64,000 nt of DNA from Pseudoalteromonas sp. 3D05. GTDB lineage: Bacteria > Pseudomonadota > Gammaproteobacteria > Enterobacterales > Alteromonadaceae. Below the pieces are notes generated by a model. It was not told where the DNA came from, searched no databases, and saw only the letters and a program-made list of their open reading frames with translations. Each line of letters begins with the position of its first letter. The first letter of the stretch is position 1. The stretch spans positions 1-64,000 of the forward strand of contig NZ_PDUS01000005.1 in the NCBI RefSeq assembly GCF_002723455.1, in the 5' to 3' direction. The position numbers were made by a program, and so were the translations under genes. Below, in pieces: positions 1 to 64,000 of this stretch.

Positions 1-20
1 CTGCGTAGCGCACCATGGCT
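1..20. repeat. 20-base direct repeat, copy 1
   Basis: The first 20 bases of the window, CTGCGTAGCGCACCATGGCT, recur exactly at 234-253. The core TGCG-TAG-CGCA is itself an inverted repeat. Copy 1 sits directly before the terminator at 32. Confidence 0.7.
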
Positions 21-31
21 CCAAATAAGAG

Positions 32-64
32 AAACCCGTTACAGCAATGTGACGGGTTTTTTGT
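32..64 (+). terminator. Rho-independent terminator
   Basis: An 11-base stem (32-42 with 49-59, AAACCCGT...ACGGGTTT, one G-T wobble) with a 6-base loop is followed by a run of T. It ends a transcript that starts left of the window. Confidence 0.85.
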
Positions 65-118
65 TGTCTGAAAGAAAGTGCAGTAGCGACCCTCACAGCG
101 TCAACCTATACACCGTAG

Positions 119-144
119 CGTGGGTTGAGTATTTGACACCCACG
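119..144. repeat. Hairpin-forming inverted repeat
   Basis: CGTGGGT (119-125) and ACCCACG (138-144) pair perfectly around a 12-base loop. No T-run follows, so it is not a classic terminator. It may be a dispersed repeat of this genome. Confidence 0.4.
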
Positions 145-220
145 GATAAGAAAACGCGACGAGCACTTCAGAGCCCGGTTAGTCATTATTAAAGAATATC
201 AATCATACGTTGCATATGAA

Positions 221-253
221 GTAGGTCATCCTACTGCGTAGCGCACCATGGCT
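221..253. repeat. REP-like element with copy 2 of the 20-base repeat
   Basis: GTAGG-TCAT-CCTAC (221-234) forms a hairpin that runs into the second copy of the 20-base repeat (234-253). The order GTAGGTC then TAGCGC resembles the tail of the REP elements at 7727 and 17679 (GTAGGTCGTGCTTTAGCGC), so it may be a diverged relative. That link is inference. Confidence 0.45.
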
Positions 254-441
254 TTTTGTATCTGCAGAGAAGTGAAATAGCTAGAGGATCTTAGGCTGTT
301 AAACTTTTCACCTCGATTTTAAATAAAGCGTCTAACCACTTCATTGTGCTCAAAGAGCATCTTTATAAAGGATATTGACTGACTTGTTACTTACTGTAAC
401 TATAAGCGTGTTTATTAGGTTGTAGTAAAGGAATAAGTTGC

Positions 442-1122
442 ATGGCAACGGCGCAGATAGTGATCATTGAAGACGAAAAAGCGATTGCAGACACCTTGAT
501 TCATACGCTCGAGATGGATGGCTTTAGCGTCGTTTGGTTCGATACCGCAGGGGCTGGTCTTAGTTATATTAAAGCTACACAGATAGATTTACTGATTTTA
601 GACGTTGGTTTACCTGATGCAAATGGTTTTGAGCTATGTAAGCAAGTTCGCGAATTTTCTTCTTTACCCATCATCTTCTTAACGGCGCGTAACGATGAAA
701 TCGATCGCGTTGTTGGATTAGAGATTGGCGCAGATGACTATGTCACTAAACCCTTTAGCCCTCGAGAAATGCTTGCTCGCGTTAAACTTCGTTTAAAGCC
801 TTATACTGTCAGAGAAAAAAAAATAAATACTTCTACTGAGCAATCAGGTCTGTACAGTAATAATTTTGATTACTACTTCAATAACACCCCGTTAAATTTA
901 ACGGCTTTAGAGTTTAAATTGCTTGATAAGCTAGTGTTATCCCCTAAGCAGGTATTCTCTCGAGAGCAACTGCTATCATCAGCACAACTATGCCAAGACA
1001 GTGTATATAGCCGCAATGTTGATAGTCATATCAAAGCCATTAGAAATAAATTACGCGCTGTATGTCATGAGCCCATGATTCATACTAAGCGAGGCTTTGG
1101 TTATTTTTATGAACCTATTTAA
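442..1122 (+). CDS. creB: Two-component response regulator CreB
   Basis: A 226-residue OmpR-type regulator, close to the usual CreB length of about 229. The receiver domain (about 5-118) has the acidic pair E10-D11, phospho-acceptor D54 in LILDVGLPD, switch T81 and K103 in the TKPF motif. A winged-helix DNA-binding domain fills the C-terminus. The ATG follows a ribosome-binding site AAAGGA (427-432). The next gene is the sensor kinase, overlapping by 14 bases, then creD; this order is the known creBCD arrangement. In enterobacteria CreBC responds to carbon source and peptidoglycan damage and controls genes carrying a TTCAC repeat. I found no clear TTCAC pair here, so the local regulon is not predicted. 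Confidence 0.88.
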   Translation: MATAQIVIIEDEKAIADTLIHTLEMDGFSVVWFDTAGAGLSYIKATQIDLLILDVGLPDANGFELCKQVREFSSLPIIFLTARNDEIDRVVGLEIGADDYVTKPFSPREMLARVKLRLKPYTVREKKINTSTEQSGLYSNNFDYYFNNTPLNLTALEFKLLDKLVLSPKQVFSREQLLSSAQLCQDSVYSRNVDSHIKAIRNKLRAVCHEPMIHTKRGFGYFYEPI

Positions 1123-2590
1123 ACGCTCCACGCATTCATTAGCTCGCTTAAAGCGTTGGCCTAAAATCCCGCTTGGGCTGAGATTGTTTTTGCTTTATTT
1201 TATCCTCGTGATACTAACGACTTACTTAGTTAGTTCAACGGTTATGCGCGAGATTAAGCCTACGGTTCGTCAGGTTACCGAGGAAACCTTGGTTGATATG
1301 GCTAATTTGCTAGCAGTCATGGCGCGAGATGATCTAGCTCGTGGTACGCTGTCACAAAGCCACTTTACTAATGTGGTTAACTCGTATGGCAGCAGGCAAC
1401 CAAATGCAAAAATCTGGGGGGTAAATAAACAAGGGACAAATCACCGTATATATATTACGGATGCTGCGGGAATCGTTGTTGTTGATTCTTGGCAGCAAGA
1501 TATAGGAAAAGATTTTTCACAATGGAATGATGTTTATCTCACATTACGGGGAGAGTACGGTGCTCGCTCAACCGCAACTGCTCAAGATGACCCACTTTCA
1601 ACCGTCATGCATGTTGCTGCGCCCATAATCGATAATGGTAATATTATTGGGTCAGTCACTGTGGCTAAGCCCAATCGCTCTGTACAACCTTTTATAAACA
1701 TGTCTAAGTACCGTGTATTAAGTTGGTTAGTCGTGATGAGTATTTTGGCCTTAATGGTTGGAGCATTGATTGCCTGGCGAATCAATGGTGCCTTATATAA
1801 GCTGGCAAACTATGCGGATAAAATGGGGCGAGGTGAAAAAGCATCTAAACCAAGGTTTAGGGTTTTCTATGAATATAGCTTGTTAAGTGATGCGCTAGAA
1901 AAAATGCGCAATCAGTTAGATGGCAAACGTTACGTTGAGCATTATGTTCAAACACTAACTCATGAATTAAAAAGTCCTCTATCTGCAATCAAAGGTGCAA
2001 GCGAGATTTTACAGTCTCCCCTAAGCACAGATAAAAAACAGTTATTTGCAAATAATATTGAGTCTGAAACAGTGAGAATGCAGCAGCTAATTGATAAGCT
2101 GCTTACGCTTACCAAATTAGAGCAGCTTCCTGAACTTGAACAGCGAAAGAAGGTGTTTGTAAAACCTTTATTTGAAGCAATTAAAGATTCTTTTATTGCC
2201 AGAACCACAACGCAAAATGTACAAGTAGTAATTAGCTGCGACCCTAGCTGTGCGTGTTTAGGAGATGTATTTCTAATTCAACAAGCGCTATACAATATTT
2301 TTGATAACGCATTGGACTTTATCAACGAGGGGGGGGAGATTCACATTCAGGTAATACAAGAGTCATCTTATGTTCAAATCTATATTGATAACACGGGGCC
2401 TTGTATCCCAGACTATGCCCTTGAACGCATCACAGAACGGTTTTATTCACTACCTAGAGCCAATGGTAAAAAAAGCACTGGATTAGGCCTAAACTTCGTT
2501 GAGCAGGTCGTTAAATTACATAAAGGGCAGCTCAACATAAAAAATACTAAAAATGGCGTCCGTGTTCATATAAATATGCCTACTCCATAA
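1109..2590 (+). CDS. creC: Sensor histidine kinase CreC
   Basis: Inner-membrane sensor kinase, about 493 residues. One membrane segment lies near residues 13-35 and a second near 198-220, enclosing a periplasmic sensing domain. After a HAMP-like linker come HisKA with phospho-accepting His285 (THELKSP) and a HATPase domain with N box (FDNALDF) and G box (STGLGLNFV). I place the start at ATG 1109, which overlaps creB by 14 bases. A TTG at 1097 would add four residues but has a badly spaced ribosome site. It should phosphorylate CreB. Identification as CreC rather than another OmpR-partner kinase rests on creB before it and creD after it. Confidence 0.87.
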   Translation: MNLFKRSTHSLARLKRWPKIPLGLRLFLLYFILVILTTYLVSSTVMREIKPTVRQVTEETLVDMANLLAVMARDDLARGTLSQSHFTNVVNSYGSRQPNAKIWGVNKQGTNHRIYITDAAGIVVVDSWQQDIGKDFSQWNDVYLTLRGEYGARSTATAQDDPLSTVMHVAAPIIDNGNIIGSVTVAKPNRSVQPFINMSKYRVLSWLVVMSILALMVGALIAWRINGALYKLANYADKMGRGEKASKPRFRVFYEYSLLSDALEKMRNQLDGKRYVEHYVQTLTHELKSPLSAIKGASEILQSPLSTDKKQLFANNIESETVRMQQLIDKLLTLTKLEQLPELEQRKKVFVKPLFEAIKDSFIARTTTQNVQVVISCDPSCACLGDVFLIQQALYNIFDNALDFINEGGEIHIQVIQESSYVQIYIDNTGPCIPDYALERITERFYSLPRANGKKSTGLGLNFVEQVVKLHKGQLNIKNTKNGVRVHINMPTP

Positions 2591-2667
2591 AAGCTCCATC
2601 TAAGCACCTCAGTAAATCCATATAGCTTCGTTACTCTATGCTTATGTAATAGATGGAGTACATAACA

Positions 2668-3972
2668 GTGAAACAAAAAATAGAAACCAAACTGATCATA
2701 ATAATAGGGCTTATCGTGTTGTTATTGATCCCTATCTTTATGATCCAAAACCTAATTGATGAGCGATCAGAATTACAGCAGCAAGTTCAGGCTGATATAG
2801 CTAAGAGTAGCAGTGATGAACAGCAGGTTATTGGCCCATTTATTCATGCTCAGTACCTAGAAACAGTTACGGTTGATGGTAAAACGAGCGAGCAATTGAT
2901 GAATATGACGCTTTTACCTGAATCGCTCAATGTCAGTAGTAATCTAGCAACATTTGAAAAGTATCGTGGTATTTATAAAGCGTTGTTATATCGTTCACAG
3001 AACCAATTTGAAGGGCGGTTTAAAACGAGTGCATTAGCTGTCTTAGCGGACAAAAAGATAAAACGCCTCAACCTTATTTTAGCCATTTCTGATATCCGAG
3101 GGATAGGACAAGGATCACACATTAATGTTAACGAGCGAAGTTATGAACTACTCCCCGGTACCCAGCTAGATCAGTTACCACAAGGGATTCGTGTAGAGCT
3201 TGATTATGAAACCATTCGCAAAAGTGAGGTACTGCCGTATCAAATAGGCTTAAACCTGCAAGGTATGCGTCAACTTTCATTTGCACCGGTTGGTAAAAAC
3301 AGCTCATTGACAATGCAAGCCGATTGGCCACACCCAAGTTTTGTAGGGGATTACCTGCCTATCGAGTCATCAATTACGGCACAGGACTTTTCTGCGAGTT
3401 GGCAAACCAATTACTTTGCGACCAATTTAAAAGAGCTATTTAACCAATGTTTATTTCGTAATGAGTGCACCTTGTTCAAGCAACGTAACATGGGAGTTAA
3501 TTTAGTCGATAGTGTTAATCACTACCTTAAAAATTATCGAGCAAGTAATTATGCCATCTTGGTTATTGTGCTTATTTTTGCGAGCTTCTTTCTGCTCGAG
3601 GTACTGCGTGATGAGCCAATACACCCTGTACAGTATGGTTTTGTCGGGCTTGCTTTAGCGGTATTTTATTTACTACTGATTTCACTTAGTGAGCACTTGG
3701 GCTTTAATATTGCGTATTTATTATCGGCGCTTGCATCAGCAATTCTATTGAGTGTTTATGTTGCGGGTATGCTTAAAAATAGCAAACATGGAGGGCTATT
3801 CTTATGTGGAGTGTTATTTCTCTATAGTCTTTTATACGGATTACTCAGTGCAGAGGATTACGCATTATTAATGGGCAGTGTACTGGTGTTCGTGGTACTC
3901 AGTTTAATAATGATGTTGACGCGCAGAGTAAACTGGTACGGCAGGCACGCGCAAGACGATGAAACAAACTAA
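2668..3972 (+). CDS. creD: Inner membrane protein CreD
   Basis: CreD/Cet family protein, about 434 residues. An N-terminal membrane helix (LIIIIGLIVLLLIPIFM) is followed by a large periplasmic domain of about 270 residues, then a C-terminal block of about five or six membrane helices. In other gammaproteobacteria CreD is the most strongly CreBC-induced gene and affects colicin tolerance and beta-lactam response; its biochemical activity is unknown. I chose GTG 2668 because TGGAG (2654-2658) lies at correct spacing. An ATG at 2653 is in frame but has no ribosome site. A strong hairpin follows the stop. Confidence 0.87.
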   Translation: MKQKIETKLIIIIGLIVLLLIPIFMIQNLIDERSELQQQVQADIAKSSSDEQQVIGPFIHAQYLETVTVDGKTSEQLMNMTLLPESLNVSSNLATFEKYRGIYKALLYRSQNQFEGRFKTSALAVLADKKIKRLNLILAISDIRGIGQGSHINVNERSYELLPGTQLDQLPQGIRVELDYETIRKSEVLPYQIGLNLQGMRQLSFAPVGKNSSLTMQADWPHPSFVGDYLPIESSITAQDFSASWQTNYFATNLKELFNQCLFRNECTLFKQRNMGVNLVDSVNHYLKNYRASNYAILVIVLIFASFFLLEVLRDEPIHPVQYGFVGLALAVFYLLLISLSEHLGFNIAYLLSALASAILLSVYVAGMLKNSKHGGLFLCGVLFLYSLLYGLLSAEDYALLMGSVLVFVVLSLIMMLTRRVNWYGRHAQDDETN

Positions 3973-3978
3973 AACCAC

Positions 3979-4023
3979 CTAATTGAAAGGGGCTGACAGC
4001 TTTGCCAGCCCCCTTTCAATTAG
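3979..4023. terminator. Bidirectional terminator between creD and mltD
   Basis: A long inverted repeat, CTAATTGAAAGGGGCTG (3979-3995) against CAGCCCCCTTTCAATTAG (4006-4023), with a 10-base loop and one bulge. It separates two convergent genes and its right arm includes the mltD stop codon. Confidence 0.8.
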
Positions 4024-5297
4024 CTATTAGATAAAAACACCGTTAACTTCTCACCTATTTGCAAACGATCTCGCGACAGGTTATTCCATTGTTTTAGCTT
4101 GGTAATGCTGACGTTGTAGCGTTTGGCTATTTTCCATAAACTTTCGCCTGACTTTACTAAGTGTTCTACCTGTTGATCTGCCAACATCGGCAGTATTAAT
4201 TTCTTACCAGCGCGGATGCGATCAGTCTTCAAATTATTAAACGCTTTTAGCTGTTTAACGCTGATTGCATAACGTTTTGCAATCACGCTTAAACTATCCC
4301 CCGGTTGAATTGTGTAATGCTGCCATTGGCTGTAATCGTTTTCTTTTTGATTAGCCAACATACTCTTAAATTCGGCTTGTTTACTTGCTGGCACAACAAT
4401 GTGAGGTGCATCAATGACCGCAGGAAAGCGGATAACGCCATAGTTTAGCCCCTCTAATGACCGCCATTCTTCTTGGTTATCTAAAATAACTGCACTAGAG
4501 ACGGGTAAGGCTACTATAGTCTGTTGATTGCTGATGGGTGGAAAGACCATTTTATTACTTTTTAAAAGTTGTGCTGCTGCAAGGAGCTTTGGCACATATT
4601 GGCTGGTTTGTTTAGGCAGTTTTAAACTAAAAAAGTCGGTGGGCTTACCTTGCTTTTTATTATTATTGATGGCTCTTAACACCCTGCCTTCACCTACATT
4701 ATAAGCCGCAATTGCGTGGTACCAGTCACCATCAAACCGCTTGTGTAAATATTCCATAAAATCCAACGCAGCTCGGGTACTGTCTATTACGTCTTGACGT
4801 CCGTCATACCAAGGGGATATTTGCACTTTAAAATATTTAGCAATAGCAGGCGTTAGTTGCCACAACCCAGAGGCATGTTTATGTGAGTACGCACTGGCAT
4901 CAAAGTCACTTTCAATCAACGGCATTAATGCCAACTCAATGGGTAACCCGCGTTTTTCGACTTCGTTTACAATATAGTAAAGGTAAGGTTCGGCTCGGCG
5001 GCTAATTTCATCCATATAATTTGGATGAGTTAAGTACCATGCAATGCGTTTTTGCACCGCCGGGTGGCTGGAATCAGCAAATGACAGCTGCGCCTTAATG
5101 CGACCCCATACATCGTCCAGTGCTTGTGCACTGATTGGTGGAATGTGCTCAACAACCTCTTCGGTCTTATTTTTTACAACGGGAGTTGGCTGCGTTGTAG
5201 TTTTTTTAGGCTCAGGGGGTGGTGCGTTGAGCGTGGTTTCACAGCCAGATAAAATAATAACCAGCGGTAGAATGCGGATAAATCGATTTACAAACAC
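4020..5297 (-). CDS. mltD: Membrane-bound lytic murein transglycosylase D
   Basis: A 425-residue outer-membrane lipoprotein that cleaves peptidoglycan between MurNAc and GlcNAc, forming 1,6-anhydro ends. The signal peptide ends in a lipobox (LSGC, Cys19). The SLT domain (about 105-225) has catalytic Glu129 in PLIES, the SGLWQ motif, and AAYNVGEG. Two LysM peptidoglycan-binding repeats lie at about 328-370 and 379-421. Length and layout match MltD, whose E. coli form is about 450 residues. The start is GTG with GGAG about 11 bases upstream. It is transcribed alone, convergent with creD. Confidence 0.93.
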   Translation of the reverse strand: MFVNRFIRILPLVIILSGCETTLNAPPPEPKKTTTQPTPVVKNKTEEVVEHIPPISAQALDDVWGRIKAQLSFADSSHPAVQKRIAWYLTHPNYMDEISRRAEPYLYYIVNEVEKRGLPIELALMPLIESDFDASAYSHKHASGLWQLTPAIAKYFKVQISPWYDGRQDVIDSTRAALDFMEYLHKRFDGDWYHAIAAYNVGEGRVLRAINNNKKQGKPTDFFSLKLPKQTSQYVPKLLAAAQLLKSNKMVFPPISNQQTIVALPVSSAVILDNQEEWRSLEGLNYGVIRFPAVIDAPHIVVPASKQAEFKSMLANQKENDYSQWQHYTIQPGDSLSVIAKRYAISVKQLKAFNNLKTDRIRAGKKLILPMLADQQVEHLVKSGESLWKIAKRYNVSITKLKQWNNLSRDRLQIGEKLTVFLSNS

Positions 5298-5363
5298 GTA
5301 CTAAACTACTCCGAAAATATAAATGCAGCTAAACTAAAGCCGTTAAGCTTAACATAGGGTGAG

Positions 5364-6230
5364 CTAAAAATGTGCGGTGGCTGAATTTAAGTATTGTTTA
5401 AACTGTTCTTTATAGCGTCGTGACAGGTTTAGCACTTTGCCTGTAGTGAGTTTTACTTCACTATCGCCACTTGCTAATGGCGTGATTGATTCAACCGCGT
5501 CTAATCTAATCGCATGAGACCGGTGAATACGGCAAAATCCTTGTGGCTCTAACTGAGTTATAAGTTGTGTCATGGTTGCACGAAAAGGGTAAATTCGAGC
5601 GCCAATATGTAGATTTACATAATTGCCATTTGATTCAAGCCAATCTACCTCTGCTACGCGAACAATAAATTCTTTTCCCAGCTTTTTTACCAGTAGCCTG
5701 TCTAAGCTTACATGTTCAGCAGTATCTTCGCCTTGACTGATCGGGGCTGCTTCACCTGTTAATTGGCTCACGACATATTGATAGGTTTTAATAACAATAA
5801 TCAAAAATAAGAATCCCCACAAATCTTTGCGGTATTCATAAAGTAACTCAAACCACACTAACCCAAAGTCATATTGCATACCCTGCACGGTGTAAATTAG
5901 TTTGCGGATAGCGACCATAATACCAATATGTAATAACGAAAAAGCAATGCTCGCTACTAAGTACAGTAATATTGAATGAGAGATTTTTTGCCAATTAAAG
6001 GGCTTAGCTTTTAGTAACCAAACTAAAGCCGGAAACAATAATAAAGTGCCAATAGCACTCGAGTATTCCCATACAAAGGGCTCCCAGATCATAAAAGGAA
6101 GTGCGCCATCACGTTGGGCTTCCATAATGTTTGAGCTGGCATTAATGGTGTTGTTTATAAAAATATAACTACATAAAAATAAAGCCGCGTACCAAGTTTG
6201 ATAGCGCTGAAAGTGCGATAAAGTGATCAT
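5364..6230 (-). CDS. Membrane-anchored LytTR-family transcription regulator
   Basis: A 288-residue protein with four predicted membrane helices in the first 155 residues, then a LytTR DNA-binding domain (about 178-283). The domain shows the typical VDWLESNGNYVNLH strand pattern and FCRIHRSHAIRL. There is no receiver domain, so it is not a classic response regulator; the membrane part may sense a signal or bind a partner. It is divergent from an acyltransferase gene 181 bases away, a pairing that suggests it controls that gene. The target and signal are unknown. Confidence 0.85.
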   Translation of the reverse strand: MITLSHFQRYQTWYAALFLCSYIFINNTINASSNIMEAQRDGALPFMIWEPFVWEYSSAIGTLLLFPALVWLLKAKPFNWQKISHSILLYLVASIAFSLLHIGIMVAIRKLIYTVQGMQYDFGLVWFELLYEYRKDLWGFLFLIIVIKTYQYVVSQLTGEAAPISQGEDTAEHVSLDRLLVKKLGKEFIVRVAEVDWLESNGNYVNLHIGARIYPFRATMTQLITQLEPQGFCRIHRSHAIRLDAVESITPLASGDSEVKLTTGKVLNLSRRYKEQFKQYLNSATAHF

Positions 6231-6287
6231 TATTATTGTAACTCTTTAAAAGACCGCAATTAGACTAGCAAGAGAGTGATAAAACAC

Positions 6288-6321
6288 CAAGTTTATATCA
6301 TCCCTGATATCCACCGTTTAT
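6288..6321 (+). promoter_or_regulatory. Candidate LytTR binding sites
   Basis: ACCGTTTAT (6313-6321) fits the general LytTR site pattern of a GTT core with conserved flanks. CAAGTTTAT (6288-6296) fits at eight of nine positions in the same orientation. The start-to-start distance of 25 is somewhat longer than the usual 21-22. A small inverted repeat ATATCA-TCCC-TGATAT lies between them (6295-6310). Prediction only. Confidence 0.3.
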
Positions 6322-6411
6322 CCCTATTGACTGTTTTATAAGCCTTTTATGATTGCTTAACACGGTGTGTTGTCCATAGTTGTTATTAATTACTCATAAG
6401 TTAAATCTTCT

Positions 6412-7692
6412 ATGAATCTTAAAATAGTCATTAAAAATACAACACGTACGCTATTAAAACCTTGGTTAAATGTGTTTAACCAAGGTGAAGAGTTACCATC
6501 TCGCCGTTATGATTTAGATTGGCTGAGAGTACTTGCCTTTGGCTTATTAATTTTTTACCACGCTGGCATGTTATACAGTGAAAATTGGGGCTTTCATTTT
6601 AAAAGTCAGTACTTATCCAGCGGTATTGAAAACATCATGCTTTTATTGTCGCCATGGCGGATGGGATTAATTTGGTTTATTTCAGGTGTGGCGCTGCGCT
6701 TTATTGTTGCGCGCTTTAGTCTAGGTATGTTTTTAACTACGAGAAGTGTAAAAATATTACTGCCTTTATTGTTTGGCATTTGGTTTATTGTGCCTATTCA
6801 GCTTTATGCGCAAATGAGCCAAGAAGCCAGTTTAGCTATGGGCTTTTGGCAGTTTTACAGCCAGTTCTTTGATTTAACCAACCCTTTATTCGAGCGCTAT
6901 CAAGCAGGGATTTGGCCTCATGTCGATGTGAATCACCTTTGGTACTTACGTTCGTTATGGCAATTTACTTTATTGCTGGTGCTAGCAATGCCGCTGCTTC
7001 ATCACGCTACTGTGCATACAATAATCACGCGTTTATGTGGGCGCTCGTTATTGACTATTTTTATTGTATTGCTATTGCCGCTGTGTATTTTAAAACTGAG
7101 CTGGCCGAGTGATACTTTTCGATACCCCATGGGCGCGCTGTTCTTACTTTATGGTTACTTGCTTGCGTGGCAGCCTTCATTTTATAGTCAGCTACTTCGT
7201 CATTGGCGAGTGCTATTCGTGGTATTTACGTTTGGTTATATGGTTGTTGTACTGTGTTACAACACGATTTGGCAAAACCCTGCTGCTAGCCAATGGCAAA
7301 TTACCAGCATGGATATGCTGTATACTGCGCAACGATTAATGGGCGTGTTGTTAATGCTGGCACTAGCACAACGTTTTTTGAATCACGATCACCCTAAACT
7401 GGCTTTATTAAACGGTGCAGTATTCCCTTTTTATTTATTGCATCAAAGTGTAATTATTGGCCTTGCGTTTCATTTGTCGAAGCTGCAATTAGGTGGTTTT
7501 GTGGAGCCATTACTTATACTCAGCCTCACTTTCATTATTTGTTGGCTGGTGTTTATTGCTGCGCGCCGTATCGACTTATTAAGCCCACTGTTAGGGATTA
7601 AAGTCACAGGTAAATATAAAGCATGGCAAGTTAAAGTGGGCTTTGGTTGCGGGCTAATATTGGTAAGCCCGCTGATCTTTAGGTTGATTTAA
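6412..7692 (+). CDS. Acyltransferase family 3 membrane protein
   Basis: A 426-residue inner-membrane protein with about ten to eleven hydrophobic helices and the acyltransferase-3 opening motif RRYDLDWLRVLAFGLLIFYH, whose His is the expected catalytic residue. Family members transfer acyl groups such as acetyl or succinyl to surface or periplasmic glycans; MdoC/OpgC is a known relative. The substrate cannot be told from sequence. It is divergent from the LytTR regulator, its likely controller. A REP element follows the stop codon. Confidence 0.8.
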   Translation: MNLKIVIKNTTRTLLKPWLNVFNQGEELPSRRYDLDWLRVLAFGLLIFYHAGMLYSENWGFHFKSQYLSSGIENIMLLLSPWRMGLIWFISGVALRFIVARFSLGMFLTTRSVKILLPLLFGIWFIVPIQLYAQMSQEASLAMGFWQFYSQFFDLTNPLFERYQAGIWPHVDVNHLWYLRSLWQFTLLLVLAMPLLHHATVHTIITRLCGRSLLTIFIVLLLPLCILKLSWPSDTFRYPMGALFLLYGYLLAWQPSFYSQLLRHWRVLFVVFTFGYMVVVLCYNTIWQNPAASQWQITSMDMLYTAQRLMGVLLMLALAQRFLNHDHPKLALLNGAVFPFYLLHQSVIIGLAFHLSKLQLGGFVEPLLILSLTFIICWLVFIAARRIDLLSPLLGIKVTGKYKAWQVKVGFGCGLILVSPLIFRLI

Positions 7693-7726
7693 TTATGTGT
7701 ATTGCAAATTAACTATCGCTGAAACG

Positions 7727-7780
7727 ACGACCTACGAGACATGCCGTGCAATTTTGTAGGTCGTGCTTTAGCGCGAAAGT
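7727..7780. repeat. REP element, copy A
   Basis: ACGACCTAC (7727-7735) pairs with GTAGGTCGT (7756-7764), followed by GCTTTAGCGCG. This is the same unit seen twice before the RAYT gene at 17858. It lies between convergent genes, a usual REP position, and may also stop transcription. Confidence 0.75.
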
Positions 7781-7821
7781 GCCAATGCTAATGAGTTGTC
7801 ACCTTAAATAGTGTTCTACAC

Positions 7822-9138
7822 TCAACCAAACACACACCTAAAGCATGCGCCTTGTGGTTTTGGTACATAAATTAAATCGCCACCGTGGTTGAGCATTATT
7901 TGCCGAGAGAGGCTAAGGCCAATGCCGGAGCCTTGTTGCTTGGTGGTAAAAAATGGCACGAAGATCATATCTATCACATGCTCACTGATACCTGGGCCGT
8001 TGTCGTTGATTTCTATATAAAGTTGCTGGCTAGTGTTTTGCGCCAAGCTGATTTCGATCCTTGGTTGAACGGCTTTCTCTGCGCTGTACTTTTGGTTACT
8101 CTGTAGTACTTCAAGTGCATTTTTTATTAAGTTTACTAATACCTGTTCTATTTGGCAGCTATCAAGCATGACTAACTGCTGATTTTTAATCGACAGTTCG
8201 ATATGGGTGTGTTGAACGCGTGCTTGTTGTTGATGTAAAGCGACAATACGCGTTAGCATATCGGCTAAATTTGCCGGTGTTAAATTGGGTTTAGGTAAGC
8301 TGCTAACTTGGCGAAAACGAGCAATAAAATCCCCTAAATGAGCGGTTCTTGATGCTAACGTGTTTAGCGCAAGTTGTAAGTCTTGTTTATCTTCAAGCTC
8401 ATCAAAACATAGCTCTTGTGGCAGTAAATTGCTACAAGTATCAGCTAGCGATGAAAGTGGCGTAATAGAGTTAGCAATTTCGTGAGTGAGCACTTTAGTT
8501 AAGCGTTTATACGCTTGTTGTTCTTTAAGTTGTAACTGGTCGTGAATTGATTGTAGGCTCACTACACGACGAACTTTACCTTGAATTTCGGCGATACTAA
8601 GTTGAATTGAGAGAGTGTCGTGCTGCTCGCCATTTTGCCAGTAGGAGGTGCTGCGAAGATTATGACTGGCGTTTAAGATTAACTCACCTACAGCCCCTAA
8701 CTCATGTAAATGTCGAAAACTCTTCCCCAGTAACTTACTAACGGCTGGGTTTGATTCGATCACCTCGCCGTTGTCATCACATACCATAACAGCTAAATCA
8801 ACATGGATGAGCAAAGCTTGTAAAAACTGTGCTTGTTGCTCGGCATTAAAACGTGCCGTTTGCATTTGCGTTTTTACTTGTTCAAATTGCTTAAGCATTG
8901 GATGTTGTTGACCAAGCCCCAAGGTGCTGTCGCCATTGGCTAAGGCTCGGATCACCATTTCGGCTTGTTTTTGTTGGCGCTTAAACAGCGTAAAAATATG
9001 CGCTATTAATGCTGCTGCGACTAGCATTATTAACAATGTCGTCGCTGAAAAACCATGCGTTTGTAATACATAACTAAGCAACGCACTTACACTTATAAGT
9101 GTGGTGATACTAAACGAAAGCAATAAATTAGCCCGCAT
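7822..9138 (-). CDS. NtrB-like sensor histidine kinase of the exporter locus
   Basis: A 438-residue kinase with two N-terminal membrane helices (about 5-27 and 33-52), a PAS-like domain (about 105-195), a HisKA domain with His219 in LTHEIANSI, and HATPase motifs NLIKNAL, DNGPGIS and GSGIGLSL. It has little periplasmic sequence, so sensing is probably within the membrane or by the PAS domain. It starts two bases after the stop of the sigma-54-type regulator, so the pair is co-translated. Together they lie divergent from an ABC exporter, a layout that suggests they detect what the exporter handles. Confidence 0.88.
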   Translation of the reverse strand: MRANLLLSFSITTLISVSALLSYVLQTHGFSATTLLIMLVAAALIAHIFTLFKRQQKQAEMVIRALANGDSTLGLGQQHPMLKQFEQVKTQMQTARFNAEQQAQFLQALLIHVDLAVMVCDDNGEVIESNPAVSKLLGKSFRHLHELGAVGELILNASHNLRSTSYWQNGEQHDTLSIQLSIAEIQGKVRRVVSLQSIHDQLQLKEQQAYKRLTKVLTHEIANSITPLSSLADTCSNLLPQELCFDELEDKQDLQLALNTLASRTAHLGDFIARFRQVSSLPKPNLTPANLADMLTRIVALHQQQARVQHTHIELSIKNQQLVMLDSCQIEQVLVNLIKNALEVLQSNQKYSAEKAVQPRIEISLAQNTSQQLYIEINDNGPGISEHVIDMIFVPFFTTKQQGSGIGLSLSRQIMLNHGGDLIYVPKPQGACFRCVFG

Positions 9139-9140
9139 AA

Positions 9141-10559
9141 TTATAGCCCGTACTTTTCAAGGCGGCGGTACATGGCACCGCGGGTTAAACCCAGTGCTTT
9201 GGCTGCATGACTCACATTACCTTGATGGTGCTTAAGTGCTGCGCGAACTGTGCGTTGTTCAAGTATGTCTAAATCAAAAGTGTCGTACTGCGCTACATTG
9301 TTTAAAACCTCCGTGCTTTGGATTTTCTCGTCAGTACTAACTGATGTTGAATTACCAACCACTGAGCTTATATCGAGTTTATCCCCTTCAGTTAAAATAA
9401 CCGCACGCTCTATAGCGTGGGCAAGCTCTCGCACATTACCAGGCCACGCGTATTGGCAAAGCGCACTCATATCATCATCGCTAATGGTTAAGCTGCGTTT
9501 ATATTTTTGCGCAAAGTGTTTTAGGTAGTAATTAGCTAATAATGGAATGTCATCGCTGCGCTCCCGTAATGCCGGAAGGCGAATTTCAACGGTGTTTATC
9601 CGATACAATAAATCTTGACGAAAACGCCCCTCTGCGACGGCTTGATCAAGGTTGTCGTTAGTGGCGCAAATAAGGCGGATATCAATATCAACGGCTTTAC
9701 TGCTGCCAACGGGCGTTATTTGTCTATTTTGCAGTGCAGCCAGTAATTTGGCTTGATGCTCTAGGGGTAAATTACCCAGTTCATCTAAAAATAAACTGCC
9801 ACCGTGGGCAAGCTCAAATTTACCAATGCGATCGGCTTTAGCATCAGTAAACGCGCCTTTTTTGTGGCCGAATAGTTCACTTTCAAATAAATTCTGCGCT
9901 ACTGCACCCATATCTAAACTCATAAAGGTTTGATTGTGGCGCATACTTGCTTGATGAATGGCATGCGCGGTCAACTCCTTCCCTGTGCCACTTTCACCGG
10001 TTATTAATATGTTGGCATCAGTTTGAGCTGCTTTTTCTATGGTGCTAAACACCTGCTGCATCGCATTGCTTTGACCTAAGAACTCAAAATTGGGCGTGTT
10101 TAAGGCTTGGTTTAACCCTTGTTTTTGCCGCGTTAATTTGCCCACTTGCTGTTTGTCTTTGGCGTGTGAAAATGCAGCGGCGACTGCGCCAAGTAATTGC
10201 TCGTTTTGCCAAGGCTTGGCAATAAAATCAGAGGCCCCCGCTTTAATTGCATCTACGGCTAATTGAATATCGCCGTAAGCGGTCATTAATAAAACAACGA
10301 TATTAGCGTCTTGTTCGATAATTTTTTTCAACCAATAAAAGCCTTCTTTGCCACTGATTGAGTCTTGGGTAAAGTTCATATCAAGCAGTATTACGTCAAC
10401 GGGCTGCTCGAGCTTGCGTTGCTCGTTAATGATGCCTGCAATGTCAAATGGATTGTCTGTGGTTTTAACACTTTGATAATGCTGCTTTAGCAATAAACGT
10501 GCTGCAATGAGAATGTCTGGGTTGTCATCAACAATTAGAAGAGAGCCTGTGTGTTTCAT
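9141..10559 (-). CDS. NtrC-family sigma-54-dependent response regulator
   Basis: A 472-residue activator with three domains. The receiver has D11-D12, phospho-acceptor D60 (LLDMNF), T93 and K115. The AAA+ domain has Walker A GESGTGKE (188-195) and Walker B LFLDE (256-260). The C-terminal Fis-type HTH ends with LGLTRGAMYRRL. The sigma-54-contacting loop reads GAFTDA (235-240) instead of the usual GAFTGA. It is the first gene of a pair with the kinase and lies divergent from the adaptor/ABC operon. Between them is a matching sigma-54 promoter with two upstream sites, so it most likely activates that operon. Confidence 0.92.
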   Translation of the reverse strand: MKHTGSLLIVDDNPDILIAARLLLKQHYQSVKTTDNPFDIAGIINEQRKLEQPVDVILLDMNFTQDSISGKEGFYWLKKIIEQDANIVVLLMTAYGDIQLAVDAIKAGASDFIAKPWQNEQLLGAVAAAFSHAKDKQQVGKLTRQKQGLNQALNTPNFEFLGQSNAMQQVFSTIEKAAQTDANILITGESGTGKELTAHAIHQASMRHNQTFMSLDMGAVAQNLFESELFGHKKGAFTDAKADRIGKFELAHGGSLFLDELGNLPLEHQAKLLAALQNRQITPVGSSKAVDIDIRLICATNDNLDQAVAEGRFRQDLLYRINTVEIRLPALRERSDDIPLLANYYLKHFAQKYKRSLTISDDDMSALCQYAWPGNVRELAHAIERAVILTEGDKLDISSVVGNSTSVSTDEKIQSTEVLNNVAQYDTFDLDILEQRTVRAALKHHQGNVSHAAKALGLTRGAMYRRLEKYGL

Positions 10560-10607
10560 GTTTTTTATTCTTATAGAGTTTTATTTAGCCTAAAACAAAA
10601 AGGGGGC

Positions 10608-10661
10608 AGTGTCCATAAATGGACGTTCATAAGATAACAAAGTGTTCTATAAACGGACACT
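10608..10661. promoter_or_regulatory. Two activator (enhancer-like) sites for the NtrC-type regulator
   Basis: Site 1 at 10608-10624 is AGTGTCCATAAATGGAC, containing the perfect palindrome GTCCAT-AA-ATGGAC (10611-10624). Site 2 at 10645-10661, read on the minus strand, is AGTGTCCGTTTATAGAA and matches site 1 at 12 of 17 positions. Their centres are about 34 bases apart, near three helical turns, and about 97 and 130 bases before the predicted start of transcription. This is the usual distance for sigma-54 activator sites. Binding is inferred. Confidence 0.65.
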
Positions 10662-10721
10662 ATAATTAGTTCAAAAACTTAATTTGTAATTAAGCGGTTG
10701 ATTTTATTGGTTAATTAAAGT

Positions 10722-10737
10722 TGGCACACGCTTTGTA
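10722..10737 (+). promoter_or_regulatory. Sigma-54 (-24/-12) promoter of the exporter operon
   Basis: TGGCAC (10722-10727), five bases, then TTGTA (10733-10737) fits the sigma-54 consensus TGGCAC-N5-TTGCA with one mismatch at the -12 C. Transcription would start near 10748, leaving a leader of about 38 bases before the adaptor ATG at 10786. Confidence 0.75.
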
Positions 10738-10785
10738 ATAACAATAGGTAATTAGTTAAATTAAACCTGTATCAAGGTAGTCGAC

Positions 10786-12039
10786 ATGGACAAAAAAATA
10801 GAACGCTCATTTACGCAAAAGTATTTTAAAAAGTTTACTTTTGCAGCTCTTACTTTAGGTGTTGCTGCGGCTGCATATGGTTTTACGCAAAGCAGTGATA
10901 CAGGCCGTAGCCAAAATATCGAGCGTAGTGGTTTAACGGTTAGCACGGTTAAACAAGGTGCCTTTAAAGATGCCTTAAGCTTACGCGGTCAAGTTGTGCC
11001 AAAAACCAGTATTTATCTCGATACCATTGCTGGTGGTCAAGTGGAAGAGCGATTAGTCGAGCAAGGTGAATATGTTGAGAAAGGCCAACCACTCGTGCGC
11101 TTAAGCAACACTAACTTACAACTTGATGTAATGAGCCGTGAAGCACAAGTTACCGAGCAGCTTAACTTTTTACGTAATACGCAGATGATGATGGAAACCA
11201 GCCGGTTAAACTTACGCCGCGACTTATTAGAAATCGAATTAAAAATAACTCATTTAACACGTCGATTAAAACAAACTAAACCTCTGGTTAAAAGTGGCGT
11301 ATTGGCGCAAGACCAACTAGCTGAGCTCGAAGAAGATTTAAATTATTACCAAGCCCGTAAAGAGCTCACCCTTGAGCGTCAAAAACAAGAAAATTCAATC
11401 CGTGAAGTGCAAGTGGCGCAGTTGTCAGACAGCGCTAAAATGCTCGAAAAAAATCTGCAATTTGCGCGTCGAAATCTCGACAACTTATTAATCAAAGCAC
11501 CGGTATCGGGTTATTTAAGCGAGCTTGATGTGGAAATTGGCGAATCTAAAAACAGTGGTGCGCGGTTAGGCCAAATAGATATTCCTAATGAATATAAATT
11601 AGTGGTGCGCATGGATGAATTTTATTTAAACCAAGTACAGCGTGACATGGCGGTAATGATTGAGCTTGAAAGCGGCACGGTGAATGCAAAAGTGAGCAAA
11701 ATCGATAGCCGCGTACAGCAGTCACAATTTCAAGTAGAAGTGGACCTACCCAGTAACACTAAAAGCATTAAGCGCGGCCAAAGCATTGATATTGAGTTAA
11801 TGCTAGGGGATGACAATAACAATGCCTTACTGCTTAAACGCGGGGCTTTTTTTACTAACTCGGGCGGTAACTGGGTTTATGTAATCGAACAAGGCGGTGA
11901 TAAAGCAGTGCGCCGTGATATCCGCCTAGGCAAAAAGAATCAACACTATTTTGAAGTGCTTGAAGGGCTCAATGCTGGGGATCAAGTAATTACCTCAAGC
12001 TACAGCAACTTTGACAAAGCACAGCAATTACAATTTTAA
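10786..12039 (+). CDS. HlyD/MacA-type periplasmic adaptor subunit
   Basis: A 417-residue membrane-fusion protein. One N-terminal membrane helix (about 16-33) is followed by a first biotinyl-lipoyl half (GGQVEERLVEQGEYVEKGQP), a long coiled-coil hairpin (about 115-225), a second lipoyl half (LLIKAPVSGYLSELDVEIGE) and a beta-barrel domain. It should link the inner-membrane transporter encoded next to an outer-membrane channel. No TolC-like gene lies in this cluster, so the housekeeping TolC is presumably used. First gene of the operon, 11 bases before the ATPase gene. Confidence 0.88.
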   Translation: MDKKIERSFTQKYFKKFTFAALTLGVAAAAYGFTQSSDTGRSQNIERSGLTVSTVKQGAFKDALSLRGQVVPKTSIYLDTIAGGQVEERLVEQGEYVEKGQPLVRLSNTNLQLDVMSREAQVTEQLNFLRNTQMMMETSRLNLRRDLLEIELKITHLTRRLKQTKPLVKSGVLAQDQLAELEEDLNYYQARKELTLERQKQENSIREVQVAQLSDSAKMLEKNLQFARRNLDNLLIKAPVSGYLSELDVEIGESKNSGARLGQIDIPNEYKLVVRMDEFYLNQVQRDMAVMIELESGTVNAKVSKIDSRVQQSQFQVEVDLPSNTKSIKRGQSIDIELMLGDDNNNALLLKRGAFFTNSGGNWVYVIEQGGDKAVRRDIRLGKKNQHYFEVLEGLNAGDQVITSSYSNFDKAQQLQF

Positions 12040-12050
12040 GGATAATAACA

Positions 12051-12755
12051 ATGATCAAACTAACTAATTTAAGCCGCGTATTTCGTACTCAAGATGTTGA
12101 AACAACAGCGCTAAGCAATATCAACTTAACTGTAAACGAAGGCGATTTTTTAGCGATAATGGGGCCATCTGGCTGTGGTAAGTCAACGCTGCTTTCTATT
12201 TTGGGTATGCTTGATTCACCGACCTCAGGCAACTTTGATTTTGCGGGAACTGACATTGCAGGCTATAGCGAAAAGCAACTAGCAGAGCTACGTAAAGAAT
12301 CAATTGGCTTTGTATTTCAAAGCTTTAACTTGATTGATGAGCTAACAGTTTATGAAAACGTAGAGTTGCCATTGCAGTATCAAAAAATATCAAAAAGTGA
12401 GCGTAAGCAACGCGTAGAAACCATTTTAAAGCGCGTGGGTATTGATCACCGCGGCGAGCATCTACCACAGCAACTGTCGGGTGGTCAGCAGCAGCGGGTA
12501 GCCGTTGCGCGTGCATTAGTGATTAATCCCAAGCTAATTTTAGCCGATGAGCCAACCGGTAACCTCGATTCTAAAAACGGTGATGAAGTGATGGCGATGC
12601 TACGCGAATTAAACCGCGAGGGCACCACGGTTATTATGGTGACTCACTCAGAAAAAGAGGGTGCCTATGCTGATCGCTTAGTGCGCCTATTGGATGGCCA
12701 AGTGATGCTTGATAAAGCAAATATTGCGCAGCAAGCCGTTGTTGAGGTTGCTTAA
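12051..12755 (+). CDS. ABC transporter ATPase, MacB/LolD type
   Basis: A 234-residue nucleotide-binding subunit with Walker A GPSGCGKS (38-45), Q-loop at Q90, signature LSGGQ (142-146), Walker B LILADEP (162-168) and the switch His in VTHSE. It belongs to the group that pairs with FtsX-like permeases and works by mechanotransmission instead of classic transport. AAGGATAA gives a good ribosome site. The permease gene starts one base after its stop, so expression is coupled. Confidence 0.92.
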
Positions 12756-12756
12756 T

Positions 12757-15153
12757 ATGTTTATTAATTATTTAGTCACTGCTTTAAGATCATTTAAGCA
12801 ACAAAAACAGCATTTTATCCTAAACCTTTTAGGGCTAAGTATCGGCTTAGCTGCGGCAATTTTAGTGGCACTGTTTGCACAAAACGAGTTGTCATACGAT
12901 AGTCAGCAACCTCACGCTGAACGTGTTTACCGTGTAGGCCAAGATTACTCAAAGTTAGGGTTATCAGTTATTCCTATTTTCAATTATTCTCAAGCGGCAA
13001 AAGCCACTGAATATAGCCAAGTAGAAGAAGTGTTTGGTTTGACGATGGTATCGCTGACTCGAGAAGCTATGGTTGACGTGCAGTACCGGGATCAGGGTTT
13101 TAAACTTAATGACTTGTATGGGGCAACGCCAAATATTGAGAACTTTATCAATATAAACACATTGGCAGGGGATTTAAAAAATGCAATGAGTACACCTGAG
13201 AGCTTGGCTCTAAGTGAATCTGAAGCACTGCGAATTTTCGGTACAATAAATGTTATTGGTAACACGCTACAGCACGAACAAGGGCAATATACTGTACGGG
13301 CGGTGTTTGCAGATTTACCAAGCAATACTCACTTTGCATTTAAAAACCTCGTATATGTAAAACATGATCCAAATAACCTGATGGTTAATAGCAGTTATGT
13401 TTATATGCGTTTGGCGCCGCAAGCAGATCCAAAAGCACTCGCTGATACATTGTCTAAACAGTACTTCAATGGGCAAATGGCGGGTCAAGTTGCCATTGAG
13501 TTACACCCATTACTAGACTTACATTTAACAGCAAAATCGCCATTTGAAATGAAAGCAGGCGGCGCAAAGCAAGTTGTAACGATTTGTGCAGGGTTGAGCG
13601 TGTTACTTATTTTGATTGCTGGCTTTAACTTTATCAATATGACGGTGGCACAGTCTGCAAAGCGCGCCAAAGAAGTAGGGGTGCGCAAAGCACTTGGCGC
13701 AAGTAAGCTGCAGTTAGTAACACAGTTTTTAGCTGAATCTACTTTGGTTGCTCTATTGTCGATGATTATTGCCTGTGTGTTAGTGGAACTGTTATTGCCA
13801 AGCTTTAACCAGCTGGTCGATCGTGAACTGATAGTGAGTTATTTTTCAGCCTTTGGTTTGGGCATTATGGCTGTTGTTATTGCTGTAGGCATACTTGCAG
13901 GTTTGTACCCGGCATTGTTTATCTCATCATTTAGCGCAAAACGAGTGTTAAGTGGCGATTTACAACGCGGTAATACGGCCATTTGGGTACGTAAATGTTT
14001 ATTGACCTTGCAAGCATCATTAGCAATCGGTTTGATCATTGCATCGGTTACGTTGTTAAAACAATTATCTCACTTACAAAGTCTTCCTTTAGGCTATCAA
14101 ACGCAGCAACGCTTAGTGGTTTCAGAGTTGCCGGTGCAATCGGTATTTACGCAGCAGCCTAGCGCACTAATTAATCGCTTGACGGCTATAGATGGTGTAG
14201 AGCAAGCAACGATTATTGATACTCGTTTAACCGTTTCAATTAATAATACATTACAGCCTACTTGGCCCAATGGTGAATTTTCAGGTGGAATAACCCCTGT
14301 GATAGGTTCTGGTTTTGATGTTGTAAAAGGGCTAGGCCTTACGCTAATTGCTGGTAGAGACTTTAGCCGTGAGTTTTCCTCAGACTGGGCGACGCGAGCA
14401 AACGGGGTTACAACAGTAGGTACAATTATTACAGAAACCGTTGCCAAGCAGGCTGGTTATAGCAATGTGGCTGATATTGTTGGACAAAAAATTAAAGACA
14501 CAGGGCGTAATGTGGATATGCAAGTTGTTGGTGTTGTAAAAGATGTAAAGGTTGGTAATGCACAAGATGCGAATTCTAACATTATGTTTTTATGTGGTTA
14601 TAACTATTTAACACCAGTATCTGAAGTAATTTTAACCGTGAACGTGCAAAACCTCCCTGCTATAAAACAAGCAGTGATCACAGCTTTAGCTGAAGTGTCT
14701 AATATTTATGAGCCAAAAATAAACCTGCTAGCTGAAAACTATAAAGCGGTATTAAAAGGTGATGAGCGTGTTTCTCTTGTCGTACTTATATTTACTGGCC
14801 TTGCAGTGTTCTTAACTTGCTTAGGTACTTTTGGTTTAGCTTCATTTGCCACGATTCGTCGCCAAAAAGAAGTCGCTGTACGCAAAGTGCTTGGCGCATC
14901 ACGCATCAGTATTATGAATCTACTGGCAAAAGAGTTTTTAATTTTAGTGCTTGGCAGTGTGGCCATAGCATACCCGCTAACTTATTGGCTGGTGGGTGAC
15001 TGGCTCGCAAACTTTAACGAGCGGGTTGATCAAGCGCTATGGGTTTATTTGGTTGCAGCTTTGAGTGTTGCTGCGATCACTTGGCTGACGGTTGCAAGCA
15101 TCGCCTTTAAAGCCGCCAGTACGAGGCCATCGCTGACGTTACGTTATGAGTAA
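12757..15153 (+). CDS. FtsX/MacB-type ABC permease, first copy
   Basis: A 798-residue permease built of two halves. Each half has a membrane block, and the family motif appears twice: RAKEVGVRKALGAS and RQKEVAVRKVLGAS. The N-terminal helix is followed by a large periplasmic MacB_PCD-like domain (about 45-270), and a second such domain lies between the two FtsX blocks. The start is ATG 12757, one base after the ATPase stop, with GAGG upstream. A longer reading frame inside the ATPase gene is not needed. It forms the transporter with the ATPase and with the second permease. Substrate unknown; relatives export peptides, macrolides or lipoproteins. Confidence 0.9.
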   Translation: MFINYLVTALRSFKQQKQHFILNLLGLSIGLAAAILVALFAQNELSYDSQQPHAERVYRVGQDYSKLGLSVIPIFNYSQAAKATEYSQVEEVFGLTMVSLTREAMVDVQYRDQGFKLNDLYGATPNIENFININTLAGDLKNAMSTPESLALSESEALRIFGTINVIGNTLQHEQGQYTVRAVFADLPSNTHFAFKNLVYVKHDPNNLMVNSSYVYMRLAPQADPKALADTLSKQYFNGQMAGQVAIELHPLLDLHLTAKSPFEMKAGGAKQVVTICAGLSVLLILIAGFNFINMTVAQSAKRAKEVGVRKALGASKLQLVTQFLAESTLVALLSMIIACVLVELLLPSFNQLVDRELIVSYFSAFGLGIMAVVIAVGILAGLYPALFISSFSAKRVLSGDLQRGNTAIWVRKCLLTLQASLAIGLIIASVTLLKQLSHLQSLPLGYQTQQRLVVSELPVQSVFTQQPSALINRLTAIDGVEQATIIDTRLTVSINNTLQPTWPNGEFSGGITPVIGSGFDVVKGLGLTLIAGRDFSREFSSDWATRANGVTTVGTIITETVAKQAGYSNVADIVGQKIKDTGRNVDMQVVGVVKDVKVGNAQDANSNIMFLCGYNYLTPVSEVILTVNVQNLPAIKQAVITALAEVSNIYEPKINLLAENYKAVLKGDERVSLVVLIFTGLAVFLTCLGTFGLASFATIRRQKEVAVRKVLGASRISIMNLLAKEFLILVLGSVAIAYPLTYWLVGDWLANFNERVDQALWVYLVAALSVAAITWLTVASIAFKAASTRPSLTLRYE

Positions 15154-15237
15154 GTAAAATTTATTAGCCAAAACCATGGTCTATCGGAGTAACAGGTAGG
15201 CCATTTTTGGGTGAGAACAAGGTCTTATAGGTTAGAT

Positions 15238-17652
15238 ATGTTGATATCACATGTAACAACAGCATTTAGAGTATTCAAGCAATATAAGCTTTATTCGTTA
15301 TTGAGTGTCTTAGGGTTAAGTATTGGTCTTGCTGCAGCTCTGTTAGTGGCGTTATTCGCAGAGTATGAATTGTCGTTTGATGAAATGCAGCCCGAGCACC
15401 AGCAAGTTTATCGTCTGCATGTTGATGTAAAGGTACCGGGTTTAGAAGAGATTCCCTTAACGATTGTAAGCATTGCGCAAGCAGTGTCTTCACGTAGTGA
15501 TGTAAGTGGCTTATTGGTGCTGGCAGATGTGGTCGATAGTGATTTATTTACTGATCATATTAAAGTGGCTGGGCAAGCGTTTAAGCTGCGAAATGTGTAT
15601 GGCACTTCGGCCAATTTACGTGATTTTATTCACCTTAATGTGATGGCTGGCAATCTTGAACAAGCGCTCTCAGAGCCCAATCAAATCGCCTTGAGTGCAA
15701 GTGAGGCTGTAAGGTTATTCGGGAGTGTTAGCAATGCGTTCGAACAAACCTTATTGATGGGCGAGAAAAGTGTCACTGTGCGTGCTGTTTTTAATGACTT
15801 ACCCGATAACAGCCACTTTTTGTTTCATGCTTTAGTGTCTGTTGATTTCACCGAACATAACGATATATCGAGTTATGTTTATCTAAAAACTCAGCAAGGA
15901 GCTGATTTAAAAGGCATAGAAAAGCAGTTAGCTAGAAGTCTTATTGAAAAATATCAATTAAAGAATAGCCAACTTGAATATCGTTTAGTGTCGATGCGAG
16001 ACGTGTATTTTAAAGCCCATTCTCCCTTTGAATTTAAACCTGGCGGGTCGGCTTTTTTAGTGAACTTGAGCCTGGTATTGAGCGTGTTACTACTCGCCAT
16101 TGCCGCAGCCAATTACATTAATATTGCGGTGTCGCAATTGCTTTACCGCAGCAAAGAAATTGCCATGCGCAAAACCTTGGGGGCCAGTAAGCGACAATTA
16201 ATACTCCAATTTTTGTTAGAAGCTTTGCTAATGGTTTCCCTTGCTACGGTGTTAGCGTTGTGTTGGGTTGAGATGTTATTACCAAGTTTTAGTAGCTTTG
16301 CAAACCGCCCATTGCAGCTAGTTTGGGGCTGGTCACAATTGCTAGCTATATTGGGTGTGGTGTCTTTATTGGCTTTTATATCTGGTGCTTATCCGGCTTT
16401 TTGTGTGGCACGCGCACCGCTAAAAATATTACTTGCAGGGCAATTGCAAACAGGTCAGATGGTGCGTAAAGGTTTATTAGTCTTTCAAGCAGCCATGGCA
16501 ATGGCTTTAATTGTTTGTACGTTAGTGAGCTTGCAACAGTTAAAGTTCTTGCAAAGCTTGTCGGTTGGTTATGATGCGACAGATCGCATTGTGATACACG
16601 ATTTAAGCAGCAAGCAATTGATGATAAAAGAGCACGCGATACTCAATGAGATCCGTGCGCTGCCCGGTGTCGTGCAAGTGACCACCACGGACACAGATTT
16701 AACCGACAGCATTCTTGAAAGCTATTATTTTCGCTGGCCAAACGGCTATGAAGAGAGCGAACTGCCACCGACCATAGGTACAGGCTTCCATGCCGTCGAA
16801 ACCTTGGGTCTGACATTACTTGCTGGGCGAGATTTTTCACCGCAATTTCAAAGCGATTGGTTGCATTATGCCAATGAAGAGTCAAATACGCGGCAGGGTG
16901 AGGATGCATCTCAGGTAATGGCCATTTTGGTGACCGAACAAATGGCAAAACGTGCTGGCTATGAGAATGTGAGTGAGGTAGTGGGACTGCAAGTTCAAGG
17001 GCTCTACCGCAATATCAATGCAACCATTGTTGGCGTAGTAAAAGACATTAAAGTGGGCTCGGCAAAAGACGACTGGCTGCCTGTGTCATTTTCAGCAGGG
17101 TATAGCTCACAATCAACAATTAGATTAGTGATAAGCACCGAGCAAGCAAACTTTCCTCAATTATTGAATCAGCTACGAGAGCTTTTAAAACAATTTAATT
17201 TAACCGTCGAACCCCAATTTAGCCTAATGCAACAAGATTTAGCCAAAGTTTATCGTGTCGAGCAAGACTTGTTTGTGCTTATTCGAAATTTCTCTGCGCT
17301 GGCGATGCTTTTGAGTTGCTTAGGTTTATTTGGACTAGCGGCATTTGCAGCAAAACGTCAGCAAAAGCAATTAGCCATGCGAAAAGTGTTGGGCGCAACC
17401 CGTTTAAATTTAGTTAATCTACTTGCCCGTGAGTTTTTAATCATAGTGTTCGCAGCGGCGGCAATTGCTTTACCTCTAGCTTATTGGCTAATGGATAACT
17501 GGTTGCAAGGTTTTAACGACCGTATTGAGCAAACTATTTGGGTATATGGCTTGGCGGGGCTCATTGTGGGTGCGTTTACTTGGCTGACCGTTGCAAGTCT
17601 TGCATTTAAAGCTGCCAGTACACGGCCAGCGCTTGTTTTACGCGACGAGTAG
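15238..17652 (+). CDS. FtsX/MacB-type ABC permease, second copy
   Basis: An 804-residue paralogue of the preceding permease with the same plan: RSKEIAMRKTLGAS and RQQKQLAMRKVLGAT mark its two FtsX blocks, and both proteins end in a KAASTRP motif before the last residues. The N-terminus aligns from ATG 15238 (MLISHVTTAFRVFKQ against MFINYLVTALRSFKQ). A GTG at 15211 is in frame but would add nine residues not seen in the paralogue. The tandem genes are probably an old duplication and may form a heterodimer over the single ATPase. A REP pair follows. Confidence 0.88.
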   Translation: MLISHVTTAFRVFKQYKLYSLLSVLGLSIGLAAALLVALFAEYELSFDEMQPEHQQVYRLHVDVKVPGLEEIPLTIVSIAQAVSSRSDVSGLLVLADVVDSDLFTDHIKVAGQAFKLRNVYGTSANLRDFIHLNVMAGNLEQALSEPNQIALSASEAVRLFGSVSNAFEQTLLMGEKSVTVRAVFNDLPDNSHFLFHALVSVDFTEHNDISSYVYLKTQQGADLKGIEKQLARSLIEKYQLKNSQLEYRLVSMRDVYFKAHSPFEFKPGGSAFLVNLSLVLSVLLLAIAAANYINIAVSQLLYRSKEIAMRKTLGASKRQLILQFLLEALLMVSLATVLALCWVEMLLPSFSSFANRPLQLVWGWSQLLAILGVVSLLAFISGAYPAFCVARAPLKILLAGQLQTGQMVRKGLLVFQAAMAMALIVCTLVSLQQLKFLQSLSVGYDATDRIVIHDLSSKQLMIKEHAILNEIRALPGVVQVTTTDTDLTDSILESYYFRWPNGYEESELPPTIGTGFHAVETLGLTLLAGRDFSPQFQSDWLHYANEESNTRQGEDASQVMAILVTEQMAKRAGYENVSEVVGLQVQGLYRNINATIVGVVKDIKVGSAKDDWLPVSFSAGYSSQSTIRLVISTEQANFPQLLNQLRELLKQFNLTVEPQFSLMQQDLAKVYRVEQDLFVLIRNFSALAMLLSCLGLFGLAAFAAKRQQKQLAMRKVLGATRLNLVNLLAREFLIIVFAAAAIALPLAYWLMDNWLQGFNDRIEQTIWVYGLAGLIVGAFTWLTVASLAFKAASTRPALVLRDE

Positions 17653-17665
17653 ATAAGTAAACAAT

Positions 17666-17728
17666 GTCGCTATAAGTGACGACCTACAAGGTTATAGAAA
17701 GATGTAGGTCGTGCTTTAGCGCGTAAAG
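17666..17728. repeat. REP element, copy B
   Basis: ACGACCTACA (17679-17688) pairs with TGTAGGTCGT (17703-17712), preceded by GTCGCTATAAGTGAC and followed by GCTTTAGCGCGTAAA. It is the first of two direct copies between the permease gene and the RAYT gene. Confidence 0.8.
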
Positions 17729-17751
17729 TGTAACTTAAGTGTTTATGTTAT

Positions 17752-17814
17752 CGTCGCCATAAATGACGACCTACAAGGTTGTAGAAAGGTGTAGGACGTG
17801 CTTTAGCGCGTAAA
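17752..17814. repeat. REP element, copy C
   Basis: The same unit as copy B: GTCGCCATAAATGAC, then ACGACCTAC (17766-17774) pairing with GTAGGACGT (17791-17799, one mismatch), then GCTTTAGCGCGTAAA. Copies B and C repeat with a period of about 87 bases. Confidence 0.8.
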
Positions 17815-17857
17815 TAGGCTATATTTTATTTCTGCTTTAGGAAAAGGGATTTATCAA

Positions 17858-18304
17858 ATGAGCTGGAGTAACTTAAAGAAAGGGCGCGTATCAATTCAAT
17901 CAGGTGAGTACTTCATTACATTTACATGCAACCGCAGAGAAAGAGTTTTTAGTAATTCCGATCTTGCCAATACTTTTTGTAGATGTATTGCTAATAATGA
18001 GCTCAAGTATCAATGCTGTTGGTTAACTTGGGTTTTAATGCCTGATCATTTCCATGGCTTGTTGCAGCTTAAAAATAGTGAATTAGGGGTTGTAGTGGGC
18101 CACTTGAAAGGCGCATCAGCTCGGGAAGTTAATAAACGACGAGATTTAAATCAGCCTGTATGGCAAAGAGCGTATTATGATCATGCGCTGCGAGAAGAAG
18201 AAAATAGGGTTGAAATAGCAAGATATATTGCTGCAAACCCTTTGAGGCGTAAGTTGGTCGCTAGAATTGGTGATTATCCGTATTGGAATTCAGTATATTT
18301 GTAA
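17858..18304 (+). CDS. REP-associated tyrosine transposase (RAYT)
   Basis: A 148-residue Y1 HUH-type single-strand nuclease of the TnpA-REP group. The HUH motif is DHFH (H64 and H66) in VLMPDHFHGLL. The typical C-terminal block is present (RAYYDHALR, then RYIAANPLR), with Y123 or Y106/Y107 as candidate nucleophile. Length matches this family. REP units lie directly before it (copies B and C) and after it (partial copy D), and another copy occurs at 7727. Such genes are single-copy domesticated transposases thought to spread REP sequences. It appears intact. Confidence 0.88.
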   Translation: MSWSNLKKGRVSIQSGEYFITFTCNRRERVFSNSDLANTFCRCIANNELKYQCCWLTWVLMPDHFHGLLQLKNSELGVVVGHLKGASAREVNKRRDLNQPVWQRAYYDHALREEENRVEIARYIAANPLRRKLVARIGDYPYWNSVYL

Positions 18305-18324
18305 ATTTAATATCGCAGGGAGTT

Positions 18325-18347
18325 GTCGCCGTAAACGACGACCTACA
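18325..18347. repeat. REP element, partial copy D
   Basis: GTCGCCGTAAACGACGACCTACA matches the left half of copies B and C. The right half (TGTAGGTCGT) is missing. It closes the RAYT gene on its downstream side. Confidence 0.7.
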
Positions 18348-18355
18348 ATATATAA

Positions 18356-18886
18356 TTAAATATCTTTAAGCTTTATCGCAGGGTTACCGGCAACAACAGT
18401 GTTCGCAGCCACGTCTTTGGTCACTATCGACCCAGCGCCCACTACAGCGTTATCGCCAATGCTAACACCCGCTAAAACGATAACTCCCGCCCCAATCCAC
18501 ACGTTATTGCCGATTGTAATCGGCGCAGCAAAGTTTTCTTTATTGAGCCGCTCTGTGGGATTAACAGCATGCGATACCGCTAATAGCTGAACATTTGGGC
18601 CGATCAAACAATCTTCGCCAATGCTTATGGCTCCTTCATTAATTGGCGCATCTAACACAGTGCAGTTAATGTTTATAAAAGTACGATCACCAATTTGTAT
18701 TTGTGAGCCATAATCACAATGAAAGCCAGCTTCAATAATGACGCCTGAGCCGGAGTTAGCAAACAGTCCTGTTATGCGTTTTAAGTTGCCTTTACTTGGG
18801 CTTTTATTAAATAAGCGGCATATTTCATGAGCGGCTTTGCGTGACTCGCGGGTACTTTTATTTAAGCTGTTAAATTGTGTGTGCAT
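18356..18886 (-). CDS. Maltose O-acetyltransferase-like hexapeptide acetyltransferase
   Basis: A 176-residue left-handed beta-helix protein of the Maa/NodL/LacA family, which moves acetyl from acetyl-CoA to a sugar hydroxyl. Hexapeptide repeats run through the C-terminal two thirds. The catalytic-type His is in LLAVSHAVNP, and the C-terminal VVAGNPAIKLK motif is typical. Its start codon overlaps the stop of the upstream protease gene (TAATG), so the two are co-translated. The acceptor sugar is not predictable. Confidence 0.82.
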   Translation of the reverse strand: MHTQFNSLNKSTRESRKAAHEICRLFNKSPSKGNLKRITGLFANSGSGVIIEAGFHCDYGSQIQIGDRTFININCTVLDAPINEGAISIGEDCLIGPNVQLLAVSHAVNPTERLNKENFAAPITIGNNVWIGAGVIVLAGVSIGDNAVVGAGSIVTKDVAANTVVAGNPAIKLKDI

Positions 18887-19788
18887 TATGACTCTTCTGG
18901 CAAACCGATGTGGGCGTGGCCACGTCTATAATCAATAGTAACTAAAAAATGTTTTAACACATCGTACCCAATAAGGCCCTGTACATTTCGACCTTTAATA
19001 CGTGTGTTTGTTGTTTCAAACTGACTATTAAGGTTTGCTGTTTCACCTTCGTCAGGAATACTAACGTGTACATTTTCCATTTCAAAAGGGCCAAACTTTA
19101 ACCAAGGGATACGAAAGTTTTCAGTTATAGCGCTGGTGGTTACACCTCTGCTGACTTGTGATTCCCGATCAATATTTTCAATCCAACCCATTCTACGGGC
19201 TACGTTACGGTTGACTATTATTCCGCCGTTGTTGCCGGTATCGAGGATCAACCAAATTGATTTACCTTCGCCCAGCTCAACTTCAACAATAGGCATGCCA
19301 GATCCTTTTTGTTTTTCCATCTTAATATTTTTTATTTTACCCAAGTCCAAAGCATCATGAGTGACCAAGCGCATTTTTTGATTTGGATAATCAAGTTGCA
19401 TTATAAATTGTCGGAAAAACCCAGCACCAAAGAGCAACGAATTTTCATGATGACCTAGGTTTATTTCTACCGCATCATTAATTGTGGTCTCCATACCAAA
19501 TAAATTGATAGGCACGTTATTATATGTGGTTTTATCTTCAATACCGTACACTCCACGCACCCGTGTTTTACCCCCTTTATTGAGGTTGAGCTCGTTCTTA
19601 CTAATAAAGCGAGGATTAATACCATTCAATTGGGCGCCAGTATCTAAAACAGCTTTACTAGGTATACCTGATACGGTGGTGGGTACTTTTATGTGACCAT
19701 TTTCTAACGAGAAATCTAGCCAAGGTGTGGCACCTGCTAATACAGATGAACTGAAAATACTTAAGCATAATGTAAGTATTAGTTTCAT
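18886..19788 (-). CDS. Secreted retropepsin-like aspartyl protease
   Basis: A 300-residue protein with a cleavable signal peptide (about 1-18). It has two aspartyl-protease halves, with DTG at 49-51 (AVLDTGAQ) and DTG at 183-185 (LILDTGNN), each followed by a hydrophobic-Gly element (GLIGYDVL near the C-terminus). This fits the two-domain clan AA family found in bacterial periplasms. The substrate is unknown. A good ribosome site AAAGGAA precedes the ATG. It is the first gene of a pair with the acetyltransferase. Confidence 0.8.
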   Translation of the reverse strand: MKLILTLCLSIFSSSVLAGATPWLDFSLENGHIKVPTTVSGIPSKAVLDTGAQLNGINPRFISKNELNLNKGGKTRVRGVYGIEDKTTYNNVPINLFGMETTINDAVEINLGHHENSLLFGAGFFRQFIMQLDYPNQKMRLVTHDALDLGKIKNIKMEKQKGSGMPIVEVELGEGKSIWLILDTGNNGGIIVNRNVARRMGWIENIDRESQVSRGVTTSAITENFRIPWLKFGPFEMENVHVSIPDEGETANLNSQFETTNTRIKGRNVQGLIGYDVLKHFLVTIDYRRGHAHIGLPEES

Positions 19789-19893
19789 AATTATTCCTTT
19801 AACTTATTGTTTTTATATTGTTATTACTTAACCATTGTGCAGGAAATTAAAATAACGTGCAAGATTAAAAATTGTCCATATACAAATGTATTT

Positions 19894-19929
19894 GTTTCGT
19901 TTAAAATCTCACTTCTTTCGAAACGAAAC
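19894..19929. promoter_or_regulatory. Candidate operator of GlmR
   Basis: GTTTCGTTT (19894-19902) and its exact reverse complement AAACGAAAC (19921-19929) flank an 18-base spacer, 18 bases before the glmR start codon. TTTCG at 19916-19920 extends the right arm. DeoR-family repressors bind paired sites of this type, so autoregulation of glmR-glmS is likely. Confidence 0.65.
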
Positions 19930-19946
19930 TTATTATTAGGTATTTA

Positions 19947-20705
19947 ATGACCAAACGAAACACTCAACAGCGCAGACACACTATTCTAAGCCAAGTAAAT
20001 GAACAAGGCGAAGTGAGTGTAGAGGTGCTGGCTGAGCAATTTCAAACGTCTGAAGTAACCATTCGAAAAGATTTAACTGCGCTTGAAAAAAGCGGCTTAT
20101 TACTTCGCCGCTACGGTGGTGCCATTGCATTACCGCAAGAAATCGTGGCAAATAGCGATTCGCTTCGCAAAATGGCAATTGCTCAAGCCGCAGCTAGCCT
20201 TATCAAAGATCACAACCGCATCATTATAGACAGTGGCCGCACTACAGCAGCGATGATCCCAGAGCTGGCTAAGAAGCGTGGGTTAGTGGTGATGACTAAC
20301 GCTATCAATGTAGCTAACCGATTGCTTTCATTAGAAAATGAGCCAACATTATTGATGACCGGAGGAACCTGGGACCCGCATTCAGAGTCGTTCCAAGGCC
20401 AAGTAGCTGAGAATGTTTTACGCTCTTATGACTTCGATCAGTTATTCATTGGTGCAGATGGCATTGATGTTGAAAGAGGAACTACGACCTTTAATGAGTT
20501 AGTAGGGCTAAGCCAAGTAATGGCTGAAGCCGCTCGTGAGGTAATCGTGTTGGTTGAGTCTGAAAAAATTGGACGCCGAATACCTAATTTAGAACTACCT
20601 TGGCAAAGTGTAACAACACTTATCACCGACAGTGGCCTTGCGCTTGATACCCGCAAGGCACTTGAAGCATGCGGTGTAAAGTTAGTTTGTGCCGAGGTTG
20701 AATAG
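19947..20705 (+). CDS. glmR: DeoR-family regulator GlmR
   Basis: A 252-residue DeoR/GlpR-type repressor. The N-terminal winged HTH (about 6-58) reads RRHTILSQVNEQGEVSVEVL and then RKDLTALEKSGLLLRRYGGA. The C-terminal sugar-phosphate sensing domain has IIDSGRTTAAMI and LFIGADGID. It lies 113 bases before glmS in the same direction; DeoR regulators in this position are named GlmR in Alteromonadales and Vibrionales. It probably adjusts glmS expression to an amino-sugar phosphate; the effector is inferred. Confidence 0.82.
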   Translation: MTKRNTQQRRHTILSQVNEQGEVSVEVLAEQFQTSEVTIRKDLTALEKSGLLLRRYGGAIALPQEIVANSDSLRKMAIAQAAASLIKDHNRIIIDSGRTTAAMIPELAKKRGLVVMTNAINVANRLLSLENEPTLLMTGGTWDPHSESFQGQVAENVLRSYDFDQLFIGADGIDVERGTTTFNELVGLSQVMAEAAREVIVLVESEKIGRRIPNLELPWQSVTTLITDSGLALDTRKALEACGVKLVCAEVE

Positions 20706-20818
20706 CAATTTTCAATTTAGTTAAAGGCAAACCGACAACATTTGCTTTTATCTTTTAATCATTATGACAACACATACGGCCTAAAATTTAATTTTGGCAC
20801 GTGCAAATGGAGAATATT

Positions 20819-22639
20819 ATGTGTGGAATCGTTGGGGCAGTTGCAGAACGTCCAGTAAATAAAATTTTAGTAGAAGGTTTAAAACGCCTTGAATACCGTG
20901 GTTATGACTCAGCGGGTGTAGCGCTTTTAGAAGGCAACACGCTGAACACTGTAAAAGCGGTTGGTAAAGTAGCAAACCTTGACAGTGCTCTTGAGACTGC
21001 GGGTGTAAAAGGCACGACCGGTATCGCGCACACACGCTGGGCAACTCATGGCGGTGTGACAGAAGCAAACGCTCATCCACATATCTCAAACAGTGAAATT
21101 GCCTTAGTACATAATGGCATTATTGAAAATCATGCGAGCCTGCGTGAAGCGCTTAAAGGCGACGGGTATGAGTTTTTATCAGATACTGATACCGAAGTAA
21201 TGGTGCATTTAATTCATCAGCTTCGCCAGCAGCACACAACTTTATTAGCGGCAGTGCAAGCGGCTGTGAAACAGTTTGAAGGTGCTTTTGGTACAGTGGT
21301 ATTTGATAAAGCTAACGATAACGAAATTATCGTGGCTCGTTCAGGCAGCCCGCTAGTAATTGGTTTAGGCCTTGGTGAAAACTTTATTGCCTCTGATCAG
21401 TTAGCATTATTACCAGTAACACGCAGCTTTATTTACCTTGAAGAAGGCGATGTAGCACGTATTACTCGTGACAGTGTAGAAATCTTTGATGCAAACGGTA
21501 ACGCTGTTGAGCGCGAAGTAATTGAATCAAACATCACGCAAGATGCATCAGGTAAAGGTGAATACCGCCACTACATGCTAAAAGAAATTTACGAGCAGCC
21601 ACTTGCTGTACGTAATACATTAGACGGGCGTTTAAATGACGACCGCGTTGCTATTGATGCTTTTGGCGACAGTGCGCAGCAAATTTTCAAAGACGTGAAA
21701 CACGTACAAATTATTGCCTGTGGTACTTCGTATCACTCAGGTATGGTTGCTCGCTACTGGCTTGAGCAATTTGCTGGTGTGAGCTGCAATGTTGAGATTG
21801 CCTCTGAATTTAGATACCGCCAATCGTTCGTGCATGAAAATAGCCTACTTGTGACAATTTCACAATCAGGTGAAACAGCCGATACATTAGCTGCACTTCG
21901 TTTAGCGAAAGAGCAAGGTTACATGGCCTCAATGACCATTTGTAACGTGCCAGGTTCATCACTTGTGCGTGAATCTGACTTAGCCTTTATGACCAAAGCG
22001 GGCGCTGAAATTGGTGTTGCGTCTACTAAAGCATTTACCACACAATTAGTTGGTTTGTTAATGCTTACTGCGTCTGTAGCGCAAGAAAAAGGCTTAGATC
22101 AAAGCGTGATTGTTAACGCGATTAAAACGCTGCCAAACAAATTAGAAGAAGCGTTATTGCTAGCTGATGGCATCGAAGATTTAGCTGAAGAATTTGCTGA
22201 TAAGCATCACTCACTGTTTTTAGGTCGCGGCTCACAATATCCAATCGCGATGGAAGGCGCGCTTAAGCTTAAAGAGATTTCATACATTCACGCTGAAGCT
22301 TACGCAGCTGGTGAACTTAAACACGGCCCATTAGCGCTTATTGACGCTGACATGCCAATTATTGTTGTAGCACCAAACAATGAATTGCTTGAAAAGCTTA
22401 AGTCAAACGTTGAAGAAGTCCGTGCGCGTGGCGGTATTATCTATGTATTCGCTGATAAAGACTCAGCCTTCGCATCAGACGATACAATGCGTGTTATCAA
22501 CGTAAACCACGTAGATGACGTGATTGCCCCTGTTGTATATACAATTCCACTACAGTTGCTGTCGTACTACGTAGCGGTAATTAAAGGCACAGACGTTGAC
22601 CAACCACGTAACCTAGCAAAATCGGTTACTGTTGAGTAA
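20819..22639 (+). CDS. glmS: Glutamine-fructose-6-phosphate aminotransferase
   Basis: A 606-residue enzyme that makes glucosamine-6-phosphate from fructose-6-phosphate and glutamine, the first step to UDP-GlcNAc. The true start is ATG 20819, so that the mature protein begins with the nucleophile Cys of MCGIVGAV; an ATG at 20807 would mask it. The glutaminase domain (about 2-240) is followed by two SIS domains (SQSGETADT near 349 onward), and the protein ends in AKSVTVE. GGAG gives the ribosome site, and a strong terminator follows. Confidence 0.97.
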
Positions 22640-22672
22640 AATCAATAGGTTGGTAAATCAAGAATAAAAATT

Positions 22673-22699
22673 AAAAAGGCGCTCAATGCGCCTTTTTTT
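22673..22699 (+). terminator. Rho-independent terminator of glmS
   Basis: AAAAAGGCGC, loop TCAAT, GCGCC, then seven T. It lies 33 bases after the glmS stop. Confidence 0.9.
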
Positions 22700-22752
22700 A
22701 TGCCTGAAACTCTGTTAGCTTAAGTAACTCATTATTCTCTAAGGGATTAGTT

Positions 22753-23940
22753 ATGCGTTTATTTGCTGTTCTGTGTTTTATTAGCTTTAGTATTTTTAGT
22801 TCACAAAGTGCCTTTGCACAATCTGGCACTAAACAGCAAAGTGCTGATTACTCTGTGCACACACATACATTTAAGTCGGCTGTTTTAAACGAAGAACGCA
22901 CAGTTGTCGTTCAATTGCCTAAAAGCTACCAAGCTGAGTCCGATAAAGTTTATCCGGTAATATATCGCTTAGATGGTGCGGGTAATATACCGCTTGCCAG
23001 TGCTGTCATTGAGCGTTTACAAAATGATAATCGTGCGCCTGAGGTTATTTTTGTCGCTATTGAAAACACTAATCGACTCCGAGATTTTTATCCTACAGTG
23101 AATAAAGAGCCGCAAGGTCCTGTCGGTGAAGGGGGCGGCGCGGCAAAGTTTTTAGCGTTCTTTGAACAAGAACTTATTCCTTTAGTAAATAAAAACTATC
23201 GTACGCATAATTATAAAGTGATTGCTGGCGCATCTGCTGGTGGTGTATTTGCGCTATACGCGTTGCAAGCCAAACCTGAGTTATTCCAAGCGCACATTGC
23301 TTATAGTCCTGCGGTATGGTGGAACTATGGCGCGTCAGTAAAAAGCACAAAGTCGTTTATCGCTAAAAACAAAGAGCTTAATAGTTACGTTTATATGAAT
23401 ATCGGCGAAGAAGCCGGCATAATGCGTGAAAGGTACGATGAATTACAGCAATCACTACAATCGTATAAAGTACGAGGGTTACGCTTTTTTAGTGATGCGT
23501 TTGATGGCATCTCGCATAACTTAACTTCTGCTGCTGGCGCATTTAATGCTTATTACCACTTATTTTTACCTAAACAAATGCCAATAAGTGCTTTAACTGA
23601 CGATGTAACCTCTATTGATACATACTACAAAACATTGTCTCAGCAATGGGGTGAGCAGGTATCTCCCCCCGATCGTGCTGTTAGATTACTTGGTTACAAC
23701 CTAACGGACAGCAAGCAGTTTACCCGCGCTATAGAGGTGTTTAAGTACAATATAAAAAACCACCCAAAATCAGTTGATGCGCTTTCAGCTCTATCTTATG
23801 GTTATGAAATGCAAGGTGATATTCGTCAAGCACTTGAACAGATGGAATCTGCTTTAGCAATCGCAGATGACTCATACCCTTATATAAATTACCTAAAAGA
23901 AACAAAAGCTAGGCTGCAAGCAGAATTAAGTAAGCGTTAA
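22753..23940 (+). CDS. Secreted esterase (esterase-D family) with TPR-like tail
   Basis: A 395-residue exported alpha/beta hydrolase. It has a signal peptide (about 1-22), a beta-strand-rich catalytic domain with nucleophile Ser161 in GASAGG, a likely acid residue after YVYMNIGEEAG, and a likely catalytic His in GISHNL. Relatives include IroE-type siderophore hydrolases and feruloyl esterases. The last 75 residues contain TPR-like helices (RAIEVFKYNIKNHPKSVDAL). The substrate is unknown. AGGGA precedes the ATG and a terminator follows. Confidence 0.8.
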   Translation: MRLFAVLCFISFSIFSSQSAFAQSGTKQQSADYSVHTHTFKSAVLNEERTVVVQLPKSYQAESDKVYPVIYRLDGAGNIPLASAVIERLQNDNRAPEVIFVAIENTNRLRDFYPTVNKEPQGPVGEGGGAAKFLAFFEQELIPLVNKNYRTHNYKVIAGASAGGVFALYALQAKPELFQAHIAYSPAVWWNYGASVKSTKSFIAKNKELNSYVYMNIGEEAGIMRERYDELQQSLQSYKVRGLRFFSDAFDGISHNLTSAAGAFNAYYHLFLPKQMPISALTDDVTSIDTYYKTLSQQWGEQVSPPDRAVRLLGYNLTDSKQFTRAIEVFKYNIKNHPKSVDALSALSYGYEMQGDIRQALEQMESALAIADDSYPYINYLKETKARLQAELSKR

Positions 23941-23946
23941 TATATT

Positions 23947-23970
23947 GCCAACTTAGTTGTTGGCTTTTTT
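23947..23970 (+). terminator. Rho-independent terminator of the esterase gene
   Basis: GCCAAC (23947-23952), six-base loop, GTTGGC (23959-23964) and six T. Confidence 0.88.
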
Positions 23971-23994
23971 ATGAAAGCCTCGATAGGCTTGAAA

Positions 23995-24022
23995 CACTGA
24001 CACTGACACTGACACTGACACT
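23995..24022. repeat. Hexanucleotide tandem repeat (CACTGA)n
   Basis: Four full copies of CACTGA plus a partial CACT in a row, in the noncoding gap between the esterase and helicase genes. Such short arrays change length by slippage. It is about 210 bases before the helicase start, so any effect on that gene is uncertain. Confidence 0.85.
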
Positions 24023-24232
24023 CTAATTCACTTGTGTTTCTATGAGGGGGCAAGGTTCTGTACTTATAATTACTAAGATTCGGCAAAAAGCAATATCACA
24101 AATTAGCTCGTAACTTGTAGCTCGAAACTCGTGACTGTTAACTAAACCACATAAAAATCACTAATCCCTACTTAACGGGCAATAAATACGCTAAAATTGC
24201 AGGCTATTTTTAGTAATGAGCCCGCACCTTTT

Positions 24233-25531
24233 ATGACCTCAGCCGCAAATCCTAGTAATTTCAACGAACTTGGCCTTATTCCTGAGCTGATTGCTCGATT
24301 GTCTGATCTTGAATACACGCAACCTACGCCGATTCAGGCTAAAGCAATTCCAAGCATCTTGGCGGGAAGTGACTTAATTGCAGGGGCGAATACCGGTTCA
24401 GGTAAAACGGCTACCTTTGCATTACCAACACTACAAACGCTGTTTTTAGCAAAAGGCGTTAATAAAACGCCGAGCAAAGGCAACTTTGTATCAGGGCTTA
24501 TTTTAGTACCTACACGTGAGCTTGCTACGCAAGTGGCTGATAGCGTTAAATCGTACTCTGCGAACTTTAATGGTGCGATTAAAACCGTGGCAGTGTTTGG
24601 TGGGGTATCGGTTAATACCCAAATGCAGGCATTACGTGGGGGTGCCGATATTATCGTAGCAACCCCAGGGCGTTTACTCGATTTAATTTCAAGTAACGCC
24701 ATAAAGCTCGATAAAGTAAAAACTTTAGTGCTTGATGAAGCTGACCGCATGTTAAGCCTTGGCTTTACTGAAGAGCTTGCCGAGCTACTAGCGCTTATGC
24801 CTGCTAAAAAACAAACCATGTTGTTTTCAGCGACCTTCCCAGAGCAAGTTACACAATTAACGCAAGAGCTATTAACTAACCCAGTTGAAATACAAGTACA
24901 AAGCAAAGACGAAAGCACTTTAGTGCAGCGTGTATTTACGGTAAATAAAGGTGAAAAAACCACGGTTTTGGCGCATTTAATTAAGCAGCATAAATGGCGC
25001 CAAGCGCTTATTTTTGTCAACGCTAAAAAAGACTGTGAGCATTTAGCGGGCAAACTTGAAAAACGTGGCGTGAATGCGCAAGTGTTCCATGGTGATAAAG
25101 GCCAAAGCGAGCGTTCTCGGGTAATCGAAAAGTTTAAAGCGGGTGAGATTGAAGTGCTTATTGCAACCGACATTGCCGCTCGTGGTTTAGATATTGAAAA
25201 GCTACCAGTAGTAATTAACTTTAACTTACCGCGCAGTCCAGCTGACTACATGCACCGTATTGGCCGAAGCGGCCGTGCTGGTGAAGTAGGTTTAGCGCTA
25301 TCACTGATTGATTATGAAGACTTTCATCACTTTAGAATTATTGAAAAGAAAAACAAACTACGTTTAGAGCGCGAAGAGGTAACAGGTTTTGCTGTAAACC
25401 AAGCTAACCTTGATGCAGCTGATGCCCTTAAAAACGACAAGCCAATGGCCAAACCAGAAGGCACAGGTAAAAAGAAGAAAAACAAAGCCAGCCAAGAAGA
25501 TGACGTTTGGAGCGGCTGGCGCCGTAAATGA
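24233..25531 (+). CDS. rhlE: DEAD-box ATP-dependent RNA helicase, RhlE type
   Basis: A 432-residue RNA helicase with all core motifs: Q motif (FNELGL, PTPIQ), Walker A ANTGSGKT (52-59), PTRELA, VLDEADRM, LFSATFP, ARGLDIE and HRIGRSGRAG. A short basic tail (GKKKKNKASQEDD) follows. Single-copy RhlE-like helicases act in ribosome assembly or RNA turnover. The start at ATG 24233 places the Q motif at the usual distance; an upstream ATG at 24197 adds twelve unconserved residues. A clear terminator follows. Confidence 0.9.
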   Translation: MTSAANPSNFNELGLIPELIARLSDLEYTQPTPIQAKAIPSILAGSDLIAGANTGSGKTATFALPTLQTLFLAKGVNKTPSKGNFVSGLILVPTRELATQVADSVKSYSANFNGAIKTVAVFGGVSVNTQMQALRGGADIIVATPGRLLDLISSNAIKLDKVKTLVLDEADRMLSLGFTEELAELLALMPAKKQTMLFSATFPEQVTQLTQELLTNPVEIQVQSKDESTLVQRVFTVNKGEKTTVLAHLIKQHKWRQALIFVNAKKDCEHLAGKLEKRGVNAQVFHGDKGQSERSRVIEKFKAGEIEVLIATDIAARGLDIEKLPVVINFNLPRSPADYMHRIGRSGRAGEVGLALSLIDYEDFHHFRIIEKKNKLRLEREEVTGFAVNQANLDAADALKNDKPMAKPEGTGKKKKNKASQEDDVWSGWRRK

Positions 25532-25554
25532 TTTAGTTGCCTTCATAGGATTAC

Positions 25555-25590
25555 AAAACCCGTAATTAGCTTAACTAATTACGGGTTTTT
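25555..25590 (+). terminator. Rho-independent terminator of the helicase gene
   Basis: AAAACCCGTAATTAG (25555-25569), five-base loop, CTAATTACGGG and a T-run. The hairpin may also act for the convergent gene at 25638. Confidence 0.9.
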
Positions 25591-25637
25591 GCGTTTTATG
25601 GCTCTAGCCCAAAACGTTAGATAAACACGCTACGGGT

Positions 25638-27032
25638 TTAATGTTCGTGGTCGTGTTCTTCCTCTTGTGCAATACCTAACCAAGTAATAGCTGCTGGTGG
25701 GAATGTAAGTTCTAGTTCACCTTCAATTTCTAAATCTTCTAGGTGTACTTGCACAACGTGCTGAGCAATAGGGTCGGCTACATAAGCGAAATGACCATTT
25801 TGTGCCACTGTCATACTAAACTTCATGCCTTCAGGCATGGTTGTTACGTCTTGTTCAGTGATATCAACTTGGCCTGCTAGTTCCCAGTGCATGTGGCCGT
25901 CGTGCGTATGTGCTTCCAGCACGTTTAAAAAGCCTAGGCTGTCTAAAACTAAAAAGTGCTCGCCATTCGCTGAGAAAGAGTAAGACACTGCACTTGCGCC
26001 ATCGGCTAGTTGCCATTCTAATTCTTCCATTTCAGCTTCGCTCGGATTGATGCTTAGCATTACAGCAGGGCCACCGCCATGGCCAGAGGCAATACCAATA
26101 AAGGTTTCGCTGGCTTCATGGCCGTAAATTCTACCAATACGTAAGTCACCTACCACATCAATGTTTACCACTTTTTCAGCTTCGTATTCGTCGTCGTGTT
26201 GATGCGCTAATAGCACGCCATCGCTACAGCCAAATGCAATATAGTCGTGGTTTTGTGCTGCACCGTGTAAATCAGGGCAAGTAAGCTCTAATGTTTGTTC
26301 AAGCTCATATTCGCCATCATGAAAATGATAAACACCCACTTGGTCAGGCAGGATTTTAGCGTTTGATGTACTTTGAGCATCATCGCGGCGAATGGTCGCT
26401 AATAAGTGCTCACCACGCGGCTCTGCCACGCCGTGCATATTAATATCGTAGCTTATACCAGGAAGGGTATCTGATGCGCTCGTGATATCGTTATCTGTTA
26501 ATACTTCAACAGACGCAACCGTACCTGACTCTGCATCGCCATCGTAAAATATGGCTAACTTACCATCGTGTTTAACTAGGTGTGTTGGGCGGCTCCCGCT
26601 CGTTAGCTCATAACTGATAGCTGCCGGGCTTTGCTTGTAATCATGTAAATGCTCACCATGATCTTCACGCCATAAGCCACCGTCGATAAAGCCTAAATAA
26701 TCTTGTGCGCGAGAAGCGATCACTGCATAACGAAAATCAGGTGATGACGACAGTGTGTTTGAATCATTGTTAAGGGTAAAGGTTTCAAGCAGCTCATTAT
26801 CGTCTAAGTCAAAGAAGCTTGCCGCGTTGCTGTCGCTAGCTAGTACGACAAGTCTACCCAATGAATCAATTGTATATTCATCGCCGTGGTCATGGTCGTC
26901 ACCATGATCATGTTCATCTGGTACTTCAATAGGGTCTTTCTCAACGATATTTGTTTCAGCATCGCCACAAGCGGTGATTAATGTGCCGCTTATTGCCAGT
27001 GCAATTAGTTTTAATTTGAATAGTTTAGTCAT
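25638..27032 (-). CDS. His-rich AztD-like zinc-binding lipoprotein
   Basis: A 464-residue lipoprotein (lipobox LITAC, Cys22). An acidic, His-rich segment follows (residues about 39-52, DEHDHGDDHDHG), then a predicted beta-propeller, and the C-terminus ends in EEEHDHEH. The propeller resembles the periplasmic zinc chaperone AztD, for example CPDLHGAA with FGCSDGVLL and the repeated His-containing strands. In known systems AztD passes zinc to an ABC binding protein. Here it is co-transcribed with a zinc-type TonB receptor (31-base gap) and close to zur, so it likely holds or passes zinc taken up by that receptor. The AztD link is from memory of family patterns. Confidence 0.75.
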   Translation of the reverse strand: MTKLFKLKLIALAISGTLITACGDAETNIVEKDPIEVPDEHDHGDDHDHGDEYTIDSLGRLVVLASDSNAASFFDLDDNELLETFTLNNDSNTLSSSPDFRYAVIASRAQDYLGFIDGGLWREDHGEHLHDYKQSPAAISYELTSGSRPTHLVKHDGKLAIFYDGDAESGTVASVEVLTDNDITSASDTLPGISYDINMHGVAEPRGEHLLATIRRDDAQSTSNAKILPDQVGVYHFHDGEYELEQTLELTCPDLHGAAQNHDYIAFGCSDGVLLAHQHDDEYEAEKVVNIDVVGDLRIGRIYGHEASETFIGIASGHGGGPAVMLSINPSEAEMEELEWQLADGASAVSYSFSANGEHFLVLDSLGFLNVLEAHTHDGHMHWELAGQVDITEQDVTTMPEGMKFSMTVAQNGHFAYVADPIAQHVVQVHLEDLEIEGELELTFPPAAITWLGIAQEEEHDHEH

Positions 27033-27063
27033 AATAATTTCCTTTATTTATAATTTTTAGCGC

Positions 27064-29493
27064 TTAAAAATAACCGCGAATACCCAGTGCAAAGCTACGA
27101 CCAGGACGTGGCGCTATATTCTTTAAAAATGAGCTATGAACGCGCGCTTCGGTGTCTGTTAAGTTAGTGCCACGTAGATACAGTGAAACATCTTGGTTTA
27201 GCACTGATAAATCATATGAAACGCTGGCATCAAGCATGGTGTAACCATCTGTAGCTGTTTCTTCTGACGCGATGCGGTCTTGTTCTTGATAGCGAGTTAC
27301 ATGGAGGTGCGCACTCAGCTTATTTGTTTGATAGCTAAACTCAGTACCAAAACGTAGCGGTGGTGTGCGTGGTAAATCGCCACCGTCTTTAAGGCGGGCG
27401 CGTACGTAATCTGAGAATAAATCTACTTTAAATTCATTAGTTAACTGCCATGCAACTTGGGCTTCAAAACCATGTAAAACTACGTCATCTGTTTTGAATA
27501 AATAAACAGGCAGTTCAGATGAGTGATCATGCTCGTCACCGTGGTCATGCTCACCGCTGTGGTCGTGCTCATCACCATGGTCGTGGCCGCTTTCGGCGTA
27601 TAGGCCTGTGTCGATTTGGTAATAATAATTGTCGACTTGGTTGTAGAAAGCATTAAGAATGAAACCGATATCACCTTGGGTTTTACGAAACGTTAAATCA
27701 ATATTGTTTGCTGTTTCTAGGTCAATTGCTTGTTCAGATAAACCTAAATGGCCGTCTTCATGAATATCAAATAGTGCGCCTACTTCATAAGTAGCTGTGC
27801 CTATGTGAGGCCCGAATGATAATAACTCTGAGGCAGAAGGGGCACGCTCAGAACGAGATACCGATAAACCCAAGTTGTAACTAGGTGCAAAATCCCACAC
27901 CACACCAGTTGATAAACTGACTGGAGTAAACTCTTGCTCTACATCAAATACGCGAATGATATCAGCGTGTTCTTCGTGGCTGTGCTCATGGCTATCGTGG
28001 TCATGATCAACATTTTCATCATGTGCGTGTGCATCAATGTTTGGTAATAGTACGTTGTCTGCATCAATAGTTACACGTTCAACACGACCACCTAATTGCA
28101 CTAAAAAGTCACCAAAGTGTCTCTCTTCCATTAGTGCTATAGCAAAACTTTGCGTTTGTGAAGGTGGTGTAAATGCCTCTGAGCCTTGTGCTTTTACATC
28201 ACTGTGTTTGTAATGAAAGCTCAAACCACCATTCCACTGCGCAACCGGGTTATGCATTAAGTCTACGCGTAACTCATTGGTTTCGTTTTCAAACGTGGTG
28301 CCCACTGCACCATGTTCAATTTCAGCATGTTCGTAATCTGTAAAACCTGCACGTAGGTTTACTTTATTAAGCCATTGATTATATAGGTTATATTCACCAA
28401 GCAACTGCACTTTAGTTTGCTCTAAATCGGCATATACGCTTTCCTCAGCGCTATGATCTTCTTCGCCGCCATGAGTGTGTCCAGGAATACCATATTGACG
28501 ATTAAATTGTTCAACAGCTATCCCAACAAAACCTTGGTCAAATAGATAGCTAGTTCCAAGGGTGAAACCATCAGATTCTTCACTGCTGTTTGCAACGGTG
28601 TAATCGCCACTATGCTTTTCATGGTCATCGTGGGCTAATTCAGCTGCCACAGGTATTTCATAGTCGTCAGCTTCACGCCAAAAGGCATCGGCATAAAAAG
28701 CGAATGAATCAGTACCGATAGTGGCATTAAACGAGGCTACTTTTTGATTATCAACAGAGTTATGTTCAAGGTTCCATTCGCCGCGAGTTGTGCTGTCTGT
28801 TGGTACACGGTTATCAACTACATTAACAACACCGCCAATTGCACCGCTGCCATAAAATAAAGTGGCAGGGCCACGTAATACTTCGATTTGTTTTGCGGTT
28901 GATGCTTCTGATGCGACGGAGTGATCAGGGCCCACTCTTGACACATCACTGACATCGAGGCCGTTTTGAGTAATGAGTACGCGAGGACCGCTTAAGCCGC
29001 GAATGATGGGTGTACTGGCTACTTTTGCATGAAAGTTGGTATTAACACCTGGCAGTTTTTCAAGACTATCGCCAAGGGTTGCAGCTTGCTGGCGTCTTAA
29101 TTGTTCGCCTGATAAAACGCTAACTGGTGAGGCGGACTCCATTGCCGACATATGAATTGGGGTGGCTTCAATGTCAATTACTTCAATTGGTGAACGTTGT
29201 AAGTTAAAAGTAATAGATTGATTTTCATTGTTGTCAAATGAGATGTCGCGATGAAGGTGAGCATAACCAGGAGCGGTAATGTGAAACTCTTTTAATCCAT
29301 CTTTTAAATCGGTGATGACAAATTTACCATTTTTATCCGTGGCGACTTTCACATCTGAGCCCTCAACTTCCACAGTGGCGTTGATAACTACTTTGCCTTG
29401 TTTGTTTAACACAATGCCTTCTATGGAATTTGCAAGCACACTTGCTGGTAATAAAGCTGCAATTAGTACAGCTAATTGAGATCTTCGTTTCAT
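27064..29493 (-). CDS. ZnuD-like TonB-dependent zinc receptor
   Basis: An 809-residue outer-membrane receptor. It has a signal peptide (about 1-22), a carboxypeptidase-regulatory-like extension (GIVLNKQGKVVINATVEVEG), a plug domain (about 115-225) and a beta barrel that ends in FALGIRGYF with terminal Phe. Two loops are extremely His/Asp-rich (HDENVDHDHDSHEHSHEEH and GHDHGDEHDHSGEHDHGDEH), as in ZnuD-type zinc receptors. The start is ATG 29493, preceded by AAGGTAG. Two Zur-box candidates lie just upstream, and zur is divergent. Zinc is the likely substrate; copper or nickel is less likely. Confidence 0.85.
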   Translation of the reverse strand: MKRRSQLAVLIAALLPASVLANSIEGIVLNKQGKVVINATVEVEGSDVKVATDKNGKFVITDLKDGLKEFHITAPGYAHLHRDISFDNNENQSITFNLQRSPIEVIDIEATPIHMSAMESASPVSVLSGEQLRRQQAATLGDSLEKLPGVNTNFHAKVASTPIIRGLSGPRVLITQNGLDVSDVSRVGPDHSVASEASTAKQIEVLRGPATLFYGSGAIGGVVNVVDNRVPTDSTTRGEWNLEHNSVDNQKVASFNATIGTDSFAFYADAFWREADDYEIPVAAELAHDDHEKHSGDYTVANSSEESDGFTLGTSYLFDQGFVGIAVEQFNRQYGIPGHTHGGEEDHSAEESVYADLEQTKVQLLGEYNLYNQWLNKVNLRAGFTDYEHAEIEHGAVGTTFENETNELRVDLMHNPVAQWNGGLSFHYKHSDVKAQGSEAFTPPSQTQSFAIALMEERHFGDFLVQLGGRVERVTIDADNVLLPNIDAHAHDENVDHDHDSHEHSHEEHADIIRVFDVEQEFTPVSLSTGVVWDFAPSYNLGLSVSRSERAPSASELLSFGPHIGTATYEVGALFDIHEDGHLGLSEQAIDLETANNIDLTFRKTQGDIGFILNAFYNQVDNYYYQIDTGLYAESGHDHGDEHDHSGEHDHGDEHDHSSELPVYLFKTDDVVLHGFEAQVAWQLTNEFKVDLFSDYVRARLKDGGDLPRTPPLRFGTEFSYQTNKLSAHLHVTRYQEQDRIASEETATDGYTMLDASVSYDLSVLNQDVSLYLRGTNLTDTEARVHSSFLKNIAPRPGRSFALGIRGYF

Positions 29494-29510
29494 TTGACTA
29501 CCTTGTTGGA

Positions 29511-29554
29511 TGTTATACTGTATCAATTGTGTTTGAAATGTTATAATGTATCAA
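29511..29554. promoter_or_regulatory. Two Zur-box candidates between the zinc receptor and zur
   Basis: TGTTATACTGTATCAA (29511-29526) and TGTTATAATGTATCAA (29539-29554) differ at one base and are 28 bases apart. Each is an imperfect palindrome of the TGTTATA-type AT-rich dyad known for gammaproteobacterial Zur. They lie 18-61 bases before the receptor start codon and upstream of zur, so one control region could serve both directions. Confidence 0.75.
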
Positions 29555-29611
29555 GTGAAAGTTAAAGAATGTTATTTGCAATACCTAAGATGGAGCTATA
29601 AGGAGCAAGGA

Positions 29612-29659
29612 ATGACAGAGATTGAACCCAAACCACAGCAGTTAGTGTGGGTAATGTGA
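29612..29659 (+). CDS. Possible 15-codon leader ORF overlapping zur
   Basis: ATG at 29612 has the best ribosome site in this region (AAGGAGCAAGG at 29600-29610) and encodes MTEIEPKPQQLVWVM before a TGA at 29657-29659. That stop overlaps the GTG start of zur at 29656 in a classic GTGA junction. The zur frame has no good ribosome site of its own, so the short ORF may drive coupled translation of zur. The alternative is a frameshift, natural or from sequencing, in an N-terminally longer Zur. Confidence 0.45.
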   Translation: MTEIEPKPQQLVWVM

Positions 29660-30132
29660 ATAAACAGCAACTAAAAAAAACAATTCGGTTTGCCAATGCA
29701 AAGTGTGAAGCCTCTGGCAAAAAACTGACAGAAAAACGTCAACAAGTATTAGAAATTCTACTGCATGCAAAAACGCCATTATCTGCTTACGAACTGACTG
29801 ATCAGTTTAACAAGGTGATGGGGGGGCCTATTTTGGCGATGTCGGTATATCGGATTTTAGATGTTTTAGAGTCTGTAGGTTTAGTACATCGATTAAAATC
29901 AGAAAATAAGTTTATGGCATGCAGTCACCTTAATGCTGGTTGCCAGCATCAGCTCTCGATGTTTTTAATTTGCAGGTCATGTAACAAAGTTGTTGAAATG
30001 GATGATGCAAACGACAAAGTGAAGGCTTTATTCAATCAAATAGAGGTAACGGGATTTACACCAAGTGGGTCACAGTTAGAAATTTCGGGACTATGTTGTC
30101 AATGTAAACTTAAGCCGCTTAAAAGCAATTAG
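29656..30132 (+). CDS. zur: Zinc uptake regulator Zur (Fur family)
   Basis: A Fur-family repressor of about 158 residues. The N-terminal winged helix (LTEKRQQVLEILLHAKTPLS, then AMSVYRILDVLESVGLVHRL) is followed by a dimerisation and metal domain with Zur-like ligands: CSHLNAGCQHQ, a first pair ICRSC and a C-terminal GLCCQC. The start is uncertain: GTG 29656 overlaps the stop of a 15-codon upstream ORF; GTG 29647 is three codons longer. It is divergent from the zinc receptor operon and 11 bases before a MerC-family gene. Zur with zinc should repress both directions. Confidence 0.88.
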   Translation: MNKQQLKKTIRFANAKCEASGKKLTEKRQQVLEILLHAKTPLSAYELTDQFNKVMGGPILAMSVYRILDVLESVGLVHRLKSENKFMACSHLNAGCQHQLSMFLICRSCNKVVEMDDANDKVKALFNQIEVTGFTPSGSQLEISGLCCQCKLKPLKSN

Positions 30133-30143
30133 AGGAAGCTAGA

Positions 30144-30557
30144 ATGAAATCAACACAAAGTGTAATGGATAAGCTTGCAATAGGACTTTCGATGGTGTGC
30201 ACCGTGCATTGTTTTGCAACCCCTATTTTACTTACACTGTTACCTAGTTTTGCAGCACTACAACTAGATAATGAACAGTTTCATTTGTGGATTTTAGTAG
30301 CCGTTATCCCTACCAGTGTGCTTGCATTGAGCTTAGGCTGTAAAAAGCATAAACGCCTGCGTTATATGGTTTCAGGCTTCATAGGCGTAATGTTAATGGT
30401 GCTAGCTATAATATTTGCAGAAGCGTTTTTGGGTGAGTTGGGCGAAAAAGGGTTTACCCTCGTGGGCGCGGCTTTTATCGCTATTGCACATTGGTTTAAT
30501 TATCGCCAGTGCTTTGCAAAGAGTGATGATTGCCCATGTTCAACTAATGCTTCGTAG
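30144..30557 (+). CDS. MerC-domain small membrane protein
   Basis: A 137-residue inner-membrane protein with four predicted helices. The first helix carries the MerC-type Cys pair in VCTVHCFATP. A Cys pair at the C-terminus reads DDCPC. MerC proteins are known mercury importers, but homologues without other mer genes are often found beside zur. Here no mer operon exists, and the gene is 11 bases after zur with a good GAGGAAG ribosome site, so a role in zinc movement is the better guess. Substrate unproven. Confidence 0.8.
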   Translation: MKSTQSVMDKLAIGLSMVCTVHCFATPILLTLLPSFAALQLDNEQFHLWILVAVIPTSVLALSLGCKKHKRLRYMVSGFIGVMLMVLAIIFAEAFLGELGEKGFTLVGAAFIAIAHWFNYRQCFAKSDDCPCSTNAS

Positions 30558-30598
30558 CAAGCAAGTTGAAATGAATTTAGTCAAATATGATTATAATA

Positions 30599-30618
30599 AC
30601 GCCGACTCGCGTCGGCGT
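30599..30618. terminator. Hairpin between merC-like and DUF3297 genes
   Basis: ACGCCGAC-TCGC-GTCGGCGT is a perfect 8-base stem with tetraloop between two convergent genes. It lacks a strong T-run on either side, so termination strength is uncertain. Confidence 0.6.
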
Positions 30619-30644
30619 AATAGTATTAACAGTAAACAGTTTGT

Positions 30645-30890
30645 TTATTTGTAAAATACTTCCACAGTGCCTTTTACTTTCATAAGTAAAGGCTGGCCGC
30701 GGCGGTCTAGCGCTTTAGGTGCCGCTACTTTGATCCAACCTTCACTGATGCAGTATTCTTCAACGTCAAAACGTTCTTTGCCGTTAAGGTTTACACCAAT
30801 CTCATGTTCAAATACTTCTTCAACATAAAACTTGCTGCGAGGGTTGATCGAAAGTTGATCAGGTAATTCTGGTTTATTGGTATCAGTCAT
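30645..30890 (-). CDS. DUF3297 family protein
   Basis: An 81-residue soluble protein. It matches the DUF3297 pattern: an N-terminal LPDQLSINPRSKFY, a central GVNLNGKERFDVEEYCISEG and a C-terminal KALDRRGQPLLMKVKGTVE. Function is unknown in all members. I use ATG 30890, giving the usual start MTDTNKPELPD; a 14-residue longer frame has no support. It stands alone, convergent with the zinc operon. Confidence 0.8.
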   Translation of the reverse strand: MTDTNKPELPDQLSINPRSKFYVEEVFEHEIGVNLNGKERFDVEEYCISEGWIKVAAPKALDRRGQPLLMKVKGTVEVFYK

Positions 30891-30989
30891 AATCGTGTCT
30901 GCATTGAATAGATTGAGCGTCATTGTAGGCAATCAATGCAGTGAGCTCAATCAAATTTGATCCACGTCGAATAAATTTAAGCCTAAAAT

Positions 30990-32300
30990 TTAAGTTTTAC
31001 CGACAACGTTTTCGTTGAGTATGGTGACTTCGCGTTGTGGGAATGGAATAGCGATATCGTTAGCTTTAAGGGTTTCTAAAATGATTAGCAATAAGTCGCC
31101 ACCTACGCGATTTTTACCGTCATCAATTCCCTGCATCCAAAACTCAACAAACATATTAATACCGTTATCACCAAAGCTATCTATTTCACAGTCTGGGCGC
31201 TCCTCAAAGGGTATTTCAAGGCCACTTATAACTTGCGGGTGCTCGGCAACAGCGGCTTTAATTATTTCTACCATGGCTCTGACGTCGGTGGCATATGCCA
31301 CACTAAAATCAACCCTATAGCGTTGCTTAGGATCTTTATGTGTCCAGTTGGTGAGCAGTGATGAAATAAAAGTTTCGTTAGGAACGAGTATGTCTTTACC
31401 ATCGTAAGTTTCTAAAATGGCGTGGCGCATTTTGAACTCTCTTACAAAGCCGCTTTTACCGTTTTCTAACTCAACAAAATCACCAATGGTGAGTGATTTA
31501 TCGAGTAAGATAATAATGCCTGATATGAAATTTGACGCAATAGTTTGTAAACCTAGCCCCAAACCAACGCCTAAAGCGCCTCCGAACACAGCCAATGCTG
31601 TAAGGTTTACGCCCATAATGTTCAATAACAATAGAGCGATAATACAAAACAAGCCTACTTCAAAAAGCTTAGTGAATACTTCGCGAGTACTAATATCCAG
31701 AGTTTGCTGATTACGAATAATAACCTTGCCAACATTGCTCGATGCGCGTCCTAGCCAAAATAATATGGCACCAAAAAAGAGTACTCGTGACAGCCCATAC
31801 AGGCTTATTTGAATATTGCCTAAGTTAATTGATACTGCTTCAAGTGTTTTAATAAATGTTGGTAAATAGCCTAATAAATGTAACAACAAGATAGGTAAGC
31901 CCACTACTTTAAATAGTGCAGACATAAAGCTATTACTGACAAACTCTTTAATGACTGAATAAGCAAATACTAATACCGCAATATTTAGCGCAGTATTAAT
32001 GAGCCACACTTGTAAGTCAGCAGTGATGCCAATGGAGGTAAATACTCGCAATAAAATTATCGCTACTAGTGGGTAAACAACATTACTAAGACGAAACAGC
32101 ATAATATTAACGGGGTGATCTGAGGCCGCTTTACTGTGATTATCAACACGCTTTTTTACTGTTTTTGAATAAATCCAGTAAGCAGCGGTGTAGCTGGCGA
32201 CAATTACTAGCAATTGAAGGTAAGTTGCTGGTTGGCTTAGCATTGACTGGATTGATAACCAAACAGAATCAAGTTGTCTGGAAAAAAGCTCACTATCCAT
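30990..32300 (-). CDS. MscS-family mechanosensitive ion channel
   Basis: A 436-residue inner-membrane channel with about five hydrophobic segments, longer at the N-terminus than small MscS. The pore-lining helix is GGALGVGLGLGLQTIASNFISG-like (about 238-260), rich in Gly and Ala. The beta domain follows (GDFVELENGKSGFVREFKMR), with the NWTHKDP stretch and a cytoplasmic vestibule domain. It should release solutes on hypo-osmotic shock. No operon partner is seen. Confidence 0.9.
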   Translation of the reverse strand: MDSELFSRQLDSVWLSIQSMLSQPATYLQLLVIVASYTAAYWIYSKTVKKRVDNHSKAASDHPVNIMLFRLSNVVYPLVAIILLRVFTSIGITADLQVWLINTALNIAVLVFAYSVIKEFVSNSFMSALFKVVGLPILLLHLLGYLPTFIKTLEAVSINLGNIQISLYGLSRVLFFGAILFWLGRASSNVGKVIIRNQQTLDISTREVFTKLFEVGLFCIIALLLLNIMGVNLTALAVFGGALGVGLGLGLQTIASNFISGIIILLDKSLTIGDFVELENGKSGFVREFKMRHAILETYDGKDILVPNETFISSLLTNWTHKDPKQRYRVDFSVAYATDVRAMVEIIKAAVAEHPQVISGLEIPFEERPDCEIDSFGDNGINMFVEFWMQGIDDGKNRVGGDLLLIILETLKANDIAIPFPQREVTILNENVVGKT

Positions 32301-32495
32301 ATTACATACTTTTGAGATTAAATAGATGCTTTACTATGGCGTATAAGTTTTAAAATTTACAGTATTATTATCAGTTGTAAGTAATTTGAAAAAGGAGGGC
32401 TTTTAATTAAGATTATTTTGCCGTAGTTAGCAGCATTGGTAGTTGATGAACGTTACGGTATTTCTATGAATCAACTCGCTTATAAGTAGCGAGGA

Positions 32496-32912
32496 TTAGA
32501 CAAGGATACTTAACAATACCCCTGGGTCGCTAACACCGGCTTCTTTCATGGCATCGCCAATATCTTGCATGAGCGTAATAACCTGTTGTTCAAGCACCAT
32601 AACCATTTCACTTTGTATTTCAATTTGCAGTTGCAGTGCATCACTTTGGCTATCTTTATGTTGTTTTAGCTCAGTGAGTCGTTCTTTAGCAAGCTCGAGC
32701 TGCTCTTTAAGCTTTTCTAACTGCTCAATCATTCTTTTTATATGATCAGGTACGTCGAGCTCTTCTGCTTTGGCGGTACGCTTCTCTTCGTGCCCAGTGA
32801 GCTTGTTTTGCTCTTCTTTTGAAAGGCGATAATGAGTTGCGGTTTCTGCCTTGTTAGCGCCTGCGTGCTCAGTATTGATGCTTTGTGCTGATTTGCTTGT
32901 ATCGAGATTCAT
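32496..32912 (-). CDS. Hypothetical coiled-coil protein
   Basis: A 138-residue cytoplasmic protein without signal peptide or membrane helix. Residues about 55-115 form a strong Leu/Gln/Glu-rich coiled coil (IEQLEKLKEQLELAKERL), and the C-terminus is hydrophobic (GVLLSILV). The N-terminal 50 residues are polar and probably disordered. The layout recalls small FlxA-like proteins, but I do not claim membership. It is flanked by the nudB and mscS genes on the same strand, with no clear operon. Confidence 0.6.
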   Translation of the reverse strand: MNLDTSKSAQSINTEHAGANKAETATHYRLSKEEQNKLTGHEEKRTAKAEELDVPDHIKRMIEQLEKLKEQLELAKERLTELKQHKDSQSDALQLQIEIQSEMVMVLEQQVITLMQDIGDAMKEAGVSDPGVLLSILV

Positions 32913-32930
32913 ACTTTAGCTAGTTGGATT

Positions 32931-32952
32931 GATACCTATGTATATTGGTATC
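32931..32952. repeat. Inverted repeat GATACC...GGTATC
   Basis: GATACC and GGTATC are separated by ten AT-rich bases (TATGTATATT). The hairpin lies between nudB and the coiled-coil gene. It may be a weak terminator or a dispersed repeat. Confidence 0.45.
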
Positions 32953-33000
32953 GGCTTAGGTACTAAACTCTTTAGTAAATACGAAACAACTAACGGTGCT

Positions 33001-33444
33001 TTATAACGCGAGTATTTCATCACGATTACTCGGCGACCATGCTTTTTCAGCCGCTTGCTGCTGTGATAACCACATATAGTCAGTATGTTCGCAGGGGTCG
33101 AGTTGAATGCTAATATCATCAGGGACGCAAATACTAAATACATGCTCAGTATTGATTAGTGCGTTAGCATGATAACGATGACGCCAGCTTTCGCGAATTG
33201 TATATTGGTTGGTTTTTTTATGGTTACGAATGGTCAAGCCTAATGCAGTTGCATTTATTCCTGTTTCTTCAAGTAACTCTCTATGTGCAGTAATTTCAGG
33301 TGTTTCATCTGCATCAATACCACCGGTGACTGATTGCCAAAAACTTGCATCGTCAGCACGTTGGATCAATAAAAAATCTTTATTCTTTTTATAAATAACC
33401 ACTAAAACCGAGAAAGGTTGGCGTAAAGTTGTGCTTGTAGGCAA
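33001..33444 (-). CDS. nudB: Dihydroneopterin triphosphate pyrophosphatase NudB
   Basis: A 147-residue Nudix hydrolase, the length of E. coli NudB. The Nudix box is GGIDADETPEITAHRELLEE followed by TGI, matching G-x5-E-x7-REUxEExGU. NudB features include the N-terminal PFSVLVVIY, FWQSVTGG and the C-terminal HTDYMWLS. It removes pyrophosphate from dihydroneopterin triphosphate in folate synthesis. The start is TTG with AGGGGC upstream. It is often found after aspS, which is absent here. Confidence 0.82.
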   Translation of the reverse strand: MPTSTTLRQPFSVLVVIYKKNKDFLLIQRADDASFWQSVTGGIDADETPEITAHRELLEETGINATALGLTIRNHKKTNQYTIRESWRHRYHANALINTEHVFSICVPDDISIQLDPCEHTDYMWLSQQQAAEKAWSPSNRDEILAL

Positions 33445-33503
33445 GATAAGCCCCTGTATTTATTTGTTAATATTCATCGAGTCTGTCTAATATATCGGTC
33501 ATA

Positions 33504-34397
33504 TTAGGACTGTGTTGATTCCAATAGTTGATGGCGTAGCAAGCTTATAAAAGTACGCGCTGCCGGCCCTAACCGATCGCCGTCTTTAAAGAGTAAGTGC
33601 AGCTTCGCGTTTCGTGTCGTATTGTGTGCAAGGTTCAGCGGCTTCACCAGGCCATGTTTAAGTTGCTCACTGATGGCGCTTTTTGGTAACCATGCGAAGC
33701 CAAAACCATTGCAAATCATCTCAACAGAGGTGCGCATATGACTCACCGTCCAACGTTGCTCTGCACCGAGCCAGCCGCCATCTTGTTTGTTTTGCAGTGC
33801 AGAGTCACGTACTACAATTTGTCGATATGATTTAAGGTCTTCGAGTGTGAGTGGGCGGTTAATACTGTGAAGGGCATGCTTTGGGTGAGCAACAGCAACG
33901 AATTCTATTGAGCATAGCTCTTCACTAAAGCCTGCCGCATCGGTAAAGCCAGAAATTGCAATATCAGCATGCGTATTTGCAAGTAACTCATTAGCACCAG
34001 TAAGTATTGATTCATGAAGCTCTATGCGTAATAACGGGTATTGCTCTGATGTTGCATTGAGCACTTTATAAAGCAATGCCTGAGGAAATATTTCATCAAC
34101 AGCAATACTTAGTTTACTTTCGACTCCTTCACTTAATGTATGTCCAACCGCTTCTATTTTTGCAGCCTCGTCTAGTAAATAATTGGCGCGTCGTAGCATC
34201 ATTGTTCCTGCTTCGGTGAGCACTGTTTTACGACCTTCAATCATTAATAGTTTCACATTGAGTGAGGCTTCAATTTTGCTCACCGCATTATGAATACTCG
34301 ATTGACTCTTATGAATTTTTTGCGCCGCTTGGTTAAAGCCGCCATGATCTACAACAGCTCTAAACATGCGCCATTGTTCTAAAGTAATTCTAAGCAT
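33504..34397 (-). CDS. LysR-family transcription regulator
   Basis: A 297-residue regulator. The N-terminal HTH (about 4-62; FNQAAQKIHKSQSSIHNAVSKIE) precedes a LysR substrate-binding domain with IAVDEIFP and ADIAISGF. The start is ATG 34397, the usual MLRITLEQW; the longer frame extends into the antiporter gene. It overlaps the end of that gene by eight bases, so the two are translated together, an uncommon link for a LysR gene. The regulated genes and effector are unknown. Confidence 0.85.
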   Translation of the reverse strand: MLRITLEQWRMFRAVVDHGGFNQAAQKIHKSQSSIHNAVSKIEASLNVKLLMIEGRKTVLTEAGTMMLRRANYLLDEAAKIEAVGHTLSEGVESKLSIAVDEIFPQALLYKVLNATSEQYPLLRIELHESILTGANELLANTHADIAISGFTDAAGFSEELCSIEFVAVAHPKHALHSINRPLTLEDLKSYRQIVVRDSALQNKQDGGWLGAEQRWTVSHMRTSVEMICNGFGFAWLPKSAISEQLKHGLVKPLNLAHNTTRNAKLHLLFKDGDRLGPAARTFISLLRHQLLESTQS

Positions 34398-36243
34398 TTT
34401 TATTGTTATCCTCGCATTCACCATGATCACATGAGTTTAGCTTCGATCTTGCGAGTTTATCTTGATTGAGTACGTGCTTTAAATCTTTCATACGTTGGCG
34501 TACGGCTACGCCATAACTGGCATCATCACCCCACAACTCGGCAAGTTGCAGTACCGCAGCACGGTCGTGATCTCTAAATAATTTACCAGCACGCTCGGCA
34601 TCTTCTTTACTATTACCAAGCAATTGCAATGATTCTATGGCTAAGTTTATAGCTGAGTCGACGGTTTCGCGGTTAAACGCATCTACTTTTAAATTAAGTA
34701 ATTGATATGCATGGCGGCGATCTATGGCGCGCGCCACTATTTTTAATTGGGGGTAGTTTTTATGCGCCAGCTTAATAATTTCAATGGTTTTGTCAGGGTC
34801 ATCAATCGCTACAACCAGCATTTGTGCGGTATGTGCGCCCGCGGCTTCAAGCAGCTCTTGGCGTGCCGCATCACCATAAAATACGGTATTACCAAAGCGG
34901 CGCAGCAGTTCTATTTGACTTGGACTGTGATCAAGTACGGTAATTTCGTAGCCTTGCGCATGTAATAAACGCCCCATTATTTGTCCAAAACGACCGTATC
35001 CGGCAATGATCACATGTTTGGCTGTGCTTATTTGTTCTGGTTTATCAAACTCAGGTGCCGTGCTGTTATAGTTGCGTTTTTGAATTTGCTCATACAGCAT
35101 AAGCAGTAAAGGTGCTATTAGCATGGAAACGGCAACCACAAGGGTAACTAAATTAGTTTGCTCTGGGGTTAAAATACTCAAGGTGGTTGTTACACTAAGC
35201 AGCACAAAGGCAAACTCGCCGCCCTGAGCAAGTGCTAAGGTAAATAGAAGTTGTTGTTTACGGCTAATATTAAAAGCCATTGCCAAAGCAAATAAAATAC
35301 AGGCTTTAATGACAATTAATAACACCACTAATGCAATCACGGTACTGAATTGGTTAAATAGCAATTCAAAATTAATTGATGCGCCAACCGTGATAAAAAA
35401 TAATCCCAGTAATAAGCCTTTAAAGGGCTCTATATCGGCTTCTAACTCGTGTCTAAATTCACTTTCTGCCAATACAACACCGGCTAAAAAAGTACCGAGT
35501 GCGGGCGATAATCCAATACTTTGCATCACTAGCGAAATAGCCACCACTAAAAACAATGCAAAAATAGTGAATATTTCACGCATATGGGTTTGTGCTATGT
35601 ATCTAAATAGTGGTGCCGACACATATTTACCGCCAGCAATGATAGCGGCAATAACAGCAACAGAAACCCCTACTTGCTGCCAAATAGGCCAGCCTGCAAT
35701 GATGGAGTCGTTAATGTCTTTTGAGTTACCTTGTGGTGCAAAAGCGAGTAGCGGAAGTAGCGCTAAAATAGGAATAATCGCAATATCTTGAAATAATAAA
35801 ACCGAAAATGCATCTTGCCCAGCTTCTTGTTTTAGCCAGCCTTTTTCTTCAAGGCTTTGCAGCACAATAGCAGTTGAAGACAGCGCGAGCATTAAACCAA
35901 TAGCTAAAGCCGTTTGCCAATGCATGGCAAAAAACCAATAACAAAAGGCAAAAATAGCCGCTGCACTTAGTACCACCTGTAATCCGCCAAGCCCTAATAT
36001 TGAGTGGCGCAGAGTCCACAAACGCGAAGGTTGCAGTTCAAGGCCAACTAAAAATAACATCATCACAACGCCAAATTCGGCAAAGTGCATTACATCAGTT
36101 TGGTCGCCTACGACACCTAATGCATATGGGCCTATCAAAATGCCTGCAATTAAATAACCTAGCACAGAGCCAAGTCCAAGTCGTTTTGCTATGGGAACTG
36201 CAACAATGGCAGCAGCTAAGTAAATTAACGCTATTTCTAACAC
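34390..36243 (-). CDS. Kef-type K+/H+ antiporter with RCK domain
   Basis: A 617-residue CPA2-family antiporter. The N-terminal half has about twelve membrane helices, with LALSSTAIVLQSLEEKG as in KefB/KefC. A TrkA-N/RCK nucleotide-binding domain follows (about 400-520; GYGRFGQIMGRLL, with FYGDAA). KefB/KefC proteins expel potassium to acidify the cell against electrophiles and are gated by glutathione adducts. No KefF/KefG partner gene is adjacent; a LysR regulator follows instead. The start is GTG with AAGG upstream. Confidence 0.88.
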   Translation of the reverse strand: MLEIALIYLAAAIVAVPIAKRLGLGSVLGYLIAGILIGPYALGVVGDQTDVMHFAEFGVVMMLFLVGLELQPSRLWTLRHSILGLGGLQVVLSAAAIFAFCYWFFAMHWQTALAIGLMLALSSTAIVLQSLEEKGWLKQEAGQDAFSVLLFQDIAIIPILALLPLLAFAPQGNSKDINDSIIAGWPIWQQVGVSVAVIAAIIAGGKYVSAPLFRYIAQTHMREIFTIFALFLVVAISLVMQSIGLSPALGTFLAGVVLAESEFRHELEADIEPFKGLLLGLFFITVGASINFELLFNQFSTVIALVVLLIVIKACILFALAMAFNISRKQQLLFTLALAQGGEFAFVLLSVTTTLSILTPEQTNLVTLVVAVSMLIAPLLLMLYEQIQKRNYNSTAPEFDKPEQISTAKHVIIAGYGRFGQIMGRLLHAQGYEITVLDHSPSQIELLRRFGNTVFYGDAARQELLEAAGAHTAQMLVVAIDDPDKTIEIIKLAHKNYPQLKIVARAIDRRHAYQLLNLKVDAFNRETVDSAINLAIESLQLLGNSKEDAERAGKLFRDHDRAAVLQLAELWGDDASYGVAVRQRMKDLKHVLNQDKLARSKLNSCDHGECEDNNKNA

Positions 36244-36327
36244 GTGCTTACCTTATTAACGTTGAGATAAATAGCATGGCTTAGGTGCGTATAAAATACA
36301 ATGAGTTATGTGGATATATGCTGTTAT

Positions 36328-36360
36328 TTGTTGTGTGCGTTTTAAAAACGCACACAACAA
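36328..36360. terminator. Perfect 16-base inverted repeat after the PKD gene
   Basis: TTGTTGTGTGCGTTTT (36328-36343) and AAAACGCACACAACAA (36345-36360) are separated by one base. The hairpin lies three bases past the stop of the minus-strand PKD gene and before the antiporter gene. It lacks a downstream U-run beyond its own loop. Confidence 0.7.
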
Positions 36361-36362
36361 GG

Positions 36363-38762
36363 CTAAATATTACATATGTTTATAATAGCTGATCTTGGAT
36401 CGTCAGACGCTGAATAAAAAATAGTAATAGGCCAATTATAAGTGTTCTCAACGTTGCTTTCGGTTACCGTCACCTCAAATTTAGCAGTTGCTGGTAGGTC
36501 TATAAGCAGTTCGCTATCTAGGTAGGTGCTTCCTGATTTTTGCAAAACGAGTGCCTGAGTTTGGTTAAATTGATATTCAAAACGTGCAGAGGCTAGCAGT
36601 GTTTCGGTCATGTTAAAGTTTACGTTAATGGTATCTGGCCCGGTAAACTCAGGACATACAAATACGGTAACCTCCACGCTTTGAAATACGGGTAAACTGT
36701 TTTGTTCTAAGTCTATCGTAAAGTTATTTTGGGTAATTGCGGGAGAGTTATAGATGGCATTAGCAAGGCGCGGATCGTTGCTGGTTATAGTAATGTTTTC
36801 ACCTTCAGCTAAGTTAAGTGTTTCGTTAAACTGACCTGCGCTATTTGTGGTGTACGGCACATTGTTAATTGTGAGTTTGGCATTACTAATTGCGGTTCGT
36901 TGCACGTTGGTAATTTGCCCTTTTATGTTGCCCGTTATTTGCGATGAATTAGTAGCTGTAACCGAAAACTGAGTAATGGCTTGGTAGTTGTCAGCATCAG
37001 TTACCGTGAAAGTTAAGATATAGTTACCAGTTAGATCGGGTGTTAATTCGGTTACGTTTTGGTTGGTGCTACTTAAACTAGCAGATGAACCTGCTGGTAT
37101 AGAGAGCTCCCATTCATAGCTAAGCGCGGTGCCCTCTGGATCATAGCTTTGGCTAGCATCAAAGTTAACGGTGCTACCAACGGTGCTGTAGCGAGCTTTA
37201 TCACCGGTATGCATAATAACGGGCTTGGCGTTTTGTGTAACATTAATAGTGAGTGTTTGTGTGTCTGAAAACTGCTCACCATCATTGGTTTTAAGTGAAA
37301 CAACAACTTGCCCTTCTGCTGGCGCGCTAAGCGTGGGGGCTGAGCTACTTGTACTGCTTAATACCGCTTGATTTGACGACGAAACTATTTCCCAATGGTA
37401 ACTTAAAACTGCGCCTTCGGGGTCGTAACTGGCTGAGGCATCTAAACTAACTTGCTGATTAACACTAATTGAAGACTTGTAACTTACTAGAGTAACTGGT
37501 TTTTTATTATCCTTTGTATGCAGCACCGAAGTTACTTGTGGTGAGCTGAGTTCACCGTCAGATACAACTAGGGTAACAACGTAATCGCCTTCAACATCAG
37601 CAGTAAACGAAGGGGTAGCCGATGTGCTTTGCTGTAATTGCGCTGTGCTACTTTCAGGTTTTGCTTGCAGTTGCCAGTTGTAAATTAGAGAGTCGCTATC
37701 GGGGTCGCTACATTGCAGGCATTGTAGGGTAGTTAATGTATTTAAGGTTATATCTGTTTGCTCTGCAAGTACGGCAATAGGCGCTTTGTTTTCGGTGGTA
37801 ACGCTTAAGGTTACTTGCGCGGTATCACTTAGATTACCTTCATCGGTTACGCTTAGGGAGATTGTGTATTCACCCAATTCATTCGATGCAAAGCCTGCAT
37901 TTTTGGCAATTGCATTCGATAAGCTTGGGTCGCTGTTCTCAGGCTTAGAGGTTATTGCCCATTGATAACTTAGCGTGCCGTTTGCATCTGGATCGGTACT
38001 TTGTTCACCATTTAATGTTACGAGTTGGTTGGGTGAAAGTGTACTGTTTTGAACTGAAATAACAGCGTTTGGCGCAGAATTTACAGCAAGCTGCTCACTT
38101 TTTATAAGTACGTTACTGCTGGCAGTATCGCCAACTGAGTTAGTAATAGTTAATTTAACGCTATATTCGCCTACTTTATCAGCAATAAATTGGCTGTTAA
38201 CGCGGGTGCTATTTTCAAGTTGTGCAGCGCTTGATGTCGGTTTGTTAGTAAGTTGCCATTGGTAGCTATTAATTACCGCATTAGTAGCGGTGCTTTGTGC
38301 TGCTGTTAATTTAACTACATCACCTTGTTTTACGGTTTGTGTGCTGCCTGCGTTTGCAATGAGCTGTGCGTTTGAGGTAACGGTAATTTGTTTGCTTACT
38401 ACCGAGCTTGAAATTTTGCCGTCGTTCACAATCAGCTTTAAGGTGTAATTTTGCGTTTGTGCTACCGAAAAGGTCACAGTGCGTTGGTTGTTGGTATTAA
38501 GCGATATGTTTTGTTGCTCGTCTGCGCTAAGGAGTTGCCACTGGTATGTGAGTGTATCGCCGTCAGGATCGCTACTATTTGCAGCACTAAAAGTAATGGG
38601 TGTATTGGCTTTATATTCTGATTGTTCACTGCTAATAACAGCCACTGGTTGTGCATTTGTGCTAACTGGGGGAGTGACTTGCTTAGTTTCAGAGCTGCCT
38701 GAACCACCACACCCGAGAAGTGTGAGTAAAGTGGGTAATATAATTAAAAGTATCCGTTTCAT
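36363..38762 (-). CDS. Lipoprotein with six PKD-like domains
   Basis: A 799-residue lipoprotein (lipobox LLGC, Cys18). Six immunoglobulin-like PKD/REJ repeats of about 90 residues follow, each with a D-P-[DE]-G-type turn and a YxW strand (SSDPDGDTLTYQW in the first, SYDPEGTALSYEW in the last). Repeat 2 has lost the turn. Residues about 605-690 look like a carboxypeptidase-regulatory domain (ITGNIKGQITNVQRTAISNA), and the last 100 residues form another beta domain. Such proteins work in surface contact or matrix binding. It is a single gene with an AAGGAT ribosome site. Confidence 0.8.
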   Translation of the reverse strand: MKRILLIILPTLLTLLGCGGSGSSETKQVTPPVSTNAQPVAVISSEQSEYKANTPITFSAANSSDPDGDTLTYQWQLLSADEQQNISLNTNNQRTVTFSVAQTQNYTLKLIVNDGKISSSVVSKQITVTSNAQLIANAGSTQTVKQGDVVKLTAAQSTATNAVINSYQWQLTNKPTSSAAQLENSTRVNSQFIADKVGEYSVKLTITNSVGDTASSNVLIKSEQLAVNSAPNAVISVQNSTLSPNQLVTLNGEQSTDPDANGTLSYQWAITSKPENSDPSLSNAIAKNAGFASNELGEYTISLSVTDEGNLSDTAQVTLSVTTENKAPIAVLAEQTDITLNTLTTLQCLQCSDPDSDSLIYNWQLQAKPESSTAQLQQSTSATPSFTADVEGDYVVTLVVSDGELSSPQVTSVLHTKDNKKPVTLVSYKSSISVNQQVSLDASASYDPEGAVLSYHWEIVSSSNQAVLSSTSSSAPTLSAPAEGQVVVSLKTNDGEQFSDTQTLTINVTQNAKPVIMHTGDKARYSTVGSTVNFDASQSYDPEGTALSYEWELSIPAGSSASLSSTNQNVTELTPDLTGNYILTFTVTDADNYQAITQFSVTATNSSQITGNIKGQITNVQRTAISNAKLTINNVPYTTNSAGQFNETLNLAEGENITITSNDPRLANAIYNSPAITQNNFTIDLEQNSLPVFQSVEVTVFVCPEFTGPDTINVNFNMTETLLASARFEYQFNQTQALVLQKSGSTYLDSELLIDLPATAKFEVTVTESNVENTYNWPITIFYSASDDPRSAIINICNI

Positions 38763-38996
38763 ATTAATATCCTTATAAAATTGATATTAATATGTACCTA
38801 AAAAATAAATAAAGCAAAAAAAAACAAAGTTTTTTTCGCTCTTTAGTGATTTGGTTTTTAGTTACTGATTTAGTTAAGTAAACGCGCTTATTGCGTGTAA
38901 AAAATCAACCGAAAATCCACTTAAGTGAACGCATTACTGTTATGGTATCGTTTATATATCGAGCCATATTTTTATTACAGGAATAATCTTTTCTTT

Positions 38997-39653
38997 ATGA
39001 TTTCGCTAAATAAAGTGTTTTTTACTCGCCAGGATGGTGGCTTGAAACGACAAATAATTAATGACTTATCGTTAACTATCTTGCCTGCGGCGCATATTGC
39101 CTTACTAGGTGATAGTGGCTCGGGTAAAACAACATTATTAAATTTATTAGCCGGTTTATTGTCTCCAGATGCTGGAACTATTACGGTTAATGAGCAAAAA
39201 ATTAGTGAATTGAGTGCTAATGAGCTTGCGCTTTATCGGCGTAAAATAGGTATTATTTTTCAGCATTACCAATTACTCAGCCCATTAAATGTAAAAGACA
39301 ACATGTGCTTTCAAGCAAGGCTTAATGGGTTATCGCCTAGCGACGATGAAGTAAATACGATGGCTAAAAAACTGGGGTTAGAAGGCAAGCTTACAGCAAT
39401 GCCTGAGCAACTCTCTGGTGGGGAGCAGCAACGGGTGGGCATAGGTCGTGCGCTATTAAATAAGCCTAGGCTATTATTGGCTGATGAACCTACGGGTAAC
39501 CTTGATGCCGCTCGCTCACTCGATATCGTTACGCTATTAAAAAGCCTGTGCGAAGAGCAACAAATAATACTTATTATGGTCACTCATAGTCAGCGATTGG
39601 CTAATCAATTTACTACGCAATTGTTTTTAAAAGATGGCCAAATTAATGGCTGA
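38997..39653 (+). CDS. ABC transporter ATPase, YbbA/LolD type
   Basis: A 218-residue ATPase with Walker [10 protein letters not shown], signature [16 protein letters not shown], Walker [13 protein letters not shown] and a switch His in VTHSQ. I start it at ATG 38997; a frame from 38925 adds 24 residues with no similarity. It overlaps the permease gene by eight bases. Together with the next two genes it forms a YbbAP/AttEFGH-like ABC system. Confidence 0.88.
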
Positions 39654-42075
39654 GCTTAAACTTATATTAATAACGTATATGCAGTTTTATCGCCGTCATG
39701 TAGGGCTATTATTACTGTTTTTCATTGGTTTTAGTTTAGGCGCGGCGCTACTTACTGCAATACAGGGATTAAATTTAGAGGCCGGTAAGCGCTATCAACA
39801 AACCACAGCACTAATTGCAAACCCAGTGACGCATTTTATACGCCCTGTGCTAGGTGAAAACAGGTTGCCCAATAGTTTGTGGTCGCGCATTCGAGCGGCT
39901 GGCTTTACGCAGGTTCAACCCGTTTTAGAAGGCGTAATTGAAGCCGATAAGCAGCAAAAACTCGTGCTTAGAGGTGTCAATTTATTACAGTGGCTTACAC
40001 AAAATACCAGTGGCTCAGCATCAACAACCAACAATAGTTACTCTGGGTTTGAACAGTTACTAAATACTGTTTATATCGATCCTAAATTAATGCAGCGGCT
40101 AAATTTAAAAAACAGCCGTATTAATATAAACATGGGCGATGCCACTGTTACTTTAGCGGTAAGCGAATTACAAGGTTTAGGCATGACCATGCTGGCGGAT
40201 ATTAGCCTTGCCGACAAATTACTGCGCGCAAATGGGGTGATCAGTTACTTTGAAGTAAGTGGCTTAAATAACAAACAAGCAGCCCAGTTAAACGTATTGT
40301 TAGGCGATCAAGCACGCCTTGAAGCTGCGCAAGAGCAAGCTTTTGACGCGCTATCGGAGGCGTTTTTCTTTAATTTACAAGCGCTGGCATTGTTGGGTTA
40401 TGTGGTGGGTGCATTTTTAAGTTTTAATGCAATTAAGCTGGCGTACAATGCGCGTGCTCACTTGCAGCAGCAAATGTGGGTGCTGGGTTGTCAACGGTCG
40501 GCGTTAATTAAAGCGCTGGTTATTGAATTAACGGTACTTAGTTTTTTTGCTGCGTTATTAGGTGCGTTATTAGGCGCGGCACTGGCAAACACCTTAGTTA
40601 TGGATGTATCGGCGACTCTTCGAGGGCTTTACCAGCTAGATAGAAGCTTTGTAGTAAATCTTGATAGCAGCATGATTGCTAGCGGCTTTACACTTAATGT
40701 TGTTGTTTTGTTGGGGTTTTTGGCCAGCCAATCGGCTCGATTAAGTACTTTTTTTGCGCGTATTAAATGGCTAATGTTTTCGTTAGCTATTTTTGCAGCT
40801 AGCTACTTATCATTAACTGCAAATACTAAAATAAGTGCCTTATTGCTGTGTGTTTGTGTGCTACTGCTCTTTTTTGTGGTTACGCCCCCGGTAGTTAAAG
40901 CCGTATTTAAGCTGCCATGGCCCACACAAAACCCGATTATTCAGTGGTTAAAAGCCGACAGCATAGTGCAATTACCTGCATTATTGAGCTCAGCACTCGC
41001 TATTTTAATGGCGATGGGTGCCGCTGTAGGCATGCAAATTATGGTTGGCAGTTTTAGCGACACCTTAGATACACACCTTGAAAAGCGCCTAAGCGCTGAT
41101 TTGTACGTAAGGCCCGATCAAAACATTCAAGCCTTAGGAACCAAACTGACTGAACTCCCAGAAGTTGAAAAGGTAGGCGTATATTGGTCAGCTAACAGTG
41201 AGCTTAAAACACCTAAAAATACGATAGCTGTTGATGTTATGGCATTTGGTGCAACGGCCAGCTACAACCAACACCTTACTTTGTTAAACAATAAAGCACC
41301 TACATCTACAGTATTTGAAAAAAACAAAAACGGGGTTGTAGGTTGTTTAGTGAACGAACCCGCCTTGCTGCAGTATTCGCTTACAGTCGGTGATGTAATA
41401 ACCCTAAAACAGCATATTAATACACTAACGTGCCAAGTACGCGCTGCCTATTTTGATTACGGCGAGCAAGGGTTAAATGTGGTAGTCACTACAACAGCAT
41501 TATTGGATAGTGGCTTAAACTACACCGAGTATGGTTTATCGCTTTGGTTAAAGCCCAATAGTGACGTTGACGCCATAGCCGAATATATTCAAAAACAGCA
41601 CCAATTAGATAGCCAACAAGTCATTGCTAATCAGCAGTTTAAGCGCTTTGCAAAACAGCTATTTGGTAAAACTTTTTATGTTACTCAGGCGCTTAATATA
41701 TTTATTATGCTGATTGCATTATTTGGCATGTGGGTAAGCTTTTTAACTTTAGGGCGCGGGCAATTACAGCCCATGGCGGTATTGCAAACGCTGGGTGTCA
41801 CCCAACAGCAATTATTGGGTGCAAAAATATTGCAAGCCGCACTTATTATTTTAACCACATTGTTATTAGCTATACCACTGGGGCTTAGCCTTGGGTGGGT
41901 ATTATTAACTTACGTAATGCCAATTGCCTTTGGTTGGACCATGGCTATGGCAGTTAACTGGCTGCAATTAGGTGGTTTTACTGTGCTTATATTTATTTTA
42001 GCCTTATTTGTGAGTGCGTTACCGCTAATAAAATTAACGCGAAGCGCCGTTGCCGATAATGTTGCCAAGCTATAG
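39646..42075 (+). CDS. FtsX-like ABC permease, YbbP/AttFG type
   Basis: A permease of about 809 residues with FtsX blocks at about 240-400 and 690-805, a middle pair of helices, and extracytoplasmic domains between. The size matches YbbP-type double permeases. The start ATG 39646 overlaps the ATPase stop; another ATG at 39634 is possible. A lipocalin-like lipoprotein gene follows seven bases after the stop. Such systems are thought to move or release lipophilic molecules at the membrane, but the substrate here is unknown. Confidence 0.85.
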   Translation: MAELKLILITYMQFYRRHVGLLLLFFIGFSLGAALLTAIQGLNLEAGKRYQQTTALIANPVTHFIRPVLGENRLPNSLWSRIRAAGFTQVQPVLEGVIEADKQQKLVLRGVNLLQWLTQNTSGSASTTNNSYSGFEQLLNTVYIDPKLMQRLNLKNSRININMGDATVTLAVSELQGLGMTMLADISLADKLLRANGVISYFEVSGLNNKQAAQLNVLLGDQARLEAAQEQAFDALSEAFFFNLQALALLGYVVGAFLSFNAIKLAYNARAHLQQQMWVLGCQRSALIKALVIELTVLSFFAALLGALLGAALANTLVMDVSATLRGLYQLDRSFVVNLDSSMIASGFTLNVVVLLGFLASQSARLSTFFARIKWLMFSLAIFAASYLSLTANTKISALLLCVCVLLLFFVVTPPVVKAVFKLPWPTQNPIIQWLKADSIVQLPALLSSALAILMAMGAAVGMQIMVGSFSDTLDTHLEKRLSADLYVRPDQNIQALGTKLTELPEVEKVGVYWSANSELKTPKNTIAVDVMAFGATASYNQHLTLLNNKAPTSTVFEKNKNGVVGCLVNEPALLQYSLTVGDVITLKQHINTLTCQVRAAYFDYGEQGLNVVVTTTALLDSGLNYTEYGLSLWLKPNSDVDAIAEYIQKQHQLDSQQVIANQQFKRFAKQLFGKTFYVTQALNIFIMLIALFGMWVSFLTLGRGQLQPMAVLQTLGVTQQQLLGAKILQAALIILTTLLLAIPLGLSLGWVLLTYVMPIAFGWTMAMAVNWLQLGGFTVLIFILALFVSALPLIKLTRSAVADNVAKL

Positions 42076-42082
42076 GACTTAC

Positions 42083-43165
42083 ATGAATAGACTAAAAGCA
42101 GCCGTTACCTTTATTTTTATTGGCGTATTAAGCGCGTGCCAGCCAGAAGTAGAGCAAATAAGTAAAAATAAACAAATGCATAGCGGATTTGCACAGCAAT
42201 TTGGTGAACCTGTAAATAAACACCAAGGGCTGAGCTTTCCACGCGATCATGGGGCGCATCATCAACAAGGAATTGAATGGTGGTACGTTACTGCTAATTT
42301 AAAGGCAGATAATGGCGACACCTTTGGTGTGCAATGGACTTTATTTAGACTCTCTGTCGATGAGCAAGGCTCACAAACAGAACCATCACCTTGGTGGAAT
42401 GGGCAACTATATTTCGCTCACTTTGCAATACAAACCGATAACCAACATCAGGCGTTCGAGAAATATGGCCGCTCGGGACAAGTAAAGATAACAGCGCAGC
42501 CATTTGAGGCTCGCCTAGATGATTGGCAGCTAGCAAGTAAAGAGGCAACATTTTTACCGCTTAGCTTAAAGGCGCAGCAGGAAAATTACAGCGCTAATCT
42601 GGTGCTGGCTAATAGCCCGCTTGTAAAGCATGGCGAGCAAGGTTATAGCCAAAAAACCCACCAAGGGCATGCGTCTTATTACTACAGCTACCCGTTTTTA
42701 CAAGCCAAAGGCGACATCACATTTGCGGGTAAAACTTTTAAAGTAACTGGAGATGCTTGGTTAGACAGAGAGTGGTCTTCGGCGCTAATCGATCCAACCC
42801 AAAATGGTTGGGACTGGTTTAGCATTCAGGCTGATGATCCCGCTTTAGGTGGCTTGATGGCGTTTTGTATTCGTAATAGTCAGCAAGAGTATGATTATTG
42901 CAGTGCATCACATATTACCCGTACTGGGCAGGTACGTGCCATTGCCAATCAAGAGGTGAGTCTACAAGTATTAAAAACACACGAGCTTGCAACGAAGACC
43001 TACCCAACTAAGTGGGCGCTCAACATAAAAGGGTTTGAATCTATTATAATTGATGCACGTAATCCTGATTCACGTAATCAATTAAGTATCCCGTATTGGG
43101 AAGGGCGTATTAAAACCCACGGTGGATTTGAAGGGAAAGGGTATGCAGAATTGGTGGGCTATTAA
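42083..43165 (+). CDS. AttH/CrtC-type lipocalin-like lipoprotein
   Basis: A 360-residue lipoprotein (lipobox LSAC, Cys19). It has the double lipocalin-like fold of the AttH/CrtC family, with the opening motif GIEWWYVTANL and the later DAWLDREWSSAL. CrtC members are carotenoid hydratases, but no carotenoid genes are nearby. The gene order ATPase-permease-AttH matches the att system of Agrobacterium and related loci in Vibrio, where AttH is thought to bind a lipid delivered by the ABC system. The start is ATG 42083; a longer frame begins inside the permease gene. Confidence 0.85.
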   Translation: MNRLKAAVTFIFIGVLSACQPEVEQISKNKQMHSGFAQQFGEPVNKHQGLSFPRDHGAHHQQGIEWWYVTANLKADNGDTFGVQWTLFRLSVDEQGSQTEPSPWWNGQLYFAHFAIQTDNQHQAFEKYGRSGQVKITAQPFEARLDDWQLASKEATFLPLSLKAQQENYSANLVLANSPLVKHGEQGYSQKTHQGHASYYYSYPFLQAKGDITFAGKTFKVTGDAWLDREWSSALIDPTQNGWDWFSIQADDPALGGLMAFCIRNSQQEYDYCSASHITRTGQVRAIANQEVSLQVLKTHELATKTYPTKWALNIKGFESIIIDARNPDSRNQLSIPYWEGRIKTHGGFEGKGYAELVGY

Positions 43166-43179
43166 CAGCCTACCAATTC
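43148..43179. terminator. Hairpin spanning the attH-like stop codon
   Basis: GAATTGGTGGGCT (43148-43160) pairs with AGCCTACCAATTC (43167-43179), with one G-U pair. The TAA stop lies in the six-base loop. No T-run follows, so it may be a 3-prime end stabiliser rather than a strong terminator. Confidence 0.5.
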
Positions 43180-43241
43180 GCGTAGAGAGTGCTGCTGAAG
43201 GTTGGCTTGTTCGCTAACATTCAGTTTCGTTAACCTGTTAT

Positions 43242-44132
43242 TTAATTAAGTTTTACTGGGCCATTAATATTGTCGATACTCAAATCGCCAGATCCATCAT
43301 CGATAATGGTCAGGCCTTTAGCATGATTAACGCGAATGCTGCCTGAGCCATCTTCAATAGTGACTAAGCCATTAATATGCTCGACATATATATCACCAGA
43401 GCCGTCTTCAATCGTTAAATAATTACCTAAACGTTCGGCATTGATGCTGCCAGAATTATCATCAATCTCTACGCTACCAGTAATATCAGTTAAGCTTAAA
43501 TCGCCTGAGCCGTCTTCAATGTCCATCATGCCAGCAACATTTTTTGCGGTGATACTGCCTGAGCCATCACTTATCTCGATATTTCCAGTAATGTTTTGTA
43601 AGTAGATATCGCCTGAGCCATCATCTATTTCGAGGTCATGGCCTTGTTCTATATTGATACTGCCTGAGCCATCATCGATGTCCATATTGCCCAGCACACC
43701 ATTAATATCAATATCACCAGAGCCATCTTCAATATCAAGGTTAAATGAATTTGGTACAGTCACAACTAAATCGATACTTGGAGAGCTGCCTTGGTAAACG
43801 ACCATGCCCGATGCACTCTCATTTTTGGCAACAAGGACTGCTTTGTCGCCCTTTTGCTCAAGTGTTAAGATATAAGGGTCATCTGCTTTTGCAGTGTAAA
43901 TGGTTGCATCAACAGTGATTTCAGTGGCGGTGTTTGAGCCTATTACTTTGAGTGAGCCGGCTTCTGCTTCAATATCGAGTTGTTGTAATTGAGCCGCTGA
44001 TAAAGAAAGTTGTTGCTGTTGTTCTATATTGGCACTTGCCGTAGAAATATGAACAACACAGCCGCTCATCAAAAGAAGGCTTGTTGCAATAGGAAGTGCT
44101 TTAGTGAGTAAAGAGAGTGATTTATTCATCAT
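43242..44132 (-). CDS. DGSG-repeat lipoprotein (DUF4097-like)
   Basis: A 296-residue lipoprotein (lipobox LMSGC, Cys25). Residues about 130-296 are nine tandem repeats of about 18 residues, each with a DGSG core (one reads DNSG) at residues 136, 154, 171, 189, 207, 225, 243, 261 and 279. The residue after the core alternates strictly D, S, D, S through all nine copies. This suggests a right-handed beta-helix or stacked-strand structure with a 36-residue super-repeat and acidic turns able to bind calcium. It resembles DUF4097-type putative adhesins. It is a single gene, convergent with the attH-like operon, and no function is known. Confidence 0.8.
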   Translation of the reverse strand: MMNKSLSLLTKALPIATSLLLMSGCVVHISTASANIEQQQQLSLSAAQLQQLDIEAEAGSLKVIGSNTATEITVDATIYTAKADDPYILTLEQKGDKAVLVAKNESASGMVVYQGSSPSIDLVVTVPNSFNLDIEDGSGDIDINGVLGNMDIDDGSGSINIEQGHDLEIDDGSGDIYLQNITGNIEISDGSGSITAKNVAGMMDIEDGSGDLSLTDITGSVEIDDNSGSINAERLGNYLTIEDGSGDIYVEHINGLVTIEDGSGSIRVNHAKGLTIIDDGSGDLSIDNINGPVKLN

Positions 44133-44220
44133 TGTTAGTATGCTCGTTTTTTATTTAGATTAACTGCTTAGGTTTCTAAAAGCAAAAACAAAGCCAATAT
44201 TTAACATACTGTTTTATAAG

Positions 44221-44240
44221 AAACTAATTTATATTAGTTT
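44221..44240. repeat. AT-rich inverted repeat
   Basis: AAACTAAT-TTAT-ATTAGTTT is a perfect 8-base stem in the gap between the DGSG lipoprotein and DUF4198 genes. It could be an operator for the lipoprotein gene (81 bases upstream of it). Prediction only. Confidence 0.35.
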
Positions 44241-44286
44241 AAATAATCCAATACGCATTTAGCGCGCAGTACTAAAAAGTAGTGAA

Positions 44287-44309
44287 AGTGGCTAACATTG
44301 TTAACCACT
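44287..44309 (-). terminator. Terminator-like hairpin after the DUF4198 gene
   Basis: AGTGGCTAACA (44287-44297) pairs with TGTTAACCACT (44299-44309), with one mismatch. On the minus strand a U-rich stretch follows. It would end the PepSY-DUF2271-DUF4198 transcript. Confidence 0.5.
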
Positions 44310-44322
44310 CTATAAAAGCCGA

Positions 44323-45165
44323 CTACTCAGGCGCAACGTCTAAAGTAGTAAACAAAGCGTAGCGAACAGTGTCGATACCTTTTTCTGTTGAGTCTTCGCT
44401 GACACTTGCCTCAATAAGGTATAAACCAGGGTGCTGCCAAGTATTTGTAAAGAAGCCTTGCTTATCAGTTGTTACTTTTACTTCGTTGCGTTCGTTGCGG
44501 TAGCGTGTGTCACCTTTTAAAATCGCAAGCTCAACATTTGCAGCTGGTTTACCATCTTTTAATAATTGAAAGCGTGCTTCTTCACCAACAAATAAATCAT
44601 TTGGGTGAGTTGGGCCACTGATCTCTAAACCGCTACCTAGTAGGGCTGGCTTAGATGTGCCGTTACGGCTAACAAAAGTATCAACAGTTGAGAATGACTT
44701 CATGGTTCTGATATCTTTTGCGCCGGCTGGAATGTCTTTGCTATTTTTAGGGCCAAATACGCGGCCACGTTCGCCTTGCGCATCTTTGTAAAAAGTCATT
44801 ATGCGCGGCTCGCGTTTCATGGCGATATGATAAGTGCCTTCATCAGCTAACTTTACCGCTGCTGAGTTTTTACGTTGTAAGTAGTAGGCGCGAATTCTAT
44901 CACTTACCAGCTCACCATTCGGATCAAGAGCTATAATCAGATTATCGTCATACTCAGCCCCTTTTTGTTTTGGGCGATACGCTTTATCAGCAGAAAAAAT
45001 TTCGTTAGAGATGCTGGCATCGATCATTACATAATGCGCTTTATCACCAGATAGCGATGTATGCGAAGGCACTAACCACTGTGCATGGGCACTTGCATAG
45101 CTAGAGGCAAGGGCGGTTAATGTTAGCGCGCCAACAAGAGCGCTTTTAAGTAAATTGGTTTTCAT
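44323..45165 (-). CDS. DUF4198 periplasmic protein
   Basis: A 280-residue exported protein (signal peptide about 1-26, ending AHA). It belongs to DUF4198, the group resembling NikM and other metal-linked periplasmic proteins: HAQWLVPSH at the mature N-terminus, and GYYLI-type Ig-like strands later (PGLYLIEASV). It is third in an operon with PepSY and DUF2271 genes, AAGGAAA being its ribosome site. This trio is common beside TonB receptors for iron, so a role in iron or haem handling is plausible but not shown. Confidence 0.75.
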   Translation of the reverse strand: MKTNLLKSALVGALTLTALASSYASAHAQWLVPSHTSLSGDKAHYVMIDASISNEIFSADKAYRPKQKGAEYDDNLIIALDPNGELVSDRIRAYYLQRKNSAAVKLADEGTYHIAMKREPRIMTFYKDAQGERGRVFGPKNSKDIPAGAKDIRTMKSFSTVDTFVSRNGTSKPALLGSGLEISGPTHPNDLFVGEEARFQLLKDGKPAANVELAILKGDTRYRNERNEVKVTTDKQGFFTNTWQHPGLYLIEASVSEDSTEKGIDTVRYALFTTLDVAPE

Positions 45166-45219
45166 GATCTTTCCTTATTTAAATAATGTATAAGCATTTT
45201 TACTTGCTAGTTATTGCTG

Positions 45220-45723
45220 TTATTTGGCTTTGATCGTGATGAAGCTCTCGGAGAATTCTTTTTTGCCTGCAATAGTCATTTTTCCATCTTCGCTTAGATC
45301 CAATTCCATGCGTTTATAGTCTCTGCCGCCTTCTTCTCGCACTACTTCTAGATTAAGTAAATACTTACCAGCTGTGACGGGGTTTCCTTCTAGATCCTTA
45401 CCATCCCAGTTAATTGTGTAGCTGCCAGGGCGTTTTGTTGCGCCTGTTACGCCATCAAAATTAGCATCGCTTTTACCTGCTTTACGCCACCATTGGCGTA
45501 AATCTTTAAACCATTCAGCTTTTTCTACCCAGAGTGAAACAGTGGTCACATGTTTACGTTTGGGAGTTTCAAGCCACACTGCTACGTACGGGCGGTGGTA
45601 AGGTTGTACATCAAGTTCTGGTAAGGTGAGCTCTATTTCGAGCTCTGCTGCGCTGGTATTTGATTGAAATAAAGCAGCTGTAAATAGTATTATTGCACTG
45701 CATAACGTATTAATTTTTAACAT
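45220..45723 (-). CDS. DUF2271 exported protein
   Basis: A 167-residue exported protein with a signal peptide (about 1-25, ending in SAA). The DUF2271 signature is present: YVAVWLETPKRKHVTTVSLW, then WKDLRQWWRKAG-like and TGATKRPGSYTINWDGKD. The start is ATG 45723, with a strong AAGGAG and a one-base overlap with the PepSY stop (TAATG). DUF2271 proteins are thought to work with PepSY membrane proteins, perhaps as a flavin or metal reductase pair. Function unproven. Confidence 0.82.
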   Translation of the reverse strand: MLKINTLCSAIILFTAALFQSNTSAAELEIELTLPELDVQPYHRPYVAVWLETPKRKHVTTVSLWVEKAEWFKDLRQWWRKAGKSDANFDGVTGATKRPGSYTINWDGKDLEGNPVTAGKYLLNLEVVREEGGRDYKRMELDLSEDGKMTIAGKKEFSESFITIKAK

Positions 45724-46346
45724 TAAGACACTCCTTTTAGTTGTGGAACCCAGCATAAATAAATGACAGCAGGCGTTGCGACCCCAAGCACTGTTAGCCA
45801 TATTCCTACCAAGCGTTTTTTTCTATTTTGAAACAAAATAACCATGCCGGTGATAGCAAATAAAATCATCAAAGCAGCAGAAATATCAATCACCCAGCTC
45901 CATGCTTTACCGGTGTGGCGGCCTTTATGTAAGTCACCAATTAGGCTCAATAAACCACCTGTTTGATATTCAAGATTGAGCTCACCACTCATAAAATCAA
46001 TTTCAGCAAAGGCAAAGCCGGCAGGAAGTGGGTAGTCGAGCATGACGAGTGCATCTTCTTTTTCCCAGTCGATACTTTTAACCTGTGTTAAGCCATACTC
46101 TACGGCTAAATAGGCTTCTATTTCAGGGTAAAGAGTAGGAAGCGCATCAATATTATGTTTGGCTTTAGTTATCATGGCTTCGGGCAATGCGATGGTTTGA
46201 TGGCCATCTGTTTTGTCGCCCTTAAGCCAATCAACATGGTTTAATACAATGCCGCTGATACAAAACAAAATGAGTAAAAATAACAGGGCGGTAGAAAGGT
46301 AAATATGCAGCATACGGCTAATACTGTACATCGCACGCTTATTCAT
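45723..46346 (-). CDS. PepSY-associated membrane protein
   Basis: A 207-residue inner-membrane protein with an N-terminal helix (about 14-36), a periplasmic PepSY domain, and two or three C-terminal helices (WVIDISAALMILFAITGMVI). His residues lie at the helix starts (LHIYLS; GDLHKGRHTG), as in PepSY proteins proposed to bind haem and reduce iron. The start is taken as ATG 46346; two longer starts lack ribosome sites. A Fur-box candidate lies 43 bases upstream. First gene of a three-gene operon. Confidence 0.78.
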   Translation of the reverse strand: MNKRAMYSISRMLHIYLSTALLFLLILFCISGIVLNHVDWLKGDKTDGHQTIALPEAMITKAKHNIDALPTLYPEIEAYLAVEYGLTQVKSIDWEKEDALVMLDYPLPAGFAFAEIDFMSGELNLEYQTGGLLSLIGDLHKGRHTGKAWSWVIDISAALMILFAITGMVILFQNRKKRLVGIWLTVLGVATPAVIYLCWVPQLKGVS

Positions 46347-46387
46347 AAATGGCATAGATAACAAAGTAAAATTAATTATTTTGTTTA

Positions 46388-46407
46388 TGATAATGATTTG
46401 TATTAAC
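46388..46407 (-). promoter_or_regulatory. Fur-box candidate of the PepSY operon
   Basis: The sequence TGATAATGATTTGTATTAAC carries the Fur half-site TGATAAT, a central G and a weaker second half. It is 42-61 bases before the PepSY start codon. Confidence 0.6.
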
Positions 46408-46430
46408 TATAACAACAAAATTTACGAAGT

Positions 46431-46826
46431 TTACATTTCTGGTATACGAGAAGGGCGCGTTAATAAGTAGGCCATAACAGCTAGTTCAATTCCCGCAACA
46501 AGAGCAATGATCCAAATGGGTGGGGTGCTTAACACTAATAAAATAAATCCTGCAAGCATGCCTATGCCAGCAAACCATTTAGCTTTTAGTGGCACGACCT
46601 TATGGCTGTGCCAATGGCGCAAAGTCGCGCCATAACGAGGATGTTCAAGTAACCAAGTCGCAAGCTTTGGCGATGAGCGTGTAAAGCATGCCAACGCCAA
46701 AATAAAGAAAATAGTGGTGGGCATTACAGGTAACAAAATGCCAATGATGCCCAAACCAACTAACGCTAACCCTAATAGTTGGTATCCCGTATTCTTATAT
46801 GCGACTAAAGCGACCTTTAAATTCAT
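46431..46826 (-). CDS. YbaN-family (DUF454) membrane protein
   Basis: A 131-residue inner-membrane protein with four hydrophobic segments and the DUF454 signature GIIGILLPVMPTTIFFILAL, then CFTRSSPKLATWLLEHPRYG. Function is unknown. Its start overlaps the haem oxygenase stop (ATGA), so it is co-translated with that gene and probably Fur-regulated. YbaN is often near haem or siderophore genes. Confidence 0.85.
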   Translation of the reverse strand: MNLKVALVAYKNTGYQLLGLALVGLGIIGILLPVMPTTIFFILALACFTRSSPKLATWLLEHPRYGATLRHWHSHKVVPLKAKWFAGIGMLAGFILLVLSTPPIWIIALVAGIELAVMAYLLTRPSRIPEM

Positions 46827-47413
46827 GAATAGACATGCGCCTGAAAAAGTTGGAATCGAGTAAATGCTTGGCGAGCACCATCAATCAGTGCGCGCTCTTG
46901 TGTGTCATTTAGCTCAATACTATCAATTAATTGTACTAGATGACGCCAGTCACTGCCACGACCTGCACCAGGGCCTGCTAAATAATGAGCGCCATACTCT
47001 TTTGTTAACTGTAGTCTAGCTTGCGCTTGTTTGCCTAGCATTGCAGCGCCCACTTTTGAACCTTCTACTACATAAAGCCAGCCCAGCGCTGTTGCAAAGT
47101 CAGTTTCGTTGCTAATTAATGAAGTGAACGCTGATGCAGGCACGGGGTATTCAAGATCTTGAAAGTCTTGCTCAAGCATATTTAAACGTCGGCGCGCTGC
47201 TAAATTTTCAATGACCATATTTAATTCACTGTGTTCATAAAGCGCAGTTACATCATTTAAAAAATAATATTGTAACGTTAAAAACTGGATATAGTTTTCA
47301 GTGTTTGCAAATGGGTCTTTATCCATAATGCTTTTATCTATGTTGTCATGTACGTCAGCTGTACTGGCTTTTAATTGTAATGCACGAGAGGGTGCTAAAG
47401 TGGTGCTAGTCAT
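46823..47413 (-). CDS. Bacterial haem oxygenase
   Basis: A 196-residue all-helical haem oxygenase of the HemO/PigA group, which opens haem to biliverdin and releases iron and CO. The proximal ligand is likely His22 in STADVHDNID. The distal helix has GWLYVVEGSKVGAAML with the usual Gly-rich bend. It follows a TonB receptor by 59 bases and overlaps ybaN, giving an uptake-and-breakdown order. AGGAGT precedes the ATG. Confidence 0.85.
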   Translation of the reverse strand: MTSTTLAPSRALQLKASTADVHDNIDKSIMDKDPFANTENYIQFLTLQYYFLNDVTALYEHSELNMVIENLAARRRLNMLEQDFQDLEYPVPASAFTSLISNETDFATALGWLYVVEGSKVGAAMLGKQAQARLQLTKEYGAHYLAGPGAGRGSDWRHLVQLIDSIELNDTQERALIDGARQAFTRFQLFQAHVYS

Positions 47414-47472
47414 GTTGACTCCTAGTTATGACGGTTTAAGTAAAAGTGGGCTAAGTGAATAGCCCTAATTAG

Positions 47473-50109
47473 CTATAGCTTTATCTCTAGCCCCAAAGTT
47501 ACAGTTCTGCCTGGCTCTGGCATGGCAACAATTGAACCGGATGACACTATGTATCTATCTGTGAGGTTAGTGATTGTGGTAAATCCGCTGAACATATCGT
47601 TAAACTTATAGTTCGCGTAAAAATCGAGTTGATAACTTGCTGGAATTTTACTAACTGCCTTGGCACCAGTACCGCTTAAAAATCCTGCAGGATGCTGCTT
47701 GTCAGAATGCCCTTTATAAGTGAAGCCGATGTCCAGTTGATCATCAATAAAGGTGCTCCCAAAGCCAACAACAAGGTTTCGTTTAGGAGGAATACGAAGG
47801 GGCGTTAAACTGCCTGAAAAACCTTGACCGTTACAGCGATCAACTTGCTCAATATCACTAATTAAGGCAGAACAGATTTTTATATTGGTGTAATTGGTAT
47901 ATGAAACTGTGCTGTAAAATAAATCACTTTGGTAATTAAGATTAAGCTCAATACCTGGTAACTCAAAGCTATCGTAATTGGTGAATGTATATTTTGTAGT
48001 TTGCCATGGTTCAGCATCCGGATCTTTATTTGGCAATTGTGCGGTTGCTAACATGTGCTCAATACGAGTGTCGAAATAGCTAGCGGATAGCGTTAGACGA
48101 TCCCCTTTAATTAACGCATTACTAAAATGGCTTTCAATACCTAATTCAAAGGTGTTGCTGTTTTCAGGTATAACAGGGTAATCAGACGAGTAGGTAAATA
48201 CTTCATTTGAAATAGTCGTCTCGTAGATATTAGGCATTCGATACGCTTTGCTGTACTTTGCTTTTAGCGTGGTGTTATCAAATACATTGTAATGAAGCAG
48301 TGCTGTAAAATCTGTTTTTGGCGAAAACTTTATTTCATGCTCCCCTTGATAGTCATGCGTACTAGAATCATGGTGGTTTAGGTTCAAGGTTAACTCAATG
48401 GGATCGAAATCAAACTGGCCATTTGCAAACACACTGCGAACAGTTTGTTTGCCGTCACGAGAGGTGGTTTTATCTGTGTAAAAATACTCCAGTGCTCCTG
48501 CTTTAGGTTTTAGTACCTCGTTTTGCCAAGAAGCGCCATACATTAATACTGTGGGGATTGAAGAAACAGTAAAAGCAGCGCTGTTATAAATTCCGACACC
48601 GTGGCGTTGGTTGCTGTATTCGTGAAAGTATTGCAGTGCATTAGGGCCTAAATTACTGGCCAAGGCGTTATACTGTTGTAACTTTGCGTTGGTTGTCCAT
48701 GCGTTGATCTTTAAATCGATTAATGGATTATTTGTGGGTAGAAAGCGATAAAGCAAGCTTGCGCTATTAACCAGCGCTGTACCAGGCTGCCATTGTGGCA
48801 TGGTTTCTATATTGGCGGGTATTGTGCCATATTCACCATCAGGGAGTATCCAAAAATCCCCTTCACGTTGCTTGAACCAGTATGAAGCCAACATTTCACC
48901 CGCTTGTTGCTGGTGATGGCGAGTATTTAATTCAATGTCATGTTCATCGTTAAAAGCATACTGTACTTTTGCAAGGTAGGATTCGCTTTCAAAGCTGGTA
49001 TTGACTACTTCACCGTTTTGATTAACAGGGGGTAATACTTGGCCCCACTCATACGTTTCAACAAAGTTTTCAAAGCCGTGTTTACCAGCAAAATAGTTAC
49101 CTGTTTTTTTATCACTATAGGCAAGCACAGCATTTAATTGATCCGTTTTAAATGCACCTGCGAGTAAAATACCGCCATTATCAAAGTCACTAGTGCTATT
49201 GTGGTTACTCACCTGATAGTACTGTTGCTGCCATGGGTTATCGGAAACTGTAGGTGTGTGATTATTATTATACGTTTTAAGCTTAATCAACGCGCCAACG
49301 CTTTGATCCTTTGTCAAAATATCAGTGGTGTTGAGTGTTCTGATATTAACTGTTCCGCCAATTGCGCCAGCACTAAATGCGCTACTTTTTGCTGTTGCAC
49401 CCTTTTCAATGGCAACAGTACTAATAAAATCTGAGTCGATGTAGGTTCTATCTGAGGTGCCCATGTAACCACGGTTTGTGTGGGTGGACTGCAAGCTCCC
49501 ATCAATAAAAATAGGCACTCGACCTTCACCTTGAACACCACGAATACCAATATCGAGTGCGCCAGCTTCGTTACGTAAATTATTTGCGTCGATGCCGGTA
49601 AACGTTGAAAAAATATCTGAATTTGAACTGCCTTTACTGCGGTCGAGCTGGTGGCGGTCTAATTGAATTTTGTTGCCACTTACAACAATGACTTCGATGT
49701 TTTCAGGGGTATCTTTATGGGCGTGCTTATTCGCTTTTTTATTGTGCAAATCACGCTTATTTTGTTGTTTTGTTTCTTTTATAGCCCCATTTTTCTGGAT
49801 AATAATGCTGTTATTGACAACTTTTGCACTGAGGCCAGTGTCTTCTAATGTAAATGTTAAAGCGCCTATTAGTGTTTTTTGTCCATAAATGGCTGGTGCT
49901 TTTAGCCCTTGCAATAAAGATGCATCTGCAATGAGATTCATATTTGCTTGCTCAGCGAGCAAATTAAGTGAAGTACTCAAAGGCTGTTGAGCAATATTAA
50001 ACGTTACTATAGTGGAGGTACTTTGAGCTGTTGTGGGAAAGCTAACAGCAACCCCTAAAGCTAAGGCGATGGGAGATAGTTTAATACCGTAACGAGTTAT
50101 TGTATTCAT
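47473..50109 (-). CDS. TonB-dependent receptor with STN signalling domain
   Basis: An 878-residue outer-membrane receptor. A signal peptide (about 1-28) is followed by an STN domain (about 36-107; FNIAQQPLSTSLNLLAEQAN), a plug and a beta barrel ending in TVTLGLEIKL. The STN domain and the fecI-fecR pair directly upstream show that it takes part in transmembrane signalling. The haem oxygenase gene downstream suggests haem or haemoprotein as ligand; a siderophore is also possible. A Fur-box candidate lies 42 bases before the start. Confidence 0.87.
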   Translation of the reverse strand: MNTITRYGIKLSPIALALGVAVSFPTTAQSTSTIVTFNIAQQPLSTSLNLLAEQANMNLIADASLLQGLKAPAIYGQKTLIGALTFTLEDTGLSAKVVNNSIIIQKNGAIKETKQQNKRDLHNKKANKHAHKDTPENIEVIVVSGNKIQLDRHQLDRSKGSSNSDIFSTFTGIDANNLRNEAGALDIGIRGVQGEGRVPIFIDGSLQSTHTNRGYMGTSDRTYIDSDFISTVAIEKGATAKSSAFSAGAIGGTVNIRTLNTTDILTKDQSVGALIKLKTYNNNHTPTVSDNPWQQQYYQVSNHNSTSDFDNGGILLAGAFKTDQLNAVLAYSDKKTGNYFAGKHGFENFVETYEWGQVLPPVNQNGEVVNTSFESESYLAKVQYAFNDEHDIELNTRHHQQQAGEMLASYWFKQREGDFWILPDGEYGTIPANIETMPQWQPGTALVNSASLLYRFLPTNNPLIDLKINAWTTNAKLQQYNALASNLGPNALQYFHEYSNQRHGVGIYNSAAFTVSSIPTVLMYGASWQNEVLKPKAGALEYFYTDKTTSRDGKQTVRSVFANGQFDFDPIELTLNLNHHDSSTHDYQGEHEIKFSPKTDFTALLHYNVFDNTTLKAKYSKAYRMPNIYETTISNEVFTYSSDYPVIPENSNTFELGIESHFSNALIKGDRLTLSASYFDTRIEHMLATAQLPNKDPDAEPWQTTKYTFTNYDSFELPGIELNLNYQSDLFYSTVSYTNYTNIKICSALISDIEQVDRCNGQGFSGSLTPLRIPPKRNLVVGFGSTFIDDQLDIGFTYKGHSDKQHPAGFLSGTGAKAVSKIPASYQLDFYANYKFNDMFSGFTTITNLTDRYIVSSGSIVAMPEPGRTVTLGLEIKL

Positions 50110-50150
50110 TGCAATTGTTCCATATAAAGCAAAGTTGTTTATATGAAAAC

Positions 50151-50167
50151 GAATGATAATGAGAATC
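50151..50167 (-). promoter_or_regulatory. Fur-box candidate of the STN receptor gene
   Basis: GAATGATAATGAGAATC carries two adjacent Fur hexamers (GATAAT, GAGAAT). It lies between the fecR stop and the receptor start. FecI-dependent and Fur-dependent control of the receptor would both fit. Confidence 0.6.
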
Positions 50168-50191
50168 CCTCAATAAAAAGATGATTTATTT

Positions 50192-51139
50192 TTAAGAATT
50201 GTCCGCCTTACTTATAATAACTTGATTATTATGGCTTTTAATTTCAACAGGGAGCACGTGTGGTAATAGATTTAGAAAGTTATCAAGTTGAACAGCTGAA
50301 AATGTCCCAGATAACTTTAGCGCAGCAACTCGATTATCGGAGAACGTAAACTCAGTGTCATGATAACGGTTAAATTCAGCACATACTTCAACAAGCGGTG
50401 CATTACTAAAAACTAACCGACCACTACGCCACGCATCAACAAGTGTGGGGTCTATTGTTTGCACATTCATTCCAAGCTCGTTAAATACAACGTGCTGTCC
50501 TTGTACTAACTCAATTAGGTGGTGGTTGTTTTGTATCTTTACCCTTCCATGTTCGACGCTGATACGCGTGCTATGCTTTTTTTTATCAACGCTGAAGCGA
50601 GTGCCCAGTACGGTGATTTTTGTATCATCAGTGCTAACAATAAAAGGACGCTGTAAGTCATTGGCCACATTAAAAAATACACGCCCTTGAACGAGTTTGT
50701 TTTTACGTGAGTTAGGGTTAAAGTCGAGTGAAATTTGTGTTTTAGCATCTACGCTTAGCTGGGAACCATCGGGTAGAGCAATATCAAATTGTTCACCTCG
50801 GTTTGATTTATAATGAGCAGTATACTGGGTGGGCGATACTTCATTTGGCCACAACTGATACCCGGTAATAGTGAGCATTAAACAGGCAGCACATGCTGCT
50901 ATAGCCCATGTAGATAAAAATCTTTTAGGTTTTGGTGTATTGAGTTGTTCAATTTCATGTTCACTAAATTGCGTTAATAGCCGTTCAATCTGCACACTTT
51001 CTTGGAAAGCGGTTTGATGCGCTTTACTGGTATTGAGCCATTGAATAAAAGCCTGTTTTTGTGATGCAGTTAACCCAACTTTTTGTTTTTCAAGCCAGGT
51101 ATTTGCTTGCAGTTGCAATTGTGTTTGCTGACGGTCCAT
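50192..51139 (-). CDS. FecR-family anti-sigma regulator
   Basis: A 315-residue protein. The cytoplasmic N-terminal domain (WLNTSKAHQTAFQES) is followed by one membrane helix (about 72-90), then the periplasmic FecR domain (about 115-210; YKSNRGEQFDIALPDGS and VSVDKKKHSTRISVEHGRV-like) and a C-terminal STN-binding part. It should transmit receptor signals to the sigma factor encoded 17 bases upstream. It is also the link between receptor and sigma factor in this locus. Confidence 0.9.
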   Translation of the reverse strand: MDRQQTQLQLQANTWLEKQKVGLTASQKQAFIQWLNTSKAHQTAFQESVQIERLLTQFSEHEIEQLNTPKPKRFLSTWAIAACAACLMLTITGYQLWPNEVSPTQYTAHYKSNRGEQFDIALPDGSQLSVDAKTQISLDFNPNSRKNKLVQGRVFFNVANDLQRPFIVSTDDTKITVLGTRFSVDKKKHSTRISVEHGRVKIQNNHHLIELVQGQHVVFNELGMNVQTIDPTLVDAWRSGRLVFSNAPLVEVCAEFNRYHDTEFTFSDNRVAALKLSGTFSAVQLDNFLNLLPHVLPVEIKSHNNQVIISKADNS

Positions 51140-51156
51140 TGCTTATATTCCCGTGG

Positions 51157-51681
51157 TTATTTTTTTATTGTATTGCGACATGCCAGCATAGCGATGGCTA
51201 AATGTTTTTCAACCATGCTGACAGAAATCCCCATCTGATCTGCAACTTGTTGGTACGTTAGGTTTTTAAATTTATAAAGTACAAAGGCTTGTTTAGTTTT
51301 CTGAGGTAATTGCTCAATACACCTATAAAGCAGACTGAGCTGTTGTTGGCTGGCCAGCTTTGCTTCGGGTTCATAATCGCTAGGTGCGATCAACTCTTGC
51401 TCAACAGGGTCTGTAACGGTGTAATTACGGCGATAGTTATCAATAACGATGTGTTTAGCCGTTTTGAAAAATAAAGCCCGCTGCTGGGATGTGTCATGCT
51501 CAGGGTTGCGTTTGCGGTAGCTTAATAAGCGTGTGTATGCTTCTTGAACGATGTTTTGCGCTTTATCTTTGCAACCAACAGAGCGAGAAATATAACTTAA
51601 TACTTCAGCATAATAGCGTTCCAAGGCGCACCAATTTAAGGTTTCTAAAAAGGGGGCGGATACTAACGTTAATTCACTCAA
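51157..51681 (-). CDS. FecI-type ECF sigma factor
   Basis: A 174-residue extracytoplasmic-function sigma factor. Region 2 (about 20-90) includes NIVQEAYTRLLSY and FFKTAKHIVIDNYRR. Region 4 (about 115-170) has LPQKTKQAFVLYKFKNLTYQ and SVSMVEKHLAIAM. It should direct transcription of the receptor operon when FecR signals. The start is TTG with no clear ribosome site, so the true start may differ by a few codons. Confidence 0.9.
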   Translation of the reverse strand: MSELTLVSAPFLETLNWCALERYYAEVLSYISRSVGCKDKAQNIVQEAYTRLLSYRKRNPEHDTSQQRALFFKTAKHIVIDNYRRNYTVTDPVEQELIAPSDYEPEAKLASQQQLSLLYRCIEQLPQKTKQAFVLYKFKNLTYQQVADQMGISVSMVEKHLAIAMLACRNTIKK

Positions 51682-51738
51682 ATGACAATAGTTTTTATTT
51701 GTATTTGTGTGTTTTAAAAGCAGCTGTTTGATTTAAGG

Positions 51739-51764
51739 TCAGCCCAGTATGACTACCGGGCTGA
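51739..51764 (-). terminator. Hairpin between the porin and fecI genes
   Basis: TCAGCCC-A-GTA and TAC-C-GGGCTGA pair around a four-base loop. It lies eight bases past the porin stop on the minus strand. No U-run follows. Confidence 0.55.
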
Positions 51765-51771
51765 GGGGGGC

Positions 51772-53082
51772 TTAAAAGTAATAACCAACATTTATGTTGA
51801 AGCGGCGTTCGGTTTCGCTGCTATCACCAGCAATTGAGCCGCCGACAAATGGTTGGTTTTTCGCGAAGACGTAATCTACATAGGTGAACAGGCCACCAGC
51901 GGCAATTGAAAAGCCGGTTACGTTCATCCAAGTATCTTCTGTATTATCTGACTTATCGTAAATGATGCCATAGTCATTATAAAACTGTAGGCCTGTTACA
52001 GGGCCCCATTCTACAGGTACACTGTAAGCAATGTTTGCATTGGTCATGGTTGCTTCTGCAGCAATACTGTCATAGAACGAATAAGCGCCAACGGCCATGC
52101 GGTTGGCGTTATCAACGTCGTAATTGTATTCACCGTGTTGTAACTGAAAGTTCCACTGACCTACAGTGCTATTTAAGTGCATTGCCCATGCATTGTAATC
52201 ACCAGCACGATCAACACCGTCATGTAAACCACCAGCTAAGGCTGAGAAACCTAACTCTGTAGTACCACCTTCGTGTTCAAGGTGATAAGCATAGCGCCCT
52301 GAAAAAGTATTGTATTCGCCTATCGCACTGGCAGGCTCAGCGTAAACGCCTTCATCAACAGCTCTAAAGCCAACAACATCATATGAGTAGCGATCGCTGC
52401 GGTTATCAACATAGCCATCAACTCCCCCTTGCTCATCATTTTTGAAAAAGCCAAGGTCAAGCTGCCAGTTGTCGGCGATTTTACGCTTGAAGAGCACACC
52501 CATATCGTGGTCATCTTCAAGGCCAATGTAATATGTAGTACCGAAGAAATAGTTATGAGAATTATATGGCCAGTTGCCGAATGGCACTTTAGTGATACCT
52601 GCTTGGACTTGCCAATCATCGGCAAAGTCATAAGCAGCATAAGCATATTTAACTGCGGTCATGTAATCAAAAAAGCGAATTTCCGCATTGAGCATCACGC
52701 CGCCAACATCACCAGAGAAATTCAGTCTGAAAATGTCAAAGTCGTAGTCACCACCACGATCTTTACTGTCTTCATCATAAGATGTGTGGCTGTAGTTGGT
52801 TCTTACTGCGCCGCCAACTTTAATACCCTGCGACTCTTTAACAGGTTTAGCTTCAGCAACGAGTTGCTCTTCAACTTTTTGTTGTTTCGCTATTTGTCGA
52901 TCAATGGCTTGCTGTTGTTGTGTCGATTTTTGCTCGGCAGCATCTAGTTTTTTCTGGAGTTGCTGCATCTGTTGTTGCAGTAGCTTTAGCTGAGCTTGCA
53001 TGTCATCAATATCTGATGCATTTGAAGAGGTTGAAACGGCGCCCAGCATAATTGCGAGGGCTATCTTTGAAGGTTTAAGCAT
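51772..53082 (-). CDS. DcaP-like outer-membrane porin
   Basis: A 436-residue porin. A signal peptide (about 1-22) is followed by a Gln-rich coiled coil (about 26-75; LKLLQQQMQQLQKKL), then a beta barrel that begins GIKVGGAVRTNYSH and ends with NINVGYYF, with terminal Phe. Coiled-coil plus barrel matches DcaP-type trimeric porins, which pass negatively charged solutes; phosphate-selective OprP is a cousin. The substrate cannot be assigned. Single gene. Confidence 0.8.
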   Translation of the reverse strand: MLKPSKIALAIMLGAVSTSSNASDIDDMQAQLKLLQQQMQQLQKKLDAAEQKSTQQQQAIDRQIAKQQKVEEQLVAEAKPVKESQGIKVGGAVRTNYSHTSYDEDSKDRGGDYDFDIFRLNFSGDVGGVMLNAEIRFFDYMTAVKYAYAAYDFADDWQVQAGITKVPFGNWPYNSHNYFFGTTYYIGLEDDHDMGVLFKRKIADNWQLDLGFFKNDEQGGVDGYVDNRSDRYSYDVVGFRAVDEGVYAEPASAIGEYNTFSGRYAYHLEHEGGTTELGFSALAGGLHDGVDRAGDYNAWAMHLNSTVGQWNFQLQHGEYNYDVDNANRMAVGAYSFYDSIAAEATMTNANIAYSVPVEWGPVTGLQFYNDYGIIYDKSDNTEDTWMNVTGFSIAAGGLFTYVDYVFAKNQPFVGGSIAGDSSETERRFNINVGYYF

Positions 53083-53339
53083 GAGTCATCGCTAATGTGA
53101 ATTTAGGTACTATTTAGGATAGATTAAATTAGCTTTTAACCCAAGTCTTGACGGTAAATTAGACGTAAAAAGCAATAAATTTCAAAACTTAAGTCGTTTT
53201 GAATAAATAGCTTTTTATTATATTGTGGTAAGAATGCGAGCTAATAAGGGAATTTCTCAGCTGTTATGAAGCCTACTGATTGCTAGTCTCGCGTTGCGTT
53301 AATCACAGCGCGACCTATATTCAGATAGGCTTGCAAACT

Positions 53340-53837
53340 CTATTGTTCAGGTGTTTTTTGCTCAGCTTGCTTTGTTAACGCACCTACTTCAAGTAATGGG
53401 GAGGCATCTATTTTATCTGCATCCATCATCGCTGCAATTCGTTGCATAGATGATAATAACTGGCTTTGTTCCCACTCATCTAAGGCCGTAAACTTTTCGA
53501 TAAAGTGCTCTTGTAAAGGTTGTGGGGCATTAGCGAGCAGCTCTTTACCTATCTGTGTTAGATACAAGCTAACCCGACGCTTGTCTAACTGGCTTCGTAC
53601 ACGACTAACCAAGTTGCGGTTTTCAAGACGGTCGAGGATATTCGTTACAGTTGCAGGGCTCAAATTGACATTCTGAGCGATGCGGCTAGCTGTTATGCCA
53701 TCGCTTTGATCAACCTCATGCATGATAAGTAGTTGGGGGCCTGTTAAGCCAGATGTTTTATTTAATTGCTTTGAATGAAGATCAATAGCCCGGATCACGC
53801 GGCGTAAAGCGACCAGTAACTCATCATATTTTTGCAT
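53340..53837 (-). CDS. MarR-family transcription regulator
   Basis: A 165-residue winged-helix regulator with ITASRIAQNVNLSPATVTNI as recognition region and the wing RSQLDKRRVSLYLT. The start VALRRVIRAIDLHSKQLNKT resembles the EctR/CosR group that controls compatible-solute genes, but no ectoine genes are nearby, so that role is not claimed. A 456-base noncoding gap follows on the divergent side. The start is ATG with CGAGAT upstream. Confidence 0.85.
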   Translation of the reverse strand: MQKYDELLVALRRVIRAIDLHSKQLNKTSGLTGPQLLIMHEVDQSDGITASRIAQNVNLSPATVTNILDRLENRNLVSRVRSQLDKRRVSLYLTQIGKELLANAPQPLQEHFIEKFTALDEWEQSQLLSSMQRIAAMMDADKIDASPLLEVGALTKQAEQKTPEQ

Positions 53838-54293
53838 TTTGTATCTCGTAAAAAAGGAGGTTATTACGATCTTAGCGCGATCGCAGTTGATAAATATTAC
53901 ACTTCAAATAAATAGAGTTCAAATAGAAAAATGTGTTTGTGTGTTGAGGGCAAAGTTTAGTCAATATATTGCTGCTAGTCGCTCTATATAGCATAAGCCA
54001 TGCACAATAATTTGTGTATGGGCAAAGTAAAGGTAATCGAGATGTTGTTTAGAAAGTGAATGGTTTTAGCTTAATAGATATGATGCAAAGGAGGTTAAAA
54101 TTGCTTTGAGTTGAAATGAAAATAACTTAACTGGGCTCTCATTTTATTAAATGTTGTTCACACTCACACTACTGAACTTAGGCGACAGAGTGAGAAATTA
54201 TAACTTTGAACTAAAAACGCTTAATAAATATTTACTATTGCGTAAAGTATTGGGTAAGGTATGGCAGGCTTTTTCATTATTATGGGACGTATT
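53838..54293. other. Intergenic region between MarR and mutarotase genes
   Basis: 456 bases without a supported gene. It holds two direct repeats TTCAAATA (53903-53910 and 53918-53925), about 70-85 bases upstream of the marR start and possibly an operator. It also holds two strong ribosome-site-like runs (AAAGGAGG at about 53856 and 54087) with no ORF after them. A small RNA is possible but no terminator was seen. Confidence 0.5.
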
Positions 54294-55145
54294 ATGAAGT
54301 TATCTCCATCTGTAAGCATCGAACATTCTGATTCAGGCTTAGAGTACATTAATGTCGCAAGCGACACGTGCACGGCTAAAATTTACCTCCAAGGCGCGCA
54401 GTTAACCCAGTTCACGCCGGCGGGGAAAAAGCCGCTGATTTGGGTATCAAGTGAAGAAGATTATCAAGAAGGTAAAAGTATACGTGGTGGTATTCCTATT
54501 TGCTGGCCTTGGTTTGGCGTTAACTCGAATCCTGATTGGCCTATTCACGGTGTAGCACGCACTCATCTTTGGCGTGCAGATGAAGTATCAGAAAATGATG
54601 GCGTAATTCGGGTTAGCTTAACGCTCCCAATGACGCAAATAGATGAGACTTATTGGCCATATAAATCGACCTTGAAAGTTGAATTCATATTAACGAGTAA
54701 GCTTGAAGTTCGTTTAACCACAACTAACCTTAGCGACCAAGCAATTACTTTTACTCAAGCTTTACATACGTATTTTCCTACGCCCGCAATTGAAGAAACT
54801 AAAGTAGACGGGCTTCAAGGTTCTAAATTCATAGAGTTCGGTGAAGGTCCATTTGATCAAAGTGAGCTGGTCGGGTTTGCGCGTGAGACTGACATGGTTT
54901 ATACCCAAGCACCTGCTACACAAAGAATTATTACCCCTGATGGGATTATCGAAGTGGGTCGCGAAAACTCAACGTCTTGTGTGCTATGGAACCCGTGGAT
55001 AGATAAATCAAAGCGCTTGTCTAACTTTGCTGATGATGAATACCATACAATGCTGTGTTTAGAAGCTGCAAACGTGATGGATGATAGTGCAACTGTGGCG
55101 CCTGGGCAAAGCCACACATTAGGCACGACCATTAGCTGGGTTTAA
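54294..55145 (+). CDS. D-hexose-6-phosphate mutarotase (YeaD type)
   Basis: A 283-residue aldose-1-epimerase-fold enzyme that interconverts alpha and beta hexose-6-phosphates. Key features are the GGIPICWPWFG motif, HGVARTHLW, and a conserved His in ALHTYF. E. coli YeaD is 294 residues. The start ATG 54294 avoids an 11-residue extension with no support. It stands apart from the following PH-domain genes. Confidence 0.88.
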   Translation: MKLSPSVSIEHSDSGLEYINVASDTCTAKIYLQGAQLTQFTPAGKKPLIWVSSEEDYQEGKSIRGGIPICWPWFGVNSNPDWPIHGVARTHLWRADEVSENDGVIRVSLTLPMTQIDETYWPYKSTLKVEFILTSKLEVRLTTTNLSDQAITFTQALHTYFPTPAIEETKVDGLQGSKFIEFGEGPFDQSELVGFARETDMVYTQAPATQRIITPDGIIEVGRENSTSCVLWNPWIDKSKRLSNFADDEYHTMLCLEAANVMDDSATVAPGQSHTLGTTISWV

Positions 55146-55162
55146 TCGTTTACAGGCAAAAC

Positions 55163-55189
55163 CAAGCCAACGTACGTTATGTTGGCTTG
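55163..55189 (+). terminator. Hairpin after the mutarotase gene
   Basis: CAAGCCAAC and GTTGGCTTG form a perfect 9-base stem with a 9-base loop, 18 bases past the stop. No T-run follows and the next ribosome site (AAAAGGA) begins two bases on, so it may act as an intercistronic hairpin instead. Confidence 0.45.
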
Positions 55190-55207
55190 TAAAAGGATAG
55201 ATGCACC

Positions 55208-55765
55208 GTGTTTGAAAATTACCAACTCGACTCTTTACCGCAACACCAAGATATCGTATTTAAACCGCTTGCAGATAATGCATTACTTTATGTGCAACTG
55301 AGTTGGCTGTTGTTCTACGTGCCCTTAATGCTAATTCTAGCTGCTGTTTGTTATTTTAATGATAAATTTGCCAGCATGGCGCAACTCCCCTTGTTAATTG
55401 CGCTCCCGATTATTTTAATATTGTCATTAGCTTATAACGTGCTAAGTGTCAGGCTGCGGGGGATCGCAGTACGAAATCATGATATTGCCTTTAAAAAAGG
55501 CGTTATTTGGCAGCAAGTTACAATTTTGCCGCTCTCTCGAGTACAACATACAGAAATACACAGAGGCCCTTTAGAGCGAAAGCTAGGCCTTGGTAGCCTT
55601 CGTTTATACAGTGCTGGGGGGATGAGTGCAGACTTAAGCATTAGTGGCTTAAGCCACTATGATTGCAAAGACATTCGCCAATTTGTACAAGATTATACTC
55701 AGCCAACACACTCAAATACCCAACTCAATGACGCAACGATAAGTGAAGCCCCAAGCAATGGATGA
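55208..55765 (+). CDS. YdbS-like bacterial PH-domain membrane protein
   Basis: A 185-residue protein with two membrane helices (about 28-48 and 58-78) and one bPH2 domain (about 85-165; GVIWQQVTILPLSRVQHTEI). It pairs with the YdbT-like gene that overlaps it by eight bases. Such pairs are found widely in bacteria, and YdbS/YdbT-like proteins have been linked to membrane integrity; the exact role is unknown. The start is GTG with AAGGA upstream. Confidence 0.85.
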   Translation: MFENYQLDSLPQHQDIVFKPLADNALLYVQLSWLLFYVPLMLILAAVCYFNDKFASMAQLPLLIALPIILILSLAYNVLSVRLRGIAVRNHDIAFKKGVIWQQVTILPLSRVQHTEIHRGPLERKLGLGSLRLYSAGGMSADLSISGLSHYDCKDIRQFVQDYTQPTHSNTQLNDATISEAPSNG

Positions 55766-57290
55766 GCAACAATGGCAAAGAGTATCGCCATGGGCGTTAG
55801 TGTACTTTGTATTGCACTTTGCTTTTCGCTTTATAAAAGATGGCATTTTTAATTTATTACCAATCGCAGTCCTATTTGTTACTCAAGTCCAAAATAAACT
55901 ATTTTGGGGTCAAGTTGCTGCGGTTGTTGCTGTTATAGCATTACTTATTTATTCGGTTGCTTACTATATAAACTTTCGATTTTGTATAACTGATGAACAC
56001 GATATTTTACTTAACAAAGGTGTATTCAAAAAAGAGCGTTTAACGCTGAGCTTTTTGCGGGTACAGAATGTAAATGTAGCCGAGCCTTTTTATTTTAAGC
56101 CCCTAGGTTTGGTTAATTGTATTTTCGACGCCGCAGGAAGTGTGTCACAAGAAGTTATATTGCCTGGTGTAACGGCTAAATATGCTGATGCGATGCGTGA
56201 GCGTGTACTTACTTATAAAGAAAATGAGCAAGAGCAGAGCTCAGAGCCTTCTACAACTGATTTGGCTGAAGAGCAATCGCAACGCAACTTAACGCTCAGT
56301 AATAAAGAGGTGGCTAAGTTTGGCTTAATATCGAACATGGCTATTCTTGCGCTTGCTGCCTTAGCACCGTTTATGAATGTTTTATTTGAGTTTTTAGAAG
56401 AGGCGGTTATTAATCGTCTCGAAACTTTTTATGAGCAAGAAGTTGGCATGCTAGTAAATGCAGCTGCATTGGCTGTATTTTCGATTTTATTTTTAGTCGT
56501 TATCGTCGCAATTTTCCTGTCTGTGGTGATGGCGCTGATACGGTTTTATAATTATGAGTTATATTTCAGTGAAGGTAAGTTTAAACGTATTGCGGGCTTA
56601 TTAGAGCGACACCAATTATCAGTGAGCTTGGAAAAGGTTCAATCAATATCTATTAAACAAAACCTGATCGCACGTGTTTTAAAACGTTACACCATCCAAT
56701 GTTTTCAGGCCACTAGTGGGCATGCGATAGGTGCAAAAAACAAGCAAAGTTTAGTCATGCCTGTACTCGATGTTACGCAAGTCAACCAAATGCTGTTATG
56801 GATTTACCCTTGGCTGGATCAAACAGGATTTGACTTGAAAGCACTTAACTTTAAAGGTGTTGAGAGAGCTTTGCTGCTAAAAAATCTTTGCTTTTACGCG
56901 CTGACTCCAAGTGTCTTATTAGCTGCTTTTAGCTATGTTACTGACGTTATTAACCCCTTGTATTGTATTTTTATTTTTGCTTTATTAAGTATGTTCGCAT
57001 TTTTGTCATATAAACGATACGGGTATTATTTTTATCAACATGAGGGGCGCTACTACGGCATTTTCAGAAGCGGCATGCTGGGTGTGCAATATCGCGTATT
57101 TGAATTATATAAAGCGCAAAGTGCTAATAGCATCAGCACCTACTTTATGCGTAAAAGTGGTTTGAAAAGCTTGTCTATACAACTAGCGTCAGGCACGGTT
57201 TCATTACCTTATCTTAAAAAAGACATCGCTAACGGTATAATCGACTTTATGATGTTTCAGGCTGAATCAGAGAAACGAAACTGGATGTAA
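55758..57290 (+). CDS. YdbT-like protein with bPH2 domains
   Basis: A 510-residue membrane protein with paired helices near 15-60, 195-265 and 365-415, and three bPH2-type domains (first: KERLTLSFLRVQNVNVAEPF; second: RHQLSVSLEKVQSISIKQ; third less clear). The start ATG 55758 overlaps the YdbS-like gene. It probably forms a complex with that protein. Confidence 0.85.
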   Translation: MDEQQWQRVSPWALVYFVLHFAFRFIKDGIFNLLPIAVLFVTQVQNKLFWGQVAAVVAVIALLIYSVAYYINFRFCITDEHDILLNKGVFKKERLTLSFLRVQNVNVAEPFYFKPLGLVNCIFDAAGSVSQEVILPGVTAKYADAMRERVLTYKENEQEQSSEPSTTDLAEEQSQRNLTLSNKEVAKFGLISNMAILALAALAPFMNVLFEFLEEAVINRLETFYEQEVGMLVNAAALAVFSILFLVVIVAIFLSVVMALIRFYNYELYFSEGKFKRIAGLLERHQLSVSLEKVQSISIKQNLIARVLKRYTIQCFQATSGHAIGAKNKQSLVMPVLDVTQVNQMLLWIYPWLDQTGFDLKALNFKGVERALLLKNLCFYALTPSVLLAAFSYVTDVINPLYCIFIFALLSMFAFLSYKRYGYYFYQHEGRYYGIFRSGMLGVQYRVFELYKAQSANSISTYFMRKSGLKSLSIQLASGTVSLPYLKKDIANGIIDFMMFQAESEKRNWM

Positions 57291-57381
57291 AACCCCTTTA
57301 TTGCAAATAGTTATCAATTGCATTGACTCTTTTCACACTGATATTATACTAATCAATATCAGTTTTTAAAGAATCAGGGAT

Positions 57382-57627
57382 ATGATGGTTTTAACATTAT
57401 GTTTAATAGCGTTTTGCTGTGTATTGGTATTAATGTTTCATATTCGCTGCTGTAAAAAAGCATCACTTTTATGTGCTCGTTGTGGCGTGTTAACAGTCGG
57501 ATGTTTAATTACGTTGGCTATGTATAGTGGTGGTATTGGGCTGTTGAGGGCATTGCTAGTCTTTGTTGTTTCAGTGTTTATAGTCAGTTTACTCGTTAGC
57601 TTAGTGCAGCCTTTAGAGATTGAATAA
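57382..57627 (+). CDS. Small hypothetical membrane protein
   Basis: An 81-residue protein with three hydrophobic segments (about 2-20, 33-52 and 55-75) and a Cys-rich loop (IRCCKKASLLCARCGVL). AGGGA (57377-57381) lies just before the ATG. It is between the YdbT-like gene and the peptidase gene on the same strand. No family is recognised. The Cys pairs in the loop could bind a metal, but this is a guess. Confidence 0.5.
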   Translation: MMVLTLCLIAFCCVLVLMFHIRCCKKASLLCARCGVLTVGCLITLAMYSGGIGLLRALLVFVVSVFIVSLLVSLVQPLEIE

Positions 57628-57707
57628 CACGTTTTTTTACATTTAAACACTCACTTTTTTTGTCGATTACGCGCATAATATCTGAAAATAAAATATCAGG
57701 GATCGTG

Positions 57708-60545
57708 ATGAAAAAAGTACTCGCCACTCTATTTTTACTGCTCGCAACCAACCTCTATGCGCAAGCAAACTGGCAAACTATCCACACAGAACATTTTAAT
57801 GTTCATTACACGCAAGAGTCTCATGATTGGGCTCTCTCCGCTGCAAATGAATTGGAAATAGTGCGGACTAAGGTGTTAGCGCAGCAAAATCGTGCGCTAG
57901 ATGAAATAATCGATGTTATCGTTTTTGACCCTCTAAACAGCGCAAATGGGTTTGCGATTCCTCCCTCAACTAATCCTATGATGGCACTTTTTACAACACC
58001 TCCTCAATCTGACACTGTCGTGTCAAATACTGCCGGTTGGCAGCAATTACTCATATTGCATGAATATGTTCACTTGGTACATTTAGCACAACCTACACGC
58101 AGTGACTGGCGCCAAGCTATCAGAGAGGTGTGGGATATATACGATTTAACATATGAGTCTATGCCGCGTTGGGCCGCTGAAGGGTATGCAACGTTATTAG
58201 AGTCTAAAATGACAGGGCGTGGGCGGCTATATGATAATTACAGTGAAGCGATTTTGACCGAGTTTGCTCAGCAAGGTTCATTTCCTAGTTATGACCAGCT
58301 GAGTGATGTTGAGGGGGGCTATATGGCAGGTTCTATGGCTTACTTGTTAGGAGCTCGCTTTTTACGTTGGTTAGAGGAGCGTCACTCAGCAGATACATTA
58401 GATGCTGTTTGGACGCGTATGCAAGGGGTTAAAAAGCGTGATTTTGATGAGGCATTTAGCGGTGTATTCGGTGATTCTGCTAAGTCACTTTACCGTCGTT
58501 TCATTGCTGAATACACCTACAAAGCCATGGCTAAAGAGCAAACAGAAATTAAACCAAAGGGCACACTTTGGCTCGATTTAGCGTATCACGCTAGTAACCC
58601 TGCTTTATCGCCAGACAAGCAAAAAGTTGCGGTTGTTGAAAGGGATAAAGATGGTAAAACAAAACTCGTCATTTACAGTACAGAGCAAAATACGCAAGCG
58701 GCAGAGGAGTTTGCACAAACTCAGCAAGAGATTTTGAAGAACGATCCACTTGATATTGTAGATTCTGCCCCTGCGGTATTTAAACGAAAACAACAAAAAG
58801 TACTGAACCAAATTAATCGTGCGGGCATTCAAAATCCTCAGTGGCTAAATGATGAGGAGATATATTTTGGTGCGTACACACGTAATGATGATATTGAGAA
58901 TACCCGAGTGGCGGATATTTTTAGCTGGCATGTTAGTACGGGCGAAGTAAAGCAACTCACTGAGCTTGCTGGGCTACGCCGCTTTAGTATTGCTGACAAT
59001 GGCCAGACCTTATACGCTGAGCGTTCTCGTTCAGGTTACTCTGAACTGGTTAAATACGATATTCAAACGGCCACAGCCACGCCACTATTTAATAAAAGCT
59101 TAGAAGATGTATTTGATTACCCAGTACTTAGCCCTAATAAAGCTAAATTAGCTTATTTAAGAACAACCTATAATCACAATTGGCAGTTGTATATACAAGA
59201 CTTTGACACTGGAAGCAGCCATCGAGTACCTATGCCAACAGGCTACCAATACTTGTCTCAGCCAAGCTGGGGGCATAATGGCCAATCGCTGTATTTTGTG
59301 GCGGGGTTGAATGGTGCACTGGATATTTATCGCTTTGATATAGCTGAAAATACATTAGTTCAAATGACCCAAGGCCAAGAAGCGGTCGCTTATCCTCAGG
59401 TTATGAGTGATGGCACTATTTTGTATCTAGCCATTACACATGAAGGGTTAGACTTTAAACAACTTGTACCTACCTACAAAGGCGAGGTTATAACCGAGCT
59501 TGCAACAAACACTCTCGCGCCGCAATTTATAGTTGAGAAGCACCAATTACCGGCAGCACAGGTATACACTGCAGAAGCTGGTAAATCGCTGGATTATGAT
59601 CCGTGGCAACAAAATGCAACGGCAGCTTTGGGAGCGCAATATAACTCGGCTTCATCATCATTACTTAATGTAAGCCTAAAAGGCAGTGACTTACTCAAAC
59701 AACTTGATTGGCAAATAGGCTACAGTGCCAGCCTTGATAATGAGGCGCTTTCAGGGGGATTTGCTGAAGTAAAATATGGATTGAACCAGCTTGAATATAA
59801 CGCTAAGTTTTTTATGTTTGATATGGATGGCACAAAACAAGCACGTGCAACAAATAGCCCTAAATATGCCAAACAAGGTGGCTATGTTGATGCGAAATAC
59901 TTAATTAGTGTCGGCCAACTAAAAATAACCCCCTCAATTGCATACAACTACACTGATATAGATACAAATTTAGGCAGTAAACGTAATCAGCAGTGGTTAA
60001 GAGCGAGTGTTTCACAGCGCTGGAATCATGACCGTCAATCATTTTCGATTGGTCAAAATATTCTTGCTCAATGGTATGAGGGAGATAATGATGAAGATGA
60101 TTGGCAAGGTTATGATTTTGCAGCCAATGTTTTTGGTAAAGTGTATGACATTCCTTTATATGTGAACTACCAACAACGGCATCGTGATAATGCCAGTTTG
60201 ACGCTTGGTGGTTATAGTTCGTCATTAATTGCTAACAATACCCATGCAGATTATGTGTTTGCGAAAGAACTTCCTTTTCATGCAACAACGGCAGAGCGTT
60301 ACCTGAGCTACGGCGGTGGGGCAAGTTTCACCCAAGGGATGCCGTGGCTTTATTATCAGCAGCATCAAATTGACAGTGAAGTTTTTGCGCAAAGCTATGG
60401 CATTAAATTTCAAGACTCAATAGGCTTTGGCCTTGCAAGTGCGGGTATCAACGACCTTCATGTTGATTTTGGCCTGGCAAAAGTAGAAGGCGATAGCTTT
60501 GAGGATGAGTTAAGAGGATGGTTAGGCTTTTATTATTCTCTTTAA
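57708..60545 (+). CDS. HExxH peptidase fused to beta-propeller and probable outer-membrane barrel
   Basis: A 945-residue exported protein (signal peptide about 1-20). The N-terminal part is a gluzincin-type metalloprotease: HEYVH at 118-122 and the third zinc ligand Glu158 in RWAAEGYA. A TolB/WD40-like propeller follows (about 300-600; repeats such as DYPVLSPNKAKLAYL and QPSWGHNGQSLYFV). The last 300 residues have alternating amphipathic strands and end in GWLGFYYSL, as in a small beta barrel. The start is ATG 57708 with AGGGAT upstream; a frame from 57660 adds 16 residues. It may be anchored in the outer membrane with its protease at the surface or in the periplasm. Substrate unknown. Confidence 0.78.
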   Translation: MKKVLATLFLLLATNLYAQANWQTIHTEHFNVHYTQESHDWALSAANELEIVRTKVLAQQNRALDEIIDVIVFDPLNSANGFAIPPSTNPMMALFTTPPQSDTVVSNTAGWQQLLILHEYVHLVHLAQPTRSDWRQAIREVWDIYDLTYESMPRWAAEGYATLLESKMTGRGRLYDNYSEAILTEFAQQGSFPSYDQLSDVEGGYMAGSMAYLLGARFLRWLEERHSADTLDAVWTRMQGVKKRDFDEAFSGVFGDSAKSLYRRFIAEYTYKAMAKEQTEIKPKGTLWLDLAYHASNPALSPDKQKVAVVERDKDGKTKLVIYSTEQNTQAAEEFAQTQQEILKNDPLDIVDSAPAVFKRKQQKVLNQINRAGIQNPQWLNDEEIYFGAYTRNDDIENTRVADIFSWHVSTGEVKQLTELAGLRRFSIADNGQTLYAERSRSGYSELVKYDIQTATATPLFNKSLEDVFDYPVLSPNKAKLAYLRTTYNHNWQLYIQDFDTGSSHRVPMPTGYQYLSQPSWGHNGQSLYFVAGLNGALDIYRFDIAENTLVQMTQGQEAVAYPQVMSDGTILYLAITHEGLDFKQLVPTYKGEVITELATNTLAPQFIVEKHQLPAAQVYTAEAGKSLDYDPWQQNATAALGAQYNSASSSLLNVSLKGSDLLKQLDWQIGYSASLDNEALSGGFAEVKYGLNQLEYNAKFFMFDMDGTKQARATNSPKYAKQGGYVDAKYLISVGQLKITPSIAYNYTDIDTNLGSKRNQQWLRASVSQRWNHDRQSFSIGQNILAQWYEGDNDEDDWQGYDFAANVFGKVYDIPLYVNYQQRHRDNASLTLGGYSSSLIANNTHADYVFAKELPFHATTAERYLSYGGGASFTQGMPWLYYQQHQIDSEVFAQSYGIKFQDSIGFGLASAGINDLHVDFGLAKVEGDSFEDELRGWLGFYYSL

Positions 60546-60551
60546 TCTTGC

Positions 60552-60580
60552 AAATGCCTTGATGTATTTCAAGGCATTTT
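60552..60580 (+). terminator. Rho-independent terminator of the peptidase gene
   Basis: AAATGCCTTG (60552-60561) pairs with CAAGGCATTT (60570-60579) and is followed by T. It lies between convergent genes. Confidence 0.75.
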
Positions 60581-60584
60581 AACG

Positions 60585-60621
60585 ACGACTTCAAACCGCT
60601 TATATTCTTAGTTGAAGTCGT
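60585..60621 (-). terminator. Second hairpin between convergent genes
   Basis: ACGACTTCAA (60585-60594) and TTGAAGTCGT (60612-60621) form a perfect 10-base stem with a 17-base loop. It lies 12 bases past the stop of the minus-strand TPR lipoprotein gene. Confidence 0.5.
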
Positions 60622-60632
60622 TTGGGTTAGGC

Positions 60633-61790
60633 TTATTTTGATTTAGCAAATACTGACGCCAGCTTTGCAGCATATACATTGCGCTGCGTCTCATCTCGCT
60701 CAAGCTTCATCGCTTGCTCCAACAGCCTTTTAGTAGCACCTAAATGACCTTGTTGATAGCGAATTTTTGCTAATGCAACATAGGGCTCTGATAAATAAGG
60801 GGCTTTATCAATGGCTTGATTGATATATTTTCTAGCATGCAGGTATTGTCCGCTTAATGCCTCTGTTTCACCTAACACAATTAGCTGATAAGGATCTTTC
60901 TCAGTTAGATCCAATTTTTGGTTAATCTGTTCAACCAGCATCTCGTTGCCAATATCTTCAGCCAATGCTTTGTAATTGCTTAATAAGTTTAGGCTCTCTA
61001 GATGATGGTCAAATGCACTTTGGTAAATACGCTGAGTTGTTGCTTGATCATTCACGCGCTTGTGGAGAATAGCAGCTAAATTAAACAACTCAGGATCATT
61101 AGGCGTAAACGTATTGGCTTTCGTTAATAAGCTATAAGCTAAGTTGTAGTTTTCTTGCGACAGCGCTTCGGCTGCGAGATTAGCGTAATATTTCGCAATG
61201 AGGTCATTAATGTCTGCGCTACCAGAGTAAAAACTCCCTCTTGATGGGAAGTAATCAACGATGACACCTGGGCGGATAAAAACGATTTTGCCTTCTTGCT
61301 TTTCAAGCGGTTTATACAGCTTTGTTCTAAAGTGATTTGCAATAAACACCAAATTACCTTCTTTGGCATAAACAGGTTCGCTGGTCATTTCTTGAAAGGC
61401 TGTTTCAAGCCCAATAATATTGGCATACGCTTGAGTTACAATAGCTAGACTTATACAGTTGCCTTGGGCTTTCTCGAGTGTTTGCGAAGCCGTTAAGGTA
61501 TCACCATGATAAGTAAACCCGCCCAAACTACTTTCAATGTAATTATATATAATGAGTTCGTCAGACTCGCCTAGTAAGCGGTTTGCCTTTACGTAAGCAA
61601 TAAATTTTTGCTGTTCTTGCTGTGGGAGTTGAAAAAGCTGCTGCTCAGAAGGCACGGATTCAAGTGTGAATAGCGAATGATTAATCAGCTGTGTTAATGA
61701 AGGAACCTCCTGAATTGAGGACGCTTTGGGTGTGGTTGTTGAGGCGCACCCTGCGAGTAAGCATATAAAAAATATAAAAGAAAACTTCAT
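60633..61790 (-). CDS. Lipoprotein with transglutaminase-like and TPR domains
   Basis: A 385-residue lipoprotein (lipobox LAGC, Cys15). The first half has a transglutaminase-like Cys in AQGNCISLA (Cys112) and a later His-containing [10 protein letters not shown]. The second half (about 205-380) holds TPR repeats such as [21 protein letters not shown]. This combination is seen in the transglut_core2-TPR family. No enzymatic activity is known. GGGGGA precedes the ATG. It is a single gene. Confidence 0.78.
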
Positions 61791-62095
61791 AATCCCCCCG
61801 TTTATTTTTAAGTGACGCTGAAGGACACTTTTTAATTAAGCAAGAAAGTTAAACTGGGTTGCTCATCTCTTTCTTAATCAATTTGATGCTAAATGCGTTT
61901 AAAATCTATTCATACTGTAATGTAAACTTGCCAACAAAGCTTGTCTTTTTTTTCATCAATAGTTGCGTGTTAGATTTAGATCTATACAATGCCGCGCCTT
62001 ACATAAATCAAACAAAAACAGTGGTTTACATTTTTGTTTTGTTTTATTTAAAAGTCCTTAACTTATTAACTGATTTGTAACTAGCGAGGTTTGCT
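61791..62095. other. Intergenic region upstream of the PQ-loop gene
   Basis: 305 AT-rich bases holding the divergent promoters of the TPR lipoprotein and PQ-loop genes. A 73-codon frame from a TTG at 61859 has no ribosome site and no recognisable family, so I do not call it. No clear terminator or repeat was seen. Confidence 0.5.
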
Positions 62096-62710
62096 TTGGC
62101 GCATTATTTGCCTATATTATCATCATTTATTTTAGTGTTTAGCTTTTTACCACTACTAAATAAAATCCGCAAAAACCGAAGTGTATCGGGATTATCATTA
62201 TTGATGATGACGTTTGGCGTAGCGCAAAGTACGTACTTTATTACCTATAACGTGTATTTTGAGCGTTTTTACATGGTCTTACCCTTTGTCGTAACGGGTG
62301 GTTTAAGTGGCCTTATTTTGTATTACTTTGCGCGCTACAATGCCAAGCGTGAGCAGCGGATCCAGTTAGCAGCGATGCTAGGTTTTTCATTGCTTCCTTT
62401 TTTATTGCTGTTAAATCCTCAGTTAGAGGCTGCTCAAGTACTTACGTGGCTGACGTTTGTTGGCTTGATCATGAGCTCAGTGCGAGTAATGCCACAAACC
62501 TATAAAACACTTCGCAGTGGTGATATTAGCAATTTAAGTGCTCGCTACTTTAGCTTGCAGTTTATAGCGGGCTTATGTGGCTTATTTGCCGAACTTGCCA
62601 TGGCGACCCCAAGTACCTCTCACATCTTAACGTTTGTCATGATACTGCTGACGAATGCTGCACAACTTGGCTGTATTCAATATTACAAAATGCGCCCAGT
62701 CGCAGCTTAG
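62096..62710 (+). CDS. PQ-loop (SemiSWEET-like) membrane protein
   Basis: A 204-residue protein with seven predicted helices in two similar halves. Each half has a PQ-loop-type motif (PLLNKIRKNRSVSGLSL and VMPQTYKTLRSGDISNLS). PQ-loop and SWEET proteins pass sugars or amino acids across membranes; the substrate here is unknown. The start is TTG with GAGG six bases upstream; no ATG is available nearby. Single gene. Confidence 0.75.
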   Translation: MAHYLPILSSFILVFSFLPLLNKIRKNRSVSGLSLLMMTFGVAQSTYFITYNVYFERFYMVLPFVVTGGLSGLILYYFARYNAKREQRIQLAAMLGFSLLPFLLLLNPQLEAAQVLTWLTFVGLIMSSVRVMPQTYKTLRSGDISNLSARYFSLQFIAGLCGLFAELAMATPSTSHILTFVMILLTNAAQLGCIQYYKMRPVAA

Positions 62711-62797
62711 CTTTCTAAAAGTGAAATAATTTTGATGTTCAATTAGCTCCGTGTATGGCAACTTATCCTATAAAGGTTTCCATACACTGAGCTTTTA

Positions 62798-63586
62798 ATG
62801 CAACTAACTATCCATCAAATTGACGCGTTTACTAATGAACTGTTTAAAGGTAACTATGCTGCGGTAATCGATGTTGAAGCGTGGCTCAGTGATGAGTTGA
62901 TGCTCAAAATAGGCGCTGAGAATAATGTGTCTGAAACCGCGTTTACATGCAAACAAGCCGATGGAAGCTTTGCAATACGTTGGTTTTCACCGTTAATGGA
63001 AATAGACTTTTGTGGGCATGCAACACTTGCCGCTGCCTATGTGTTGTGCGAACAGCATGATGTGTCACAGGTACGCTTTCAGGCAGCCGCTGTGGGTGAA
63101 TTGATAATAAATAAAAATGCCGATGGCAGTTTTGCCATGACATTTCCAAAGTAAGCGCCAGAGGAGATACAAATTATCCCGCCAGCACTTCTCAAAGACT
63201 TGTCTATACAACCATCTAAGGTGTTGAAAAATAGGCAGGTTTACTTTTCTATCTATGACAGTGAGCAGGATGTATTAAATCTTAAAACAGACTCAGGGTT
63301 ACTTAAAACATTGCATCCATTTGATGTTGTTGCCACTGCGCCAAGCACGCAATATGATTTTGTTTCGCGTTATTTTTGGCCTGCCAACGGTGGTGATGAA
63401 GACTTTGTGACGGGCTCAATTCATACTGGACTTGCGCCTTATTGGGCGCAGCAATTTGCTAGAAACACGCTAAGCGCTTATCAAGCTTCAAGCCGGGGTG
63501 GGCATATGCAATGTGATGTAGGTGATGATGCGGTAACTTTAACAGGGCGAGCTGTACGCTACATGCAAGGCACAATTTATTTATAA
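62798..63586 (+). pseudogene. PhzF-family isomerase gene broken by an in-frame stop
   Basis: The frame opened by ATG 62798 encodes a PhzF-like N-terminal half with catalytic-type Glu46 (NNVSETAF) and FCGHATLAAAYVL. It stops at TAA 63152-63154. The same frame continues without another stop to 63586 and encodes the matching C-terminal half (RYFWPANGGDEDFVTGSIHTG and SSRGGHMQCDVG). The total, 263 codons, is the normal PhzF family length. A single base change explains the break. The gene is either a recent pseudogene, a readthrough product, or a sequencing error. PhzF-like enzymes are isomerases of unclear substrate in most species. Confidence 0.85.
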
Positions 63587-64000
63587 TTGTTCTTTGTGCC
63601 TTGTGGAAGTTTAATGGTGATTTGCGCGCCATGTTCGGTATTTGCTAACTGTAGCTGGCCGCTGTGCTTTTGCACAATATCATTACATAGCGCTAGACCA
63701 AGTCCGTGACCGGTTTTTTTAGTTGTATATAAAGGCTGGAGCGCGTTGTCTAGATTTGCAAAGCCAGGGCCGTTGTCGGTGAGCAGCAGTATTTGCATAT
63801 TAGCTTGCTGAAAACACCTTAAAGTAATACATGGTGCACTATTAACGGCTTCAAATGTATTTTTAAATAGGTTAATTAATAGCTGCTCAATAAGCAGCTT
63901 ATCAGCAAAGCATTGTGATTCACCGTCAAAGTTAAGGTGAATACTTTGCTCTGCTGCGTTTAGTGTAGCTAAAGTTTTTAAATTAAAGTCGTGTGGTTTT
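63577..64000 (-). CDS. Histidine kinase, C-terminal part, cut by window edge
   Basis: The frame is open from base 63999 down to the stop at 63577, giving about 140 residues with no start in the window. It is a HATPase domain with N box (LLINLFKNTFEAV), G1 box (TDNGPGF) and G2 box (TGHGLGLALC). The N-terminal sensor and HisKA parts lie beyond the right edge. Its end overlaps the phzF-family end by ten bases, tail to tail. An internal ATG at 63798 is not a real start. Confidence 0.88.
   Translation of the reverse strand, partial: KPHDFNLKTLATLNAAEQSIHLNFDGESQCFADKLLIEQLLINLFKNTFEAVNSAPCITLRCFQQANMQILLLTDNGPGFANLDNALQPLYTTKKTGHGLGLALCNDIVQKHSGQLQLANTEHGAQITIKLPQGTKNNYK

Follow-up and report, generated by a model that had tools for sequence, protein, structure and literature searches.

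The window analysed here is a 64,000-nucleotide stretch of the genome of Pseudoalteromonas sp. 3D05, and its positions 25638-30557 hold two divergent gene pairs. All four genes lie where the initial annotation had placed them. The features of the region are as follows.

25555-25589, plus strand only: terminator-like hairpin of 15 pairs, from a consensus scan only, between the lipoprotein gene and a convergent helicase gene
25638-27032, minus strand: AztD-like beta-propeller lipoprotein, 464 aa (profile, PDB sequence search and predicted model)
26265-26267, minus strand: site-1 H256 of the lipoprotein (alignment with 6ck1)
26433-26435, minus strand: site-1 H200 (alignment with 6ck1)
26580-26582, minus strand: site-1 H151 (alignment with 6ck1)
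26643-26660, minus strand: site-2 positions H125, H128 and H130 (alignment with 6ck1)
26967-26969, minus strand: lipobox Cys22 (sequence reading)
27064-29493, minus strand: ZnuD-like TonB-dependent receptor, 809 aa from a probable ATG at 29493; the frame is open to 29526
29511-29525, no strand assigned: Zur-type box 1, two mismatches to TGTTATANTATAACA
29539-29553, no strand assigned: Zur-type box 2, two mismatches to TGTTATANTATAACA
29647-30132, plus strand: divergent Zur-like Fur-family regulator, 161 aa, FUR domain
30144-30557, plus strand: MerC-family membrane protein, 137 aa, PF03203, four long helices in the model; candidate inner-membrane zinc carrier

On the minus strand, the receptor gene is followed after 31 bases by the lipoprotein gene; on the plus strand, 11 bases separate the stop of the zur-like gene from the merC-family gene. 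Profile, PDB and Pfam matches bear out the initial assignment of the receptor to the ZnuD type, of the lipoprotein to the AztD type and of the fourth protein to the MerC family.

The best NCBIfam match of the receptor is ZnuD, at 378 bits; the cut-off of 950 is not reached, and we therefore call the protein ZnuD-like only. Its best PDB match is ZnuD (4rdr, E 2.5e-57), followed by BtuB (E 3.3e-10). It shares with the Neisseria ZnuD zinc-piracy receptor, its closest solved structure, the TonB plug and barrel, the link to zinc and His-rich loops. There are two such loops, at residues 487-511 and 634-660, and 42 His overall, as expected for the His-rich receptor first described. The present protein differs from the Neisseria receptor in scoring far under the naming cut-off, in carrying an N-terminal carboxypeptidase-regulatory-like domain, in sharing an operon with an AztD-like lipoprotein and in being one of two ZnuD-like proteins encoded in the same genome. 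The second such receptor (L223:6788-9286, contig C45) has a long His/Glu-rich insert, and its gene has two Zur-type boxes (L223:6754 and 6792, two mismatches each).

For the lipoprotein, the AztD profile search proposed in the initial annotation returned AztD as the best NCBIfam match (E 2.7e-26), but at 92.1 bits against a curated cut-off of 400; we therefore name the protein AztD-like rather than AztD. Sequence searches of the PDB matched AztD structures 6ck1 (E 1.9e-16) and 6cmk (E 7.1e-13). When the AlphaFold model (pLDDT 88.6) was compared with the PDB using Foldseek, the nine best matches were all AztD chains (E 2.3e-24 to 4.4e-19, target TM 0.80-0.83), and the next was NirF (E 5.2e-11). 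The predicted structure is that of the AztD beta-propeller. The protein also has Cys252/Cys269 and a His-rich C-terminus, and is ~90% identical over the best segment to a relative in P. haloplanktis.

The zinc ligands of AztD are, in 6ck1 numbering, His124/His167/His218 at site 1 and His99/His102/Asp104 at site 2, the latter being the transfer-competent zinc site, according to the accessible text of PMC6689063. By alignment, 6ck1 His99, His102, His124, His167 and His218 correspond to lipoprotein His125, His128, His151, His200 and His256. We aligned the window protein with 46 of 50 non-redundant relatives. These five His are invariant in all 47 rows, and the Asp104 column, inside site 2, holds His (His130 here) in 46 and Asp in one. 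The zinc-binding positions of AztD are, on this alignment, kept, and site 2 has one extra His. The lipobox Cys is present in 47 of 47, with Gly (45) or Asn (2) at the +2 position, and 45 of 47 have a His among the last four residues, where AztD has the ligand His408, although His408 itself is not aligned. AztD-family lipoproteins have already been noted in Gram-positive species, and the Gram-negative relatives of AztD are predominantly periplasmic, again as far as the accessible part of PMC6689063 goes.

The closest known counterpart is AztABCD of Paracoccus denitrificans. The chaperone AztD and the lipoprotein share the beta-propeller, three pore His, the hairpin His-x-x-His, a Cys pair and a C-terminal His, and both are linked to a Zur-like gene. 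Here, however, the protein is a lipoprotein, Asp104 is replaced by His, the partner is a TonB receptor and the genome has no ZnuA or ABC-3 match; neither in the locus nor in the genome was an AztABC-type operon, with a ZnuA-type SBP and ABC genes, found for the lipoprotein gene. Some further observations concern AztD-like proteins in other genomes. Relatives encoded beside ABC genes (L030-L033) likewise show a lipobox-like N-terminus. In three of them, beside ABC/ZnuA genes (L031-L033), the site-2 hairpin is lost and the pore His positions are kept, the opposite of the pattern expected if zinc were handed on to a ZnuA-type protein. Two AztD-like genes are split into two open frames and are possible pseudogenes (L036:8760-10054 in G001; L034:8492-9463 with 9250 in G244).

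The regulator encoded at 29647-30132 has a Pfam FUR domain above the cut-off, and a Zur-type operator adjoins its own gene. Its nearest PDB match is 7dh7 (E 4.8e-24), named only as a Fur-family regulator; E. coli Zur is matched at E 1.4e-10. The Zur equivalog is its best match, at 67.8 bits, with the cut-off of 167 not reached. A second Zur in the same genome (L002:1453-1887, contig C43) is more canonical, at 162.3 bits against the same cut-off, and is 30% identical to the window protein, so that one genome encodes two Zur-like regulators. The gene initially called zur is thus a Zur-like gene, but a divergent second one, the more canonical Zur lying on contig C43. Among relatives, the zur-like genes of L111, L113 and L115-L117 encode proteins that have lost the Cys of the F-M-A-C motif of the window protein and kept the CxxC pairs; this loss possibly alters metal sensing.

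Two Zur-type boxes lie between the divergent operons, as had been proposed. Taken alone, the scan of the window is weak, with two boxes found against 0.66 expected and 13 of 100 shuffles doing equally well, and the strict 23-base Zur palindrome has no match in the window at up to three mismatches. We therefore looked for support to the whole genome and to relatives. Scanning the 4.47 Mb genome with TGNTAYANTRTANCA gave four sites, and the reversed control none. Two are those described here, and the third is immediately upstream of where the second ZnuD-like gene probably starts. The fourth (L222:8108-8122, contig C8) is 237 bases before a gene for a 218-aa lipoprotein without known zinc link; the stretch preceding the site resembles 6S RNA. 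No transport-type gene is among the ORFs nearest to this fourth site. Since the third site belongs to a ZnuD-like gene and the fourth has no transporter, the MerC-family protein is the only inner-membrane transport-type protein adjoining a site in this genome. In relatives, 74 of 78 loci have at least one box (up to two mismatches) between -300 and +60 relative to the first gene; two of the 80 loci described below were left out because upstream sequence was lacking. Box density in these loci is 4.24 per kb at the first gene and 0.032 per kb elsewhere. Both divergent operons would be controlled by a Zur-type repressor binding at these putative boxes.

To our knowledge, MerC is known only for mercury. 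The window protein matches Pfam MerC (PF03203) at 99.7 bits against a gathering cut-off of 27.6, and its model (pLDDT 81.8) is helical, with four long helices. The model has no PDB match at E up to 0.001, and with no solved MerC relative, the transport path would have no structural precedent. We aligned the protein with 42 of the 44 MerC proteins encoded in the islands of relatives. D9, S16, C19, H22, C23, P27, H47, G81, E101 and H116 are invariant in all 43 rows, C19, H22 and C23 forming a C-x-x-H-C motif. Mercury-operon MerC belongs to the same Pfam family, is likewise about 140 aa long and has a Cys pair in helix 1, but it lies beside MerA, has no Zur-type box (0 of 5 mercury-operon MerC loci; none in 15 MerA loci) and lacks H22, H47, E101 and H116, keeping D9 and having a His at position 69; the alignment of helix 1 is uncertain, and the mercury sequences have no His in the stretches concerned, there and at 116. 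The mercury group comprised 10 rows, of which one is by eye a short MerF-like protein (L191) and four are identical short rows, so that five full-length sequences remain. In context, without a mer operon, and in sequence, the window protein is not of the mercury-resistance class. A tblastn search of plasmids with it returned 11 records at E up to 10, and the annotated features listed for them include no mer operon.

Non-mercury MerC is present in 30 of the 36 genomes of a panel, with neighbours that include Zur, DUF1826, COG0523 and ZrgA. It adjoins ZrgA in four of these genomes (G183, G016, G204 and G214) and is divergent to it in a fifth (G282). Position 47 is His in 55 of 55 MerC rows from zinc neighbourhoods and Glu in 16 of 18 others; in a MerC tree the two exceptions group with the zinc-neighbourhood set, though the basal split is weak (65/95). 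An initial division of panel MerC into zinc-linked and unlinked proteins was dropped, because most solitary genes of the Glu47 type also have a Zur-type box. Of 21 solitary loci, 16 have such a box no more than 200 bases upstream of the gene (L041, L043, L045-L047, L050, L052, L054-L058, L061, L199, L200 and L205), and the other five have none within that distance. Box density is 3.31 per kb in those 200 bases, as against 0 in the rest of the same loci. The neighbours of the boxed solitary genes have no evident zinc link. Of 18 His47-type MerC genes away from ZnuD-AztD, 17 have a box at some point in the stretch and 10 have one no more than 200 bases away; seven of the eight without a close box have one before the same-strand upstream gene. 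MerC of other families across the class has a box within 300 bases in 7 of 27 and anywhere in the stretch in 10 of 27. The groups of the MerC tree differ in neighbourhood but not clearly in Zur control. MerC as partner in a zinc module, as suggested initially, is strengthened by these boxes at MerC genes outside the cluster.

High-affinity zinc import in Gram-negative bacteria has been described as the work of ZnuABC or of ABC systems of the Zrg and Azt types, ZIP-type carriers providing a further route. The genome of the present strain is estimated to be 100% complete, and genome searches found no match in it to ZnuA, ABC-3 permease, ZIP or ZrgA; a ZnuABC-type importer, with its ZnuA SBP and ABC-3 permease, was accordingly not encountered, in line with the initial claim for importers of this kind. 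One full-length Nramp is encoded, and the stretch read upstream of its gene has no box at up to three mismatches. Of the 24 genomes that represent the family in the panel, 23 lack a ZnuA match and 23 have MerC. Over all 36, non-mercury MerC occurs in 26 of 28 ZnuA-less and 4 of 8 ZnuA-bearing genomes (Fisher p 0.014, a value that ignores kinship, in a non-random panel). ZIP is matched in 20 of 36, in 10 of them above the cut-off. Another genome from this genus, G244, gave no match for any of MerC, ZnuA, ABC-3, ZIP and ZrgA and, like the present one, has Nramp, so another route must exist. Three genomes with the ZnuD-AztD pair (G052, G016 and G041) have no Nramp match.

The V. cholerae protein ZrgA is taken to serve the ABC transporter ZrgBC (PMC9820375, accessible part). 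Six of the 80 relatives' loci encode a ZrgC-like ATPase (E below 1e-50) close to the island, three of them together with a ZrgB-like permease; of the five panel genomes that pair ZrgA with MerC, two have such an ATPase close to the pair (L201 and L204). MerC is therefore not always the sole candidate for the inner-membrane step. Two ABC ATPases in the window are weaker matches to ZrgC (E 3e-34 and 1e-21), and their best named models are of exporter or FtsE types, below cut-off. Elsewhere in the window, positions 10786-17652 encode an adaptor, an ABC ATPase and two large ADOP/MacB-type permeases, a set resembling that for darobactin export, with models below cut-off. ZrgA is encoded in 27 of the 80 island loci and is, as in V. 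cholerae ZrgABCDE, a zinc protein of the periplasm that does not belong to the classical ZnuA type. The island differs from ZrgABCDE in that 26 of the 27 loci with ZrgA also encode MerC and only 5 of the 27 a ZrgC-like ATPase (E below 1e-50), and the present genome has no ZrgA.

A relative of the lipoprotein (E up to 1e-5) was found in 18 of 295 genomes of the order, the present one included. The AztD-like gene follows a ZnuD-like gene in eight, adjoins ZnuA and ABC-3 genes in four and lies beside Zur and COG0523 in one; in the other five, none of eight other searched families occurs in the stretch read around it. The initial picture of an AztD-type lipoprotein without an ABC importer holds here and does not extend to those four genomes. 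A ZnuA match is absent from all eight genomes with the ZnuD-AztD pair.

Named genomes and MAGs, scanned separately, yielded 160 confirmed relatives, of which 80 loci were kept, from Pseudoalteromonas, Alteromonas, Paraglaciecola, Thalassotalea, Colwellia, Catenovulum, Rheinheimera, Bowmanella, Alishewanella, Teredinibacter, Cellvibrio and others; in one the gene is split into two frames (L171), and another has a short extra fragment (L108). ZnuD lies directly upstream of the AztD-like gene in 75 of 80, so the arrangement is kept in other genera. The loci further contain MerC (59), Zur (37), CobW (31), ZrgA (27) and DUF1826 (20). Profile searches found ZnuA-like and ABC-3 genes in none of the 80, the profiles having been built from few sequences (5 hits for ZnuA, 6 for ABC-3). 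The gene-order survey suggested at the outset thus supports the receptor-lipoprotein pair and, to a lesser degree, its association with MerC. MerC is absent from 21 of 80 loci in the stretch examined, and ten have ZnuD-AztD and no other zinc gene within that stretch. One of these ten (L147, apparently panel genome G121) has a boxed MerC elsewhere (L198). Clustering of Zur with COG0523, DUF1826 and an outer-membrane receptor has been described (Haas 2009, PMC2770081, in the part accessible). COG0523 and DUF1826 likewise belong to the island in relatives; in contrast, a word search of the available text of that paper found no MerC (author names aside), TonB, ZnuD or lipoprotein.

On balance, we favour a Zur-controlled zinc-uptake relay made up of the receptor, the lipoprotein and a MerC-like inner-membrane carrier that replaces ZnuABC. 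Computed gene content, motif, predicted fold, ligand positions, conservation and the lack of a classical-importer match form its basis; from there we infer the direction of import, zinc as the cargo of MerC, direct hand-over, the topology of the lipoprotein and Zur binding. In zinc shortage, the Zur-type repressor would leave the two boxes and both divergent operons would be switched on. The ZnuD-like receptor, driven by TonB, would move zinc across the outer membrane. Anchored in this same membrane, most likely on its periplasmic side, the lipoprotein would bind the zinc through the pore of the propeller and the His-rich hairpin site and prevent its loss. The MerC-like four-helix protein would then carry zinc across the inner membrane in place of ZnuABC, with Cys-x-x-His-Cys and the conserved His and Glu as the likely path. 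In relatives, COG0523 GTPase, DUF1826 and ZrgA proteins would often act in the same set. As for the wider proposal that non-mercury MerC-like proteins form a so far overlooked family of inner-membrane zinc importers, controlled by Zur, which took the place of ZnuABC throughout the Alteromonadaceae and are partnered, depending on the branch, by an AztD-like lipoprotein and ZnuD-like receptor or by ZrgA, we see the chances as evenly balanced. The markers of this family are C-x-x-H-C, His or Glu at position 47, His116 and mostly Glu101.

The strongest rivals to the relay are a lipoprotein that faces the outside and an inner-membrane step by Nramp or another system. Surface lipoproteins gather substrate for other TonB receptors, and the present one could do so for the ZnuD-like receptor, with MerC as a separate step. 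Its coupling to the receptor is indeed tighter than that to MerC (75 against 59 of 80 loci), its tail is rich in His and the residue at +2 is Gly or Asn, not Asp. Asp at this position retains lipoproteins in the inner membrane in E. coli, a rule that may not hold here. However, an anchor of this kind is not in itself a sign of cooperation with a receptor, given the lipobox-like N-termini of the relatives beside ABC genes, and the Gram-negative relatives are predominantly periplasmic (PMC6689063, accessible part). We regard an outward-facing lipoprotein as improbable. Only a little better is the standing of a lipoprotein that merely stores or buffers periplasmic zinc, with no direct hand-over to MerC and genes that are simply co-regulated: the three His at the transfer-competent site-2 position, found in 46 of 47 proteins, would be needless for a mere store, on the account of that site in the available text of PMC6689063.

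Least unlikely of the alternatives, but still doubtful, is that zinc crosses the inner membrane by Nramp, a Pit-type carrier or another ABC system rather than by MerC, which would have some other Zur-controlled job, as a sensor, a COG0523 helper or a carrier of another metal. This would accommodate the Nramp of this genome, the G244 genome with no MerC or searched importer other than Nramp, the frequent proximity of COG0523 to MerC and the ZrgC-like ABC genes near some MerC genes. It fits less well with the unboxed Nramp gene, with the three genomes that have the ZnuD-AztD pair and no Nramp match, and with boxes at many non-mercury MerC genes whatever their neighbours and at none of the mercury ones. 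That the locus is a remnant of mercury resistance, its MerC taking up mercury beside zur by chance, has only the Pfam name in its favour; the MerA model's best match in the genome reaches 388 bits, below the cut-off of 454, and mercury MerC differs at H22, H47, E101 and H116 and has no boxes. MerC is, moreover, kept in the island in 59 of 80 loci, and on this conservation and the Zur-type boxes we rejected the mercury reading as having next to no probability.

Returning to the relay, its single parts are already known; to judge from the sequences and the literature surveyed, their association in the absence of an ABC importer and the placing of MerC in the Zur regulon appear to be new. Neither was found in the accessible parts of the open-licence PMC literature, including PMC5786701, PMC4176598, PMC5387054 and PMC12193353, and the accessible open-licence text on AztD and TonB yielded no link between AztD and receptor genes. 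Among the matches listed for MerC and zinc in the open-licence literature, none deals by title with zinc import by MerC, and no paper on zinc and the Zur regulon of Pseudoalteromonas was found there.

If the relay is real, it would be a new zinc route into bacteria, without the usual ATP-driven zinc pump. AztD-type chaperones would then be seen to function independently of ABC importers, and MerC would acquire a nutritional role. In this marine-rich family, 23 of the 24 panel genomes have no ZnuA match, yet Zur-type boxes are abundant, and a small four-helix protein would fill this gap.
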